Program-made: the position numbers and the translations under genes | NCBI GenBank assembly: GCA_000721275.1 | Contig: JOFO01000045.1 | Span: forward strand, 1-47,795 | Length of the DNA stretch: 47,795 bases | Direction of reading: 5' to 3' | Source of the DNA: Microtetraspora glauca | GTDB lineage: Bacteria; Actinomycetota; Actinomycetes; Streptomycetales; Streptomycetaceae | In this document: positions 1 through 47,795 of the stretch, piece by piece | Position numbering within the stretch: the stretch's first letter is position 1 | How the letters are laid out: every line of letters begins with the position of its first letter | The notes under the pieces: generated by a model | The model's database searches: none | What the model saw: the letters and a program-made list of their open reading frames with translations, nothing else | What the model was told of the DNA's origin: nothing

Positions 1-1
1 C

Positions 2-1012
2 GCCTCCCCCGCCTCCCCCGCCGACACCGGCCGCACCGCGGACGCGCCGGCCCGGCCCCCCGAGGACGCCGCCCGGCCCGCCGCACCGGCAGCCCACCCC
101 CTCGCCGGCGAAGCCCCGTCCCGCCGGCACCCGCCCGCCGACGCCGGGCTCACCGAACGCCCCGGCCCCGCCGCCCCCGGCTGGCTCGCCGTCCTCACCG
201 GCACCGCCGCCCTCGGCAGCGCCGCCGCCCTCCTCTGGCGGGCCCGGCCGCTGCGCACCGCCCACCTCCTGCCCTGGGAGTGGGCCGCCCTCGCGGGTCT
301 GGGCGCGCTGGCCGTGGTCTGCTTCGGCGGCCTCACGCGCGGGCGTACCGGCTCCGCGTGGGTGCTCTCCCTGTTCGGCCGCTACCGGGGCAGCGTGCGC
401 CGCACCGGCCTGGTCTGGATCAGCCCCTTCGTGCTGCGGCGCCGGGTCGACGTACGGCTGCGGCACTGGCGCAGCGAGCCCATCGCGGCCGTGGACGCGG
501 AGGGTTCGGCGCTGCGGGTGGTGGTGCTCGTGGTGTGGTCGGTGCGCGACACGGCCCGCGCGCTGTACGCCGTCGACGACCACCTCGGCTATCTGCGGGA
601 ACAGGTGGAGGCCGCCACCGCGCGCGTGCTGTCCCAGCTGCCCGCCGACGCCTTCCAGGCCGGGTCGCCGACGCTGCGGAACGCCGAGGCGGTCGGCGAC
701 GCGCTGACCCGGCTGCTGGCGGCCGAGTGCCGGCCGGTCGGCGTCGCCGTCTTCTCGGCCCAGCCCACCCGGATCGCGTACGCGCCCGAGGTGGCCGCCG
801 CGATGCACCGCCGACAGCTCGCCGTGCTGGACGCCCGGCACCGGGAGTCGGTGCTCACCGGCGTCATCGACGCCGTGGACGAGACGGTGACGCGGCTGAC
901 CTCGCGCGGCCTCGTCGAGCTGGACGACTTCGAACGGCAGGCCCTGGTCAAGGACCTGACCGTCGCCTTCTGCACCCGGCGGGGCGAGCTGCCCCGCCCC
1001 GACGAGGAGTGA
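2..1012 (+). CDS. SPFH/band-7 domain membrane protein, 5' end missing
   Basis: The frame is open from the first bases of the contig and ends with TGA at 1010-1012, so the N-terminus is missing. It reads as an Ala/Pro-rich stretch, then two hydrophobic segments (about 178-240 and 268-335), then a soluble part with the run of a prohibitin-homology (SPFH) domain: SLFGRYRGSVRRTGLVWISP, alternating beta strands with VVVLVVWSVRD, and a long helical tail with AHRRQLAVLDARHRE-like character. Such proteins form membrane scaffolds; the substrate or partner here is unknown. An internal ATG at 314 would give 232 aa but would lose the membrane anchors, so I prefer the longer partial frame. The M23 peptidase starts 2 bp after the stop, which suggests one transcript. 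Confidence 0.75.
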   Translation, partial: ASPASPADTGRTADAPARPPEDAARPAAPAAHPLAGEAPSRRHPPADAGLTERPGPAAPGWLAVLTGTAALGSAAALLWRARPLRTAHLLPWEWAALAGLGALAVVCFGGLTRGRTGSAWVLSLFGRYRGSVRRTGLVWISPFVLRRRVDVRLRHWRSEPIAAVDAEGSALRVVVLVVWSVRDTARALYAVDDHLGYLREQVEAATARVLSQLPADAFQAGSPTLRNAEAVGDALTRLLAAECRPVGVAVFSAQPTRIAYAPEVAAAMHRRQLAVLDARHRESVLTGVIDAVDETVTRLTSRGLVELDDFERQALVKDLTVAFCTRRGELPRPDEE

Positions 1013-1014
1013 CC

Positions 1015-1974
1015 GTGGAGAAGACCACCGCCGGGACCGGCCTGGAGACGCCCGGCTTCACCGACGAGACGCCCGAGGACTGCGCCTGCCCCGGCTGTGC
1101 GGCGGACGCGCTCGCGACCCGGCTGGAGGCCGCGCGGGCGGCGCACTCCGCGACGTCCCTGCACGGGGTGCGCCGCGCGGTGGTCGCGGCGGCCGGGCTG
1201 GTCGCCCTGACCGCCGCGGGCACCGGCACGGCCGCCGCCGAACCGGCCCCGGCGCACGCCGGCTGGGACGGCTCGCGCTACTGGTTCCGCAACGCCGCCG
1301 GCGAGTGGCGCTGGACCGGCCACCAGGCCGTCTACCTCCAGCGCACCGGCGGCGCGGACGCGACCGCCGCGCCCGGGGGGCGGTCCCGGGAGCCGGTCTT
1401 CCGGGGGCGGCAGGGGTGGGACGCCGTCGACCGCGTGTACTGGTTCCGCTCCGGCGGGCACTGGTACTGGACCTCGCACCGCTGGAAGTACGAGCAGCGC
1501 ACCGGCGGTTCCGGCACGGCCCCGGCGGAGCGCCCGTCGCGGCCCGCGCCGGGGGGCGGGACGACGGCGCGCGGCTGGACGGCGCCGGTGGAGTCGTACG
1601 TCTTCACCGGCTTCTACGGGCAGCGCGGTTCCTGGTCGCGGGGCTACCACACGGGCCAGGACTTCGCGGTGCCGACGGGGACGCCGGTGCGGGCGGTGGG
1701 GCCGGGCAGGGTGGTCCGCGCGGGGTACGCGGGCGCGTACGGCTACGAGGTGGTGCTCCGTCATCCGGACGGCCGCTACACCCAGTACGCGCACCTGTCC
1801 CGGATCGACGTGTCCGCCGGGCAGAGCGTGTCGGGCGGGCAGCGGATCGCGCGGTCGGGGGCGACGGGCCGGGTGACGGGTCCGCACCTGCACTTCGAGG
1901 TGCGGACGGGCCCGTCGTTCGGCGCGGACGTCGATCCGCTGCGGTATCTGCGCGGGCACGGCGTCCGGATCTGA
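1015..1974 (+). CDS. M23 family metallopeptidase (LytM-type), membrane-anchored or secreted
   Basis: Predicted 319-aa zinc endopeptidase acting on peptidoglycan cross-links. The GTG start at 1015 is chosen because GAGGAG lies 5 nt upstream inside the end of the previous gene. Residues 1-50 are a hydrophilic leader with a Cys pair (CACPGC), followed by a hydrophobic segment at 53-75 that could be a late signal peptide or a type II anchor. Residues 82-113 and 134-165 are two copies of an aromatic repeat, each starting GWD, containing YWFR and ending QRTGG. The catalytic M23 domain fills about 190-319: His212 and Asp216 (HTGQD) and His291/His293 (HLHFEV) match the zinc site. The start is less certain because the pre-anchor region is long; the catalytic assignment is firm. 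Confidence 0.93.
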   Translation: MEKTTAGTGLETPGFTDETPEDCACPGCAADALATRLEAARAAHSATSLHGVRRAVVAAAGLVALTAAGTGTAAAEPAPAHAGWDGSRYWFRNAAGEWRWTGHQAVYLQRTGGADATAAPGGRSREPVFRGRQGWDAVDRVYWFRSGGHWYWTSHRWKYEQRTGGSGTAPAERPSRPAPGGGTTARGWTAPVESYVFTGFYGQRGSWSRGYHTGQDFAVPTGTPVRAVGPGRVVRAGYAGAYGYEVVLRHPDGRYTQYAHLSRIDVSAGQSVSGGQRIARSGATGRVTGPHLHFEVRTGPSFGADVDPLRYLRGHGVRI

Positions 1975-1977
1975 ACC

Positions 1978-1991
1978 CCCCGGCGCCGGGG
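1978..1991. terminator. Small palindrome between convergent genes
   Basis: CCCCGGCGCCGGGG is a perfect 14-bp palindrome between the M23 stop (1974) and the stop of the leftward hydrolase (1996). It could form a short GC hairpin serving both strands. There is no U-tract, so this is a weak call. Confidence 0.35.
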
Positions 1992-1995
1992 CCGG

Positions 1996-2847
1996 TCAGC
2001 CGGTGACGCGTGCGATCCAGGCGGTGACGTCGGCGACGACCTCGGCGCGGTTGGTCTCGTTGAGGACCTCGTGGCGGGCGCCCTCGTAGCGGTGGTAGAC
2101 GAGGTCGGTGAGGCCGGCCTCCCGGTAGCGGGACACGAGCAGGTCGGTGTGGGCGAGGCCGCCGTTGAGCGGATCGCGGTCGCCGACGAAGAGGGCGACG
2201 GGCAGGTCCGGCGGGATGCCGGCGGGGGCGGCGAGCCGGCCGGCGGCGTCCGCCATGAGGGCGAGTCCCTGGAGGTCGAGGCCGAAGCCGCACAGCGGGT
2301 CGGCGAGGTACGCGTCGACCTGCCGCTCGTCGCGGCTGAGCCAGTCGGCCTCGGTGCGGTTGGGGGCGAAGGGCGCGTTGAAGGGGCCGAAGGGCCCGGC
2401 CGCGGAGCGGGGGGCCTCGGCGAGGGCGCGCAGGAGGGCGTCGACGGCGGTGGTGCCGGAGAGGGCCACCCCGTCGGCCAGTTCCGCGTGGTCGAGGAGG
2501 TACTGCTGGGCGGCGAACGAGCCCATGCTGTGCCCGAACAGCACGACGGGGGCGCCCGGATGGCGCTCGCGGACGATGCGGGTGAGGGCGGCGAGGTCGG
2601 CGACGAGCAGGTTCCAGCCGTCGGCGCCGAGGTGGCCGGGCCCGGCGTGCATCGACCGCCCGTGGCCGCGGTGGTCGGCGGCGTACACGGCGTGCCCCCG
2701 GGCGGCCAGGTGCTCCGCGAACGGGGCGTAGCGCAGGCCGTGTTCGCCCATGCCGTGCGCGATCTGCACGACCCCGCGCACGGGCCCCTCGGGGAGCCAC
2801 GTGTGGACGTGGACGCGGACGCCGTCCCGGGAGGTGAAGGTGACCAT
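1996..2847 (-). CDS. Alpha/beta hydrolase, monoacylglycerol-lipase-like
   Basis: 283-aa cytoplasmic serine hydrolase of the Hydrolase_4/S33 group. The nucleophile elbow GHSMGS places Ser107; Asp225 (GDRDPL) and His259 (GARHE) complete the triad. The early HGMGEH motif supplies the oxyanion region and DHRGHGRS is typical of monoglyceride lipases. The ATG at 2847 has GGAG about 7 nt upstream. The protein has family length and no signal peptide. Its substrate is probably a lipid or ester, but nothing nearby narrows it. It converges with the M23 gene, and the LD-carboxypeptidase lies upstream on the same strand after a gap of about 120 bp. Confidence 0.9.
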   Translation of the reverse strand: MVTFTSRDGVRVHVHTWLPEGPVRGVVQIAHGMGEHGLRYAPFAEHLAARGHAVYAADHRGHGRSMHAGPGHLGADGWNLLVADLAALTRIVRERHPGAPVVLFGHSMGSFAAQQYLLDHAELADGVALSGTTAVDALLRALAEAPRSAAGPFGPFNAPFAPNRTEADWLSRDERQVDAYLADPLCGFGLDLQGLALMADAAGRLAAPAGIPPDLPVALFVGDRDPLNGGLAHTDLLVSRYREAGLTDLVYHRYEGARHEVLNETNRAEVVADVTAWIARVTG

Positions 2848-2966
2848 GGCGCGCTCCGGCTCCTCAGTCCGCTGGGGGGAAGGTCACGCCACCGTACGCG
2901 CCGTCCGGCGTCGCCGGACAAGGCCCGGGCGGCGTGACCCCCGTCTCGACTGCCCGCCGGCGGGCG

Positions 2967-4010
2967 TCAGTAGGTGACGGTGACGCGGCGGGCGGGGCCG
3001 TCGACGCGGATCGTGCCGCCGTACGGGATCACCACCTGCGGGTCGGTGTGGCCGAGGTCCACGTCGAGGACGGCCAGGGTGTCGGGGGCGTACGCGTCGA
3101 GCGCGCGGAGCACGGCGGCGCGCTGGGCCTCCCGGTAGGCGGCGCGGGCGGGCGGGTCGAGCGGGCGGTCGAAGGACCAGGCGCGGGCGCGGCCCATGAG
3201 GAGCGCGGAGAAGCGGGCGAGGAGGCCCCGCTCCCCCATCGTGCGGAGGATCCGGAACACCTCGTCGGCGGACGGCAGCAGCTCCGAGGTCTCCAGGAAC
3301 AGCACCCCGCCCTCGTACGCCTCCGGCTCCGCGATCTCCCGTCCGGCCATGAGCAGCTGGGCCACGACCTCCAGGCAGCCGCCCCAGGAGCGGCCCTCGG
3401 CGACCCGCTCGGCCCGGTGCCAGTGCCAGGGTCCCGCGGGCTCCATCACCGGCGCGGAGTCGAAGGTGCGGGGGTCCTCCCAGGGGCGTTCGACGTCGTT
3501 GGTGTCGGTCGGGGCCGGCAGGTCGTACGGGCCGGAGCCGAACAGCGCGGCCCGCACGGACGCGTCGGTGACGGGGTGGACGGCGCCGGGGCGGCCGAAC
3601 TGGGTCATCACGGAGGCGCCGTGGTAGCCGACGACTCCGAGGTTCCACAGCCGCATGAGCAGGTTGGTGTTGTCGCTGAAGCCGAAGAACGGCTTGGGGT
3701 GCGCGCGGATCAGCGCGTCGTCGAGGTGCGGGAGGAGGGTGATCTGGTCGTCGCCGCCGATGCTGGCGACGATCGCCTTCACGGAGGGGTCGGCGAAGGC
3801 CGCGTGCAGATCGGCGGCGCGGTCCCGCGCGGACGCGCCGAGCTTCCGGGTGGTCGGGTACTCGACGGGCACGAGGCCGTACTGCTCCGACAGGCGCCGC
3901 AGGCCCCACTCGAAGGGCAGCGGCAGCACGTCGGGGAGTCCGGCGGCGGGCGACAGCACGGCGACCCGGTCTCCGGGGCGCGGCTTGGGCGGGATGACGA
4001 TGTCCGGCAT
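2967..4010 (-). CDS. S66 family LD-carboxypeptidase / MccF-like serine peptidase
   Basis: 347 aa, normal for peptidase family S66, whose members cut LD-peptide bonds in murein tripeptides or inactivate microcin-C-like nucleotide peptides. The nucleophile Ser112 lies in GFSDNT, with Glu240 in LFLETSE and His321 in DLGHTDPQ forming the family Ser-Glu-His triad. There is no signal peptide, as expected for a cytoplasmic recycling or self-immunity enzyme. The ATG at 4010 has little Shine-Dalgarno sequence, but a TAGGGT -10 element lies so close that the mRNA may start at the ATG. Murein recycling and MccF-type detoxification cannot be separated from sequence alone. Confidence 0.92.
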   Translation of the reverse strand: MPDIVIPPKPRPGDRVAVLSPAAGLPDVLPLPFEWGLRRLSEQYGLVPVEYPTTRKLGASARDRAADLHAAFADPSVKAIVASIGGDDQITLLPHLDDALIRAHPKPFFGFSDNTNLLMRLWNLGVVGYHGASVMTQFGRPGAVHPVTDASVRAALFGSGPYDLPAPTDTNDVERPWEDPRTFDSAPVMEPAGPWHWHRAERVAEGRSWGGCLEVVAQLLMAGREIAEPEAYEGGVLFLETSELLPSADEVFRILRTMGERGLLARFSALLMGRARAWSFDRPLDPPARAAYREAQRAAVLRALDAYAPDTLAVLDVDLGHTDPQVVIPYGGTIRVDGPARRVTVTY

Positions 4011-4016
4011 CCCCGC

Positions 4017-4044
4017 ACCCTAGCCGGGGGTCCGCCGCCGTCAC
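4017..4044 (-). promoter_or_regulatory. Candidate promoter giving a leaderless mRNA for the S66 gene
   Basis: Reading leftward, GTGACG (4044-4039) and TAGGGT (4022-4017) are separated by 16 nt. A start 7 nt after the -10 hexamer falls on or next to the A of the ATG at 4010. The absence of a good ribosome site before this ATG fits a leaderless transcript. Confidence 0.4.
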
Positions 4045-4073
4045 CTGCGGTTTTCGGTCCGGTGGACCGGCGT

Positions 4074-5270
4074 TCAGCGGGTGTGGGCGAGGGGGTCGGC
4101 GAGGACGTCGCGCAGGACGAGGGCGGCGGCGCCGCGGGCGGCGTCGGCGGCCGGGGAGGCGGCGCGCAGCCGGGGGGCGCCGGCCGGCCAGAGGCCGGAG
4201 ACGACCCGTTCGGCGAGTTCGGCGGTGACGGCCGGGGCCAGCCAGGGCATCAGCCGGGGGTAGACGCCGCCGAGGACGACGGCCTCGGGGTCGAGGAGGT
4301 TGACCGCTCCGGAGAGGGCGCGGCCGAGCATCCGGCCGGCCTCGGCGAGGGCCGCGAGGGCCCGCGGGTCGGCGCGCCCGGCGCGGGCGGCGAGGTCGTC
4401 GACGTCGGCGGCGTCCGCCGCGCGCAGCAGCGCGGCCTGTCCGGCGTACTGCTCCAGGCAGCCCCGGGAGCCGCAGCGGCAGCGGGGGCCGCCGGCGTCG
4501 ACGACGAGGTGGCCGATCTCGCCGGCGAAGCCGTGGGCGCCGCGCAGGAGTTCGCCGTGGACGACGACGGCGCCGCCGACGCCGGTCTCGCCGGTGAGGT
4601 GGAGGAAGGTGCGGGGCGTGCCGTCGCCGCCGAAGCGGAGTTCGGCGAGGGCCGCCATGTTGGCCTCGTTGTCGGAGGCGACGGGGAGTCCGGCGGCGGC
4701 GGGGCGGGCGGCGGCGAGGGCGTCGCCGAAGAGGCGTTCGGCGGGGGTGTCGTGCCAGCCGAGGTTGGGGGCCTGGCGGACGGTGCCGCCGGAGACCAGG
4801 CCGGGCAGGGCGAGCGCGGCGCCCGCCGGGCTCAGGCCCAGCGCCTCGGCCTCGGCGAGCGCGTCGGCGGTGACGCCCGCGGCGCGGGCGAGGACCTCGG
4901 GGGCGGCGGCGCGGTTGTCGACGCGCACCGTGCGGCGGATCCGGTCGGTGCCGGTGAGGTCCACCAGGCAGACGGAGACGTAGGCGACGTTGATCTCGAC
5001 GCCGAGGCCGGCGGGGCCAGTGCCGGCCGGTTTGAGGACGGTGCCGGGGCGGCCCGCCTGGCCGCTGAAGGTCTTGCCGGACTCGACCAGGAACCCGAGG
5101 TCGAGCAGCTGCTCCACGAGCGAGGAGACCGCGGGCCGGGTGAGGCCGACGCGGGCGGCGACGGCCGCCCGGGTGGTCTCGCCGGCGTCGTGGACGGTCC
5201 TGAGGACGAGGCTCAGGTTGTGCCGGCGCACGCCCGACTTGTCGGCCTTGGGTTCCGTGGGCTGGTTCAT
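4074..5270 (-). CDS. ROK family transcriptional regulator (XylR/NagC type)
   Basis: 398 aa. Residues about 15-75 form a winged helix-turn-helix (TRAAVAARVGLTRPAVSSLV). The rest is a ROK sugar-kinase-like domain with an ATP-loop relic, TGETGVGG, and the zinc motif CRCGSRGC. The frame stays open far upstream, but the ATG at 5270 is the only start that fits the family; upstream translation has no ROK character. ROK repressors usually sense a sugar. Proximity to xylB/xylA makes a xylose repressor likely, although a trpF-like gene lies between. No Shine-Dalgarno sequence precedes the ATG; see the promoter entry. Confidence 0.92.
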   Translation of the reverse strand: MNQPTEPKADKSGVRRHNLSLVLRTVHDAGETTRAAVAARVGLTRPAVSSLVEQLLDLGFLVESGKTFSGQAGRPGTVLKPAGTGPAGLGVEINVAYVSVCLVDLTGTDRIRRTVRVDNRAAAPEVLARAAGVTADALAEAEALGLSPAGAALALPGLVSGGTVRQAPNLGWHDTPAERLFGDALAAARPAAAGLPVASDNEANMAALAELRFGGDGTPRTFLHLTGETGVGGAVVVHGELLRGAHGFAGEIGHLVVDAGGPRCRCGSRGCLEQYAGQAALLRAADAADVDDLAARAGRADPRALAALAEAGRMLGRALSGAVNLLDPEAVVLGGVYPRLMPWLAPAVTAELAERVVSGLWPAGAPRLRAASPAADAARGAAALVLRDVLADPLAHTR

Positions 5271-5280
5271 GGTGAGCGTG

Positions 5281-5310
5281 AGCCTAGTCGCCCCTTTCGC
5301 TCGGGCGGAA
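5281..5310 (-). promoter_or_regulatory. Candidate promoter with a very short leader for the ROK gene
   Basis: TAGGCT reads leftward at 5286-5281, with TTCCGC as a poor -35 18 nt away (5310-5305). The expected start is only 4-5 nt before the ATG at 5270, so this would be a nearly leaderless mRNA. Confidence 0.35.
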
Positions 5311-5438
5311 ACGCCCCTTCGGCGGCCCCGCGCGCGGGAGCAGGGCCCGGGAGGCGGCCCCGGGAGGCGGGCGGATCGGCGCCGCGGACCGGGGCAGTAG
5401 GCTCGGCGGGGCCGGGACCGGAGCAGAGGAGCGACAGA

Positions 5439-6059
5439 GTGTTCGTGAAGGTGTGCGGGCTCGCCACGACCGCCGACATCGACGTGGCCGCCGAGGCGGG
5501 CGCCGACTCGGTGGGCCTGGTGATCAGCGGGACCAGCGTCCGCGGGCTCGACCGGGACCGGGTGCCGGCGCTCGTCGCGCACGTGCCGGACGGCGTGGTC
5601 TCGGTCCTCGTCGTCAACGACACCCCGGCCGCCGAGGCCGCCCGGATCGCCGCCGACCTCGGCTTCGACGCGCTCCAGCTGCACGGCCGGGCCTACGGGC
5701 GCGCCGAGTTCGAGGCGGCCGCCGCGGTCTTCCCGCACCTGTGGCGGGCGACCGCCCTCGCCGACGGGCCCGACACCCGCGTCGGCGCCCTGGGCGAGGA
5801 GATCCTGCTGCTCGACTCGCCGAAGGCGGGCTCCGGTGCGCGCTGGGACCTGTCCCTCCTGGACGCGGCCCGCCCGGAGGGCCGCTGGCTGCTCGCCGGC
5901 GGCCTCGCCCCCGGGAACGTCGCCGAGGCCGTCGCCGCCGCCCGCCCGTGGGGCGTCGACGTGTCCAGCGGCGTCGAGTCGGCGCCCGGCGTGAAGGACC
6001 ACGCCCTGGTCCGCGCCTTCGTCGCGGCGGCGAAGTCGGCGTCGCCCGCCCGGCCGTAG
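5439..6059 (+). CDS. trpF: Phosphoribosylanthranilate isomerase
   Basis: 206-aa TIM-barrel enzyme that would convert N-(5-phosphoribosyl)anthranilate to the CdRP intermediate of tryptophan synthesis. The catalytic Cys6 is in KVCGL and the catalytic Asp in LLLDS. SVRGL gives the substrate Arg, and QLHG, LAGGLAPGNV and GVDVSSGVE are the phosphate-binding loops. GTG at 5439 is chosen for AGGAG about 8 nt upstream; the longer open frame has no homology-like character. It is not clustered with other trp genes but lies alone between a ROK regulator and xylB. Most streptomycetes use the dual-function PriA (HisA/TrpF), so a separate enzyme here is notable. Confidence 0.9.
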   Translation: MFVKVCGLATTADIDVAAEAGADSVGLVISGTSVRGLDRDRVPALVAHVPDGVVSVLVVNDTPAAEAARIAADLGFDALQLHGRAYGRAEFEAAAAVFPHLWRATALADGPDTRVGALGEEILLLDSPKAGSGARWDLSLLDAARPEGRWLLAGGLAPGNVAEAVAAARPWGVDVSSGVESAPGVKDHALVRAFVAAAKSASPARP

Positions 6060-6144
6060 GACGTCTCCGCACGTCACCGGGCGGGGAGCAGGGCGCGCCG
6101 GCGGCCGTCGCGCGCCGCGCCCGCGCCTATCGCAGCAGCTCGGT

Positions 6145-7623
6145 TCAGCTCAGCAGCGTGGGCCCCGCCGCCCCCAGCACCTCCTCGATCCGTCCCCACG
6201 TCTCCTCGTCGCGGGTGACGGCCGGCAGGGTCTCGCCCGCGCCCGTGCCCCAGGCCGTCGCGATCGCGACCGGGTCCTCGCCGGTGGCGGCGCCGGCGGC
6301 GAGCGCGGCGGCGCCGAGGGCGACGAGTTCGGTGGCGGCGGGGAGGACGAGGGGGCGGCCGGAGAGGCGGCGGACGGTGTCCGTCCAGGTCCGGCCGCGG
6401 GCGCCGCCGCCGATGAGGCGGAGCGGGCGGTCGCGGACGGCCGGGTCGGCGGGGTCGAGGCCGCAGGCGGCGAGGAGGCCGTCGAGGGCCCGCAGCAGGG
6501 TGAAGGCGGCGCCCTCGTACGCGGCGCCGAGGACCGCGCGCGGGTCGGTGGTGTGGCGCAGGCCGGTGACGAGGCCGGAGGCGGCCGGCAGGTCGGGGGT
6601 GCGTTCGCCGTCCAGGTACGGGAGGACGACGGTCCCGCCGCCGGGGAGGGCGTCCTCGCGGTCGAGGCCGAGGAGGCCGGCGAACCGGTCGACGGCGAGC
6701 GTGCAGTTGAGGGTGCAGCCCAGGGGCAGCCGGGTGCCGTCGGTGGCGGCGAAGCCGGCGAGGGCCGGGTCGGCGGGGCGGGCGCGGGTGGCGGCGTAGA
6801 CGGTGCCGGAGGTGCCGAGGCTGACGACGGGGTGGTCGAGGAGGCCGGCGGCGCCGAGGCCGAGGCCGACGGCGGCGGCCATGTTGTCGCCGGTGCCGGC
6901 GGCGACCGTGACCGTGCGGGGCAGGCCGAGGGCGTCGGCGGCGGCCGCGGTGAGGCCGCCGGCGCGGGTGGCCCCGGTCGGGGCGAGCGCGGGCAGCCGC
7001 GCCGGGTCGAGGCCGAGGAGGTCCAGGATCCCGGGGTCGTAGGTGCCGACGGCGGGGGCGTACCAGCAGGTGCCGGAGGCGTCGCCGGGGTCGGTGACGG
7101 CCTCGCCGGAGAGGCGTTCGGTGAGGAGGTCGTGCGGGAGGCGGACGGCGACGGTGGCCTCGGCGTGGTGGGGTTCGTGCTCGCGGAGCCACTGCCACTT
7201 GGCGGCGGTCATGGAGGCGACGGGCACCGAGCCGGTGCGGTCGAGCCAGGCCCGCGGGCCGCCGAGGCGGTCGGTGAGGGCGGCGGCCTGGGGCGCGGAG
7301 CGGGTGTCGTTCCAGAGGAGGGCGGGGCGCAGCGGCCGGTGGTCGGCGCCGAGGGCGACGAGGCCGTGCTGCTGGCCCGCGACGGCGACGGCGGTGACCG
7401 CGCCGGGGGCGGTCCCGGCTTCGCGGACGGCGGCGCGGACGGCGGTGACGAGTGCGGTCCACCACTCCTCGGGGTCGCTCTCGCGGGCGCCGCCGGTGCC
7501 GGTGACGGTGTGCGGGGCGCGGCCGAGGCCCAGCACCTCGCCGGTGGCGGTGTCGACGGCGACGGCCTTGGCGGACTGGGTGGAGCTGTCCACGCCGATC
7601 ACGACGGAGCGGTTGACGGGCAC
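6145..7623 (-). CDS. xylB: Xylulokinase
   Basis: 492-aa FGGY-family kinase that phosphorylates D-xylulose to D-xylulose 5-phosphate. The N-terminal domain opens with VIGVDSSTQSAKAV (phosphate loop) and contains GQQHGLVALG and WNDTRS, typical of xylulokinases. The C-terminal domain has SLGTSGTVYA and the adenosine loop LIGGGARGRTW. GTG at 7623 has GAGGCGAGGA just upstream. It diverges from xylA across a 143-bp gap, so the pair can share control. The 3' end converges with trpF. Confidence 0.95.
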   Translation of the reverse strand: MPVNRSVVIGVDSSTQSAKAVAVDTATGEVLGLGRAPHTVTGTGGARESDPEEWWTALVTAVRAAVREAGTAPGAVTAVAVAGQQHGLVALGADHRPLRPALLWNDTRSAPQAAALTDRLGGPRAWLDRTGSVPVASMTAAKWQWLREHEPHHAEATVAVRLPHDLLTERLSGEAVTDPGDASGTCWYAPAVGTYDPGILDLLGLDPARLPALAPTGATRAGGLTAAAADALGLPRTVTVAAGTGDNMAAAVGLGLGAAGLLDHPVVSLGTSGTVYAATRARPADPALAGFAATDGTRLPLGCTLNCTLAVDRFAGLLGLDREDALPGGGTVVLPYLDGERTPDLPAASGLVTGLRHTTDPRAVLGAAYEGAAFTLLRALDGLLAACGLDPADPAVRDRPLRLIGGGARGRTWTDTVRRLSGRPLVLPAATELVALGAAALAAGAATGEDPVAIATAWGTGAGETLPAVTRDEETWGRIEEVLGAAGPTLLS

Positions 7624-7685
7624 GTCCTCGCCTCTTCTCTCGGGTCTGCTGCTCGTGGGGTCTGGCGTCCGGGGGCGCCCTGGCG

Positions 7686-7709
7686 TATTAGTTATCGCAG
7701 AAAACAAAT
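7686..7709. promoter_or_regulatory. AT-rich island in the xylB-xylA divergent gap
   Basis: This short A/T-rich run (GTATTAGTTATCGCAGAAAA and the next few bases) is the only such segment in the 143-bp gap between divergent xylB and xylA. It probably holds promoter -10 elements or the binding site of the sugar regulator. I cannot resolve a clear palindrome. Confidence 0.4.
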
Positions 7710-7766
7710 CCGGCCGCCAGCGTCGCGCCCGCATCCGCCGGCCCCGTGAAGGAGAAGGACCCCACC

Positions 7767-8939
7767 ATGACCGAGCGTTTCTCCCCCACCCCCGAGGACC
7801 GTTTCACCTTCGGCCTGTGGACCGTCGGCTGGCAGGGCCGCGACCCCTTCGGCGAGGCGACCCGGCCCGCGCTCGACCCGGTCGAGTCGGTCGAGCGGCT
7901 GGCGGAGCTGGGGGCGTACGGCGTCACCTTCCACGACGACGACCTCATCCCCTTCGGCGCGCCGCAGGCGGAGCGCGACGCCGTCGTGAAGCGGTTCCGG
8001 GACGCGCTCGACCGCACCGGCCTCCAGGTCCCCATGGCCACCACCAACCTCTTCACCCACCCGGTCTTCAAGGACGGCGGCTTCACCGCCAACGACCGGG
8101 ACGTCCGCCGCTTCGCCCTGCGCAAGACGATCCGCAACATCGACCTCGCCGCCGAGCTCGGCGCGCGGGTGTACGTCGCCTGGGGCGGGCGCGAGGGCGC
8201 CGAGTCGGGCGCGGCGAAGGACGTGCGGGTGGCCCTGGACCGGATGAAGGAGGCGTTCGACCTGCTCGGCCAGTACGTCACCGAGCAGGGGTACGACCTC
8301 CGGTTCGCGATCGAGCCGAAGCCGAACGAGCCGCGCGGCGACATCCTGCTGCCCACCATCGGCCACGCCCTCGCCTTCATCGAGCGGCTGGAGCGCCCGG
8401 AGCTGGTGGGCGTCAACCCGGAGACCGGTCACGAGCAGATGGCCGGGCTGAACTTCCCGCACGGCATCGCGCAGGCGCTGTGGGCGGGCAAGCTGTTCCA
8501 CATCGACCTCAACGGCCAGTCCGGCATCAAGTACGACCAGGACTTCCGGTTCGGCGCCGGGGACCTGCGGCAGGCGTTCTGGCTGGTCGACCTGCTGGAG
8601 TCGGCGGGTTACGAGGGCCCGCGCCACTTCGACTTCAAGCCGGTGCGCACGGACGGCTTCGACGGCGTCTGGGAGTCGGCGAAGAACTGCATGCGGAACT
8701 ACCTGATCCTCAAGGAGCGGGCGGCGGCGTTCCGCGCCGACCCGGAGGTCGTCGCCGCCCTCGCCGCGTCCCGGCTGCCGGAGCTGGCCGTGCCCACCGC
8801 CGCCGACGGCCTGGCCGGGCTGCTGGCCGACCCGACCGCGTACGAGACCTTCGACGCGGACGCCGTCGCCGCGCGCTCGATGGCCTTCGAGCGGCTGGAC
8901 CAGCTGGCCCTGGAGCACCTGCTCGGCGTGCGGCGCTGA
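7767..8939 (+). CDS. xylA: Xylose isomerase
   Basis: 390-aa enzyme, matching the short (class I) actinobacterial isomerases; it interconverts D-xylose and D-xylulose. His56 and Asp59 (TFHDDDL) are the catalytic pair, and [20 protein letters not shown] and FHIDLNGQ carry the metal ligands. An in-frame GTG at 7746 would add seven residues, but GAAGGAGAAGG at 7748-7758 is a strong ribosome site for ATG 7767, so I use the latter. It works with XylB encoded divergently. Confidence 0.98.
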
Positions 8940-8962
8940 GCGGCGCACCCCGCACGCGCGGA

Positions 8963-8999
8963 GGCCCCGGGGCCGGGAGTTCGTCCCGGGCCCGGGGCC
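8963..8999. terminator. Strong hairpin between convergent xylA and lacI-type gene
   Basis: Two 16-nt arms (8963-8978 and 8984-8999) pair with a single mismatch around a 5-nt GTTCG loop. The site lies 24 bp after the xylA stop and 25 bp before the end of the leftward regulator, so it can serve both strands. Confidence 0.75.
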
Positions 9000-9023
9000 C
9001 GCGGGCTGCGGCGGGGCGCGCGG

Positions 9024-10049
9024 TCAGGTGGTGGCGCGGATCACCAGTTCCGTGGGGAGGATGACGGTGGCCGGGTCCTCGCCCGCGATCCGGGCGAGGA
9101 GGGTGCGGACCATCTCGGCGCTGATCCGGTCCCAGGGCTGGCGGATGGTGGTGAGCGGCGGCTGGGAGGCGTGCGCGGCCGGGGAGTCGTCGAAGCCGCC
9201 GACGGCGATGTCCTCGGGGACCCGCTTGCCGGCGCGGGCGAGGGTGTCGAGGACGCCCTGGGCCATGAGGTCGGAGGCGACGAAGACGGCGTCGGTGTCG
9301 GGGGCCCGCTCCAGCAGGACGCGGGCGGCCTCGGCGCCGCTGGCGCGGCTGTAGTCGCCGGTGACGATCCGCTCCTCGTCGACGGGGAGCCCGCAGGCGG
9401 CGAGGGTCTCGCGGTAGCCGGCGAGCCGTTCGACGCCGCCGGGGGTGTCGAGCGGGCCGGTGACGGTGGCGATGCGGCGCCGTCCGGTGGCGTACAGGTG
9501 GCGGACCATCTCGCGGGCGCCGTCGCGGTCGTCGGCGGCGACGTAGCCGATGCGGGTGGTCTGGCCGAGCGGTTTGCCGCAGGCGACGACGGGCACGCCG
9601 GCCTCGTGCAGCCGGGCGACGACGGGGTCGCCGGAGTGGCTGGAGACGAGGAGGACGCCGTCGACGTGGCCGGCCTCGATGTAGCGGAGGTTGCGGCGGC
9701 GCTCGTCCTCGGTGCCCGCGATCATCAGGATCAGCGGGATGTCGCGGTCGGCGAGGGCCTGGGTGCAGGCGCGCAGGAGGACGTTGAAGTTGGGGTCCTC
9801 GAAGAAGCGTTCCTGCGGCTCGGTGAGCAGGAAGGCGACGGAGTCGGACCTGCCGGTGATCAGCGAGCGGGCGTGCCGGTTGACGACGTACCCCGTTCTT
9901 CGGATCGCGGCGTCGACGGCCGCCTTGGCCGCGGGGCTGACGTAGTGGCCGCCGTTGAGGACGCGGGAGACGGTGCCGCGCGAGACGCCGGCCTCGCGGG
10001 CGACGTCGTGGATCGTGACGGGGCGGCGCCTGCTCGCTGCTGTGCTCAT
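9024..10049 (-). CDS. LacI family transcriptional regulator of the galactan locus
   Basis: 341 aa with an N-terminal LacI helix-turn-helix (VTIHDVAREAGVSRGTVSRV), a hinge helix, and a periplasmic-binding-protein-like sensor domain (GVLLVSSHSGD, AVFVASDLMAQG, GGFDDSPAA). ATG 10049 has GAGGGG upstream. It is the last gene of the leftward transporter operon, 29 bp after the permease. Its likely operator is the TGTGA-N4-TCACA palindrome at 13353. By context it would be the functional counterpart of Bacillus GanR and respond to galacto-oligosaccharides; this is inference from neighbours. Confidence 0.93.
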   Translation of the reverse strand: MSTAASRRRPVTIHDVAREAGVSRGTVSRVLNGGHYVSPAAKAAVDAAIRRTGYVVNRHARSLITGRSDSVAFLLTEPQERFFEDPNFNVLLRACTQALADRDIPLILMIAGTEDERRRNLRYIEAGHVDGVLLVSSHSGDPVVARLHEAGVPVVACGKPLGQTTRIGYVAADDRDGAREMVRHLYATGRRRIATVTGPLDTPGGVERLAGYRETLAACGLPVDEERIVTGDYSRASGAEAARVLLERAPDTDAVFVASDLMAQGVLDTLARAGKRVPEDIAVGGFDDSPAAHASQPPLTTIRQPWDRISAEMVRTLLARIAGEDPATVILPTELVIRATT

Positions 10050-10078
10050 GCTGTGTGTTTCCCCTCGTTCCCCGGTGT

Positions 10079-10993
10079 TCAGGACTTTACGGCGCCCGAC
10101 AGCAGGTCGAGGCTCCAGAACCGCTGGATGACGAGGAACAGGGCGATCAGCGGGACGATCGCGAGCAGCGCGCCGGTGATGACGAGGGTGTAGAGGGCGG
10201 GCTGGCTGGCGCCCTGCTTGAGGAGGGTGAACAGGCCGACGGTCATGGGGAACTTCTCGTCGTCGCCGAGCATGATGAACGGCAGCAGGAAGTTGTTCCA
10301 GATGGCGGTGAACTGGAAGAGGAAGATGGTCACCAGGCCGGGGCCGAGCATCGGGACGGCGATCCGGCTGAAGATCCGCCACTCCCCCGCGCCGTCCATG
10401 CGCCCCGCCTCCACGAGCTCCCTCGGGATGGCGGCCTCGGCGTAGACGCGGCCGAGGTAGACGCCGTACGGGGAGAGGATCAGCGGCAGCAGCACGGAGA
10501 GGTGGCTGTCCGTCAGGTCTGCTTCGGCCATCAGCAGGTACTGCGGGATGGCGAGGATGACCGGCGGCATGAGGACGCCGGTGAGCATGACGTTGAAGAA
10601 GAGCTCGCGGCCGCGGAAGCGGTAGACGGCGAGGGCGTAGCCGGCGAAGGCGGAGACCACCGTGGACAGGGCGGCGCCGAGGCCGGCGTAGAGGACGGAA
10701 TTGCCCATCCAGCGCCAGTAGATGCCGTCGCGGTAGGCGGTGAGGTCGGTGAGGTTGTCGCCGAGGCCGCTGCCGGGGAGGAAGCTGAAGGTGGAGAACA
10801 GCTCGTCGTCGGCCTTGGTGGCGGCGACGACGACCCAGGCGACGGGGAGCAGGCAGTAGAGGGCGCCGAGGACGAGCGCGGCGGTGGGCAGCAGGGCGGT
10901 GCGGCGGGGGCGTGGCGGGGCCTGCGGGACGCCGGGGGTGGTGCCGGCGGCGGGGGCCGCCTTGCGGAGCGTCGGGGAGGCGGGTCCGGTCAT
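10079..10993 (-). CDS. Carbohydrate ABC transporter permease, MalG/GanQ type
   Basis: 304-aa inner-membrane subunit of a CUT1 sugar importer. It has about six hydrophobic segments and the cytoplasmic EAA loop (ELVEAGRMDGAGEWRIFSRI) that docks on the ATPase. The start ATG overlaps the previous permease stop by 4 bp (ATGA), so the two are translationally coupled. No ATPase gene is present in the locus, consistent with the shared MsiK ATPase used by CUT1 systems in streptomycetes. Confidence 0.94.
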   Translation of the reverse strand: MTGPASPTLRKAAPAAGTTPGVPQAPPRPRRTALLPTAALVLGALYCLLPVAWVVVAATKADDELFSTFSFLPGSGLGDNLTDLTAYRDGIYWRWMGNSVLYAGLGAALSTVVSAFAGYALAVYRFRGRELFFNVMLTGVLMPPVILAIPQYLLMAEADLTDSHLSVLLPLILSPYGVYLGRVYAEAAIPRELVEAGRMDGAGEWRIFSRIAVPMLGPGLVTIFLFQFTAIWNNFLLPFIMLGDDEKFPMTVGLFTLLKQGASQPALYTLVITGALLAIVPLIALFLVIQRFWSLDLLSGAVKS

Positions 10994-11973
10994 CGGCCGG
11001 CTCCTTGTGCGGTGCGGCGGTGGGAGATCCGGAGGAGGGCGAAGGAGAGCGCGAAGGTGGCGAGGGCGAGGACGACGGCCGTGGCGGAGGCCGCGTGGAT
11101 GTTGCCGCCGGTGAACGCGTCGTTGAAGACCTTCATCAGGGGGCTCCAGGTGGAGGGGATGCCGTTGGTGAGCGGCCGGAGCGTGGTGGGCTCGTTGAAC
11201 ACCTGCAGGGTGGCGATGATCGAGAAGAAGAAGGTGAGGACCAGGGAGGGCGCGACCATCGGGATCTTGATGCGGAGCGCGATCTGGAGCTCGGAGCAGC
11301 CGTCGAGCTTGGCGGCCTCGAAGACCTCGGCGGGCAGGGAGCGCAGCGAGGTGTAGATGACGATCATGTTGAAGCCGGTGCCGCCCCAGACGGCGATGTT
11401 GGACATCGCGAGGTAGAGCGGGCCGCCGTCCATGAGGTCGGGCCGCGGGAGGCCGGCCTTCTCCAGGAGGTGGTGGAGGGGGCTGACGTCGGGCAGGTAG
11501 AGGAAGCCCCAGAGGACGGCGGCGATGACGCCGGGGACGGCGTACGGGAGGAAGATCGCGAGCCGGGCGAAGGAGCGGCCCCGGACGCGCTCGGAGTCGA
11601 GCAGGAGCGCGAAGAGGAGGGCGAGGCCGAGCATGACGGGGACGACGAGGGCGCCGTAGCCGAGGACGCGCAGGGCGCTGGCGAGGAACTCGCCGTCGGT
11701 GAGGGCGGAGGCGTAGTTCTCCAGGCCGGCCCAGACCTCGGACTTGGCGCCCTTGCCGAGGCCGTTGCCCTTGATCCGGGTCTTGTGGAGGCTGAGCCAG
11801 ACGGCGTAGCCGATGGGCAGCGCGAAGAAGAGGACGAAGAGGACGGCGGCCGGGAGGAGGAAGAGGTAGGGGGCGCTTCGTGCTCGCCTGCGGGTGGCGG
11901 TGGGCGACGGGTGGGCGTACGGGGCCGCCTCGGCCCCGTACGGCCGGCGCACGCCCTTGGGGGGCTGCGTCAC
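10990..11973 (-). CDS. Carbohydrate ABC transporter permease, MalF/GanP type
   Basis: 327-aa partner permease. After a basic N-terminus it has about six membrane segments (YLFLLPAAVLFVLFFALPIG is the first) and the EAA loop EVFEAAKLDGCSELQIALRI. The open frame continues far upstream, but the GTG at 11973 overlaps the TGA of the binding-protein gene (GTGA), the usual arrangement in such operons, and the upstream frame runs antisense to GH42. It forms the membrane channel with the MalG-type protein. Confidence 0.94.
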   Translation of the reverse strand: MTQPPKGVRRPYGAEAAPYAHPSPTATRRRARSAPYLFLLPAAVLFVLFFALPIGYAVWLSLHKTRIKGNGLGKGAKSEVWAGLENYASALTDGEFLASALRVLGYGALVVPVMLGLALLFALLLDSERVRGRSFARLAIFLPYAVPGVIAAVLWGFLYLPDVSPLHHLLEKAGLPRPDLMDGGPLYLAMSNIAVWGGTGFNMIVIYTSLRSLPAEVFEAAKLDGCSELQIALRIKIPMVAPSLVLTFFFSIIATLQVFNEPTTLRPLTNGIPSTWSPLMKVFNDAFTGGNIHAASATAVVLALATFALSFALLRISHRRTAQGAGR

Positions 11974-13292
11974 TTGGCGACCTCGAAGCCCTGCTCGGCG
12001 AGGTCGTTCACGGTGGTCTCCTGGAGCGCGGTGAGGGCGGTACCGAAGGCGGCCTTGGTCCTGGCCTTGGCGGCCTTGCCGAACTCGTCCTTGAAGGCGG
12101 TGTAGGCGACGTTGACGTTGGGGCCCCAGGCGGCGGGGGCGGTGGTCTTCGCGATCTCCGCGGCCTTGGCGTAGAAGTCGGGCTGGTTGGCGAAGTAGGC
12201 GGGGGCCTGGGCGAGGGCGCCGCTGGTCTGGGCGGCGGTGGCGGCGGGGTAGATGCCGCTCTCCTTGACGAGGGCGGCGAGCGCCTTGGGGTCGGTGTTC
12301 AGCCAGGTGGCGAACTTCGCGGCGGCTTCCTTGTGCGGCGAGTCGGCGGTGACGGCGGTGGAGGAGCCGCCCCAGCTGCCGGTGGCGTTCTCGCCCTCGC
12401 TCCACTGCGGGAGGGGGGCCATGGCCCACTTGCCCTGGGTGGCGGGGGCGGCGGTGCCGAGGGTGCCGGGGGCCCAGACGGCGGAGACCCAGGCGATCTG
12501 CTCGCCGGTGTTGAGGGCGTTGTTCCAGGCGGGGGTGTACATCGGCTGGTTGTCGATGGCGCCCTCCTCGACGAGGCCGCCCCAGAAGTCGCCGACCTTG
12601 CGGGTGGCGGCGTCGTCGATGCCGACCTTCCAGGTGTCGCCCTCGAAGGTCCACCACTTCGCGCCGGCCTGCTGGGCGAGGCCGGCGAAGAGGCCGGAGT
12701 CGTTGGCGGAGAAGGTGGTCAGGGACTTCTCCGGGTCCTTCTTCTTCAGCGCGCGGGCGGTGTCGGCGAACTCGTCCCAGGTGGTGGGGACGGTGAGGCC
12801 GTACTTCCGGAACAGGTCCTCGCGGTAGAAGAACATCAGCGGGCCGGAGTCCTGCGGCAGGGCGTAGACGGCGTCGCCGCCGAAGGTGGTCTGCTGCCAG
12901 ACGCCGGGCGCGAAGTGCTTCTCGGCGCCCTCGACCTGGTCGGCTATGTCGGCGAGGGCGTCGTTGCTGACGAGGGTGGGCAGGGCCTGGTACTCGGCCT
13001 GGACGAGGTCCGGGCCCTTGTGCGCCTTGGCCGCCGTGATGATCTTCGTGACGAGGTCGTCGCCGGACGCCTGCTTCTGGACGGTGACCTGGATGTCGGG
13101 GTGTTCGGCGTTCCAGAGAGCGGCGACCTTGTCCATGCCGGGCGCCCAGGCCCAGTAGGTGAGCTTGACCGGGCCGGAGGCGGCGCCCGTCCCGTCGCCG
13201 GAGCCGGAGTCGGATCCACAGGCGGTGAGCGCGGTGGCGCCGAGGAGGGCGGCGGTGGCGGCGGCGAGGCTGCGGCGCGTGAGCTGGGGCAT
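11970..13292 (-). CDS. Sugar-binding lipoprotein of the galactan ABC transporter
   Basis: 440-aa extracytoplasmic solute receptor. A basic N-terminus and hydrophobic core end in a lipobox, LTAC, with the lipidated Cys at residue 25. The mature protein has the family-1 solute-binding fold start (KLTYWAWAPGMDKVAALWN). ATG 13292 begins the operon, and a TTGACA-type promoter with an overlapping operator lies 70-100 bp upstream. The neighbouring GH42/GH53 genes make beta-1,4-galacto-oligosaccharides the likely ligand; this is inferred from position. Confidence 0.93.
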   Translation of the reverse strand: MPQLTRRSLAAATAALLGATALTACGSDSGSGDGTGAASGPVKLTYWAWAPGMDKVAALWNAEHPDIQVTVQKQASGDDLVTKIITAAKAHKGPDLVQAEYQALPTLVSNDALADIADQVEGAEKHFAPGVWQQTTFGGDAVYALPQDSGPLMFFYREDLFRKYGLTVPTTWDEFADTARALKKKDPEKSLTTFSANDSGLFAGLAQQAGAKWWTFEGDTWKVGIDDAATRKVGDFWGGLVEEGAIDNQPMYTPAWNNALNTGEQIAWVSAVWAPGTLGTAAPATQGKWAMAPLPQWSEGENATGSWGGSSTAVTADSPHKEAAAKFATWLNTDPKALAALVKESGIYPAATAAQTSGALAQAPAYFANQPDFYAKAAEIAKTTAPAAWGPNVNVAYTAFKDEFGKAAKARTKAAFGTALTALQETTVNDLAEQGFEVAK

Positions 13293-13352
13293 GGGTGGTT
13301 CTCCCTGACCAAAAGGGGCCTCTCCCTCGGACGGGGAGGCCGACCATGCATC

Positions 13353-13366
13353 TGTGAGCGTTCACA
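13353..13366. promoter_or_regulatory. LacI-type operator TGTGAGCGTTCACA
   Basis: Perfect half-sites TGTGA and TCACA are separated by 4 bp. The palindrome covers the -10 region of the leftward transporter promoter, so a bound LacI protein would block initiation. The LacI gene at 9024 is the obvious candidate regulator. Confidence 0.7.
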
Positions 13367-13394
13367 GTAGAGAAACGTTCCGGACACTTGTCAA
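13364..13394 (-). promoter_or_regulatory. Sigma-70-type promoter of the transporter operon
   Basis: Leftward TTGACA at 13394-13389 is a perfect -35. TACTGT at 13369-13364 is a plausible -10 with a long 19-nt spacer; TCTACT at 17 nt is an alternative. The operator overlaps this -10. Confidence 0.6.
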
Positions 13395-13418
13395 TGGTTG
13401 TTCCTGTGCGGTTATGTT
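13388..13418 (+). promoter_or_regulatory. Possible rightward promoter for GH42
   Basis: TTGTCA (13388-13393) and TATGTT (13413-13418) are 19 nt apart, or TTATGT at 18 nt. They overlap the back-to-back promoter of the transporter operon. The spacing is not ideal, so confidence is modest. Confidence 0.35.
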
Positions 13419-13469
13419 GCGTTGCCGCATCGGCATCAGGTGTGTGCACGTTCCCAGAAACTCGCTTCG

Positions 13470-13532
13470 GTTCGTTCTGTTCGTACTGCTCGTTCCGCTC
13501 GTTCCGTTCGTTCCGTTCGTTCCGTTCGTTCA
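13470..13532. repeat. Seven tandem copies of a 9-bp repeat before GH42
   Basis: Seven 9-mers follow one another without gaps, consensus GYTCGTTCC. The two leftmost copies are most diverged, the inner four differ only at the second base, and the last ends in A rather than C. The array runs directly into AGGAGAG, the ribosome site of the GH42 gene, so it forms most of its 5' leader. Confidence 0.9.
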
Positions 13533-13542
13533 GGAGAGACTC

Positions 13543-15564
13543 ATGTCGCCGACGACCCCCCAGGGCCTGACCCGGCTCGCGTTCGGCGGGGACTACAACC
13601 CCGAGCAGTGGCCGGAAGACGTCTGGCAGGAGGACGTGCGGCTGATGCGGGAGGCCGGCGTCACCCTGGTGAGCGTCGGGATCTTCTCCTGGGCGCTCCT
13701 GGAGCCCGAGCCGGGCCGGTACGACTTCGGCTGGCTCGACCGGGTCCTCGACCTGCTGCACGCCCACGGCGTCCGGGTGGACCTCGGCACCCCGACGGTC
13801 GCGCCGCCCGCCTGGTTCTACCGCGCGCACCCCGACGCGCTGCCGGTCACCGCCGACGGCGTCCGCCTCGCGTACGGCTCGCGCGCAGCGATCTGCCACA
13901 GCTCCCCCGCCTACCGCGAGGCCGCCGTCCGGATCACCACCGAGCTGGCCCGCCGGTACGCGAGCCACCCGGCGCTCGCCCTCTGGCACGTCCACAACGA
14001 GTACGGCGTGCCCGTCAGCGCCTGCTACTGCGACGGCTGCGCCGCGCACTTCCGGCGCTGGCTGGACGCCACGTACGGCTCCGTCGAGGCCGTCAACGAA
14101 GCCTGGGGCACGGCGTTCTGGGGCCAGCGGTACGGCACGTACGAGGAGATCCTGCCGCCCCGCACCACCCCGACCGCCGGCAACCCCGCCCAGAAGCTCG
14201 ACTACCGGCGCTTCGCCGACGCCACGATCCGCGAGAACTTCCGCGCCGAGCGGGACGTCCTCCACGCGCTGTCCCCGGGGATCCCGGTCACCACCAACTT
14301 CATGACCGCGCTCAGCCAGTGCGACGCCCTCGACTACTGGGCGTGGGGCCGCGAGGTCGACCTCGTCACCAACGACCACTATCTGATCACCGACGGCCGG
14401 CGCACCCACGTCAACCTCGCGATGGCCGCCGACCTCACCCGCTCCGTCGCCGGCGGCGCGCCCTGGCTGCTCCTGGAGCACTCGACGTCGGGCGTCAACT
14501 GGCAGCCCCGCAACCCGGCCAAGCGCCCCGGCGAGATGGCCCGCAACTCCCTCGCGCACGTCGCCCGCGGCTCCGAGGGCGCGATGTTCTTCCAGTGGCG
14601 GCAGTCCCGGCGCGGCGCCGAGAAGTTCCACTCGGCGATGGTCCCGCACGGCGGCACCGACACCCGGATCTGGCGCGAGGTCGTCGAACTCGGCGCCGGG
14701 ATCGGCGCGCTGGAGGAGATCCGCGGCACCCGGACCGTCCCGGACGTGGCGATGCTGTGGGACTGGCAGTCCTGGTGGGCGCAGCGGCTGGAGTGGCGGC
14801 CGAACGAGGCGCACGACGCCCGCGAGCGCGCCGACAGCTTCTACGAGACCCTCTACGACCGGCACCTCACCGTGGACTTCGCGCACCCCGAGGCCGACCT
14901 GTCCGCTTATCCGCTGGTCGTCGTCCCGGCGCTGTACCTGATGACGGAGGCCGCCGGGCGGAACCTGCGGGAGTACGTCGAGAACGGCGGCACCCTCGTC
15001 GTCTCGTACTTCTCCGGCATCGTCGACGAGCACGACGCCGTACACCCCGGCGCCTACCCGGGCGCCCTGCGGGACGTCCTCGGTCTCACCGTCGACGAGT
15101 GGTCGCCGCTCCTGGACCACCAGCGGGTCGGCCTCACCGGCCCCGGCGGGGCGGTGCTCACCGGTGACGTGTGGACCGAGTTCGTCCGGCCGCGCGGCGC
15201 CGAGACCGTCTGGACGTACGCGGACGGCCCGGCCGCCGGCGGACCCGCCGTCACCCGGCACCGCCTCGGCCGGGGCACCGCGTGGTACGTCTCCACCCGC
15301 CTCGACGCGGCGTCACTGGACGCGATCGTGGCGGCGGCCTGCGAGGACGCCGGGGTGCCCGGCCGGGCCGCGCTCCCGCGCGACGTGGAGGTCGTCCGCC
15401 GGGCCGGCGCCCACGGCCACTACGTCTTCGTCCTCAACCACACCGGCGAGGAGGCGAAGGTGCCGCTGGACGGCGCGGGCACGGAACTCCTCACCGGCGA
15501 CGCGACGACCGGCACGCTCACCGTGCCTGCGGGCGCGGTCCGGGTCGTCCGCCTGGCCGGCTGA
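13543..15564 (+). CDS. GH42 beta-galactosidase
   Basis: 673-aa cytoplasmic beta-galactosidase. The TIM barrel begins at AFGGDYNPEQWP. The acid/base Glu153 is in WHVHNEYG and the nucleophile Glu312 in LLLEHSTSGVNW. CYCDGC (165-170 region) supplies metal-binding cysteines, followed by the trimerisation and C-terminal beta domains. ATG 13543 has AGGAGAG 4-10 nt upstream. The frame is open back to 13354, but that part only translates the tandem repeat. It would hydrolyse galacto-oligosaccharides imported by the divergent ABC system, the role of GanA in Bacillus. Confidence 0.96.
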   Translation: MSPTTPQGLTRLAFGGDYNPEQWPEDVWQEDVRLMREAGVTLVSVGIFSWALLEPEPGRYDFGWLDRVLDLLHAHGVRVDLGTPTVAPPAWFYRAHPDALPVTADGVRLAYGSRAAICHSSPAYREAAVRITTELARRYASHPALALWHVHNEYGVPVSACYCDGCAAHFRRWLDATYGSVEAVNEAWGTAFWGQRYGTYEEILPPRTTPTAGNPAQKLDYRRFADATIRENFRAERDVLHALSPGIPVTTNFMTALSQCDALDYWAWGREVDLVTNDHYLITDGRRTHVNLAMAADLTRSVAGGAPWLLLEHSTSGVNWQPRNPAKRPGEMARNSLAHVARGSEGAMFFQWRQSRRGAEKFHSAMVPHGGTDTRIWREVVELGAGIGALEEIRGTRTVPDVAMLWDWQSWWAQRLEWRPNEAHDARERADSFYETLYDRHLTVDFAHPEADLSAYPLVVVPALYLMTEAAGRNLREYVENGGTLVVSYFSGIVDEHDAVHPGAYPGALRDVLGLTVDEWSPLLDHQRVGLTGPGGAVLTGDVWTEFVRPRGAETVWTYADGPAAGGPAVTRHRLGRGTAWYVSTRLDAASLDAIVAAACEDAGVPGRAALPRDVEVVRRAGAHGHYVFVLNHTGEEAKVPLDGAGTELLTGDATTGTLTVPAGAVRVVRLAG

Positions 15565-15649
15565 CGTCCGGCACCGCCCCCCAACTCCCCAATTCTTCTT
15601 CGAGGAACAGCGCAGCCCCACATCCGTCACCGTCGAAGGGACACCGGCG

Positions 15650-17233
15650 ATGCGACGCATCACCAGAGGCCGTTTCCGGATCCGCTCCGCCGCTCTCGCC
15701 ACCGCGCTCGGCGCGGGCCTGCTGCTCGCTCCGCTGCCCGCGCGGCAGGCCGTGGCCGCGAGCACGCTCACCAACACCGGGTTCGAGGCCGACGGCACCG
15801 GCACGGCCACGCCGTCGGGCTGGTCGACCTACTCGGCCACCGGGCAGAACGCCGCCTCCTTCACCGAGGCCGGCGGGCGCGGCGGCGGCCACCGGCTGTC
15901 GCACTGGTCGTCGTCCGCCTACCAGGTGGAGACGTACCAGTACCTCAGCGGGCTCGCCGACGGCACGTACACGCTGAGCGCCTGGGTGCGTTCCGGCGGC
16001 GGGCAGAACGCGGCCTACCTCGCGCTGCGCAACTGCGGGTCCGCCGAGCAGCGCACCGACCTGCCCGTGACGACGAGCTCGTGGGTGCGGATCGTGACGT
16101 CGGTGAAGGTCGTCGGCGGCGGCTGCACGGTCAGCGTCAACTCCGACGCCAAGGCGGGCAATTGGCTGAACGTGGACGACCTGGCCCTCACCCCCGGCGC
16201 GACCGGGCTCGGCGTCAAGGGCGTGGACCTCTCCGCGCTGAAGAAGAACGAGGACTTCGGCGCCACGTACAGGAACGCGTCGGGGGCGGGCGGCGACCCG
16301 GTGGCGCTGCTGCGGGGCGCGGGCGCGAACTACGGCCGGCTGAAGGTGTGGGTGAACCCGGCGGACGGCTACAACAGCAAGGCCCGGGTGCTGGCGACGG
16401 CGAAGCGCATCAAGGCGCAGGGCATGAAGCTGCTGGTGGACTTCCACTACTCGGACGTCTGGGCCGACCCGGGCGCCCAGTCCAAGCCGGCGGCGTGGGC
16501 GGGCCACTCCTACCCTCAGCTGAGGACGGACGTGTACGACCACACGTATGACGTCCTCAGCGCGCTGAAGGCGCAGGGCACCACGGCCGACATGGTGCAG
16601 ATCGGCAACGAGATCAACACCGGCATGCTGTGGCCGGAGGGGTCGACGTCCCACTGGGCGCAGCTCGCCGGGCTGCTGAAGTCGGGCGTCTCGGCCGCCA
16701 GGGCGGTGTCGCCGTCGACGCAGATCGCGCTGCACCTCGCCAACGGCGGCGACAACGCGCTCTACCGCACCTGGTTCGACAACGCCACCGCCCAGGGCGT
16801 GAGTTACGACGTGATCGCGCTGTCCTTCTACGGCTACTGGCACGGCTCGCTGGCCTCGCTCCAGGCCAACATGGACGACGTCGCGGCGCGTTACGGCAAG
16901 AAGGTGATGGTGGCGGAGACCGCGTACCCGTTCCGGCTGGACAGCGAGGACGCACACGAGAACATCATCGACCGCGACACGGAGCTGGTCCCCGGATACC
17001 CGGCCTCCCCGGCGGGCCAGGCGGCGTGGCTGCGGGACGTGATGAACGTCGTGGAGGCGGTGCCGAACGGCCGCGGCCTCGGCGTCGTCTACTGGGAGCC
17101 GGCCTGGACCGCGGTCGCCGGCAGCGGCTGGGACCCGGCCGACCCGTCGTCGGGCAACGCGTGGGAGAACCAGGCGCTGTTCGACTACGACAGCCGGCTG
17201 CTCCCGGCGGCGGGCTGGTTCGCCCACCGGTAG
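15650..17233 (+). CDS. GH53 arabinogalactan endo-beta-1,4-galactanase, secreted
   Basis: 527 aa with a signal peptide (about 1-37, ending AVAA). A beta-sandwich carbohydrate-binding module resembling CBM61 occupies about 38-182 (TLTNTGFEADG to VDDLALTPG). The GH53 barrel spans about 188-527 and starts GVKGVDLSALKKNE. The acid/base is Glu321 (QIGNEINTG) and the nucleophile Glu423 (VAETAYPF). The enzyme cuts galactan side chains of rhamnogalacturonan outside the cell, feeding the ABC importer and GH42. GAAGGGA precedes ATG 15650. It is 85 bp downstream of GH42 on the same strand, probably the same transcript. Confidence 0.96.
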   Translation: MRRITRGRFRIRSAALATALGAGLLLAPLPARQAVAASTLTNTGFEADGTGTATPSGWSTYSATGQNAASFTEAGGRGGGHRLSHWSSSAYQVETYQYLSGLADGTYTLSAWVRSGGGQNAAYLALRNCGSAEQRTDLPVTTSSWVRIVTSVKVVGGGCTVSVNSDAKAGNWLNVDDLALTPGATGLGVKGVDLSALKKNEDFGATYRNASGAGGDPVALLRGAGANYGRLKVWVNPADGYNSKARVLATAKRIKAQGMKLLVDFHYSDVWADPGAQSKPAAWAGHSYPQLRTDVYDHTYDVLSALKAQGTTADMVQIGNEINTGMLWPEGSTSHWAQLAGLLKSGVSAARAVSPSTQIALHLANGGDNALYRTWFDNATAQGVSYDVIALSFYGYWHGSLASLQANMDDVAARYGKKVMVAETAYPFRLDSEDAHENIIDRDTELVPGYPASPAGQAAWLRDVMNVVEAVPNGRGLGVVYWEPAWTAVAGSGWDPADPSSGNAWENQALFDYDSRLLPAAGWFAHR

Positions 17234-17247
17234 GACGGGGAACGCAA

Positions 17248-17281
17248 GGGCCCCCGGCGCCGCTCGGCATCCCGGGGGCCC
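17248..17281. terminator. GC-rich hairpin after GH53
   Basis: Perfect 10-bp arms GGGCCCCCGG (17248-17257) and CCGGGGGCCC (17272-17281) flank a 14-nt loop. It lies between the convergent GH53 and HxlR genes and can act on both strands. Confidence 0.75.
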
Positions 17282-17283
17282 GG

Positions 17284-17616
17284 TCACGGACCCAGCCGCT
17301 CGATGCGGTCCAGGTGCTCCTCGCCCCAGGCGCCGAGCGGGGCGAGGGCGGTGTTCAGCGAGCGCCCGAACGGGGTGAGGGAGTACACGACCCTCGGCGG
17401 CACCTCCTCGTGCGCCTCGCGGTGGACCAGTCCGCTCGCCGCCATCTCCTTCAGCTGGAGGATGAGGATCCGCTCGCTGATCCCCGGCACCGCCCGGCGC
17501 AACTCCCCGTAGCGCAGCGGCCCTTCCCCCAGGGCGAAGAGGATCAGCCCTTTCCACTTGCCGCCCATGACCGCGATGGCCGCGTCCAGCCCGCAGGTGT
17601 ACTTCCGTCCGCTCAC
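17284..17616 (-). CDS. HxlR family transcriptional regulator
   Basis: 110-aa winged helix protein with the HxlR run: CGLDAAIAVMGGKWKGLIL, LRYGELRRAVPGISERIL and VVYSLTPFGRSL. GTG 17616 is preceded at good spacing by GGAGGGG; an ATG at 17640 would add eight residues but lacks a ribosome site. It diverges from an NADPH-type reductase, the common genetic layout for these redox- or electrophile-responsive regulators. The conserved Cys near the N-terminus (TCGLD) is the residue that senses oxidants in several family members. GTAC half-sites in the gap are likely operators. Confidence 0.9.
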   Translation of the reverse strand: MSGRKYTCGLDAAIAVMGGKWKGLILFALGEGPLRYGELRRAVPGISERILILQLKEMAASGLVHREAHEEVPPRVVYSLTPFGRSLNTALAPLGAWGEEHLDRIERLGP

Positions 17617-17648
17617 CGCGCCCGTCCCCTCCGCCCACATGCTTGTGC

Positions 17649-17685
17649 GTACCGGACAGAAATGTCGGTACTTGATCCAATGTAC
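17649..17685. promoter_or_regulatory. GTAC-based inverted repeats, candidate HxlR operators
   Basis: GTACCGGACA-GAAA-TGTCGGTAC (17649-17671) is an inverted repeat with one unpaired base. It is followed by GTACTTGATCCAATGTAC (17668-17685), a second imperfect palindrome sharing the middle GTAC. All three GTAC boxes lie between the divergent HxlR and reductase genes. Confidence 0.55.
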
Positions 17686-17766
17686 GGGTGCGCAGACGAT
17701 GGTCACGGGGCACCCGAGCAGCGGGTTTCCGGCGCCCGACCCACCACGCGTACCCGGGAGTTGGGC

Positions 17767-18660
17767 ATGCCCGAGCACCACCGCACCCCCGTCACCGTGA
17801 TCGGCCTCGGATCGATGGGCAGCGCCCTCGCGGCGGCCTTCCTCGCCGCCGGCCACCCGACGACGGTCTGGAACCGGACCGCGGCCAAGGCCGCGCCGCT
17901 GGTCGAGCGGGGCGCGCGGCGCGCGCCCTCGCCGGCCGCGGCGGTGGCCGCGAGCCCGCTGGTCGTCGTCTGCCTGTCGACCTTCGGCGCCACCCGCGCC
18001 GCCCTGGAGCCGGCCGCCGCCGAACTGGCGGGGCGTACGCTCGTGACCCTCAACAGCGGGGCGCCCGGCGAGGCCCGCGCGTTCCACGCCTGGGCGGCGG
18101 GGCACGGCGCCCGGGTGCTCTGCGGAGCCGTGAAGAACGTGCCGTCGGCGGTCGGCGCGCCCGACACCCTGCTCTGCTACAGCGGCGACCGCGGGGCCTT
18201 CGACACGTACGGGGACACCCTGCGGGTGCTGGGCGGGGACACCGTGCACCTCGGGGACGAGCCCGACCTGGCGGCGCTGTACGAGATGGCGGTGGGCTCG
18301 ACCCTGCTGCCCGCGCTCGCCGGGTTCTTCCAGGGGGCGGCGGCGCTGCGGTCCCGGGGGCTGACGGCGGAGAGCATGGTCCGGTTCTCGGAGAAGTGGC
18401 TGGACATGATCAAGTCGCTGCTGCCGGTGTACGCGGCGGAGATCGACCGGGGCGACTACGGGGACGGCGCGTCCTCGGTGAACCTCTTCCTCACCGCCGC
18501 CGACGACGACGCGGCCCTGGCGGCGGAGACGGGCGTCGACACCTCCTGGCTGGCGCCGCTGCACGACCTGGTGCGGCGCGCCGCCGACGCCGGTCACGGC
18601 GAGGACAGCATCGCCGCCCTCACCGAGGTGCTGCGCGCCCCGGCGAAGGCGTCCGGCTGA
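17767..18660 (+). CDS. NAD(P)-binding reductase of the imine reductase / 6PGDH-like family
   Basis: 297 aa. The N-terminal Rossmann fold starts VTVIGLGSMGSALAAAFLAA with a WNRT motif that favours NADPH. The middle NVPSAVGAPDTLLCYSG and the helical C-terminal dimerisation domain match imine reductases and reductive aminases more than beta-hydroxyacid dehydrogenases. At the position where many imine reductases have Asp or Tyr (LYDxA), this one has LYEMAV, that is Glu. It diverges from an HxlR regulator, which probably controls it. The substrate is unknown. Confidence 0.85.
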   Translation: MPEHHRTPVTVIGLGSMGSALAAAFLAAGHPTTVWNRTAAKAAPLVERGARRAPSPAAAVAASPLVVVCLSTFGATRAALEPAAAELAGRTLVTLNSGAPGEARAFHAWAAGHGARVLCGAVKNVPSAVGAPDTLLCYSGDRGAFDTYGDTLRVLGGDTVHLGDEPDLAALYEMAVGSTLLPALAGFFQGAAALRSRGLTAESMVRFSEKWLDMIKSLLPVYAAEIDRGDYGDGASSVNLFLTAADDDAALAAETGVDTSWLAPLHDLVRRAADAGHGEDSIAALTEVLRAPAKASG

Positions 18661-18661
18661 C

Positions 18662-18680
18662 GAGCGGGGCCGCACCGCTC
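18662..18680. terminator. Short hairpin at convergent gene ends
   Basis: GAGCGG (18662-18667) pairs with CCGCTC (18675-18680) around a 7-nt loop, between the reductase stop and the stop of the GH95-like gene, which it slightly overlaps. Weak call. Confidence 0.35.
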
Positions 18681-19908
18681 ACGCCAGCGCCGGCCGGTCC
18701 CCCGTCACGGTGTGCGGCACGCCCGCCCGGAGCGTCAGCTGCCGCGACTCCCTTCCCGGGGCGCGGAGTTCGACGGTGGCGTCCCGTTCGGGGTAGAGCA
18801 CGCAGGTGTACGTCGCCGGCGCCCAGGTGAGGTCGAGGCGGGCGCCGAACCGGGTCGTGATCCCGGCGAGCCGGCCCCGGACGCAGGGTCCGGGCGGCGG
18901 GCCGGGCAGCAGGACGAGCCGGCCGGGGGTCGAGCGGACCAGGGCCTCCACGAGCGGCGGGGACGGGAGACAGGCTGGGTCGGGGAGCCCGGAGGCGGCG
19001 AGCAGCCGGTGCCGGCCGGCGGCGAAGAGGTGTTCCAGGAGGGCGGGTCCGGCGGGCCGGGCGAGCAGGACGGAGCCCGGCAGGGCGCGTTCGGCGGGAT
19101 CGGCGCCGAGGTCGAGGACGACCCGCAGGTAGGCGGCGCGGTGCAGGGCGGTGTGCCGGTCGTGGAGCCGGGCGTACGCGGCGGCGGGGCCGTCCTCTCC
19201 GGCCAGGGCGCGGAGCGCCGCGGTCTCGCCGGCCGGGTCATAGGGGCCGTCGTGGTGGCGGACCCGCGTGAGCAGCAGGAGCCGGCGGGCGCCGTCGACG
19301 CGGACGCCGCGGTCGGTGAGGACGGTCCGGCCGGTGTCGGGGACGACGAGCGTGACGCCGGTGTGGCCGGGGCCGGAGCCGGGGTGGTGGGTGTGGAGGG
19401 TGAGGACGGTCTCGCCGTGGGCGGTCTCGATGCCGCGGGCGGCGGTGAGGCCGGCGGGCGCGCCGTCGAGGCGGTGGTCGAGCGCGACGTGCACGCGGGG
19501 CCCGGGCTCCGTGACGTACTGCACGAGGACGTCGTCGGCGCGGGAGACGAGGACCCGGCTGGTGCGCCGCCCGGCGGTGGCGGTGACGACTCCGGTGGCG
19601 AAGTCGACGGCGCGCCGCGTGCCGGGGGCCGGTTCGGGGGCGTCGGCGCGGACGCGGGTGAGGAAGGCGGGGTGGCCGGTGACGGGGCCGCCGGCCAGGA
19701 GGGCGTCCTGAGCGGCGGGAGGGGGCGGGCCGGCGGTGTCGCCGGACCGGTGGCGGGGCCGGACGAGGGCGCGGTGGGTGACGACGACGCGGTCGTCGCA
19801 CGGGTCGCCGTACACGAGGGCGCCGTGCCGGCCGTTCCCGGCGGGGAAGGCGTCCTCCCGGCGGGTGGCGGGCGCGGGCTCCCAGGTGCCGTGGGCGGGT
19901 CCGGTCAC
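18679..19908 (-). CDS. GH95-like protein lacking the catalytic barrel
   Basis: 409 aa, about half the usual 750-800 of GH95 enzymes. Residues 8-245 read as the GH95 N-terminal beta-sandwich (WEPAPATRREDAFPAGNGRHGALVYGD in shortened form) and 246-306 as the linker helices (LHDRHTALHRAAYLRVVLDLG, LLAASGLPDP). The sequence then passes at about 306-318 directly into the C-terminal beta domain (LVEALVRSTPGRLVLLPG, RFGARLDLTWA). The (alpha/alpha)6 barrel that carries the catalytic residues is absent. The reading frame is intact and codon use is normal. GTG 19908 has GGAGGAG 5 nt upstream. It may be a carbohydrate-binding relic rather than a fucosidase or galactosidase. No signal peptide is visible. 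Confidence 0.7.
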   Translation of the reverse strand: MTGPAHGTWEPAPATRREDAFPAGNGRHGALVYGDPCDDRVVVTHRALVRPRHRSGDTAGPPPPAAQDALLAGGPVTGHPAFLTRVRADAPEPAPGTRRAVDFATGVVTATAGRRTSRVLVSRADDVLVQYVTEPGPRVHVALDHRLDGAPAGLTAARGIETAHGETVLTLHTHHPGSGPGHTGVTLVVPDTGRTVLTDRGVRVDGARRLLLLTRVRHHDGPYDPAGETAALRALAGEDGPAAAYARLHDRHTALHRAAYLRVVLDLGADPAERALPGSVLLARPAGPALLEHLFAAGRHRLLAASGLPDPACLPSPPLVEALVRSTPGRLVLLPGPPPGPCVRGRLAGITTRFGARLDLTWAPATYTCVLYPERDATVELRAPGRESRQLTLRAGVPHTVTGDRPALA

Positions 19909-20153
19909 GGGTGCTCCTCCAGAACGGCGGCGCCGCAGCGGTCGGGGGCGGGGGCGTCCGAGCCGCGTGCCGGTACGAGGTCCACGGGGACGGTCACCTC
20001 CTGCTGCGCCTCGGGACGGTGGCTACGTCTCTGTCGCCGCCGACGCCGCGAAGGTTGCCGCGGCATGTGCTCCGGGACGCTCGGGGGGCCGTACGGTGCC
20101 CGCCGCCGGCGCCGGCGGCTAGGCTCGCGTGATCGAACACTTGGGGGGAACCA

Positions 20154-20702
20154 GTGACCAGCACGACGTCCGTACACCGCCGCGCCGCCCTGCTCGCCGC
20201 GGCGCTCGCCGCCCTCGCCGTCTCCTGCACCACGGTGCAGGAGATCGACCGGGTGGACCAGAGCGCTCCCCGTCCCTCCGCGACGGCCGGGGCGACGACG
20301 ACCGGGCCCGCGGCCGGCGCCGGGGACCCCGGCGCGCTGCCCGGCGACTCCACGCCGCCCGCCGCGCCCACCACGTACGACCCGTCCGCACCGGCCCCCG
20401 GGGAGAAGGTCCGGGACGCCTTCGCCACCCTCCAGGCCACGCTCAACGAGTCCTGCGCGACGGACTGCCGATCCTTCCTGGGCCGCGTCCACAAGGAGGT
20501 CCAGGAGATGGACATGGCCATGAAGGCCGACCCGAAGGGGCCGGGTCACTTCCCCGAACCGATCGCCCGGATCGCGGAACTGAACAGGACCCTCGGCGGG
20601 GACAGCTCCTTCGAGAACCTGAAGAAGCACCAGAAGGAGCTGGTCGCCACCCGCGACTTCATCCACACGTGGATGCAGGACCACCCCGACGACTACCGCT
20701 GA
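20154..20702 (+). CDS. Small secreted lipoprotein of unknown function
   Basis: 182 aa. HRRAALLAAALAALAVSC is a signal peptide with a lipobox; the lipidated residue is Cys25. Residues 40-85 are an Ala/Pro/Gly/Thr-rich linker. The mature domain (about 85-182) is mainly helical and charged, with two cysteines (SCATDC) that may form a disulfide. GTG 20154 follows GGGGGGA, and TAGGCT at 20120 could be its -10. I do not recognise the domain. Its last 44 bp overlap, on the opposite strand, the end of the efflux gene. Confidence 0.75.
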   Translation: MTSTTSVHRRAALLAAALAALAVSCTTVQEIDRVDQSAPRPSATAGATTTGPAAGAGDPGALPGDSTPPAAPTTYDPSAPAPGEKVRDAFATLQATLNESCATDCRSFLGRVHKEVQEMDMAMKADPKGPGHFPEPIARIAELNRTLGGDSSFENLKKHQKELVATRDFIHTWMQDHPDDYR

Positions 20703-21846
20703 CCGCGGCGCACACCAGCGCGGCGGCCACGAGCCCCGCGCTCAGCAGGAAGGGGCCCGTCGGCCGGGCCAGCACGGCCCCGGCCAGCAGCGGACCGGCC
20801 ACGGCCCCCGCGTTGAGCGCGGCCGTCGCGTAGGCGCCGGCGAGCGCGGGCGCGCCGGCCGCCTCGTACAGGATGCGCGCGATGAGCGTGGCGCCGAGCG
20901 CGAAGGACAGCGCCCCCTGGACGAACAGCAGCGCCAGCAGGGCCGCCGGGCGGTCCGCCAGCGCGGCGAGCGCCAGCCATCCGGCGAGGAGCGGCGGCCC
21001 GCCGGCGGCGAGCAGCCGGTCCGCGTGCCGGTCGGCGAACCGGCCCGCGACGGTGACCCCGGTGAAGGAGCCCGCGCCGAACAGGACGAGGGCGGCGGCG
21101 ACCCAGGGGGCGGAGAGCCCGGCCGGGCCGGTGACGACCGGCGCCAGATAGGTGAGGGCGCCGAAGGTGGCGGCGTTCACGAGCGCGGCGAGCAGCATGA
21201 CCCGGACCAGCCGGGGCGCCCGCACCACCGCGAACTCGGCGCGCAGCGCGACCGGTTCGGGTCGCCGGCTTTCGGGGACGCCGCGCAGGACGCCGAGGGC
21301 TGCGGGCACGCACAGCGCGGCCACGGCCCAGAAGGCGGCCCGCCACCCGGCGAGCGCGCCGAGCAGCGCGCCGCCGGGGACCCCGGCGACGGTGGCGACG
21401 GTCGTCCCGCCGAGGAGGACGGCGAGCGCCCGCGCCTTGCGGTCGGCCGGGACCATGGCGGTGGCCGTGGTGAGGGCGAGTGCGAGGAAGCCCGCGTTCG
21501 CGAGGGCGGCGGCGAAGCGGCTGAGCAGCAGGACGGCGAAGCTGGTCGTCACGGCGCCGACGACGTGCGCGGCGAGGAAGACGAGCACGAACGCGAGCAG
21601 CCCGGACCGGCCCGGCCTGCGCCGGGCGAGCACCGCCATGAGCGGCGCGCCGATGACCATGCCGACGGCGAAGGCGGAGGTGAGCGCGCCGGCCGCGCCG
21701 ACGCTCACCCCCAGGTCACGGGCGAGGTCCGGCAGCAGGCCGGCGAGCATGAACTCCGAGGTGCCCATGGCGAAGACGGCCAGGGCGAGCAGGTACAGGG
21801 GCAGCGGAAGCTGCAGGGGAGAACGCGAGGAACGAGAAAAGGACAC
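20659..21846 (-). CDS. cmlR: Cmx/CmlR-type chloramphenicol efflux MFS transporter
   Basis: 395 aa with about twelve hydrophobic segments. The order of motifs closely follows actinobacterial chloramphenicol exporters: PLPLYLLALAVFAMGTSEFM, VLLGGTTVATVAGVPGG, VLFGAGSFTGVTVAGR and LFVQGALSFALGATLI. It would export phenicols by proton antiport. GTG 21846 has GGAG 5 nt upstream; a GTG at 21897 would add 17 residues without a better site. A perfect inverted repeat in the leader (21879-21898) may regulate it. The 3' end overlaps the lipoprotein gene by 44 bp tail to tail. The specific substrate is inferred from recalled similarity. Confidence 0.85.
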   Translation of the reverse strand: MSFSRSSRSPLQLPLPLYLLALAVFAMGTSEFMLAGLLPDLARDLGVSVGAAGALTSAFAVGMVIGAPLMAVLARRRPGRSGLLAFVLVFLAAHVVGAVTTSFAVLLLSRFAAALANAGFLALALTTATAMVPADRKARALAVLLGGTTVATVAGVPGGALLGALAGWRAAFWAVAALCVPAALGVLRGVPESRRPEPVALRAEFAVVRAPRLVRVMLLAALVNAATFGALTYLAPVVTGPAGLSAPWVAAALVLFGAGSFTGVTVAGRFADRHADRLLAAGGPPLLAGWLALAALADRPAALLALLFVQGALSFALGATLIARILYEAAGAPALAGAYATAALNAGAVAGPLLAGAVLARPTGPFLLSAGLVAAALVCAAVSGSRRGGPASTCG

Positions 21847-22172
21847 CGAGGCTCCGAGGCGGTACGGCGGGAAGGACGGGTGACGTCGTCGCGTCACCGC
21901 CGCCGGCCCGCCTCCCCCGCTCGCTCCGGGTGCCGCGCACGCCCGACCGGCCGCGCGGCGCGGGGCGCGGCGGCGGTCGGTGACGGGTGCACCGGCTCAG
22001 GACGTGCGGGGGTGCTGGGGCCGGCGGCGTGACCGCGGGCCCCCCGCTCTGGATGCCTCGGGGCTGGACATGCCGGGCACCTTACGCCCGCCCGCCGCTC
22101 CCCCGCACCTGCTTTTCGCCGCCGCCCGCGGCCCCTGGCCTCCGGCTCGTCCCGCCCGACGGGCGCCCGGTG
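21847..22172. other. Gene-free leader region upstream of the efflux gene
   Basis: 326 bp between the efflux gene start and the stop of the leftward Imm10-like gene. Apart from the inverted repeat at 21879-21898 I see no credible gene; all frames are GC-driven shadows. Confidence 0.5.
21879..21898. promoter_or_regulatory. Inverted repeat in the efflux gene leader
   Basis: GGTGACG-TCGTCG-CGTCACC is a perfect 7-bp inverted repeat 33 bp upstream of the GTG start. It may be an operator, or an mRNA hairpin affecting translation of the efflux gene. Confidence 0.45.
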
Positions 22173-22592
22173 TCACGCGTCCAGCACGATCGGCACCGCG
22201 CCGGGGCGGCCGTAGGCGAGGATGCGCTTCAGCGCCTCCCGCATCCGGGCCACGTCCTCGGCCGGCGCGTGCAGGACGGCCTCGAGCACCGGGTCGTTCA
22301 GCCCCAGGTCCTCCAGCGACGCGGGGTCGAAGGTGACCCGCAGCAGGCCGCGTTCCAGCTCCACCGTGCGCACGCAGCCGTACGCGGCGTTCTGATCGGG
22401 GGTGATCACGCAGTACGAGTCCATGCCGAGGCGGACGTCCTGCTCGTCCGGTTCCTCCGCGCCGCCCTGGAAGTCGAGCGCGAAGCTCTCCTCGTCCGCC
22501 GACTCGGCGACGCCGGCCGTCGGCACGTGCACGCCCGGCGGCAGGTCCTCGTGCCATCCATACGCGATGTTCGCCACGAACCTGTACGTCAT
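22173..22592 (-). CDS. Imm10-like immunity protein
   Basis: 139 aa, cytoplasmic and acidic. The pattern MTYRFVANIA, GVAESADEESFALDFQ, EPDEQDVRLGMDSYCV, LNDPVLEAVL and ILAYGR matches the Imm10 family as I recall it, whose members neutralise polymorphic toxins of neighbouring cells. No toxin gene, PT-domain or RHS-type gene is present in the window, so it appears orphaned. ATG 22592 has no obvious strong ribosome site. It lies 29 bp downstream of the PPOX-fold gene on the same strand and may be cotranscribed with the XRE operon. Confidence 0.7.
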   Translation of the reverse strand: MTYRFVANIAYGWHEDLPPGVHVPTAGVAESADEESFALDFQGGAEEPDEQDVRLGMDSYCVITPDQNAAYGCVRTVELERGLLRVTFDPASLEDLGLNDPVLEAVLHAPAEDVARMREALKRILAYGRPGAVPIVLDA

Positions 22593-22621
22593 ACGCGTGT
22601 TCTACCAGAACCGGGGCCCCG

Positions 22622-23101
22622 TCAGTCCTCCACCCATCGCCCGTCGGCCATCAACTGCCGCCCGGCCAACTCCGGTTCCTCGTGCCACGCCTGGAGGTCC
22701 GTCGGCCGCACCCGGAACCAGCGGTACGCCGGCCCCGAACGCCGCGCGTTCCACCCGGTCTTGGCGCGGAACCCGTCGGCGACCGCCTCCGGGACCTCGT
22801 CGTGGGCGTACGCGGTCACGTCGCCGTCCAGCAGCACCACGTCCCGGGTGTCGCCGAGGGCGAGCCGGGCACGGGGGTGGGCGGCGAGGTTCCGTCCGGT
22901 GGGGTTGCCGAGGCGCGTGACGAGCCAGACGTCCGCCCCGTCCCAGTAGAACGACAGCGGCACGAGATACGGCGCGGCGCCGGGCCCCGCGGACGCGACC
23001 CAGACGTCCAGCTCCCGCTCCAGCCGCGCCCGCACGTCGGCGACCCGCTGGGCGCGGTCGCGGGGGGCGGGGTCGCGGGGAACGGGTGCGGGGCGGGTCA
23101 C
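22622..23101 (-). CDS. Pyridoxamine 5'-phosphate oxidase (PPOX) fold protein, F420/FMN type
   Basis: 159 aa. A split beta-barrel flavin- or F420-binding fold is suggested by DVWVASAGPGAAPYLVPLSFYWDGADVWLVT, GNPTGRNLAAHPRARLALG and the C-terminal YRWFRVRPTDLQAW, typical of actinobacterial PPOX-class enzymes. Substrate and cofactor are not determinable. The GTG at 23101 overlaps the DUF397 stop by 4 bp (GTGA), so it is translationally coupled to the XRE-DUF397 pair. That is an unusual third member for such an operon. Confidence 0.85.
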   Translation of the reverse strand: MTRPAPVPRDPAPRDRAQRVADVRARLERELDVWVASAGPGAAPYLVPLSFYWDGADVWLVTRLGNPTGRNLAAHPRARLALGDTRDVVLLDGDVTAYAHDEVPEAVADGFRAKTGWNARRSGPAYRWFRVRPTDLQAWHEEPELAGRQLMADGRWVED

Positions 23102-23280
23102 CGCTTCACCGCTTCGAGGAAGGCGGTGAACGCGGCGGCGGAGACGGTGACGGTCGGGCCGGCGGGGCGCGTGGAGTCGCGGAGGGGAACGAGGTCGTGG
23201 GTGGGGACGAGGTTGTGGGCGACCTCGACACACTGTCCGCCGTCGGCGCTGTAGGAAGACTTGAACCAGTGGAGGATCAC
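23098..23280 (-). CDS. DUF397 domain protein (Scr2-like)
   Basis: 60 aa with the complete DUF397 signature: WFKSSYSADGGQCVEVA near the N-terminus and the VPLRDS motif, followed by a C-terminal helix FTAFLEAVKR. DUF397 proteins are small partners of adjacent XRE regulators in streptomycetes (Scr1/Scr2 in S. coelicolor). The GTG at 23280 overlaps the XRE stop by 4 bp and the gene's own stop overlaps the PPOX start by 4 bp. The molecular role is not established. Confidence 0.93.
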   Translation of the reverse strand: MILHWFKSSYSADGGQCVEVAHNLVPTHDLVPLRDSTRPAGPTVTVSAAAFTAFLEAVKR

Positions 23281-24116
23281 AGCATGCCCTTTCGCACTTC
23301 CTCGATCATGGCCACGGTGTCCGCCTGCGAGAGCGATTCGGCCGCGAGTTGATGATAGGCGGTGAGCATGGAGGACACGGCTCCGCTTTCCCGCTCCAAG
23401 TTGCCCTGAGCTTGGGACTCGGCGTACGAGAGCACCCCTCGATCGGGCAGCGTCACCAAGGTCACGGGCCGGTTGAACGCGCGCCGCTCTCCTGCCACGA
23501 ACGGCACCACCTGAAGCACCGTGAACGGACGTGCCGCGAACTCCACGAGCTGGCGAAGCTGCGCCGCCATCACGCGAGGACCACCGACGAGGTGCCGGAT
23601 GCAGCTCTCGTCCATCACGACGAAGAGCATCGGCGGTCGCTCCCTCTCCAGGATCTTTTGACGCTCGCACAGGAAGGCCAAGCGACCGGCGGCCTGTTCC
23701 GCGGTCGCCGCCCCTCGCGCGACCGAGGCATCCGCCAACGCCTGCGCGTACTCCGGTGTCTGCAAGAGACCCGGGACGAGCCCGATCTCGAAGAGTCGGA
23801 TCTCGCTGGCCCTGCGCTCCTGGTGGACGTACTCCGGAAAGCCCTCCATGAGCACACCGTGCCGCAACTGCTGACACTCGCGGTCGAACGACCGATCTGT
23901 CCCCGTCAGCCCGAACGCCTCGTCGAGAGCTCCCGAAAATCTGAGAGTTGAGGGTCGGGTACCAGTTTCCACAGCGGAAATGTGCTTGCTGGAGTACTTC
24001 GTTCGGACCGCCAGTTCCTCCTGCGTCCACCCCCGTTCCTCCCTCAACCTGCGCAGACGCGCTCCGTACGCAGCCATGGGCCCACGGTCCGGCTCCAGGA
24101 CCTTGCGATAGACCAC
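23277..24116 (-). CDS. XRE family regulator with DUF5753 domain (Scr1-like)
   Basis: 279 aa. A Cro/C1 helix-turn-helix lies at about 18-65 (LRRLREERGWTQEELAVRT, KHISAVETGTRPS). It is followed by the DUF5753 helical domain (FEIGLVPGLLQTPEYAQAL, VVMDESCIRHLVGG, VLQVVPF). GTG 24116 is chosen for GAGGGAGAG immediately upstream; an internal ATG (24077) would trim 13 residues. The first gene of a coupled XRE-DUF397-PPOX operon, it diverges from two small rightward genes. By eye its GC content is lower than that of the flanking genes, hinting at transfer. The inverted repeat at 24181 may be its operator. Confidence 0.93.
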   Translation of the reverse strand: MVYRKVLEPDRGPMAAYGARLRRLREERGWTQEELAVRTKYSSKHISAVETGTRPSTLRFSGALDEAFGLTGTDRSFDRECQQLRHGVLMEGFPEYVHQERRASEIRLFEIGLVPGLLQTPEYAQALADASVARGAATAEQAAGRLAFLCERQKILERERPPMLFVVMDESCIRHLVGGPRVMAAQLRQLVEFAARPFTVLQVVPFVAGERRAFNRPVTLVTLPDRGVLSYAESQAQGNLERESGAVSSMLTAYHQLAAESLSQADTVAMIEEVRKGML

Positions 24117-24180
24117 AACTCTCCCTCAGGCGTTTGTCCGTTGAAGGCATTTCGACTGTAGGTCACGCTGGGTGCACCCC

Positions 24181-24196
24181 GTAGCGAATCCGCTAC
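24181..24196. promoter_or_regulatory. Inverted repeat GTAGCG-N4-CGCTAC
   Basis: A perfect 6-bp inverted repeat sits 19 bp before the ATG of the rightward small gene and 65 bp before the divergent XRE gene. This suits an autoregulatory XRE operator that would control both directions. Confidence 0.5.
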
Positions 24197-24214
24197 AGAG
24201 AGGGAGGAGCCCCC

Positions 24215-24682
24215 ATGCCCGCACACGACCGCCCAGGTCCCGTCCCGGACCTCGGGACGTTCATGGCGGCGGACACGCCCGGTGGCCGGCCTCGGCTCGG
24301 GAAGGTGATCGCCTGGGACGGCGAGTTCGTGCACCTGCAACGGCCCGGCGGCGGCGCGGAGTGGACGGCCGTACCGGCGGAGCTGCGGCGGCCGACGGAC
24401 GAGGAGCGCGCACTCATCCGCGTACTGACCACGCCCGTGCCGGCCGCCGCCGATCCGCCGCCGCAGCGGTTTCCGGAGCCGCCGGTCGTCCTCTCGGTGG
24501 ACCTGGTCCCGCCGGCCCTGCCGGCACCCGGCTGCGTGACCTGCACGATCGCGGCCGAACACGAACGCGCCCACCGGCGGGTGCACGACCACTCCGCCGC
24601 GGCGGACTGCCGGGTCGAGATCCGCAACCACCCGCACACCGACAAGAAGTCGAGGCTTCCCGGGGAGCGGGAGCTGCCGTGA
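24215..24682 (+). CDS. Hypothetical protein divergent from the XRE operon
   Basis: 155 aa, soluble, not recognised. The N-terminal half has beta character (GKVIAWDGEFVHLQRP, AEWTAVPAELRRPTDEE). The C-terminal part contains CVTCTIAAEHERAHRRVHDHSAAADC, a Cys/His-rich stretch that could bind a metal. ATG 24215 has a strong GGGAGGAG ribosome site. It overlaps the next gene by 4 bp (GTGA). Proteins with this layout commonly sit beside XRE-DUF397 loci in streptomycetes, from memory; function unknown. Confidence 0.75.
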   Translation: MPAHDRPGPVPDLGTFMAADTPGGRPRLGKVIAWDGEFVHLQRPGGGAEWTAVPAELRRPTDEERALIRVLTTPVPAAADPPPQRFPEPPVVLSVDLVPPALPAPGCVTCTIAAEHERAHRRVHDHSAAADCRVEIRNHPHTDKKSRLPGERELP

Positions 24683-24924
24683 GCGTGGTTCCGGCCTACC
24701 GGATGGGCCCGCACCCGGGGCCGGAGTCGGAAGTCACGATGACCGCGCGCTGCATGGACGGCGGGTGCGTGTGGGAGGCGGCACCGACGCCGCGGCCGGT
24801 GGACGGGGCGGCCGGCTGCGCGGCGCACACGGCGGCGACGGGGCACGGGGTGTTCGCGGTGCGCCTGGAGTACATCGCGCTGGTCACCAGCGGCGCGGCC
24901 GGGGGCGGGGAAGGCAGTGGCTGA
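24679..24924 (+). CDS. Small hypothetical protein with HTxxTGH motif
   Basis: 81 aa starting at GTG 24679, overlapping the upstream stop (GTGA). TARCMDGGCVWEA has two spaced cysteines, followed by HTAATGHGVF and a final beta strand (RLEYIALV). Spaced Cys residues and a conserved HTxxTGH are seen in a family of tiny streptomycete proteins (DUF7848-like, named from memory). They suggest a small zinc-binding fold. It is coupled to the 155-aa gene; function unknown. Confidence 0.7.
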   Translation: MSVVPAYRMGPHPGPESEVTMTARCMDGGCVWEAAPTPRPVDGAAGCAAHTAATGHGVFAVRLEYIALVTSGAAGGGEGSG

Positions 24925-25150
24925 CGCGGCCACCAGCGCCACCTCGCCGGACACCCGGCAGGGGTACGGGCACCGGCACGGGTACGGGCCTGCGGCCGAC
25001 GGTCGCGGTCGTTCAAGCCGCGGCGAACGGGAAGCGGTCGGGCGCGGGTTCGCCCCGGGCACCTCGCCCGGAGCACGGCGTACATCACCGCAGGGTGGGC
25101 GCGGCCGGCCACGCCCACCCCACGCTCCCGCCGTCGGCGAGTCCCCCGCG

Positions 25151-26269
25151 TCAGCCGTACATCGCCAGGCGGGAGAACGCGGCGAGCGCGTGATCGATGG
25201 GATGGGGCTGCGGGACACCGGAGGAGTCGAGCCGGTTCCAGCGCTGGAGGTTCATCGCGACGGCCATCTGCCGCTGCCCGTCGGCGCGGATCACGGCCAA
25301 GGCGCCGCCGCCCCAGACCGTGCCGCCGTGGCCCCAGTAGTCGGGGTGGCCGGGTTCCCGCGTCGGGTAGATGCCGAGGCCGTAGTCGATGACCTTCCTC
25401 TCCTGGGAGATGACCGGGACGACGCGCCGCATCTGCTCCAGTGACGCGGGGCTGACGATCTCGCCGGCGAGCAGCGCGCGGTAGAAGCGGTTGAGGTCGG
25501 TGACGGTGGAGACGAGCGAGGCGGTCACGCCCGTCCAGGACATGTCGTAGACGCTGTAGTCGCGCGGCGGGTCGATCATGCCGAACCACGCCTCGTAGAG
25601 CCGCGCGTGCGGACCGTCGATCTCGGGCTCGTCGGGGAAGAAGGTGTCCCGGAGGCCGGCGCGTTCGATGACGTTCCGGGTGACGCAGCGCTCGGCCGTG
25701 GTGCCGGTGACCCGTTCCAACAGCTGGCCGAGAAGCAGGTAGTTGGTGTTGGAGTAGAGGCCCGGGCTGCTGCCGGGCGCACTGGCGGGAGGCGCGGAGA
25801 CGCCCATGGCGATCAGGTCGAGCGGGTCGAAGCGGGTGTAGCGGTGGTCGTCCAGGCTCTGAGGGCTGGTGTCCGCGAGGACGGGGAACGCCTTGAGGGA
25901 CGGGTAGGCGTAGGGGAGGTACTCGGCGAGGCCGCTGGTGTGGTCGATCAGCATCCGGACCGTGATCGCCTCGCCGGGTTCGCCGGGGACCAGTTCCGGG
26001 AGGTACCGGGCGATCGGCGTGTCCAGTCCGATGCGGCCGGCTTCGACCTGCTGGAGCACGGCGGCGGCGGTGAAGGTCTTGGTGACGCTGCCGACGCGGT
26101 GCAGCATGCCGGCGGTGACGGGACGGCCGGTGGCGAGGTCGGCGACGCCGGCGGCGCCGCGCCAGACCTGGTCGCCGTCCCGCACCTCGGCGAACACGCC
26201 GGGCATTCCGGCACGGTGGACGTCCTCCAGGGCGGCGTCCAGCGCCGTTAAGGCCAGGGACTTGCTCAC
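25151..26269 (-). CDS. Serine hydrolase, beta-lactamase/D-alanyl-D-alanine carboxypeptidase family
   Basis: 372-aa penicillin-binding-protein-like hydrolase (class C beta-lactamase fold). The catalytic tetrad SVTK (SxxK), the YSN motif in GLYSNTNYLLLG and the HGG triad in YWGHGGTVWGGG are all present. No clear signal peptide is seen, so it may be cytoplasmic or unconventional, such as an esterase or D-amino-peptidase. GTG 26269 has AAGGA about 9 nt upstream. Codon 7 is TTA, the rare leucine codon read only by bldA tRNA in streptomycetes, so translation may depend on development. A divergent TetR gene with an operator on its promoter points to ligand control. Confidence 0.9.
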   Translation of the reverse strand: MSKSLALTALDAALEDVHRAGMPGVFAEVRDGDQVWRGAAGVADLATGRPVTAGMLHRVGSVTKTFTAAAVLQQVEAGRIGLDTPIARYLPELVPGEPGEAITVRMLIDHTSGLAEYLPYAYPSLKAFPVLADTSPQSLDDHRYTRFDPLDLIAMGVSAPPASAPGSSPGLYSNTNYLLLGQLLERVTGTTAERCVTRNVIERAGLRDTFFPDEPEIDGPHARLYEAWFGMIDPPRDYSVYDMSWTGVTASLVSTVTDLNRFYRALLAGEIVSPASLEQMRRVVPVISQERKVIDYGLGIYPTREPGHPDYWGHGGTVWGGGALAVIRADGQRQMAVAMNLQRWNRLDSSGVPQPHPIDHALAAFSRLAMYG

Positions 26270-26325
26270 GTCAGGTGTCCTTTCGCAGGGGCTGTGCGAA
26301 CAGAGCTGCGCGCGCTCATGCCCTC

Positions 26326-26353
26326 ATTATGCACGCGGTGCGTGCATCGCCAA
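26326..26353 (-). promoter_or_regulatory. Promoter of the serine hydrolase gene
   Basis: Leftward TTGGCG (26353-26348) and CATAAT (26331-26326) are 16 nt apart. The TetR-type palindrome fills the spacer and touches the -10, as expected for repression. Confidence 0.55.
26329..26347. promoter_or_regulatory. TetR-type operator, perfect 8-bp inverted repeat
   Basis: ATGCACGC-GGT-GCGTGCAT is a perfect 19-bp inverted repeat between the divergent serine hydrolase and TetR genes. Its length and symmetry are typical of TetR-family sites. Confidence 0.75.
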
Positions 26354-26397
26354 GTGCAGCGGTAGTCTGGGGTTTTGACGCGACGAGAGGAGCGGGG

Positions 26398-27057
26398 ATG
26401 GCGGGCCGAAGGCGCTGGACGACCGAGGAGATCCTGGACGCGGCGGCGGAGCTGCTGAGCACGAGCGACGCGGAGTCGTTCAGCGTGCGCAGGCTCGCGG
26501 CGGTCCTGGGGACCGACTCCTCCAGCCTGTACCGGCACTTCCGCAGCAAGACCGAGCTGCTGCGCGCGGTCGCGGACCGGATCCTGCTCACCGCGATGGA
26601 GGGCTACCGGCCCGAGGGGGACTGGAAGCAGCGCCTCACCGCCCTGGCCCTGCGCCTGCGGGACGCCTTCGGCCGGCAGCCCCAACTCGCGGCGGTATGG
26701 GGGCGGTACGCGTCGGGCGGCGCCGGTTCCCGGCTGGTCCTGGAGGAGGTGCTGCAGGCCCTGCGCAGCTCGGGGCTGCCCGACGAGGAGATCCCGGTGC
26801 GCTACCACCGGCTCGCGGTCCTCATCGCGGCGCTGATCGCCTCCGAGGCGGGCGTCAGCACCATCGGCCCGGACGAGTACGAGCAGGGCATGGAGCTGTT
26901 CCGCGTCGCGGTGCTCGGTGCCGACCCCGAACGCTTCCCCGCCCTGGCCCACTTCGCCCGCGACATCCGCCCCCTGGGCGCGGACCGCCCCGCCGCGTTC
27001 GAAGAACTCCTCGCCGCCCACCTCGCCCACATCGAGACGGCGATCACCCCCGGCTAG
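26398..27057 (+). CDS. TetR family transcriptional regulator
   Basis: 219 aa. The N-terminal helix-turn-helix (TTEEILDAAAELLS, SVRRLAAVLGTDSSSLYRHF) is followed by a helical ligand-binding domain with the TetR_C layout (LALRLRDAFGRQPQLAAVW, IAALIASEAGVST). ATG 26398 has GAGAGGAG upstream; the open frame to 26275 has no homologous character. It probably represses the divergent serine hydrolase and itself through the palindrome at 26329. The ligand is unknown. Confidence 0.93.
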   Translation: MAGRRRWTTEEILDAAAELLSTSDAESFSVRRLAAVLGTDSSSLYRHFRSKTELLRAVADRILLTAMEGYRPEGDWKQRLTALALRLRDAFGRQPQLAAVWGRYASGGAGSRLVLEEVLQALRSSGLPDEEIPVRYHRLAVLIAALIASEAGVSTIGPDEYEQGMELFRVAVLGADPERFPALAHFARDIRPLGADRPAAFEELLAAHLAHIETAITPG

Positions 27058-27184
27058 CCGGAGGACCGGCGCAGCCCGAGGCCCGCGAGCGCCCCGCCGC
27101 GCCCGCGAGGCGCACCGGTGCGGAAGGCCCGGCCGAGCCGGCACCCCCGGACGAGCACCCGGGCCCGCGAGCAGCTCGCAGCGG

Positions 27185-27212
27185 ACCCGGCCCGCTCCGG
27201 AGCGGGCCGGGT
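27185..27212. terminator. 28-bp perfect palindrome downstream of TetR
   Basis: Arms ACCCGGCCCGCTCC and GGAGCGGGCCGGGT join without a spacer, so the extruded hairpin would need to open a few central pairs. It lies 128 bp after the TetR stop. It may be a terminator, or a protein-binding site in an otherwise gene-free region. Confidence 0.5.
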
Positions 27213-27262
27213 GCGGGCCATCCGTCGCCCTCCACACCGCCCGGGCCCAAGGCCCGTACCAC

Positions 27263-27540
27263 GTACGGCAGTCCGGTTCCCGCGCGGTGCCACCGGGCCC
27301 CCTCCGCGTACGCCACGCGGTACGTGCCGGCCGGGACACCCCGGCGGTCGTCGGGGGCCGGCCGACCCCGGCGGGGCCCCGCCGGGACCTGCCCCCGAGG
27401 CCCATGACGGACGCGCACCGAAGGCACGAAGGGGTCGGCCCGGTCCGGTCACCCGCCGCGCGGGCGCGCGTTCCGTCCCCCCCGTACGGCAGTCCCGTTT
27501 CCGCCGCGCTCCCCATCGGCCCCCTCCTCTTACGCCACCC
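27263..27540. repeat. Diverged direct duplication (27263-27320 and 27484-27540)
   Basis: Both copies start GTACGGCAGTCC, share GTT-CCGC, then CGG-CCCCCTCC and TACGCCAC in the same order, about 221 bp apart, with substitutions and small indels between them. No transposase or gene is associated. Confidence 0.6.
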
Positions 27541-27564
27541 CGCGTCCCCTCCTGCATCACGCGC

Positions 27565-27578
27565 AGAAAACGCTTTCT
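27565..27578. promoter_or_regulatory. Inverted repeat AGAAAACGCTTTCT upstream of GntR promoter
   Basis: AGAAA and TTTCT arms flank ACGC. The sequence resembles LacI-family sites and shares AAnCGCTTTC and a following CGAACC with the gap before the ABC permease genes (about 31086-31103). Confidence 0.4.
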
Positions 27579-27597
27579 ACGAACCCTGCGCGAAGCA

Positions 27598-27626
27598 TTG
27601 ACGAAACATCGACGTCCCCCTAGCTT
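27598..27626 (+). promoter_or_regulatory. Sigma-70-type promoter of the GntR/arabinonate operon
   Basis: TTGACG (27598-27603) and TAGCTT (27621-27626) are separated by the ideal 17 nt. The GntR start codon is 66 bp downstream of the -10. Confidence 0.65.
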
Positions 27627-27648
27627 CATGCCCGTTGCACTTCGTACG

Positions 27649-27658
27649 TCATATATGA
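27649..27658. promoter_or_regulatory. Palindrome TCATATATGA, candidate GntR operator
   Basis: This perfect 10-bp AT-rich palindrome in a GC-rich region lies about 16 bp downstream of the expected transcription start and 34 bp before the GntR ATG. Its position suits autorepression. Confidence 0.55.
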
Positions 27659-27691
27659 GACGCGATACACGACCGATCTGAGAGTGCGCCG

Positions 27692-28351
27692 ATGCCCTAT
27701 GCCCCCAGCCCCATCCCCTCCCGGACGCAGTACGTCCTGGAGGCGATCAAGCACGACATCCTCACCGGGGGGCTCAGACCCGGGCAGGCGCTCGTCGAGG
27801 CCGAGCTCGCCGCGCGGTTCGGGGTCTCCAAGACGCCGGTGCGCGAGGCGCTGAAGACCCTCGCGGGCAGCGGGCTCGTGGTGATGAGCCAGTACAAGGG
27901 CGTCACCGTGCGGATGGTCGACGCGGACATGGCCCGGGCCGTGTACGACGTCCGGCTGCTGCTGGAGCCGGAGGCGGTCCGCCGCGCGGTCGCCTCCGGG
28001 GCTCCGCTCGACGAGGCCCGCGAGGCGCTCGTGCGGGCCGCCGCCGCCGAGGACCCCGCCGAACGCTCCCTGGCGAACCGGGCGTTCCACCGCGCGCTCT
28101 ACCTCCCCTGCGGCAACCCGCTGCTCGGGCAGATGCTCGACGAGGTGCGCGACCAGGCCGCGCTCGTCTCCACCGTCGCCTGGGCCGCCGTCCCCTCCTG
28201 GGAGCGCGAGGCGGCCGAGCACGAGGAGATCCTGCGGCTCGCCGCCGCGGGCGACGCCGACGGGGCGCGCCGCGCGGTGCACGCGCACATCGCCTCGTTC
28301 GTGGCGCGCGCCTTCCCCGAGAACACCCCGAACCCCCTGGACAGTGAGTGA
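27692..28351 (+). CDS. GntR family regulator with FCD domain
   Basis: 219 aa. An N-terminal GntR winged helix (AIKHDILTGGLRPGQAL, AELAARFGVSKTPVREALKTL) is followed by a helical FCD ligand domain (about 85-205), whose DVRLLLEPEA and the His residues of FHRALY and EHEEIL usually form a metal site. FadR-type regulators of this kind sense sugar acids. The gene starts the dehydratase operon and overlaps the next gene by 4 bp, so it probably controls this catabolic set in response to an aldonate or its keto-deoxy product. Confidence 0.94.
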   Translation: MPYAPSPIPSRTQYVLEAIKHDILTGGLRPGQALVEAELAARFGVSKTPVREALKTLAGSGLVVMSQYKGVTVRMVDADMARAVYDVRLLLEPEAVRRAVASGAPLDEAREALVRAAAAEDPAERSLANRAFHRALYLPCGNPLLGQMLDEVRDQAALVSTVAWAAVPSWEREAAEHEEILRLAAAGDADGARRAVHAHIASFVARAFPENTPNPLDSE

Positions 28352-29256
28352 CGATGACCTTCGAGACCCTTCGGGCCGCCCTCGCCGACGTCGTGGCCAT
28401 CCCGGTCACGCCGTTCGCCGAGGACGGCCGGGTGGACTCCGCCGCCCACCGGGCGCTGTTGCGCCGGCTGCTCGACGGCGGGGTGCGCACCCTCACCCCC
28501 AACGGCAACACCGGCGAGTTCTACGCCCTCACCCCCGACGAGCGCCGCGCGGTCACCGAGGCCACCGTCGCGGAGGCGGCGGGCCGGGCCGCGGTCCTGG
28601 TGGGCGTCGGGCACGACGTGCCGACGGCGGTCGAGGCGGCCCGGCACGCGCGGGAGACGGGCGCGCAGATGGTGATGGTCCATCAGCCGGTGCACCCGTA
28701 CGTCTCCGAGAGCGGCTGGGTCGACTACCACCGGGCCATCGCGGAGGCGGTGCCGGAGCTGGGGGTCGTCCCCTACGTCCGCAACCCGCAGCTGAGCGGG
28801 GAGCGGCTGGCCGAGCTGGGCGCGGCGTGCCCGAACGTGGTGGGCGTGAAGTACGCGGTGCCGGACGCGGCCCGGTTCGCCGGCTTCGCCCGGGACGCGG
28901 GCCTGGACCGGTTCGTGTGGGTGGCGGGTCTGGCGGAGCCGTACGCGCCCTCGTACTTCTCGGCGGGCGCGACCGGTTTCACGTCCGGTCTGGTCAACGT
29001 CTCCCCCGCGCTCTCGCTGGAGATGCTGGAGGCGCTGCGGGCGGGCGACTACGGGACGGCGATGAAGGTGTGGGAGCGGATCCGCCGCTTCGAGGAGCTG
29101 CGCGCCGCGAACGGGAACGCGGACAACGTGACCGTGGTGAAGGAGGCGCTGGCGTCGCTGGGGCTGTGCCGGCGGGACATCCGGCCGCCGAGCCGGGAGC
29201 TGCCGGAGGACGCGCGGGCCGAGGTCGCGGCCATCGCGGGCGGGTGGCCGATATGA
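28348..29256 (+). CDS. DHDPS-family aldolase/dehydratase, probable 2-keto-3-deoxy-sugar-acid enzyme
   Basis: 302-aa class I TIM-barrel lyase. Schiff-base Lys168 lies in NVVGVKYAV and the proton-relay Tyr143 in VVPYVRN. The active-site loop reads GNTGEFY, whereas DapA has GTTGE, so lysine synthesis is unlikely. Coupling (ATGA overlap) to an arabinonate-dehydratase-type gene suggests L-2-keto-3-deoxyarabonate dehydratase, giving 2-oxoglutarate semialdehyde, or an aldolase cleaving the same substrate. The GTG at 28348 overlaps the GntR stop; ATG 28354 is an equally possible start. Family clear, reaction inferred. Confidence 0.88.
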   Translation: MTMTFETLRAALADVVAIPVTPFAEDGRVDSAAHRALLRRLLDGGVRTLTPNGNTGEFYALTPDERRAVTEATVAEAAGRAAVLVGVGHDVPTAVEAARHARETGAQMVMVHQPVHPYVSESGWVDYHRAIAEAVPELGVVPYVRNPQLSGERLAELGAACPNVVGVKYAVPDAARFAGFARDAGLDRFVWVAGLAEPYAPSYFSAGATGFTSGLVNVSPALSLEMLEALRAGDYGTAMKVWERIRRFEELRAANGNADNVTVVKEALASLGLCRRDIRPPSRELPEDARAEVAAIAGGWPI

Positions 29257-30986
29257 CGGGGGGCGCGGCGAAGCAGCCGCACGAGCTGCGCAGTCACCAG
29301 TGGTACGGGACCGACGGGCTGCGGTCGTTCAGCCACCGGGCGCGGACTCGGCAGCTCGGCTACCTGCCCGAGGAGCACCTGGGCAAGCCGGTGATCGCGG
29401 TGCTCAACACGTGGTCGGACATCAACCCCTGTCACGTGCACCTGCGGGACCGGGCGCAGGCCGTGAAGCGGGGGGTGTGGCAGGCGGGCGGCTTCCCGCT
29501 GGAGTTCCCGGTGTCCACGCTGTCGGAGACGTTCCAGAAGCCGACGCCGATGCTGTACCGCAACCTGCTGGCGATGGAGACGGAGGAGCTGCTGCGCTCG
29601 TACCCGGTGGACGGGGCGGTGCTGATGGGCGGCTGCGACAAGACCACGCCGGCGCTGCTGATGGGCGCGGCGTCGGTGGACCTGCCGACGGTGTTCGTGC
29701 CGGCCGGGCCGATGCTGCCGGGGCACTGGCGGGGCGAGACCCTGGGGTCCGGCACGGACATGTGGAAGTACTGGGACGAGCGGCGGGCCGGGACCATCGG
29801 CGACTGCGAGATGGCCGAGCTGGAGAGCGGTCTGGCGCGCTCGCCCGGTCACTGCATGACGATGGGGACGGCGTCGACGCTGACGGCGGCGGCGGAGACC
29901 CTGGGCGTGACGGTGCCGGGTGCCTCGTCGGTGCCGGCGGTGGACTCGGGGCACGACCGGATGGCCGCCGCGTCGGGGATGCGGATCGTGGAGCTGGTGC
30001 GGCAGGACCTGCGGCTGTCGCGGCTGCTGACCCGGGAGGCGTACGAGGACGCTGTCGCCGCCGTGCTGGCGCTCGGCGGGTCGACGAACGCGGTGATCCA
30101 CCTGATCGCGATGGCCGGCCGGTCCGGGGTGAAGCTGACGCTGGACGACTTCGACCGGATCGCGCGGACGGTGCCGGTGCTCGCGAACCTGCGGCCCGGC
30201 GGCGCGTACCTCATGGAGGACTTCCACTTCGCGGGCGGGATGCCCGGCTTCCTGTCGCGGATCGCGGACGTGCTCCACCTGGACCGGCCGACCGTCTCGC
30301 ACGCCACGCTGCGCGACCAGCTCGACGGGGCGCTCGTGCACAACGACGAGGTGATCCGGGAGCGGCACCGGCCGCTGGCTGCCGAGGGCGGGCTCGCGGT
30401 GCTGCGGGGCAACCTGTGCCCGGACGGGGCGGTCATCAAGCACGTCGCCATGGAGCAGCGGTTCCTGAAGCACACCGGTCCGGCGGTCGTCTTCGACGAC
30501 TACCGGACGATGCAGCGGACCATCGACGACCCGGCGCTCGGGATCACCCCGGACCACGTGCTGGTGCTGCGCGGCGCGGGCCCGAAGGGCGGTCCGGGGA
30601 TGCCGGAGTACGGCATGCTGCCGATCCCGAAGTACCTGCTGGAGCAGGGCGTGCGGGACATGGTGCGCGTCTCGGACGCCCGGATGAGCGGGACGAGTTA
30701 CGGGGCGTGCGTGCTGCACGTGGCGCCCGAGTCGCACGTCGGCGGACCCCTCGCGCTGGTCCGCACGGGTGACACGATCACCCTCGACGTCGACGCCCGC
30801 TCGCTCCATCTGCACGTCTCCGACGAGGAGCTGGAGCGCCGGCGGGCCGCGTGGACGCCGCCGCCGGCCCGGTACGAGCGCGGCTACGGCGCGCTGTACA
30901 TGGAGCAGATCTCCCAGGCCGACACCGGCTGCGACTTCGCGTTCCTGGCCCGGCCGGGGACGACCCCCGAACCCTACGCGGGCTGA
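29253..30986 (+). CDS. IlvD/Edd family dehydratase, L-arabinonate dehydratase type
   Basis: 577 aa. Cys60 (SDINPCH), Cys128 (GGCDKTTPAL) and Cys201 (SPGHCMTMG) fall one residue from the [2Fe-2S] ligands I recall for Rhizobium leguminosarum L-arabinonate dehydratase (59, 127, 200). SDARMSGTSYG carries the catalytic Ser. Dehydrates a sugar acid to its 2-keto-3-deoxy form. Dihydroxy-acid dehydratase (branched-chain amino acids) is less likely given the coupled DHDPS gene and the pectin context, where arabinan side chains supply L-arabinose. ATGA overlap with the upstream gene. D-xylonate or D-galactonate are alternative substrates. Confidence 0.9.
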   Translation: MTGGAAKQPHELRSHQWYGTDGLRSFSHRARTRQLGYLPEEHLGKPVIAVLNTWSDINPCHVHLRDRAQAVKRGVWQAGGFPLEFPVSTLSETFQKPTPMLYRNLLAMETEELLRSYPVDGAVLMGGCDKTTPALLMGAASVDLPTVFVPAGPMLPGHWRGETLGSGTDMWKYWDERRAGTIGDCEMAELESGLARSPGHCMTMGTASTLTAAAETLGVTVPGASSVPAVDSGHDRMAAASGMRIVELVRQDLRLSRLLTREAYEDAVAAVLALGGSTNAVIHLIAMAGRSGVKLTLDDFDRIARTVPVLANLRPGGAYLMEDFHFAGGMPGFLSRIADVLHLDRPTVSHATLRDQLDGALVHNDEVIRERHRPLAAEGGLAVLRGNLCPDGAVIKHVAMEQRFLKHTGPAVVFDDYRTMQRTIDDPALGITPDHVLVLRGAGPKGGPGMPEYGMLPIPKYLLEQGVRDMVRVSDARMSGTSYGACVLHVAPESHVGGPLALVRTGDTITLDVDARSLHLHVSDEELERRRAAWTPPPARYERGYGALYMEQISQADTGCDFAFLARPGTTPEPYAG

Positions 30987-31020
30987 CCCCGCGCCTCCGC
31001 ACCGCCCGACCGCCCGCGTT

Positions 31021-31036
31021 GTTCGACCTGTCGAAC
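31021..31036. promoter_or_regulatory. Inverted repeat GTTCGA-N4-TCGAAC before the ABC genes
   Basis: A perfect 6-bp inverted repeat in the 151-bp gap between the dehydratase and the first permease. Palindromes TTCGCGAA (31041-31048) and AAGCGCTT (31088-31095) follow. The cluster of symmetric sites suggests that the transporter segment has its own regulated promoter. Confidence 0.45.
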
Positions 31037-31087
31037 GCCGTTCGCGAAGCGCCTCTCCTGTGCCCGGCCCCGACGGGCGGCGACAGC

Positions 31088-31095
31088 AAGCGCTT
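31088..31095. promoter_or_regulatory. Palindrome AAGCGCTT in a motif shared with the GntR promoter region
   Basis: The surrounding CAAGCGCTTTCCGAACC resembles AAACGCTTTCTACGAACC at 27568-27585. It could be a common operator for the two parts of the pectin locus. Confidence 0.4.
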
Positions 31096-31137
31096 TCCGA
31101 ACCGTTGCACCGCCCGCCCGAGAACGGAGCCGCCGTC

Positions 31138-32076
31138 ATGGCCACAGCTGTGACCAAACCGCCCCGCACCGCCACGGCACGGGAGCGCCGCCGCACGGGA
31201 GCGACCCCCCGCCGACTGCCGTACCTGCTGATCGCGCCCGCGGGGCTGCTCATGCTGGGCTTCATCGCCTACCCCGTGCTGAGCGTCTTCTACTACAGCC
31301 TCCAGCACTACAACCCCACGAAGCCCTGGCGGAACGGCTTCGCCGGCCTCGACAACTTCACGAAGATCTTCACGGACGACCCGCACTTCTGGGGCACGCT
31401 GTCCTTCAGCCTCAAGTGGGTCGTGGTGGAGGTGACGCTCCAGCTCCTCTTCGGGCTCGCGCTCGCCCTCATCGTCAACCAGACCTTCGTCGGCCGCGCG
31501 CTCGGCCGGGCCCTGGTCTTCTCCCCGTGGGCCGTCTCCGGCGTGCTCACCTCGGCGATCTGGGTGCTGCTCTACAACTCCCAGACCGGCATCACCCGTT
31601 ACCTGGCGGACCTCGGCATCGGCGAGTACGGCACCTCGCTGCTCTCCGACACCGCGACCGTCTTCCCCGCCGCGATCGTCGCCGACCTCTGGCGCGGCGT
31701 GCCCTTCTTCGCCATCCTCATCCTCGCCGACCTCCAGTCGGTGCCGAAGGACCTGTACGAGGCCGCCGAGGTCGACGGGGCGGGCCGGCTGCGGCAGTTC
31801 TTCCACATCACGCTCCCGCACATCCGGGACGCGATCGTGCTGTCCACGCTGCTGCGCGCGGTGTGGGAGTTCAACAACGTCGACCTGCTGTACACGCTGA
31901 CGGGCGGCGGCCCCGCGGGCGTCACCACGACCCTGCCGCTGTACGTCGCCGAGACCAGCGTCGACGCCCACAACTTCGGTTACGCCTCCGCCCTCACCAC
32001 GGTGGCGTTCGTGATCCTTCTCTTCTGCTCGATCGTCTATCTGCGCCTGAGCAAGTTCGGAGGCGACAGCAAGTGA
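31138..32076 (+). CDS. Sugar ABC transporter permease, MalF type (pectin locus)
   Basis: 312 aa. A basic N-terminus is followed by about six membrane segments (LLIAPAGLLMLGFIAYPVLS first) and the EAA loop YEAAEVDGAGRLRQFFHITLPH. It forms the channel of a CUT1 importer with the next gene, with which it overlaps by 4 bp. No ATPase is encoded nearby, so a shared MsiK-type ATPase is expected. The likely cargo is pectin- or arabinan-derived oligosaccharide, judging from the neighbours. Confidence 0.94.
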   Translation: MATAVTKPPRTATARERRRTGATPRRLPYLLIAPAGLLMLGFIAYPVLSVFYYSLQHYNPTKPWRNGFAGLDNFTKIFTDDPHFWGTLSFSLKWVVVEVTLQLLFGLALALIVNQTFVGRALGRALVFSPWAVSGVLTSAIWVLLYNSQTGITRYLADLGIGEYGTSLLSDTATVFPAAIVADLWRGVPFFAILILADLQSVPKDLYEAAEVDGAGRLRQFFHITLPHIRDAIVLSTLLRAVWEFNNVDLLYTLTGGGPAGVTTTLPLYVAETSVDAHNFGYASALTTVAFVILLFCSIVYLRLSKFGGDSK

Positions 32077-32993
32077 CCGCCGCGGCCACCCCCACCCGTA
32101 CCGCGCCCGCCGCCGGGACCACCGGTCCCGCGCAGCCCCCGCGCGACACCCCGCCCGCCACCGCCCGCAAGCGGCACCGGGCCTGGGACGAGGTCCCCCG
32201 GTGGCAGATCTACCTGCCGCTCGGCGTCTACCTCGTCTTCACCCTCGTCCCGTTCTACTGGATCTTCCTCTTCGCCGTCCGCCCGGCCGGCTCCACCTCG
32301 CTGCTGCCCTGGCCGATGACGACCGCGCACTTCGAGAAGGTGTGGACCGACCGCAGCTTCGGGGTGTTCTTCCAGAACAGCCTCATCATCGGCGTCGCCG
32401 TGCTCATCAGCACCACGCTGGTCGCGCTGGCCGGCGGATACGCCCTCGCCCGCTTCGACTTCCGGATCAAGAAGGGCTTCATGCTGGCCCTCCTGTGCTC
32501 CCAGTTCGTGCCGGGCGCCCTGCTGCTCGTCCCGCTCTTCCAGATCTTCGCCGAGCTGCGGATGATCAACTCGATCGGCAGCGTCATCCTCGCCGAGACC
32601 GTGTTCCAGCTGCCGCTGTCGATGATCCTCATCAGCGGCTTCATCAGGAACGTGCCGCCCTCGCTGGAGGAGGCCGCCTGGGTCGACGGCTGCAACCGGT
32701 TCCGCGCCTTCCTGATCGTCGTGCTGCCGCTGCTGCGGCCCGGCCTGGTCGCCGTCGGCTCCTTCGCCTTCGTCCACGCCTGGAACCACTTCCTCTTCGC
32801 CCTGATGTTCCTCAGCAGCCAGAGCAAGCAGACCATCCCGGTCGGCCTCAACACCCTGATGGGCGCGGACAGCGTCGACCTCGGCGCGCTCGCCGCCGGC
32901 GGCGTCATCGCCGCCGTCCCCGTGGTCATCGTCTTCGCCTTCATCCAGAAGTGGCTCGTCACCGGCTTCAGCGCCGGGGCGGTGAAGGGATGA
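32073..32993 (+). CDS. Sugar ABC transporter permease, MalG type (pectin locus)
   Basis: 306 aa with a Pro/Thr-rich N-terminus, six membrane segments (IYLPLGVYLVFTLVPFYWIF first) and the EAA loop LEEAAWVDGCNRFRAFLIVVLP. GTG 32073 overlaps the upstream TGA and has GGAGG 9 nt upstream. Partner of the MalF-type permease. The stop overlaps the Gfo/Idh start by 4 bp (ATGA). Confidence 0.94.
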   Translation: MTAAATPTRTAPAAGTTGPAQPPRDTPPATARKRHRAWDEVPRWQIYLPLGVYLVFTLVPFYWIFLFAVRPAGSTSLLPWPMTTAHFEKVWTDRSFGVFFQNSLIIGVAVLISTTLVALAGGYALARFDFRIKKGFMLALLCSQFVPGALLLVPLFQIFAELRMINSIGSVILAETVFQLPLSMILISGFIRNVPPSLEEAAWVDGCNRFRAFLIVVLPLLRPGLVAVGSFAFVHAWNHFLFALMFLSSQSKQTIPVGLNTLMGADSVDLGALAAGGVIAAVPVVIVFAFIQKWLVTGFSAGAVKG

Positions 32994-34159
32994 GCACCGT
33001 GCCCGTACGAGACCCCCTCCCGGTCGTCCTCGCCGGCGCCCGCGGCCACGGCCGCAGCCACCTCCTCAACATCCACCGCCTGGAACGGCTCGGCCTGGTC
33101 CGCCTGGCCGGCGTCTGCGAGCTGCGCCCGCTCGACGCCGCCGAGCTCGACGGGCTCGGCGCGCCCGCCCAGTCCGACGACCTCGCGGCGCTGCTCGCCG
33201 CCACCGGCGCGCGGCTGGCGGTGCTCAGCACCCCCATCCAGACCCACACCGACATGGCGCTGACCGCCGCCCGGCACGGCGCCGACGTCCTCCTGGAGAA
33301 GCCGCCCGCCCCCTCGTACGCCGAGTTCCGCCGGATGGCCGACGGCGTCGCGGCGGCCGGCCGGGCCTGCCAGATCGGCTTCCAGTCGCTCGGCTCGCAC
33401 GCCGTCCCCGCCGTCCGCGACCTGATCGCGCGGGGCGAGATCGGCGAGGTGCTGGGCGTCGGCGCGGCGGGCGCCTGGGTCCGCGACGAGGCGTACTTCC
33501 GGCGCGCCCCCTGGGCCGGCCGGCGCCGCCTCGACGGCGTCGACGTCGTCGACGGCGCGCTGACCAACCCGCTCGCCCACGCCGTCGCCACCGCCCTCGC
33601 CCTCGCCGGGGCCCCCCGCGCCGAGGACGTCGCGGGCGTGGAGACCGAGCTGTTCCACGCCCACGCCATCGAGTCCGACGACACCTCCGCCGTCCGCGTC
33701 ACCACCGCCGCCGGGCTGCCGGTGACCGTGGCCGCGACGCTGTGCGCGGAGAGGACCGGCGAGCCGTACGTGGTGGTGCACGGCAGCCGCGGCCGGATCA
33801 CCTTCTGGTACCGCGAGGACCGGGTCCTGCTCCAGCGCGCCGGACACGGCCCGGAGGAGACCACGTACGGCCGCACCGACCTGCTGGAGAACCTGGTCGC
33901 GCACGTCACCGACGGCGCCCCGCTGCTCGTGCCGCCGGACGCGACCGGCGCGTTCATGCGGGTCGTCGAGGCGGTCCGCACCGCGCCCGACCCGCTGCCG
34001 CTGCCCGCCGCCCACTGGCGCGCCGAGGCCGGCGGGAGCGCCGGACGGCGGGTCGTGACGGGCGTGGAGGCGCTGGTCGACGCGAGCGCCGAACAGCTCC
34101 GGCTCTACTCCGAGCTCGGCGCCCCCTGGGCGTCGCCGGCCCCGGCGGAGGTCCGGTGA
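32990..34159 (+). CDS. Gfo/Idh/MocA family oxidoreductase
   Basis: 389 aa. The N-terminal Rossmann domain begins PVVLAGARGHGRSH and contains the family EKP motif (LLEKPPAPS). The C-terminal beta-sheet domain has DGALTNPLAHAVATAL, where family members carry catalytic His/Asp residues. Such enzymes oxidise or reduce sugars with tightly bound NAD(P), and some act in oxidative glycoside cleavage through 3-keto intermediates. Coupled by 4-bp overlaps to a permease and to the PmoA-family gene. It could also supply the missing L-arabinose dehydrogenase step. No signal peptide. Confidence 0.9.
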   Translation: MSTVPVRDPLPVVLAGARGHGRSHLLNIHRLERLGLVRLAGVCELRPLDAAELDGLGAPAQSDDLAALLAATGARLAVLSTPIQTHTDMALTAARHGADVLLEKPPAPSYAEFRRMADGVAAAGRACQIGFQSLGSHAVPAVRDLIARGEIGEVLGVGAAGAWVRDEAYFRRAPWAGRRRLDGVDVVDGALTNPLAHAVATALALAGAPRAEDVAGVETELFHAHAIESDDTSAVRVTTAAGLPVTVAATLCAERTGEPYVVVHGSRGRITFWYREDRVLLQRAGHGPEETTYGRTDLLENLVAHVTDGAPLLVPPDATGAFMRVVEAVRTAPDPLPLPAAHWRAEAGGSAGRRVVTGVEALVDASAEQLRLYSELGAPWASPAPAEVR

Positions 34160-35061
34160 ACGGCACCGGCGGCACCGTCGCCCTGCGGGTCGGGGGCCGG
34201 ACGGTCGCCCACTGCGTGACCCGCCCGGCGCTCGCCGCCGGCCACGCGCCGCGCCCGTACCTGCACCCGGTGACCACGCTCGCCGGGCGGGCCGTCACCG
34301 AGGTGCTGCCCGCGGACCACGTCCACCACCTGGGCGCCGGGATCGCCGTCCCGGACGTCGACGGGCACAACTTCTGGGGCGGGCGCACCTTCGTCCGCGG
34401 CCGGGGGCCGGTCGCGCTCGACAACCACGGCGCGCAGCGGCACGACGGCTTCAAGCTGTGCGACCCGGACGGCTTCGTCGAGGAGGTGAGCTGGACCGCC
34501 GGAGGGGAGCGACTGTTCGCCGAGCACCGCACGGTCGCCGCGGTCCCGCTCACCGACTCGGCGTGGGCCCTGGACCTGACCTTCTCCGTCGCCAACGTCT
34601 CCGGCCGCGACCTGTCCATCGGCAGCCCGGCCACCAACGGGCGCCCCGGCGCCGCCTACGGCGGCTTCTTCTGGCGCGCCCCCAAGGAGGCCGCCGCACC
34701 CGAGGTGTTCGGCCCGGGCGCGGACGGCTCAGGCTCCGGCGGCCCAGGCCCAGGCTCCGACGGCTCAGGCTCCGGCGCGGACGGCGAGAAGGCGGTGCAC
34801 GGCGTCCGCGCCGACTGGGTGGCGATGTGCGGCGACGGCTGGAGCCTGGTCTTCGCCGGGGCGACGGAGGCCACCCGGCGCGACCCGTGGTTCGTGCGGG
34901 CCGCCGAGTACCCCGGCGTCGGCTCCTCCCTCGCGTACGAGGAGCGGCTGGCGGTCCCGGCCGGCGGGACGTTCGTCCGGCGGGTGGTCACCGTCGTCGC
35001 CGACGGGCGGCTCGACCGGGACGGGGCCGCGGCCCTGGCCCGGAAGGCGGTGGCGTCGTGA
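34156..35061 (+). CDS. PmoA family (DUF6807) protein
   Basis: 301 aa of the DUF6807/PmoA-like family, whose members accompany Gfo/Idh/MocA and glycoside hydrolase genes but have no settled activity. Typical stretches are RPYLHPVTTLAGRAVTE, DHVHHLGAGIAVPDVDGHNFWGG and GGFFWRAP, with conserved His residues suggesting a metal or sugar site. Residues about 184-210 are a low-complexity Gly/Ser/Asp/Pro insertion encoded by direct repeats inside the domain. GTG 34156 overlaps the upstream stop, and the gene is coupled to GH43 downstream. Probably cytoplasmic. Confidence 0.82.
   Translation: MNGTGGTVALRVGGRTVAHCVTRPALAAGHAPRPYLHPVTTLAGRAVTEVLPADHVHHLGAGIAVPDVDGHNFWGGRTFVRGRGPVALDNHGAQRHDGFKLCDPDGFVEEVSWTAGGERLFAEHRTVAAVPLTDSAWALDLTFSVANVSGRDLSIGSPATNGRPGAAYGGFFWRAPKEAAAPEVFGPGADGSGSGGPGPGSDGSGSGADGEKAVHGVRADWVAMCGDGWSLVFAGATEATRRDPWFVRAAEYPGVGSSLAYEERLAVPAGGTFVRRVVTVVADGRLDRDGAAALARKAVAS
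34723..34776. repeat. 18-bp direct repeat within the PmoA gene
   Basis: GACGGCTCAGGCTCCGGC occurs at 34723-34740 and identically at 34759-34776, offset by 36 bp, with related CCAGGCCCAGGCTCC between. It encodes a DGSGSG-type linker, in frame. Confidence 0.9.
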
Positions 35062-36602
35062 TCGGGACGACGGTGCCCGCCGTCACGGGCGACCTGGGGG
35101 ACGGCACGTACCGCAACCCGGTGCTCGCGGCCGACTGGTCCGACCCGGACGTGCTCCGCGTCGGCGACGACTTCCACCTCACCGCCTCCAGCTTCGGCCG
35201 CGCCCCCGGCCTGCCGCTGCTGCGCTCCCGCGACCTGGTCAACTGGACGCTCGCCGGGCACGCTCTGCAACGGCTCGTGCCCGAGGAGGAGTTCGCCCTG
35301 CCCCGGCACGACCGCGGGGTGTGGGCGCCGTCCCTCCGCCACCACGACGGCCGCTTCTGGATCTTCTGGGGCGACCCCGACCACGGCGTCTACCAGATCA
35401 ACTCCCCCGCCTTCGAAGGTCCTTGGTCCCGGCCGCACCTGGTGAAGGAGGGCCGGGGGCTGATCGACGCGTGCCCGCTGTGGGACGAGGAGACCGGCGA
35501 GGCGTATCTGGTGCACGGCTGGGCGAAGTCCCGGGCCGGCTTCAACAACCGGCTCACCGGTCACCGGATGAGCCCGGACGGCACCCACGTCCTCGACGAG
35601 GGCGCCACGCTGGTCGACGCCGACCTGATCCCCGGCTGGTTCACCCTGGAGGGGCCCAAGCTGTACCGGCACGACGGCCGGTTCTGGATCCTCGCCCCGG
35701 CCGGCGGCGTCGCCACCGGCTGGCAGGGCGCCTTCCGCGCGGAGTCCTTCTTCGGCCCGTACGAGGAGCGGATCGTCCTCGCCCAGGGCGACACCGACGT
35801 CAACGGCCCCCACCAGGGCGGCTGGGTGCGCACCGGTGCCGGCGAGGACTGGTTCCTGCACTTCCAGCAGACCGGCGCCCACGGCCGGCTCGTCCACCTC
35901 CAGCCGATGCGCTGGGACGCGGACGGCTGGCCGGTGCTGGGCGACGAAGGCTCCCCCGTACGCGTCCACCGCAAGCCCGCCCTGCCGCCGGCGCCCCCGG
36001 CCCGGCCGGCCGTGGACGACGCCTTCCCGGGCGGCGCCTTCGGACCGCAGTGGTCGTGGACCGCCAACCCGGGCGCGGACTGGACGAGCCCGCACCCGGG
36101 GCAGGGGCTGCGGCTCGCATGCGTCCGTACGGAGCGGGCCGGCGACCTGCGGTCGGTGCCGCACGTGCTGACGCAGCGGCTGCCCGCCGGGGCCCGGACC
36201 GTCGAGGTCCGGCTGCGGCTGGAGGCCAGGGCTCCGGGCGCCCGGGCCGGTCTGGTCGTGCTCGGCGACGCGTACGCCTGGATCGGCCTGGAACGGGACG
36301 CCGGCGGCGGGGTGGCGCTCACCCACCGCTTCGCGCCGGGCAACGCCGACCGGGAGCGGGACGCGGCCCGTGCCGTGCCGCTGGACTCCGCCGAGGCGCT
36401 GCTGCGGATCGAGGTCACCGCCGACGCGCGCTGCCGCTTCTCCTTCGACGCCGGTGCCGGACCCGTCCGGCTCGGACCCGAGTTCGCGGCCACCCCCTGG
36501 CGGTGGGTGGGCGCCCTGCTCGGCCTGTTCGCCGCCGCCCCGGAGGGCGAAGGGCACGCCGGGACGGGCGTGTTCACCGGCTTCCGCACCCTGGCCCGCT
36601 GA
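35058..36602 (+). CDS. GH43 family glycoside hydrolase (beta-xylosidase / alpha-L-arabinofuranosidase)
   Basis: 514 aa. The five-bladed propeller (about 15-315) starts YRNPVLAADWSDPDVLRVGDDF with the catalytic base Asp in SDPD. It continues with RGVWAPSLRHHDGRFWIFW and ends around a conserved FTLEGPKLYRHDGRFW, where Glu is the general acid. A C-terminal concanavalin-like beta-sandwich (about 325-510) is typical of GH43 exo-enzymes. No signal peptide, so it acts on imported oligosaccharides. GTG 35058 overlaps the upstream stop. The surrounding pectin genes favour arabinan or pectic substrates. Confidence 0.93.
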   Translation: MIGTTVPAVTGDLGDGTYRNPVLAADWSDPDVLRVGDDFHLTASSFGRAPGLPLLRSRDLVNWTLAGHALQRLVPEEEFALPRHDRGVWAPSLRHHDGRFWIFWGDPDHGVYQINSPAFEGPWSRPHLVKEGRGLIDACPLWDEETGEAYLVHGWAKSRAGFNNRLTGHRMSPDGTHVLDEGATLVDADLIPGWFTLEGPKLYRHDGRFWILAPAGGVATGWQGAFRAESFFGPYEERIVLAQGDTDVNGPHQGGWVRTGAGEDWFLHFQQTGAHGRLVHLQPMRWDADGWPVLGDEGSPVRVHRKPALPPAPPARPAVDDAFPGGAFGPQWSWTANPGADWTSPHPGQGLRLACVRTERAGDLRSVPHVLTQRLPAGARTVEVRLRLEARAPGARAGLVVLGDAYAWIGLERDAGGGVALTHRFAPGNADRERDAARAVPLDSAEALLRIEVTADARCRFSFDAGAGPVRLGPEFAATPWRWVGALLGLFAAAPEGEGHAGTGVFTGFRTLAR

Positions 36603-36700
36603 CGCCGGCCGCCGCCACCGCCCGCCGCGCCCCGGCGGGCCCGCACACCCCCACGCTCCACCCCCATCCCCCGCACCACCCCGAGAGAAGAGAGCCGACG

Positions 36701-38038
36701 ATGACCATCTTCCCCGGACGGCGCAGAGCCGCCCTCGCCCTCGCCCTCTCCGGCGTCCTCGCGCTGACCGCCACCGCCTGTGGTGACGACGGCAGCGGCG
36801 GCGCCGGCGACGCCGGAGCCGAGGGATCGGGCAAGGGCAAGATCACCTTCTGGGACAACAACGGCGGTGTCCGGACCGACGTGTGGAAGGAGATCATCGC
36901 CGACTTCGAGAAGGCGAACCCGGACATCGACGTCGAGTACGTCGGCGTCGCCTCGAAGGAGGTCCAGTCCAAGTACGACACCGCCATCCAGGGCGGCGCG
37001 CTGCCGGACGTCGGCGGCGTCGGCGCGGCGATGCTCGCCGGGATCGCCGCCCAGGGCGCCCTGGAGCCGCTGGACGAGCGGATCGAGAAGAGCTCCCTGT
37101 TCGGCAAGCTGAACCAGGGCATGCTCGACTCCGTCAAGGCGGCCGGCGGCCAGGACAAGCTGTTCACCGTGCCGACCTCGGCCAGCAACGGCGTCCTCTA
37201 CTACCGCACCGACCTCTTCAAGGCGGCCGGCCTCGGCGAGCCCAGCACTTGGACGAAGTTCTACGAGGCGGCCGCGAAGCTCACCGCGAAGGACAAGAAC
37301 CGCTTCGGCTACACCATCCGCGGCGGCGCCGGCTCCATCGCCCAGGCCCTCGACGCCATGTACGGCCAGAGCGGCATCCAGGAGTTCTGGGACGGCGACA
37401 AGACCACCGTCAACGCCCCCGAGAACGTGGCCGCGCTGGAGAAGTACGTCGGCCTGTTCAAGAAGAACACCCCGGCGGCCGACGTCAACAACGACTTCAC
37501 CAAGATGGTCGCCCAGTGGGACAGCGGCGAGATCGGCATGCTGAACCACAACCTCGGCTCGTACCAGGACCACGTGAAGGCTCTGGGCACCGACAAGTTC
37601 CGCGGCATCCCGAACCCGACCCGGGACGACGGCACCCGCGTGATGGTCTCCAACCCGGTCGACGGCCTCGGCCTGTTCTCCTCCAGCAAGAACAAGGCCG
37701 CCGCCTGGAAGTTCATCGAGTTCGCCGCCTCCCACCAGTCCAACTCCAAGTGGAACAAGTCCGCCGGCGCCATCCCCGCCAACACCGAGGCGGCGCAGGA
37801 CCCGTGGGTCCAGGAGGCCGAGCCGACGAAGCTGGCCGCCGAGGTCCTGTTCAGCGGCAAGGCGACCATCGTCCAGCTGCCGTACTACCTGCCCGACTGG
37901 AACACCATCTCCAAGGCCGACAACGAGGCCAACTTCCAGAAGGTGCTGCTGGGCACGATGTCGGCGAAGGACTTCGCGGACTCCCTCGCCGAGCAGCTGA
38001 ACGAGGCCCAGGCCGAGTGGAAGGCCCAGAAGAAGTGA
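36701..38038 (+). CDS. Sugar-binding lipoprotein of the pectin-locus ABC transporter
   Basis: 445 aa. The signal peptide ends in lipobox LTATAC with lipidated Cys27. The mature protein begins with an Asp/Gly/Ser-rich tether and then KITFWDNNGGVRTDVWKEII, the start of a family-1 solute-binding fold. ATG 36701 lies 98 bp after GH43, so it may have its own promoter or an internal processing site, which would suit the higher dose needed for a receptor. Its stop overlaps the next GTG. Confidence 0.94.
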   Translation: MTIFPGRRRAALALALSGVLALTATACGDDGSGGAGDAGAEGSGKGKITFWDNNGGVRTDVWKEIIADFEKANPDIDVEYVGVASKEVQSKYDTAIQGGALPDVGGVGAAMLAGIAAQGALEPLDERIEKSSLFGKLNQGMLDSVKAAGGQDKLFTVPTSASNGVLYYRTDLFKAAGLGEPSTWTKFYEAAAKLTAKDKNRFGYTIRGGAGSIAQALDAMYGQSGIQEFWDGDKTTVNAPENVAALEKYVGLFKKNTPAADVNNDFTKMVAQWDSGEIGMLNHNLGSYQDHVKALGTDKFRGIPNPTRDDGTRVMVSNPVDGLGLFSSSKNKAAAWKFIEFAASHQSNSKWNKSAGAIPANTEAAQDPWVQEAEPTKLAAEVLFSGKATIVQLPYYLPDWNTISKADNEANFQKVLLGTMSAKDFADSLAEQLNEAQAEWKAQKK

Positions 38039-38859
38039 CGGTGGGCCGCCGCGAGGCGGTCGCGGCCGGGGCGGGCCTGGTGCTCGCCCTGGCCGCCCGG
38101 CCGGCCGCCGCCCGTACCGGGGAGCCCGCCGCCGGGGGCACCCCCCGCCGCCGTACCCTCTTCGTCGCCGGAGACTCCACCGCCGCGCAGAAGTACGCCG
38201 ACGCGGCCCCCGAGACCGGCTGGGGCATGGCCCTGCCGTTCTTCCTGCACCACGGGCTGACCGTCGCCAACCACGCGGTCAACGGCCGCTCCACCAAGAG
38301 CTTCCTCGACGAGGGCCGGCTCGCGCCGATCGCGGACGCCCTCCGCCCCGGCGACGTGCTCCTCGTCCAGTTCGGGCACAACGACGCCAAGAGCACCGAC
38401 GCCGCCCGGTACGCCGCCCCCTGGGGCGCCTACCAGGACAACCTGCGGGTCTTCGTGGAGACGGCCCGCGCCCGGGGCGCCCGGCCGGTGATCGCGACCT
38501 CCGTGGAGCGGCGCCGCTTCGACGCCGCCGGCACCGCGCAGCGCTCGCTCGGCGACTACCCGGCCGCCGCCCGCGCGGTCGCCGCCGCCTCCGGCACCCC
38601 GCTCCTCGACATCGAGGCGCTGTCGCTGGAGCTGTGGCAGCGGCTCGGCCCGGAAGGCACGAAGACGTACTTCAACTGGACCGCCACCGAGCAGGACAAC
38701 ACCCACTTCAACCCGCCCGGCGCGATCGAGGTGGCCCGGCTCGTGGCCCGCGAACTGCTCCGCACCCGGGTCCTCGCCCCGCGCGAGACCCGCCGGCTGG
38801 ACGACCCCGTCCCCGCCGTCCGGATCACCTGGCCCCCGGCCGCCCCATCCGCATCCTGA
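38035..38859 (+). CDS. CE12 rhamnogalacturonan acetylesterase (SGNH/GDSL hydrolase), exported
   Basis: 274 aa. The N-terminus VGRREAVAAGAGLVLALAAR is a twin-Arg-like export signal. Block I GDSTAA supplies the nucleophilic Ser, VQFGHNDAK is block III, and DNTHFN carries the Asp/His pair of CE12. It removes acetyl groups from rhamnogalacturonan so that lyases can act. GTG 38035 overlaps the binding-protein stop; GTG 38041 is an alternative start. Followed after 12 bp by the pectate lyase. Confidence 0.93.
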   Translation: MTVGRREAVAAGAGLVLALAARPAAARTGEPAAGGTPRRRTLFVAGDSTAAQKYADAAPETGWGMALPFFLHHGLTVANHAVNGRSTKSFLDEGRLAPIADALRPGDVLLVQFGHNDAKSTDAARYAAPWGAYQDNLRVFVETARARGARPVIATSVERRRFDAAGTAQRSLGDYPAAARAVAAASGTPLLDIEALSLELWQRLGPEGTKTYFNWTATEQDNTHFNPPGAIEVARLVARELLRTRVLAPRETRRLDDPVPAVRITWPPAAPSAS

Positions 38860-38871
38860 GGAGAACCGCGC

Positions 38872-40167
38872 GTGAACAGAAGCACGAAGCTGGGAGCGGT
38901 GGCCGCCGCCGCCCTCGTCCTCACCGTCACCGCCCCCGCCGCCGGCGCCCACCCCGGCCGGCCGGGCGGACCCGACCCGGCCCGCGCCACCCTCCCCGCC
39001 GGCGACGGCTGGGCGTCCAGCGGCACCGGCACCACCGGCGGCGCCGCCGCCGACGCCTCCCGCGTCTTCACCGTCACCACCTGGGCGGAGCTCCGGGCCG
39101 CGCTCGCCGTCCCCGGCACCGAACCCCGCATCGTGAAGGTCGCCGGCACCCTGGACGCCGTCGAGGACGGCTGCGCCGCCTTCGAGGCGCCCGGCTACGA
39201 CTTCCAGCGGTACCTCGCCGACTACGACCCCGCCGTGTGGGGGTACGAGAACGAGGTCAGCGGCCCGCAGGAGGAGCTGCGCGCCGCCTCCGCCGCCGCC
39301 CAGGGCCAGGCCGTCAAGGTCAAGGTGCCCGCGAACACCACGATCGTCGGCGTCGGCCGGGACGCGGCGATCCTCGGCGGCAGCCTCCAGGTCACCGGCG
39401 TCGACAACGTCGTGATCCGCAACCTGACCCTGGAGAGCCCGCTCGACTGCTTCCCGCAGTGGGACCCGACGGACGGCGCCACCGGCGCCTGGAACTCCGA
39501 GTACGACAGCCTGGTCGTGTACGGCTCCACCCACGTGTGGATCGACCACAACACGTTCACCGACGGCCGGTACCCGGACAGTTCGCTGCCCCGGTACTAC
39601 GGCGAGGTCTACCAGCAGCACGACGGCGAACTGGACGTGGTGCGCGGCGCCGACCTCGTCACCGTCTCGTGGAACGTCTTCACCGACCACGACAAGACGC
39701 TGATGATCGGCAACAGCGACAGCGCGGGCGCCACCGACCGCGGGAAGCTGCGCGTCACCCTGCACCACAACCTCTTCGACGACGTGGTGGAGCGGGCGCC
39801 CCGGGTCCGCTTCGGCCAGGTCGACGCGTACAACAACCACTTCCGGGTGCCGGACACGGGCTACGTGTACAGCCTGGGCATCGGCCTGGAGTCGCAGCTG
39901 TACGCGGAGAAGAACGCCTTCACGCTGGCGCCGGAGGTCCCCGCCGGGCAGATCCTGAAGAAGTGGAAGGACGCGCCCGTCACCACCACCGGCAACTACG
40001 TCAACGGGCGCCCGGTGGACCTGCTGGCCGTCCACAACGAGCAGTTCCCGGCCGAGGCGCTGCGCGGTGACGCCGGCTGGACTCCGGTGCTGCGCACCCG
40101 GGTGGACCACCCGCGGGCCGTGCCCGCCCTCGTCGGCCGCCACGCCGGCGCCGGCCGGCTGCGCTGA
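38872..40167 (+). CDS. PL1 family pectate lyase, secreted
   Basis: 431 aa with a Sec signal (about 1-26, ending AGA). The right-handed beta-helix carries VWIDHNTFTDG, DHDKTLMIGNSD and ERAPRVRFG, where the Arg acts as catalytic base and the Asp residues bind calcium. It cleaves de-esterified homogalacturonan by beta-elimination. GTG 38872 is preceded by GAGGAGAA. Only 12 bp separate it from the CE12 gene. It would act after the CE8 enzyme encoded downstream. Confidence 0.96.
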   Translation: MNRSTKLGAVAAAALVLTVTAPAAGAHPGRPGGPDPARATLPAGDGWASSGTGTTGGAAADASRVFTVTTWAELRAALAVPGTEPRIVKVAGTLDAVEDGCAAFEAPGYDFQRYLADYDPAVWGYENEVSGPQEELRAASAAAQGQAVKVKVPANTTIVGVGRDAAILGGSLQVTGVDNVVIRNLTLESPLDCFPQWDPTDGATGAWNSEYDSLVVYGSTHVWIDHNTFTDGRYPDSSLPRYYGEVYQQHDGELDVVRGADLVTVSWNVFTDHDKTLMIGNSDSAGATDRGKLRVTLHHNLFDDVVERAPRVRFGQVDAYNNHFRVPDTGYVYSLGIGLESQLYAEKNAFTLAPEVPAGQILKKWKDAPVTTTGNYVNGRPVDLLAVHNEQFPAEALRGDAGWTPVLRTRVDHPRAVPALVGRHAGAGRLR

Positions 40168-40169
40168 CG

Positions 40170-40200
40170 CCCGGCCCTCCCCCCCACACCCCGGGCCGGG
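40170..40200 (+). terminator. Hairpin after the pectate lyase gene
   Basis: CCCGGCCC (40170-40177) and GGGCCGGG (40193-40200) form perfect 8-bp arms with a 15-nt loop just after the PL1 stop. It may attenuate read-through into the CE8 gene. Confidence 0.5.
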
Positions 40201-40255
40201 GCGGTGCGCGGCCATCCCCGTCCCGTCGCGCCCACCCCGGCCCGGACTTCTTCTC

Positions 40256-40296
40256 CGGAGAACCCCCGCGCTTCCCGGAGAGAACCCTCCGCTTCC
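40256..40296. repeat. Imperfect 20/21-bp direct repeat before the CE8 gene
   Basis: CGGAGAACCCCCGCGCTTCC (40256-40275) is followed at once by CGGAGAGAACCCTCCGCTTCC (40276-40296). The duplication lies in the 5' untranslated region of the pectin methylesterase gene. Confidence 0.7.
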
Positions 40297-40326
40297 CGAA
40301 CAACCCCTTCGCGAAGGAGCCCCCGC

Positions 40327-41457
40327 ATGCCCTCGCACCACCTCCCGCACCCCCCGTTCGGCCGCCGCGCCTTCCTCGCCGGCACCGGCGCGGCCCTCGC
40401 CGCCCTCGCCCTGCCGGCGGCGCCCGCGCTCGCCTCGGAGCGGCCGGCCGGTCCCTTCGGCCGGTACGGTTCGCCCGCCGCCCGGCTGTCGGACCGGACG
40501 CTGTACGTGCACCCGGGCGGCCTCGGCGACCACACGTCCGTCCAGGCCGCGGTCGGCGCGGCGGACGGCGCCGGCTGGACGCTGGTGCTCGCGCCCGGCA
40601 CGTACCGGGAGACCGTCTCCGTCGGCCCCGCCCGGACCGGCATGACCTGGATCGGGGCGACCGGGGACGCCAGGGACGTCGTCGTCGTGTACGACAACGC
40701 GGCGGGCACGCCGAAGCCGGACGGCTCCGGTACGTACGGCACCAGCGGTTCCGCGACGGTCACCCTCCAGGCGGCGGACTTCACCGCCCACGCCGTCACC
40801 TTCGCCAACGACTTCCTCCGCACCGACCTGCCCGGCAACCCGGGCACGCAGGCGGTGGCGGTGAAGGCGCAGGGCGACCGCTCGGCCTTCTTCCACTGCC
40901 GCTTCCTCGGCCACCAGGACACGCTGTACGCGGACTCGACGTCCCTGGGGGCGTTCGCCCGGCAGTACTACGCGCACTGCTACGCCGAGGGCGACGTGGA
41001 CTTCGTCTTCGGGCGGGCCACGGCCGTCTTCGAGCACTGCCACTTCCGGACGCTGGTCCGCCCGGACCTGGCGGGCGCGCCGTACGGCTTCGTGTTCGCG
41101 CCGTCGACGGCCCGTGCCAACCCGTACGGCTTCCTCGCCTCGCGCTGCCGGGTGACCAGCGAGGCCCCCGACGGGTACTACAAGCTGGCCCGCCCGTGGG
41201 TGCCGGGCTCGGACCCCACGGCGTGGCCTTCGCTGGTGGTGCGGGAGTCGGTGCTGGGTCCGGGGATCGACGCGGTGGCGCCGTACGCGAACATGCGGGA
41301 CGCCCATCCGTGGCAGCGGCAGCGGTTCGCCGAGTACCGCAACAAGGGGCGCGGCGCGGAGGTCACCGTGCCGGAGAACCGGCCGCTGCTCACCCCCGCG
41401 CAGGCGGCGACGGCGACGCGGGCGGCGTACCTGGGCGACTGGACACCCGGCTCCTGA
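40327..41457 (+). CDS. CE8 pectin methylesterase, Tat-exported
   Basis: 376 aa. GRRAFLAGTGAALAALALP is a twin-arginine signal. The beta-helix enzyme keeps the CE8 residues: Gln175 (GTQAVAV), Gln197-Asp198 (GHQDTLY), Asp225 (GDVDFVFG) and Arg in YYKLARPW. It removes methyl esters from homogalacturonan to create substrate for the PL1 lyase. ATG 40327 has GAAGGAG upstream. A possible hairpin and a 160-bp gap separate it from PL1, so it may have a separate promoter. Confidence 0.96.
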   Translation: MPSHHLPHPPFGRRAFLAGTGAALAALALPAAPALASERPAGPFGRYGSPAARLSDRTLYVHPGGLGDHTSVQAAVGAADGAGWTLVLAPGTYRETVSVGPARTGMTWIGATGDARDVVVVYDNAAGTPKPDGSGTYGTSGSATVTLQAADFTAHAVTFANDFLRTDLPGNPGTQAVAVKAQGDRSAFFHCRFLGHQDTLYADSTSLGAFARQYYAHCYAEGDVDFVFGRATAVFEHCHFRTLVRPDLAGAPYGFVFAPSTARANPYGFLASRCRVTSEAPDGYYKLARPWVPGSDPTAWPSLVVRESVLGPGIDAVAPYANMRDAHPWQRQRFAEYRNKGRGAEVTVPENRPLLTPAQAATATRAAYLGDWTPGS

Positions 41458-41581
41458 CGCCGGAATGCCGCTTGAGCGATGAAATACAGAAATCAACCTT
41501 TTTTGCCGTACGGAAGGGGGTTTTCGGCCAAGGTGGCCGGTTAGTCGCGCAGAGACCGCGACGAACCGCATGGAGGGTGCC

Positions 41582-42553
41582 ATGATCGCCCACGAACAGA
41601 TACCGACCGTGCTGGACCACCCCGTCTACGACACCGAGGGCAAGAAGATCGGTGACGCCAAGAGCGTCTACCTCGACGACGCCACCGGCCGTCCCGAATG
41701 GGTCACGGTCAAGACCGGCCTGCTCGGCAACAACGAGACCTTCATCCCGATCAAGGACGCCTCCGTGGTCCAGGACCACCTGGAGGTCCCCTACCCGAAG
41801 GACCGGGTCAAGGGGGCGCCGCACGTGGACGTCGACGACCAGGGGCATCTGGACCAGCGCGAGGAGCAGCGTCTCTACGAGTACTACGGCATCCAGTGGG
41901 ACGACGCCTGGCGGCGGGCCAACGAGCCCGGCGACGAGGGCTGGGCCCACGGCGGCACCGCGGGCACGGCAGGCACCGCGGGCGCGGCCGGCATGGCGGG
42001 TGCCGCCGGGACGGGCCGTACCGGCGACACCACCGACCGGATGGACGACACCACCGGAACCGCCGGCATGGCCGGGACGACCGGCGCCGCGGGCATGACC
42101 GGCCGCACCGGCATGCGGGACGACCTCGGGACCGGCACCGACGACGCGATGACCCGCTCCGAGGAGCAGCTGCACGTCGGCACCGAAGAGGTCGAGACCG
42201 GCCGGGTCCGGCTCCGCAAGTACGTCGTCACCGAGGAGGTCCAGCAGACCGTGCCGGTGCACCGCGAAGAGGTGCGGGTGGTGCGCGAGCCGATCACCGA
42301 GGCCAACCGCGACGAGGCCCTGTCCGGCCCCGAGATCTCGGAGGCCGAGCACGAGGTGACCCTCCACGAGGAGCGCCCGGTCGTCGAGACGCGGGCGGTT
42401 CCGGTGGAGCGGGTCCGCCTGGAGACGGACGACGTGACCGAGGAACGGACGGTCACCGGAGAGGTCCGCAAGGAGCGCATCGAGGTCGAGACGGACGACA
42501 CCGTCGTGGCCGGTGACGACGACGAGCGTGGCGGACCGCGCGGCGGCATGTGA
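41582..42553 (+). CDS. PRC-barrel and DUF2382 domain protein
   Basis: 323 aa, soluble and acidic. Residues about 8-85 are a PRC-barrel (VLDHPVYDTEGKKIGDAKSV, GNNETFIPIKDA). About 125-180 is a Gly/Ala/Thr/Met-rich flexible stretch, and about 190-305 is a DUF2382 domain with repeated VPVHREEVRV/VETRAVPVERV charged beta motifs. Such proteins are often stress-induced in actinobacteria; no precise function is known. ATG 41582 has GGAGG about 5 nt upstream. I see no clean sigma-B-type promoter in the 124-bp gap, which does contain an AT-rich run at 41480-41510. Followed by a strong terminator. Confidence 0.9.
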   Translation: MIAHEQIPTVLDHPVYDTEGKKIGDAKSVYLDDATGRPEWVTVKTGLLGNNETFIPIKDASVVQDHLEVPYPKDRVKGAPHVDVDDQGHLDQREEQRLYEYYGIQWDDAWRRANEPGDEGWAHGGTAGTAGTAGAAGMAGAAGTGRTGDTTDRMDDTTGTAGMAGTTGAAGMTGRTGMRDDLGTGTDDAMTRSEEQLHVGTEEVETGRVRLRKYVVTEEVQQTVPVHREEVRVVREPITEANRDEALSGPEISEAEHEVTLHEERPVVETRAVPVERVRLETDDVTEERTVTGEVRKERIEVETDDTVVAGDDDERGGPRGGM

Positions 42554-42573
42554 CGCCTTCGCCCTCCACGCAC

Positions 42574-42602
42574 CCGAAGGCCGGCCTCGCGCCGGCCTTC
42601 GG
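42574..42602. terminator. Bidirectional terminator, 12-bp perfect arms
   Basis: CCGAAGGCCGGC (42574-42585) and GCCGGCCTTCGG (42591-42602) pair perfectly around a 5-nt loop. It lies between the PRC-barrel gene and the convergent membrane protein gene whose stop is at 42609. Confidence 0.85.
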
Positions 42603-42608
42603 CCGTGG

Positions 42609-43262
42609 TCAGCCGAAGCCGCCGCGCAGGGTGGTCCGGCCGCCGTCGCGGCCGGTGAGGACGACGGTGTACGTGTCGGCGGAGGCGTCCCGGACGCCCT
42701 CCGCGTGGTTGTACTGGGCGGCGAAGGTGTGCGGGCCGGGCGGGACCGCGCGGCCCGGCGCCAGGGTCCAGTTGTAGACGAGGAAGCCGGGTTCCTCCGC
42801 GACCGTGACGGTGAAGTCGCCGGCGGGGCGGGTCTGCCAGTGGCCGGTGCTCGCGACGCCGCCGGTGAGCGCGATCCGCACCTCGACGGCGAGGCCCGTG
42901 ACCTCGGTGTCCGTGGTGACGGCCAGGTCGCTCTGGGCCCACCACCGGTTGCTGCCCGGGTCGACGGTGCCGGTCGCGCGGGCCGCCGGGCCGGGCGCGG
43001 CGGCGACGCCCGCCGGGGGCGCGGGCCGGTCCCGGAGGGCCGTGACGGCGAGGCCGCCGGCGCCGACGACGCCCACGACGGTCGCGGCGACGGCGGCCGT
43101 CACGGTCCAGCGGCGGCGGCCGGGCCGCGGGCCCGCCCACGGGGTGCGGGCGGGCGGCGGCGCGGCCATGCCCCGCTCGACCCGGGCCAGCATCCGGGCC
43201 CGGTCGGGCCGGTGGGCGCGGGCCGCGTCGCGCAGTTCGCCGCGCAGCTCTGTCTCGTCCAT
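42609..43262 (-). CDS. Single-span membrane protein cotranscribed with the ECF sigma factor
   Basis: 217 aa. A charged cytoplasmic N-terminus (about 1-50, ELRGELRDAARAHRPDR), one membrane helix (about 53-77, VTAAVAATVVGVVGAGGLAV) and an extracytoplasmic beta-rich domain with many Thr and Trp. Position and topology fit an anti-sigma factor, but the zinc HxxxCxxC motif is absent, so it would be an atypical one or another regulator. ATG 43262 shares one base with the sigma stop (TGATG), so the two are coupled. Confidence 0.7.
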   Translation of the reverse strand: MDETELRGELRDAARAHRPDRARMLARVERGMAAPPPARTPWAGPRPGRRRWTVTAAVAATVVGVVGAGGLAVTALRDRPAPPAGVAAAPGPAARATGTVDPGSNRWWAQSDLAVTTDTEVTGLAVEVRIALTGGVASTGHWQTRPAGDFTVTVAEEPGFLVYNWTLAPGRAVPPGPHTFAAQYNHAEGVRDASADTYTVVLTGRDGGRTTLRGGFG

Positions 43263-43801
43263 CAGCGTCTCCCCGCGGCGAGTTCGGTGGCGGCCCGGTC
43301 GCCGAGCAGTCTCTGGAGTTCCGCCATGCCCTTGGCGGTCTGGCTCTTGACCGTGCCGACCGACACGCCGAGGGCGAGGGCGGTGTCGCGCTCGGAGAGG
43401 TCGAAGGCGTGGCGGAGGACGACGCAGGCGCGCTTGCGGAACGGCAGGGCGCGCAGCGCGGTCCGTACGTCGAGGACGGCGGGCACGTCCGGGTCCTCGG
43501 TGTGCTCGGGGCGGCGGTCCCAGAAGGCGGCGATCCGGCGGCGTTCGCGGACGGTGCCGCGGATGCGGGTGCGGACCAGGTTGGCGACGACGCCCCGGGC
43601 GTAGGCGGCGGGGTGTTCGGCGGCGCGGACCCGGTCCCAGCGGTGCCAGAGGGCGAGCATGGCGTCGGCGGCGAGGTCGTCGGCGGCGTCGGTCTCGCCG
43701 GTGAGGAGGTGGGCGAGGCGGGCGAGTTCGGCGTAGTGGCGGTCGAAGAAGGCGTGGAACTCGGCGGCGTCCCCCTCCCGCCGGGGGCCGGCGGCGGTCA
43801 C
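43262..43801 (-). CDS. ECF sigma factor, SigE-like family
   Basis: 179 aa. Region 2 (about 14-80, FFDRHYAELARLAHLLTG, AADAMLALWHRWDRV) contacts core polymerase and the -10. Region 4 (about 115-170, LPFRKRACVVLRHAFDLSE, ALGVSVGTVKSQTAKGM) binds the -35. Length is normal for SigE-type ECF factors in actinobacteria, and no C-terminal extension is present. GTG 43801 overlaps the stop of a 27-codon ORF by 4 bp. The coupled downstream membrane protein probably holds the sigma factor inactive. Confidence 0.94.
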   Translation of the reverse strand: MTAAGPRREGDAAEFHAFFDRHYAELARLAHLLTGETDAADDLAADAMLALWHRWDRVRAAEHPAAYARGVVANLVRTRIRGTVRERRRIAAFWDRRPEHTEDPDVPAVLDVRTALRALPFRKRACVVLRHAFDLSERDTALALGVSVGTVKSQTAKGMAELQRLLGDRAATELAAGRR

Positions 43802-43881
43802 GGGCGCCCCGCCGGATCGCGGAACCGGTGGCGGGGCCCGCGGACGGCGGCCGGACCGACGGGCACGTCGTACGCGTCCAT
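43798..43881 (-). CDS. Possible 27-aa leader ORF coupled to the ECF sigma gene
   Basis: ATG 43881 is preceded by GGGGGGA about 8 nt upstream. The ORF reads MDAYDVPVGPAAVRGPRH and nine more residues, then stops with a TGA overlapping the sigma GTG by 4 bp (GTGA). The arrangement suggests that ribosomes finishing the leader restart on the sigma gene. No homology is claimed. It could be chance, but the ribosome site and overlap together favour a translated leader. Confidence 0.5.
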   Translation of the reverse strand: MDAYDVPVGPAAVRGPRHRFRDPAGRP

Positions 43882-43957
43882 GAAGTGTTCCCCCCGGGGT
43901 GCCGTGGCGCCGCCGTGCGCGGGCACGGCGGCGGTGGTCAGCGGCATCCTACGGCCG

Positions 43958-43995
43958 GAGGCCGGGCGGGCCCTTCTGGGGGACCGCCCGGCCTC
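43958..43995 (-). terminator. Terminator after the GH48 gene
   Basis: GAGGCCGGGCGG (43958-43969) and CCGCCCGGCCTC (43984-43995) form perfect 12-bp arms with a 14-nt loop. It is 36 bp past the GH48 stop on the leftward strand and would insulate the sigma operon. Confidence 0.8.
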
Positions 43996-44030
43996 GTCGT
44001 ACGCGGAGCCCGCTCGCGCGGGGCGGGCTG

Positions 44031-46946
44031 TTATTCGAGCAGCTCCGCGTACGAGCCCATGGCCAGGGCGATGTCCGCCTGGGCCCAGAACCGGTGGTAG
44101 GTGAAGACGGGGGCGGCGCCGCCCGCCAGGTACGCCTCGATCTTCGGCCAGGCCGGGTCGTCCTGGTAGAAGGAGCGGATCGAGGCGAAGGTGGAGGCGG
44201 AGTTCACCGCGTCGCCGTTCGGCATCACGCCGGTCCAGCCGGTCGGCACGTGCACCGGGTCGTCGAAGCGGCTGTAGTCGGCGCGGGTCTCCTCCACGGC
44301 GATGCCCAGCGGGTCCTGGTGGTGCTCCCACATGCCGTCGAGGAGGGCCTTGGCGACCCGCTTGGCCTCCGCGTGGCCGGACTTGGCCGCGTAGTAGGTG
44401 AGGGTCTTGGCGTAGGCGGCGGCCACACCGACGTCGTTGGTGTAGTCGGCGACGGTGACGTGCAGGCCGGTGTTGGCGCCGGGGTTCGCCGGGTTCCAGG
44501 TGTCCGGGGCGCCGGACCACTGGAGGGTGGACGGGATGCGGAAGGTGCCGTCGGGGTTGACCGTGGTCTTCGACAGCGCCCAGGTGACCCACTTGTCGAG
44601 GACGGTCTTCGCCTCGGCGTTCCCGGTCTGCTGGTAGTACTCGGCGACCCGCTCCATGGACCACGCCTGGAAGCCGAACCACTGGTTCGACGCCGGGTCG
44701 TGGTAGACGGGCTTCTCGTCGTAGTACATGCCGTAGAAGGTGGGGGTGCCGGCCGGCGGGGTGGCGTAGCGGCCCTGCCAGCTGTTGGTGGCGCCGCCCG
44801 CGATGGCGCCCTCGCTGGACTGGAGCCAGCGGTAGAACTCCAGCTGCCGGTCGAGGCTGGTCGCCCAGTCCGCCTGTCCGGTGGCCGACTTGGGCTTGAG
44901 CGGGGCGTACTCGCTGAGCGCGTAGGCCGCGAGCGGGTTCTGGTAGCCGCTGTGGTTGTGGCTGGAGCCGATCCGCCACGACCAGCCGGCCGAGGTGTCG
45001 ACGGCACCGCCCCAGGCGTAGTACCAGGACATCAGGTAGTGCGCGCTGTCCTTGCCGGTGCCGGCCGGGCAGGCCACCGGGCCGACACAGTTCCCGATCT
45101 TCTTGAAGTACTTGTCGAACATGGCGTACCGCAGGTAGTCGCCCATCTTGGCGGCCTTGCCGATGGTGGCGGCGACCTGGGCGCCCTTGCCCTGCTCCTT
45201 GGCCCACAGGTCGGCCCAGTAGGCGGCCTGGACGGCGCGGGCGTCGGCGTCGGGGGCGTTGGTGAACTTCCACTGCTTGGCGTAGGAGGCGTCCCCGGTG
45301 AAGAGGTCGAGGTAGCCGTTCTTCCCGCCGTAGGTGAAGTTGTCGCAGGTCGGATGGGTGACCGTCTCCCAGACGGACTCCTGCGGGCCGCGCTGGAAGG
45401 TGTTGATGTACGAGGGGCCGGCCGCCGCCGGTCCGGCGGAGCACTTCCCGGGCTCGTTGCCGAAGCCGTAGACGTTGTCGACGTCCTGGATCCAGTGCAT
45501 GCCGTAGATGTCGTCGGTGCCGTAGGCGCTCTTCAGCTCGGCCGCGATCGGGTCGGAGCCGGAGGTGACGCCGGAGTCGAGGCGGGCCGGGTACTGCGAG
45601 GGGAGGTCCCACTCGGGGGCGTAGGTGGCCGGCTTCGAGGCGTTGTAGGAGGAGTTCGTGGGCTGGTCGGCGCGGGTGGGGATCATGAACTTCTCCATGG
45701 TGTCCCACGCGCCGTTGAACTTGGTCCAGTCGCCGGTGATCTTGCCGTACATGGCCTGGAGCCAGATCAGGTAGCTGTACGCCTCCGAGGTCGTCTCGTG
45801 CCCGTGGTCGGGGGCCTCGACGATCAGCGTCTCGACCGAGTGGTACGGGATGCCCTCGGGCGAGAAGTAGCCGTTGGCCGGGTTGGTGATCTTCCCGTAC
45901 AGGTCGAGGAAGCGGGCGTCGTACGTGGAGTCCGCGGCGAGCTGCGTAACCTGGACCTCGGCCTTGGCGTGGCCGGGGGCGGTCGCGGCGAAGACGGCGA
46001 CGCCGGTGCCGGTGGCGCCCGCGGAGACGGTCACCTTCTGGGCGGTGTTCCAGTTCGCCGGGGTGAAGGTGAGGGTGGCCGGGGAGGCCGTCAGGTTCGT
46101 GTTGCCCGAGGCGCGGGCCACCGTGACCGTGACGTTCGCCGCCGGGGCCGTGGACAGCTTCAGGTCGAAGGTGCCGGAGGAGCCCTGGCGGACCGCCAGC
46201 TGCCCGGGGGCGGCGACGAGCGCGGGCCCGGCGGCCACGGTGATGCCGACCGGCGCGGACTCGGCGGAGGCGCCCTGGCTGTCGTACGCCTTCGCGTAGA
46301 GCGAGTGGGCGCCGGCCGCGAGACCGGCCGCGCTGTGGGTGAACGGCGCGGTGGTGTCGGTGCCCAGCAGGGTGGTGTCGCTGTAGAACTCGACCTTGTC
46401 GACGGTGGCGCCGTCGGCCGCGGCGGCCGTGGCGGCGAGCGGGACGGCGGTGCCCTCGGTGTAGACGGCGCCCGCGGCGGGGCTGGTGAGGACGGCGACG
46501 GGCGGCTGGTGGGCGCCGGCGCACCGGGTGCCGTTGACGGCGAAGTCCGCCGGCGCGGCGTTGGTTCCGGTGTAGGTGAACTGACCGCCGGTGGTGACGG
46601 CGGCGCCGGGGGCGACGGTGCCGTTCCAGCCGGCGTTGGTGACCGTGACGTTCTTGCCGGACTGGGACCAGACGCCGTTCCAGCCGTTGGTGAGCTTCTG
46701 GTCACCGGTGTGGGAGTAGGTGAGCGTCCAGCCGTTCAGGGCGGCGGTTCCCCGGTTGGTCAGGGTGAGCTCGGCGGTGAAGCCGGAGCCCCAGTCGTTC
46801 GTCTTGTAGTCGACGCTGCACTGCACGGCGGCGGCCTGCGCGGTGGCGGCGCCGGCGCCGGCGGCCAGGAGGCCGAGGGGGAGGGCGAGCGCGGCGGTCA
46901 GCGCGGTCAGGTGCCGGCGCGGACGGCGTGGTCTCAGGCGTGGCAT
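44031..46946 (-). CDS. CBM2-Ig-GH48 cellulase (reducing-end cellobiohydrolase), secreted
   Basis: 971 aa. Domain order: signal peptide (about 1-39); CBM2 cellulose-binding module (40-142, [20 protein letters not shown]); Ig-like Big_9-type module (147-237, [14 protein letters not shown]); a second beta module (240-330); GH48 catalytic domain (about 336-971). [20 protein letters not shown] contains the proposed general acid Glu, and [16 protein letters not shown] is a GH48 hallmark. It processively releases cellobiose from chain reducing ends outside the cell. ATG 46946 is at the end of a 343-bp gap with two CebR-like boxes, so cellobiose-responsive control is likely. Confidence 0.97.
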
Positions 46947-47091
46947 GCGGTGGATCTCCTCGCGGCTCGGGTGGTGGGGGTGTGCGAAGAGCGGCCGTAC
47001 GGGGAGGTGCGGGGCGGTGCTCGCGCGGTGGTCGACCTGCGCGGAGGCGGTGCTCGGCGGTACGGGGAGGGCATGGGAACAAGCCCTGAAC

Positions 47092-47111
47092 CAGTGGGAG
47101 CGCTCCCACTG
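47092..47111. promoter_or_regulatory. CebR-type operator, 20-bp perfect palindrome
   Basis: The core TGGGAGCGCTCCCA (47095-47108) is the known CebR consensus of streptomycetes. Symmetry extends three more bases on each side (CAG/CTG). It is about 146 bp before the GH48 start and 179 bp before the CBM2 gene. Confidence 0.9.
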
Positions 47112-47226
47112 TGCAAGCGTGACGCAACCACGTCAAGATGCGTGAAGAGTCGAAGGCGGGTGCCGAGGAATTTACCCAACTCCTCTTTTCCTTGGCGGCT
47201 GTTGCCGCTACGGTCTGCCCGACCAG

Positions 47227-47240
47227 TGGGAGCGATTCCA
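47227..47240. promoter_or_regulatory. Second, degenerate CebR-like box
   Basis: TGGGAGCGATTCCA matches the CebR consensus at 12 of 14 positions. It is 50 bp upstream of the CBM2 gene, in a repressing position for that gene. Confidence 0.65.
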
Positions 47241-47289
47241 TCCCGTCGGCACGCCGCAGGACGCGTGCCCTCGCCGTGAGGACTCGCTC

Positions 47290-47758
47290 ATGCGCCATCC
47301 CCCACGTCTCACCGCGCTGCTCGCCGGAGCAGCGGTCACGGCGGCGAGCACCGCGCTCGCCGTCGTGGGTACGGCCTCAGGAGCCGCGGCCGCACCCGTC
47401 TGCACCGTGGAGTACTCGGTCACGAACCAGTGGTCCGGAGGCTTCCAGGGTGCCGTCACCGTCACCAACCACAGCACCGCGCTGGACGGCTGGAGCCTCG
47501 GCTTCTCCTTCCCGGCCGGCCAGCGGGTCAGCCAGGGCTGGGGCGGCAGGTGGACGCAGTCCGGCGCCGCCGTCACCGTCGCGAACGAGAGCTGGAACGG
47601 CCGGCTGGACACCGGCGCCAAGGTGACGACGGGCTTCGTCGCCTCCTGGACGGCGGCCAACACCGCCCCCACCGCCTTCACCCTCGGTGGCACGGCCTGC
47701 GACACGGCCGGGCCGACCACCCCGCCCACGACTCCTCCCACCACACCCCCGACGACTC
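47290..47758 (+). CDS. Secreted CBM2-containing cellulase, truncated at the contig end
   Basis: The first 156 codons are present. A signal peptide (about 1-35) is followed by a CBM2 module (PVCTVEYSVTNQWSGGFQG to GGTACD) with its spaced Trp residues and terminal Cys pair. A PTTP-repeat linker follows and is cut off; the catalytic domain is missing. In streptomycetes a CBM2-linker protein beside GH48 is usually a GH6, GH5, GH9 or GH74 enzyme, so the missing part is probably a cellulase. The frame continues in silico into adapter sequence, which must not be translated. CebR-like boxes upstream suggest control with GH48. Confidence 0.88.
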
Positions 47759-47795
47759 CTGTCTCTTATACACATCTGACGCTGCCGACGAAGAG
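47759..47795. other. Illumina Nextera adapter, not genomic DNA
   Basis: From 47759 the sequence is CTGTCTCTTATACACATCT, the transposase mosaic end, followed by GACGCTGCCGACGA, the rest of the Nextera read-1 adapter in reverse complement. The last four bases, AGAG, would start the i5 index and fit index 503 as I recall it. CT at 47759-47760 could also be genomic, so the true end is 47758-47760. Confidence 0.97.

Follow-up and report, generated by a model that had tools for sequence, protein, structure and literature searches.

Features at the end of contig C45

The window (the whole stretch of DNA that was analysed) is the complete contig C45 of 47,795 bases, part of a Streptomyces assembly of 7,474,694 bases in 254 contigs. 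Its last four kilobases carry two divergent cellulase genes, the second of which runs into adapter sequence at the contig end. The features are as follows.

44031–46946, minus strand: CBM2-Big_7-GH48 cellulase, the divergent neighbour; genuine, synteny anchor (Pfam)
47095–47108, no strand: CebR-box palindrome TGGGAGCGCTCCCA, genuine and perfect, in the interval that separates the two divergently oriented cellulase genes (GH48 and GH5)
47290–47757, plus strand: 5' portion (genuine) of the gene for a secreted cellulase, with signal peptide (by eye), CBM2 (PF00553, 4e-28) and the start of a PT linker
47377–47775, minus strand: false ORF with its ATG (MCIRDR...) within the adapter (translation)
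47713–47758, plus strand: PTTP-coding linker repeat, site of the contig break (sequence and translation)
47758–47793, plus strand: false C-terminal extension PVSYTHLTLPTK, of which the first base, 47758, is genomic (translation)
47759–47777, minus strand: 19-base Tn5 mosaic end, the portion of the adapter that adjoins genomic sequence; exact match, AGATGTGTATAAGAGACAG as read on this strand
47778–47791, minus strand: 14-base Nextera i5 (read 1) tail, directly after the mosaic end; exact match, TCGTCGGCAGCGTC as read on this strand
47792–47795, minus strand: start of the reverse-complemented i5 index TATCCTCT, four bases, AGAG on the plus strand

The CebR boxes between both cellulase genes are consistent with control by CebR, judging from the sequence; the consensus is that given in an excerpt of PMC5332605. 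The second copy (47227–47240) has two mismatches; with up to two mismatches allowed, chance alone would give 0.56 matches in the window.

Identity of the terminal 37 bases

When the Nextera i5 adapter with index TATCCTCT is reverse-complemented, its first 37 bases and positions 47759–47795 are equal as strings (37 of 37 identities); the mosaic end accounts for 19 of these bases, the i5 tail for 14 and the index for four. TATCCTCT is index S503 and, among the eight i5 indices S501–S508, it is the only one that starts with AGAG after reverse-complementing. The first-pass annotation had already recognized a reverse-complemented Nextera adapter here, with coordinates that proved exact; its addition that the index bases are included holds for four of the eight. 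The 15-mer GTGTATAAGAGACAG has one exact match in the window, the chance level for this 15-mer with up to three mismatches being a mean of 0.08 matches (100 shuffles).

The same building blocks appear in the excerpts of three published sources: the 33-base part consisting of mosaic end and i5 tail is the Nextera trimming sequence in PMC6460022, the 19-base mosaic end is given as a Tn5 oligo in PMC8460729, and an oligo of the form P5-TATCCTCT-tail, with the letters of index, primer and i5 tail, is present in PMC13400746. The terminal 37 bases are a known kind of technical artefact and have no biological content of their own.

The interrupted cellulase gene and contig C38

Contig C38 has a reading frame that is open from base 2. 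Its first residues, TQPTDPPTTPPTTPPTTPPTPVSGAPEL, are the last part of a PT linker and lead into a GH5 domain (PF00150, 3.8e-30), a domain that is absent from the window; a CBM2-GH6 gene comes next. The cut gene is most likely a CBM2-(PTTP)n-GH5 cellulase that continues in C38, as predicted from the two contig sequences and from the arrangement in related strains. Of the 543 loci found for the neighbouring GH48 gene, 80 were kept. The strand opposite to GH48 carries a CBM2 match in 78 of them, and in 35 of the 80 a CBM2 and a GH5 match next to GH48 are separated by fewer than 250 bases. Most of the remaining loci have CBM2 adjoining GH6 and no GH5, so GH5 does not always accompany GH48. Translation of 24 loci gave a single open frame that includes CBM2, the linker and everything up to the stop codon in 22 cases; the other two run off the contig in the linker. 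GH5 followed by CBM2-GH6, as in C38, is also the order in L024 to L031, which are the closest relatives with contigs across the region. Because the GH5 half in C38 and the gene order match the relatives, we read the end of C45 as an assembly break within the linker. This agrees with the first-pass annotation, which had placed the break inside a PTTP-coding repeat rather than at a biological boundary: the GH5 half is found from base 2 of C38, and the relatives have one gene. A biological gene end at position 47758 was considered and rejected, as the GH5 half sits at the start of C38.

It could be argued that the adapter is contamination while the cellulase is nevertheless truly truncated at its linker, the GH5 half in C38 belonging to another gene. 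The two contig ends indeed do not simply overlap: the longest stretch that they share is 22 bases, at the genomic end of C45 and at positions 20–41 of C38, and the preceding bases differ. Because they differ, we read the 22 bases as another copy of the linker repeat. True truncation is nonetheless very improbable, since C38 opens in frame within a PT linker and proceeds to GH5 and CBM2-GH6, just as these genes are arranged next to GH48 in the closest relatives. Moreover, the five CBM2 domains in the genome search are placed such that no other CBM2 fragment is listed at a contig edge: two are in C45, one is in C38 (in the GH6 gene) and one each lies deep in C2 and C8. A gene divided between two contigs is therefore preferred, and C45 and C38 together would form a cellulose-use gene cluster that is split over two contigs. 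In the first 9400 bases of C38, the GH5 and CBM2-GH6 genes (Pfam) are accompanied by a LacI-family regulator, a sugar ABC transporter and a GH1 enzyme, which were assigned by eye from translations.

In Streptomyces sp. NRRL F-5727 (L023) and S. aureus NRRL B-2808 (L034) the start of the contig also falls in the PT linker of the same cellulase, and these ends lie 81 and 53 bases past the CBM2 match, respectively. No adapter was seen in either contig-end sequence. These two of 80 related contigs hint at a recurrent break in this linker.

Adapter sequences across the assembly

The 13-mer CTGTCTCTTATAC was found at 11 places in the genome, the end of C45 included, and its reversed control gave no match in the same genome. 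At ten of these places the adapter match reaches the contig end exactly and without mismatch, over 16–62 bases, so that ten of 508 contig ends carry adapter. Five places are of the i5 type (C30, C35, C45, C68 and C80) and five of the i7 type (C12, C24, C26, C52 and C69); the place in C94 is too short for typing. All five i5-type places are consistent with the single index TATCCTCT over the four to eight index bases that are reached, and all five i7-type places with the single index TCCTGAGC, presumably N704, over one to eight index bases. At the end of C35 the whole eight-base i5 index and 21 bases of the P5 primer are readable. One i5 and one i7 index at all typable places are the mark of one dual-indexed, untrimmed library. 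The last 100 genomic bases before the adapter have a GC content of 0.68–0.85 at the 11 adapter places, to which this measurement was confined.

These observations also bear on the idea that a natural Tn5/IS50-like transposon has inserted into the cellulase gene and that the terminal bases are its end, which is less probable still than true truncation. In favour of this idea, the ends of Tn5 are the source of the 19-base mosaic end and genes can be interrupted by transposons, but natural Tn5 ends differ from the mosaic end. In addition, the 18 bases past the mosaic end are synthetic, being i5 tail and index; other contigs have i7 tails as well as primer bases of P5 and P7; and the adapter ends together with the contig at ten of 11 places. 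We reject a natural transposon end on account of the synthetic tail and index beyond the mosaic end. A chance resemblance between true genomic sequence and the adapter has a practically negligible probability, as 37 exact bases stand against 0.08 expected matches of a 15-mer with up to three mismatches, and is refuted by how many copies there are and where they lie (11 places in one genome, ten of them at contig ends, and none for the reversed pattern).

The adapter place in C68 is not at a contig end. Here 57 adapter bases (C68:7492–7548) lie inside the contig, in a stretch that codes for a TTAPTTPAPTT-like linker, and separate two HtaA domains on the minus strand (PF04213, 4.9e-41 and 2.5e-29). 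Eight of 21 genomes searched have any HtaA match, and in the relative G004 two such matches are within one open frame of 558 residues. For this reason the two flanks in C68 probably belong together in one gene, with the adapter as a false bridge that breaks the frame. Such an internal case is worse than those at contig ends because the reader gets no contig-end warning.

Spread in other genomes and viral contigs

The exact 19-base core is present in 24 of 392 Streptomyces genomes, the present one included, and the reversed 19-base pattern has no match in any of the 392. The 29 places fetched from other genomes comprise 25 that lie at most 78 bases from a contig end and four that are internal (L108, L109, L126 and L127), three of which adjoin simple repeats as judged by eye, L108 being the one that does not. 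A 5.3 Mb contig of another Streptomyces (G339:C1) has six internal copies of the core; in the one copy that was read (at 1475748, L126) the bases beyond the core differ from the Nextera tail. The 33-mer of mosaic end and i5 tail was found in at least 120 stretches of viral contigs. Among the 80 viral matches listed, 79 are within 150 bases of an end of the stretch and one (L139) is internal.

False peptides

The open frame 47290–47793 on the plus strand passes from the real gene start into the adapter and ends in ...TTPVSYTHLTLPTK; its tail also reads ...PTTPVSYTHLTLPTK. The proline preceding VSY comes from a mixed codon, in which base 47758 is genomic and bases 47759–47760 are adapter. On the minus strand, the ORF 47377–47775 is antisense to the CBM2 domain (47401–47700) and has no Pfam match at E ≤ 0.001. 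Translation thus bears out both peptides of the first-pass annotation, VSYTHLTLPTK appended to the cellulase on the plus strand and MCIRDR at the start of a bogus minus-strand ORF. The frame 47430–47795 (...CLLYTSDAADEE) is without a Pfam match.

That annotation had also proposed a search of protein databases for the two peptides, of which MCIRDR, with six residues, is too short to score. As query for VSYTHLTLPTK we chose the C35 frame with the same tail, which ends in VSYTHLTLPTKRIV, because the PT linker in the frame of the window would swamp a word search. At E ≤ 10 this gave 129 proteins from 653 candidates, a count that is to be read as a sample and not as an estimate because the index residues KRIV of the query favour records with the same index. 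Individual E-values are weak (0.02 to 10). The motif SYTHLTLPT is present in 119 of the best 120 of the 129 matches; among the same 120, it is followed by exactly four residues in 118 and continues with KRIV in 117. The one match among those 120 that lacks it (P0112) aligns to the genuine part of the query. The Pfam domains of the matches listed belong to many different families, and the tail therefore ends many unrelated proteins.

A search with the whole frame of the window returned 89 proteins, among which P0016 alone contains any of the seven artefact strings tested. This CBM2 fragment from a 596-base contig ends in CLLYTSDAADE, which is another frame of the same adapter. Scoring covered the 7996 candidates with the largest numbers of shared words; the truncated protein of the window was not listed among these from the protein collection, and the best row was 84% identical. 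MCIRDR, SYTHLTLPT and LLYTSDAAD were not found in the literature searched, although they may be published elsewhere, and among the titles and abstract openings read from wider searches on adapter contamination, no title concerned these peptides.

We lean towards the view that adapter remnants form a sizeable, index-stamped class of false protein ends in public collections (VSYTHLTLPTK, CLLYTSDAADE, MCIRDR and their i7 counterparts), that inside contigs they mark wrongly bridged gaps in repeat-coding linkers, and that they may be used to find faulty records and to group them by library.

Proposed origin and significance

In tagmentation, Tn5 would have joined the adapter directly to genomic fragments, and where the insert was shorter than the read, the read would run into the opposite adapter. 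If such reads were left untrimmed, the assembler could extend a contig into adapter bases. Should genomic coverage fail across the GC-rich PTTP-coding repeat, untrimmed read-through would be the only remaining path, and the extension into the adapter would die out at varying lengths, upon which the contig stops. The presumed cause of the break is thus that short inserts were read through and that coverage of the repeat failed, while the adapter identity, the indices common to the contigs and the gene halves on two contigs are direct observations. We assign a probability of about 0.985 to the explanation as a whole, namely an untrimmed Nextera i5 adapter from short-insert read-through, a contig stop at the PTTP repeat and a gene that most likely continues in C38. 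No observation spoke against the adapter itself.

The finding matters for data quality only and calls for caution about assemblies and protein databases. An untrimmed tail would be taken as protein, and gene counts would record a short cellulose-binding protein in place of the cellulase and an unknown protein for the antisense ORF 47377–47775. As the same tail is found on unrelated proteins and the same adapter on viral contigs, such short "conserved" peptides can mislead motif searches.

Comparison with known systems

The closest technical counterpart is read-through into the i5 adapter of Nextera (Tn5 tagmentation) libraries. The window agrees with this adapter letter for letter over 37 bases, including the start of a known i5 index, and there is no difference in sequence; the difference is that the adapter was here retained in the assembly rather than trimmed. 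On the biological side, the counterpart is found in close Streptomyces relatives such as S. hydrogenans (L024) and S. filamentosus (L025), which have a CBM2-PT linker-GH5 cellulase next to CBM2-GH48 and CBM2-GH6; domain order, linker type and neighbours agree. In contrast to these relatives, the gene in the present assembly is most likely divided between C45 and C38 and carries a false tail.
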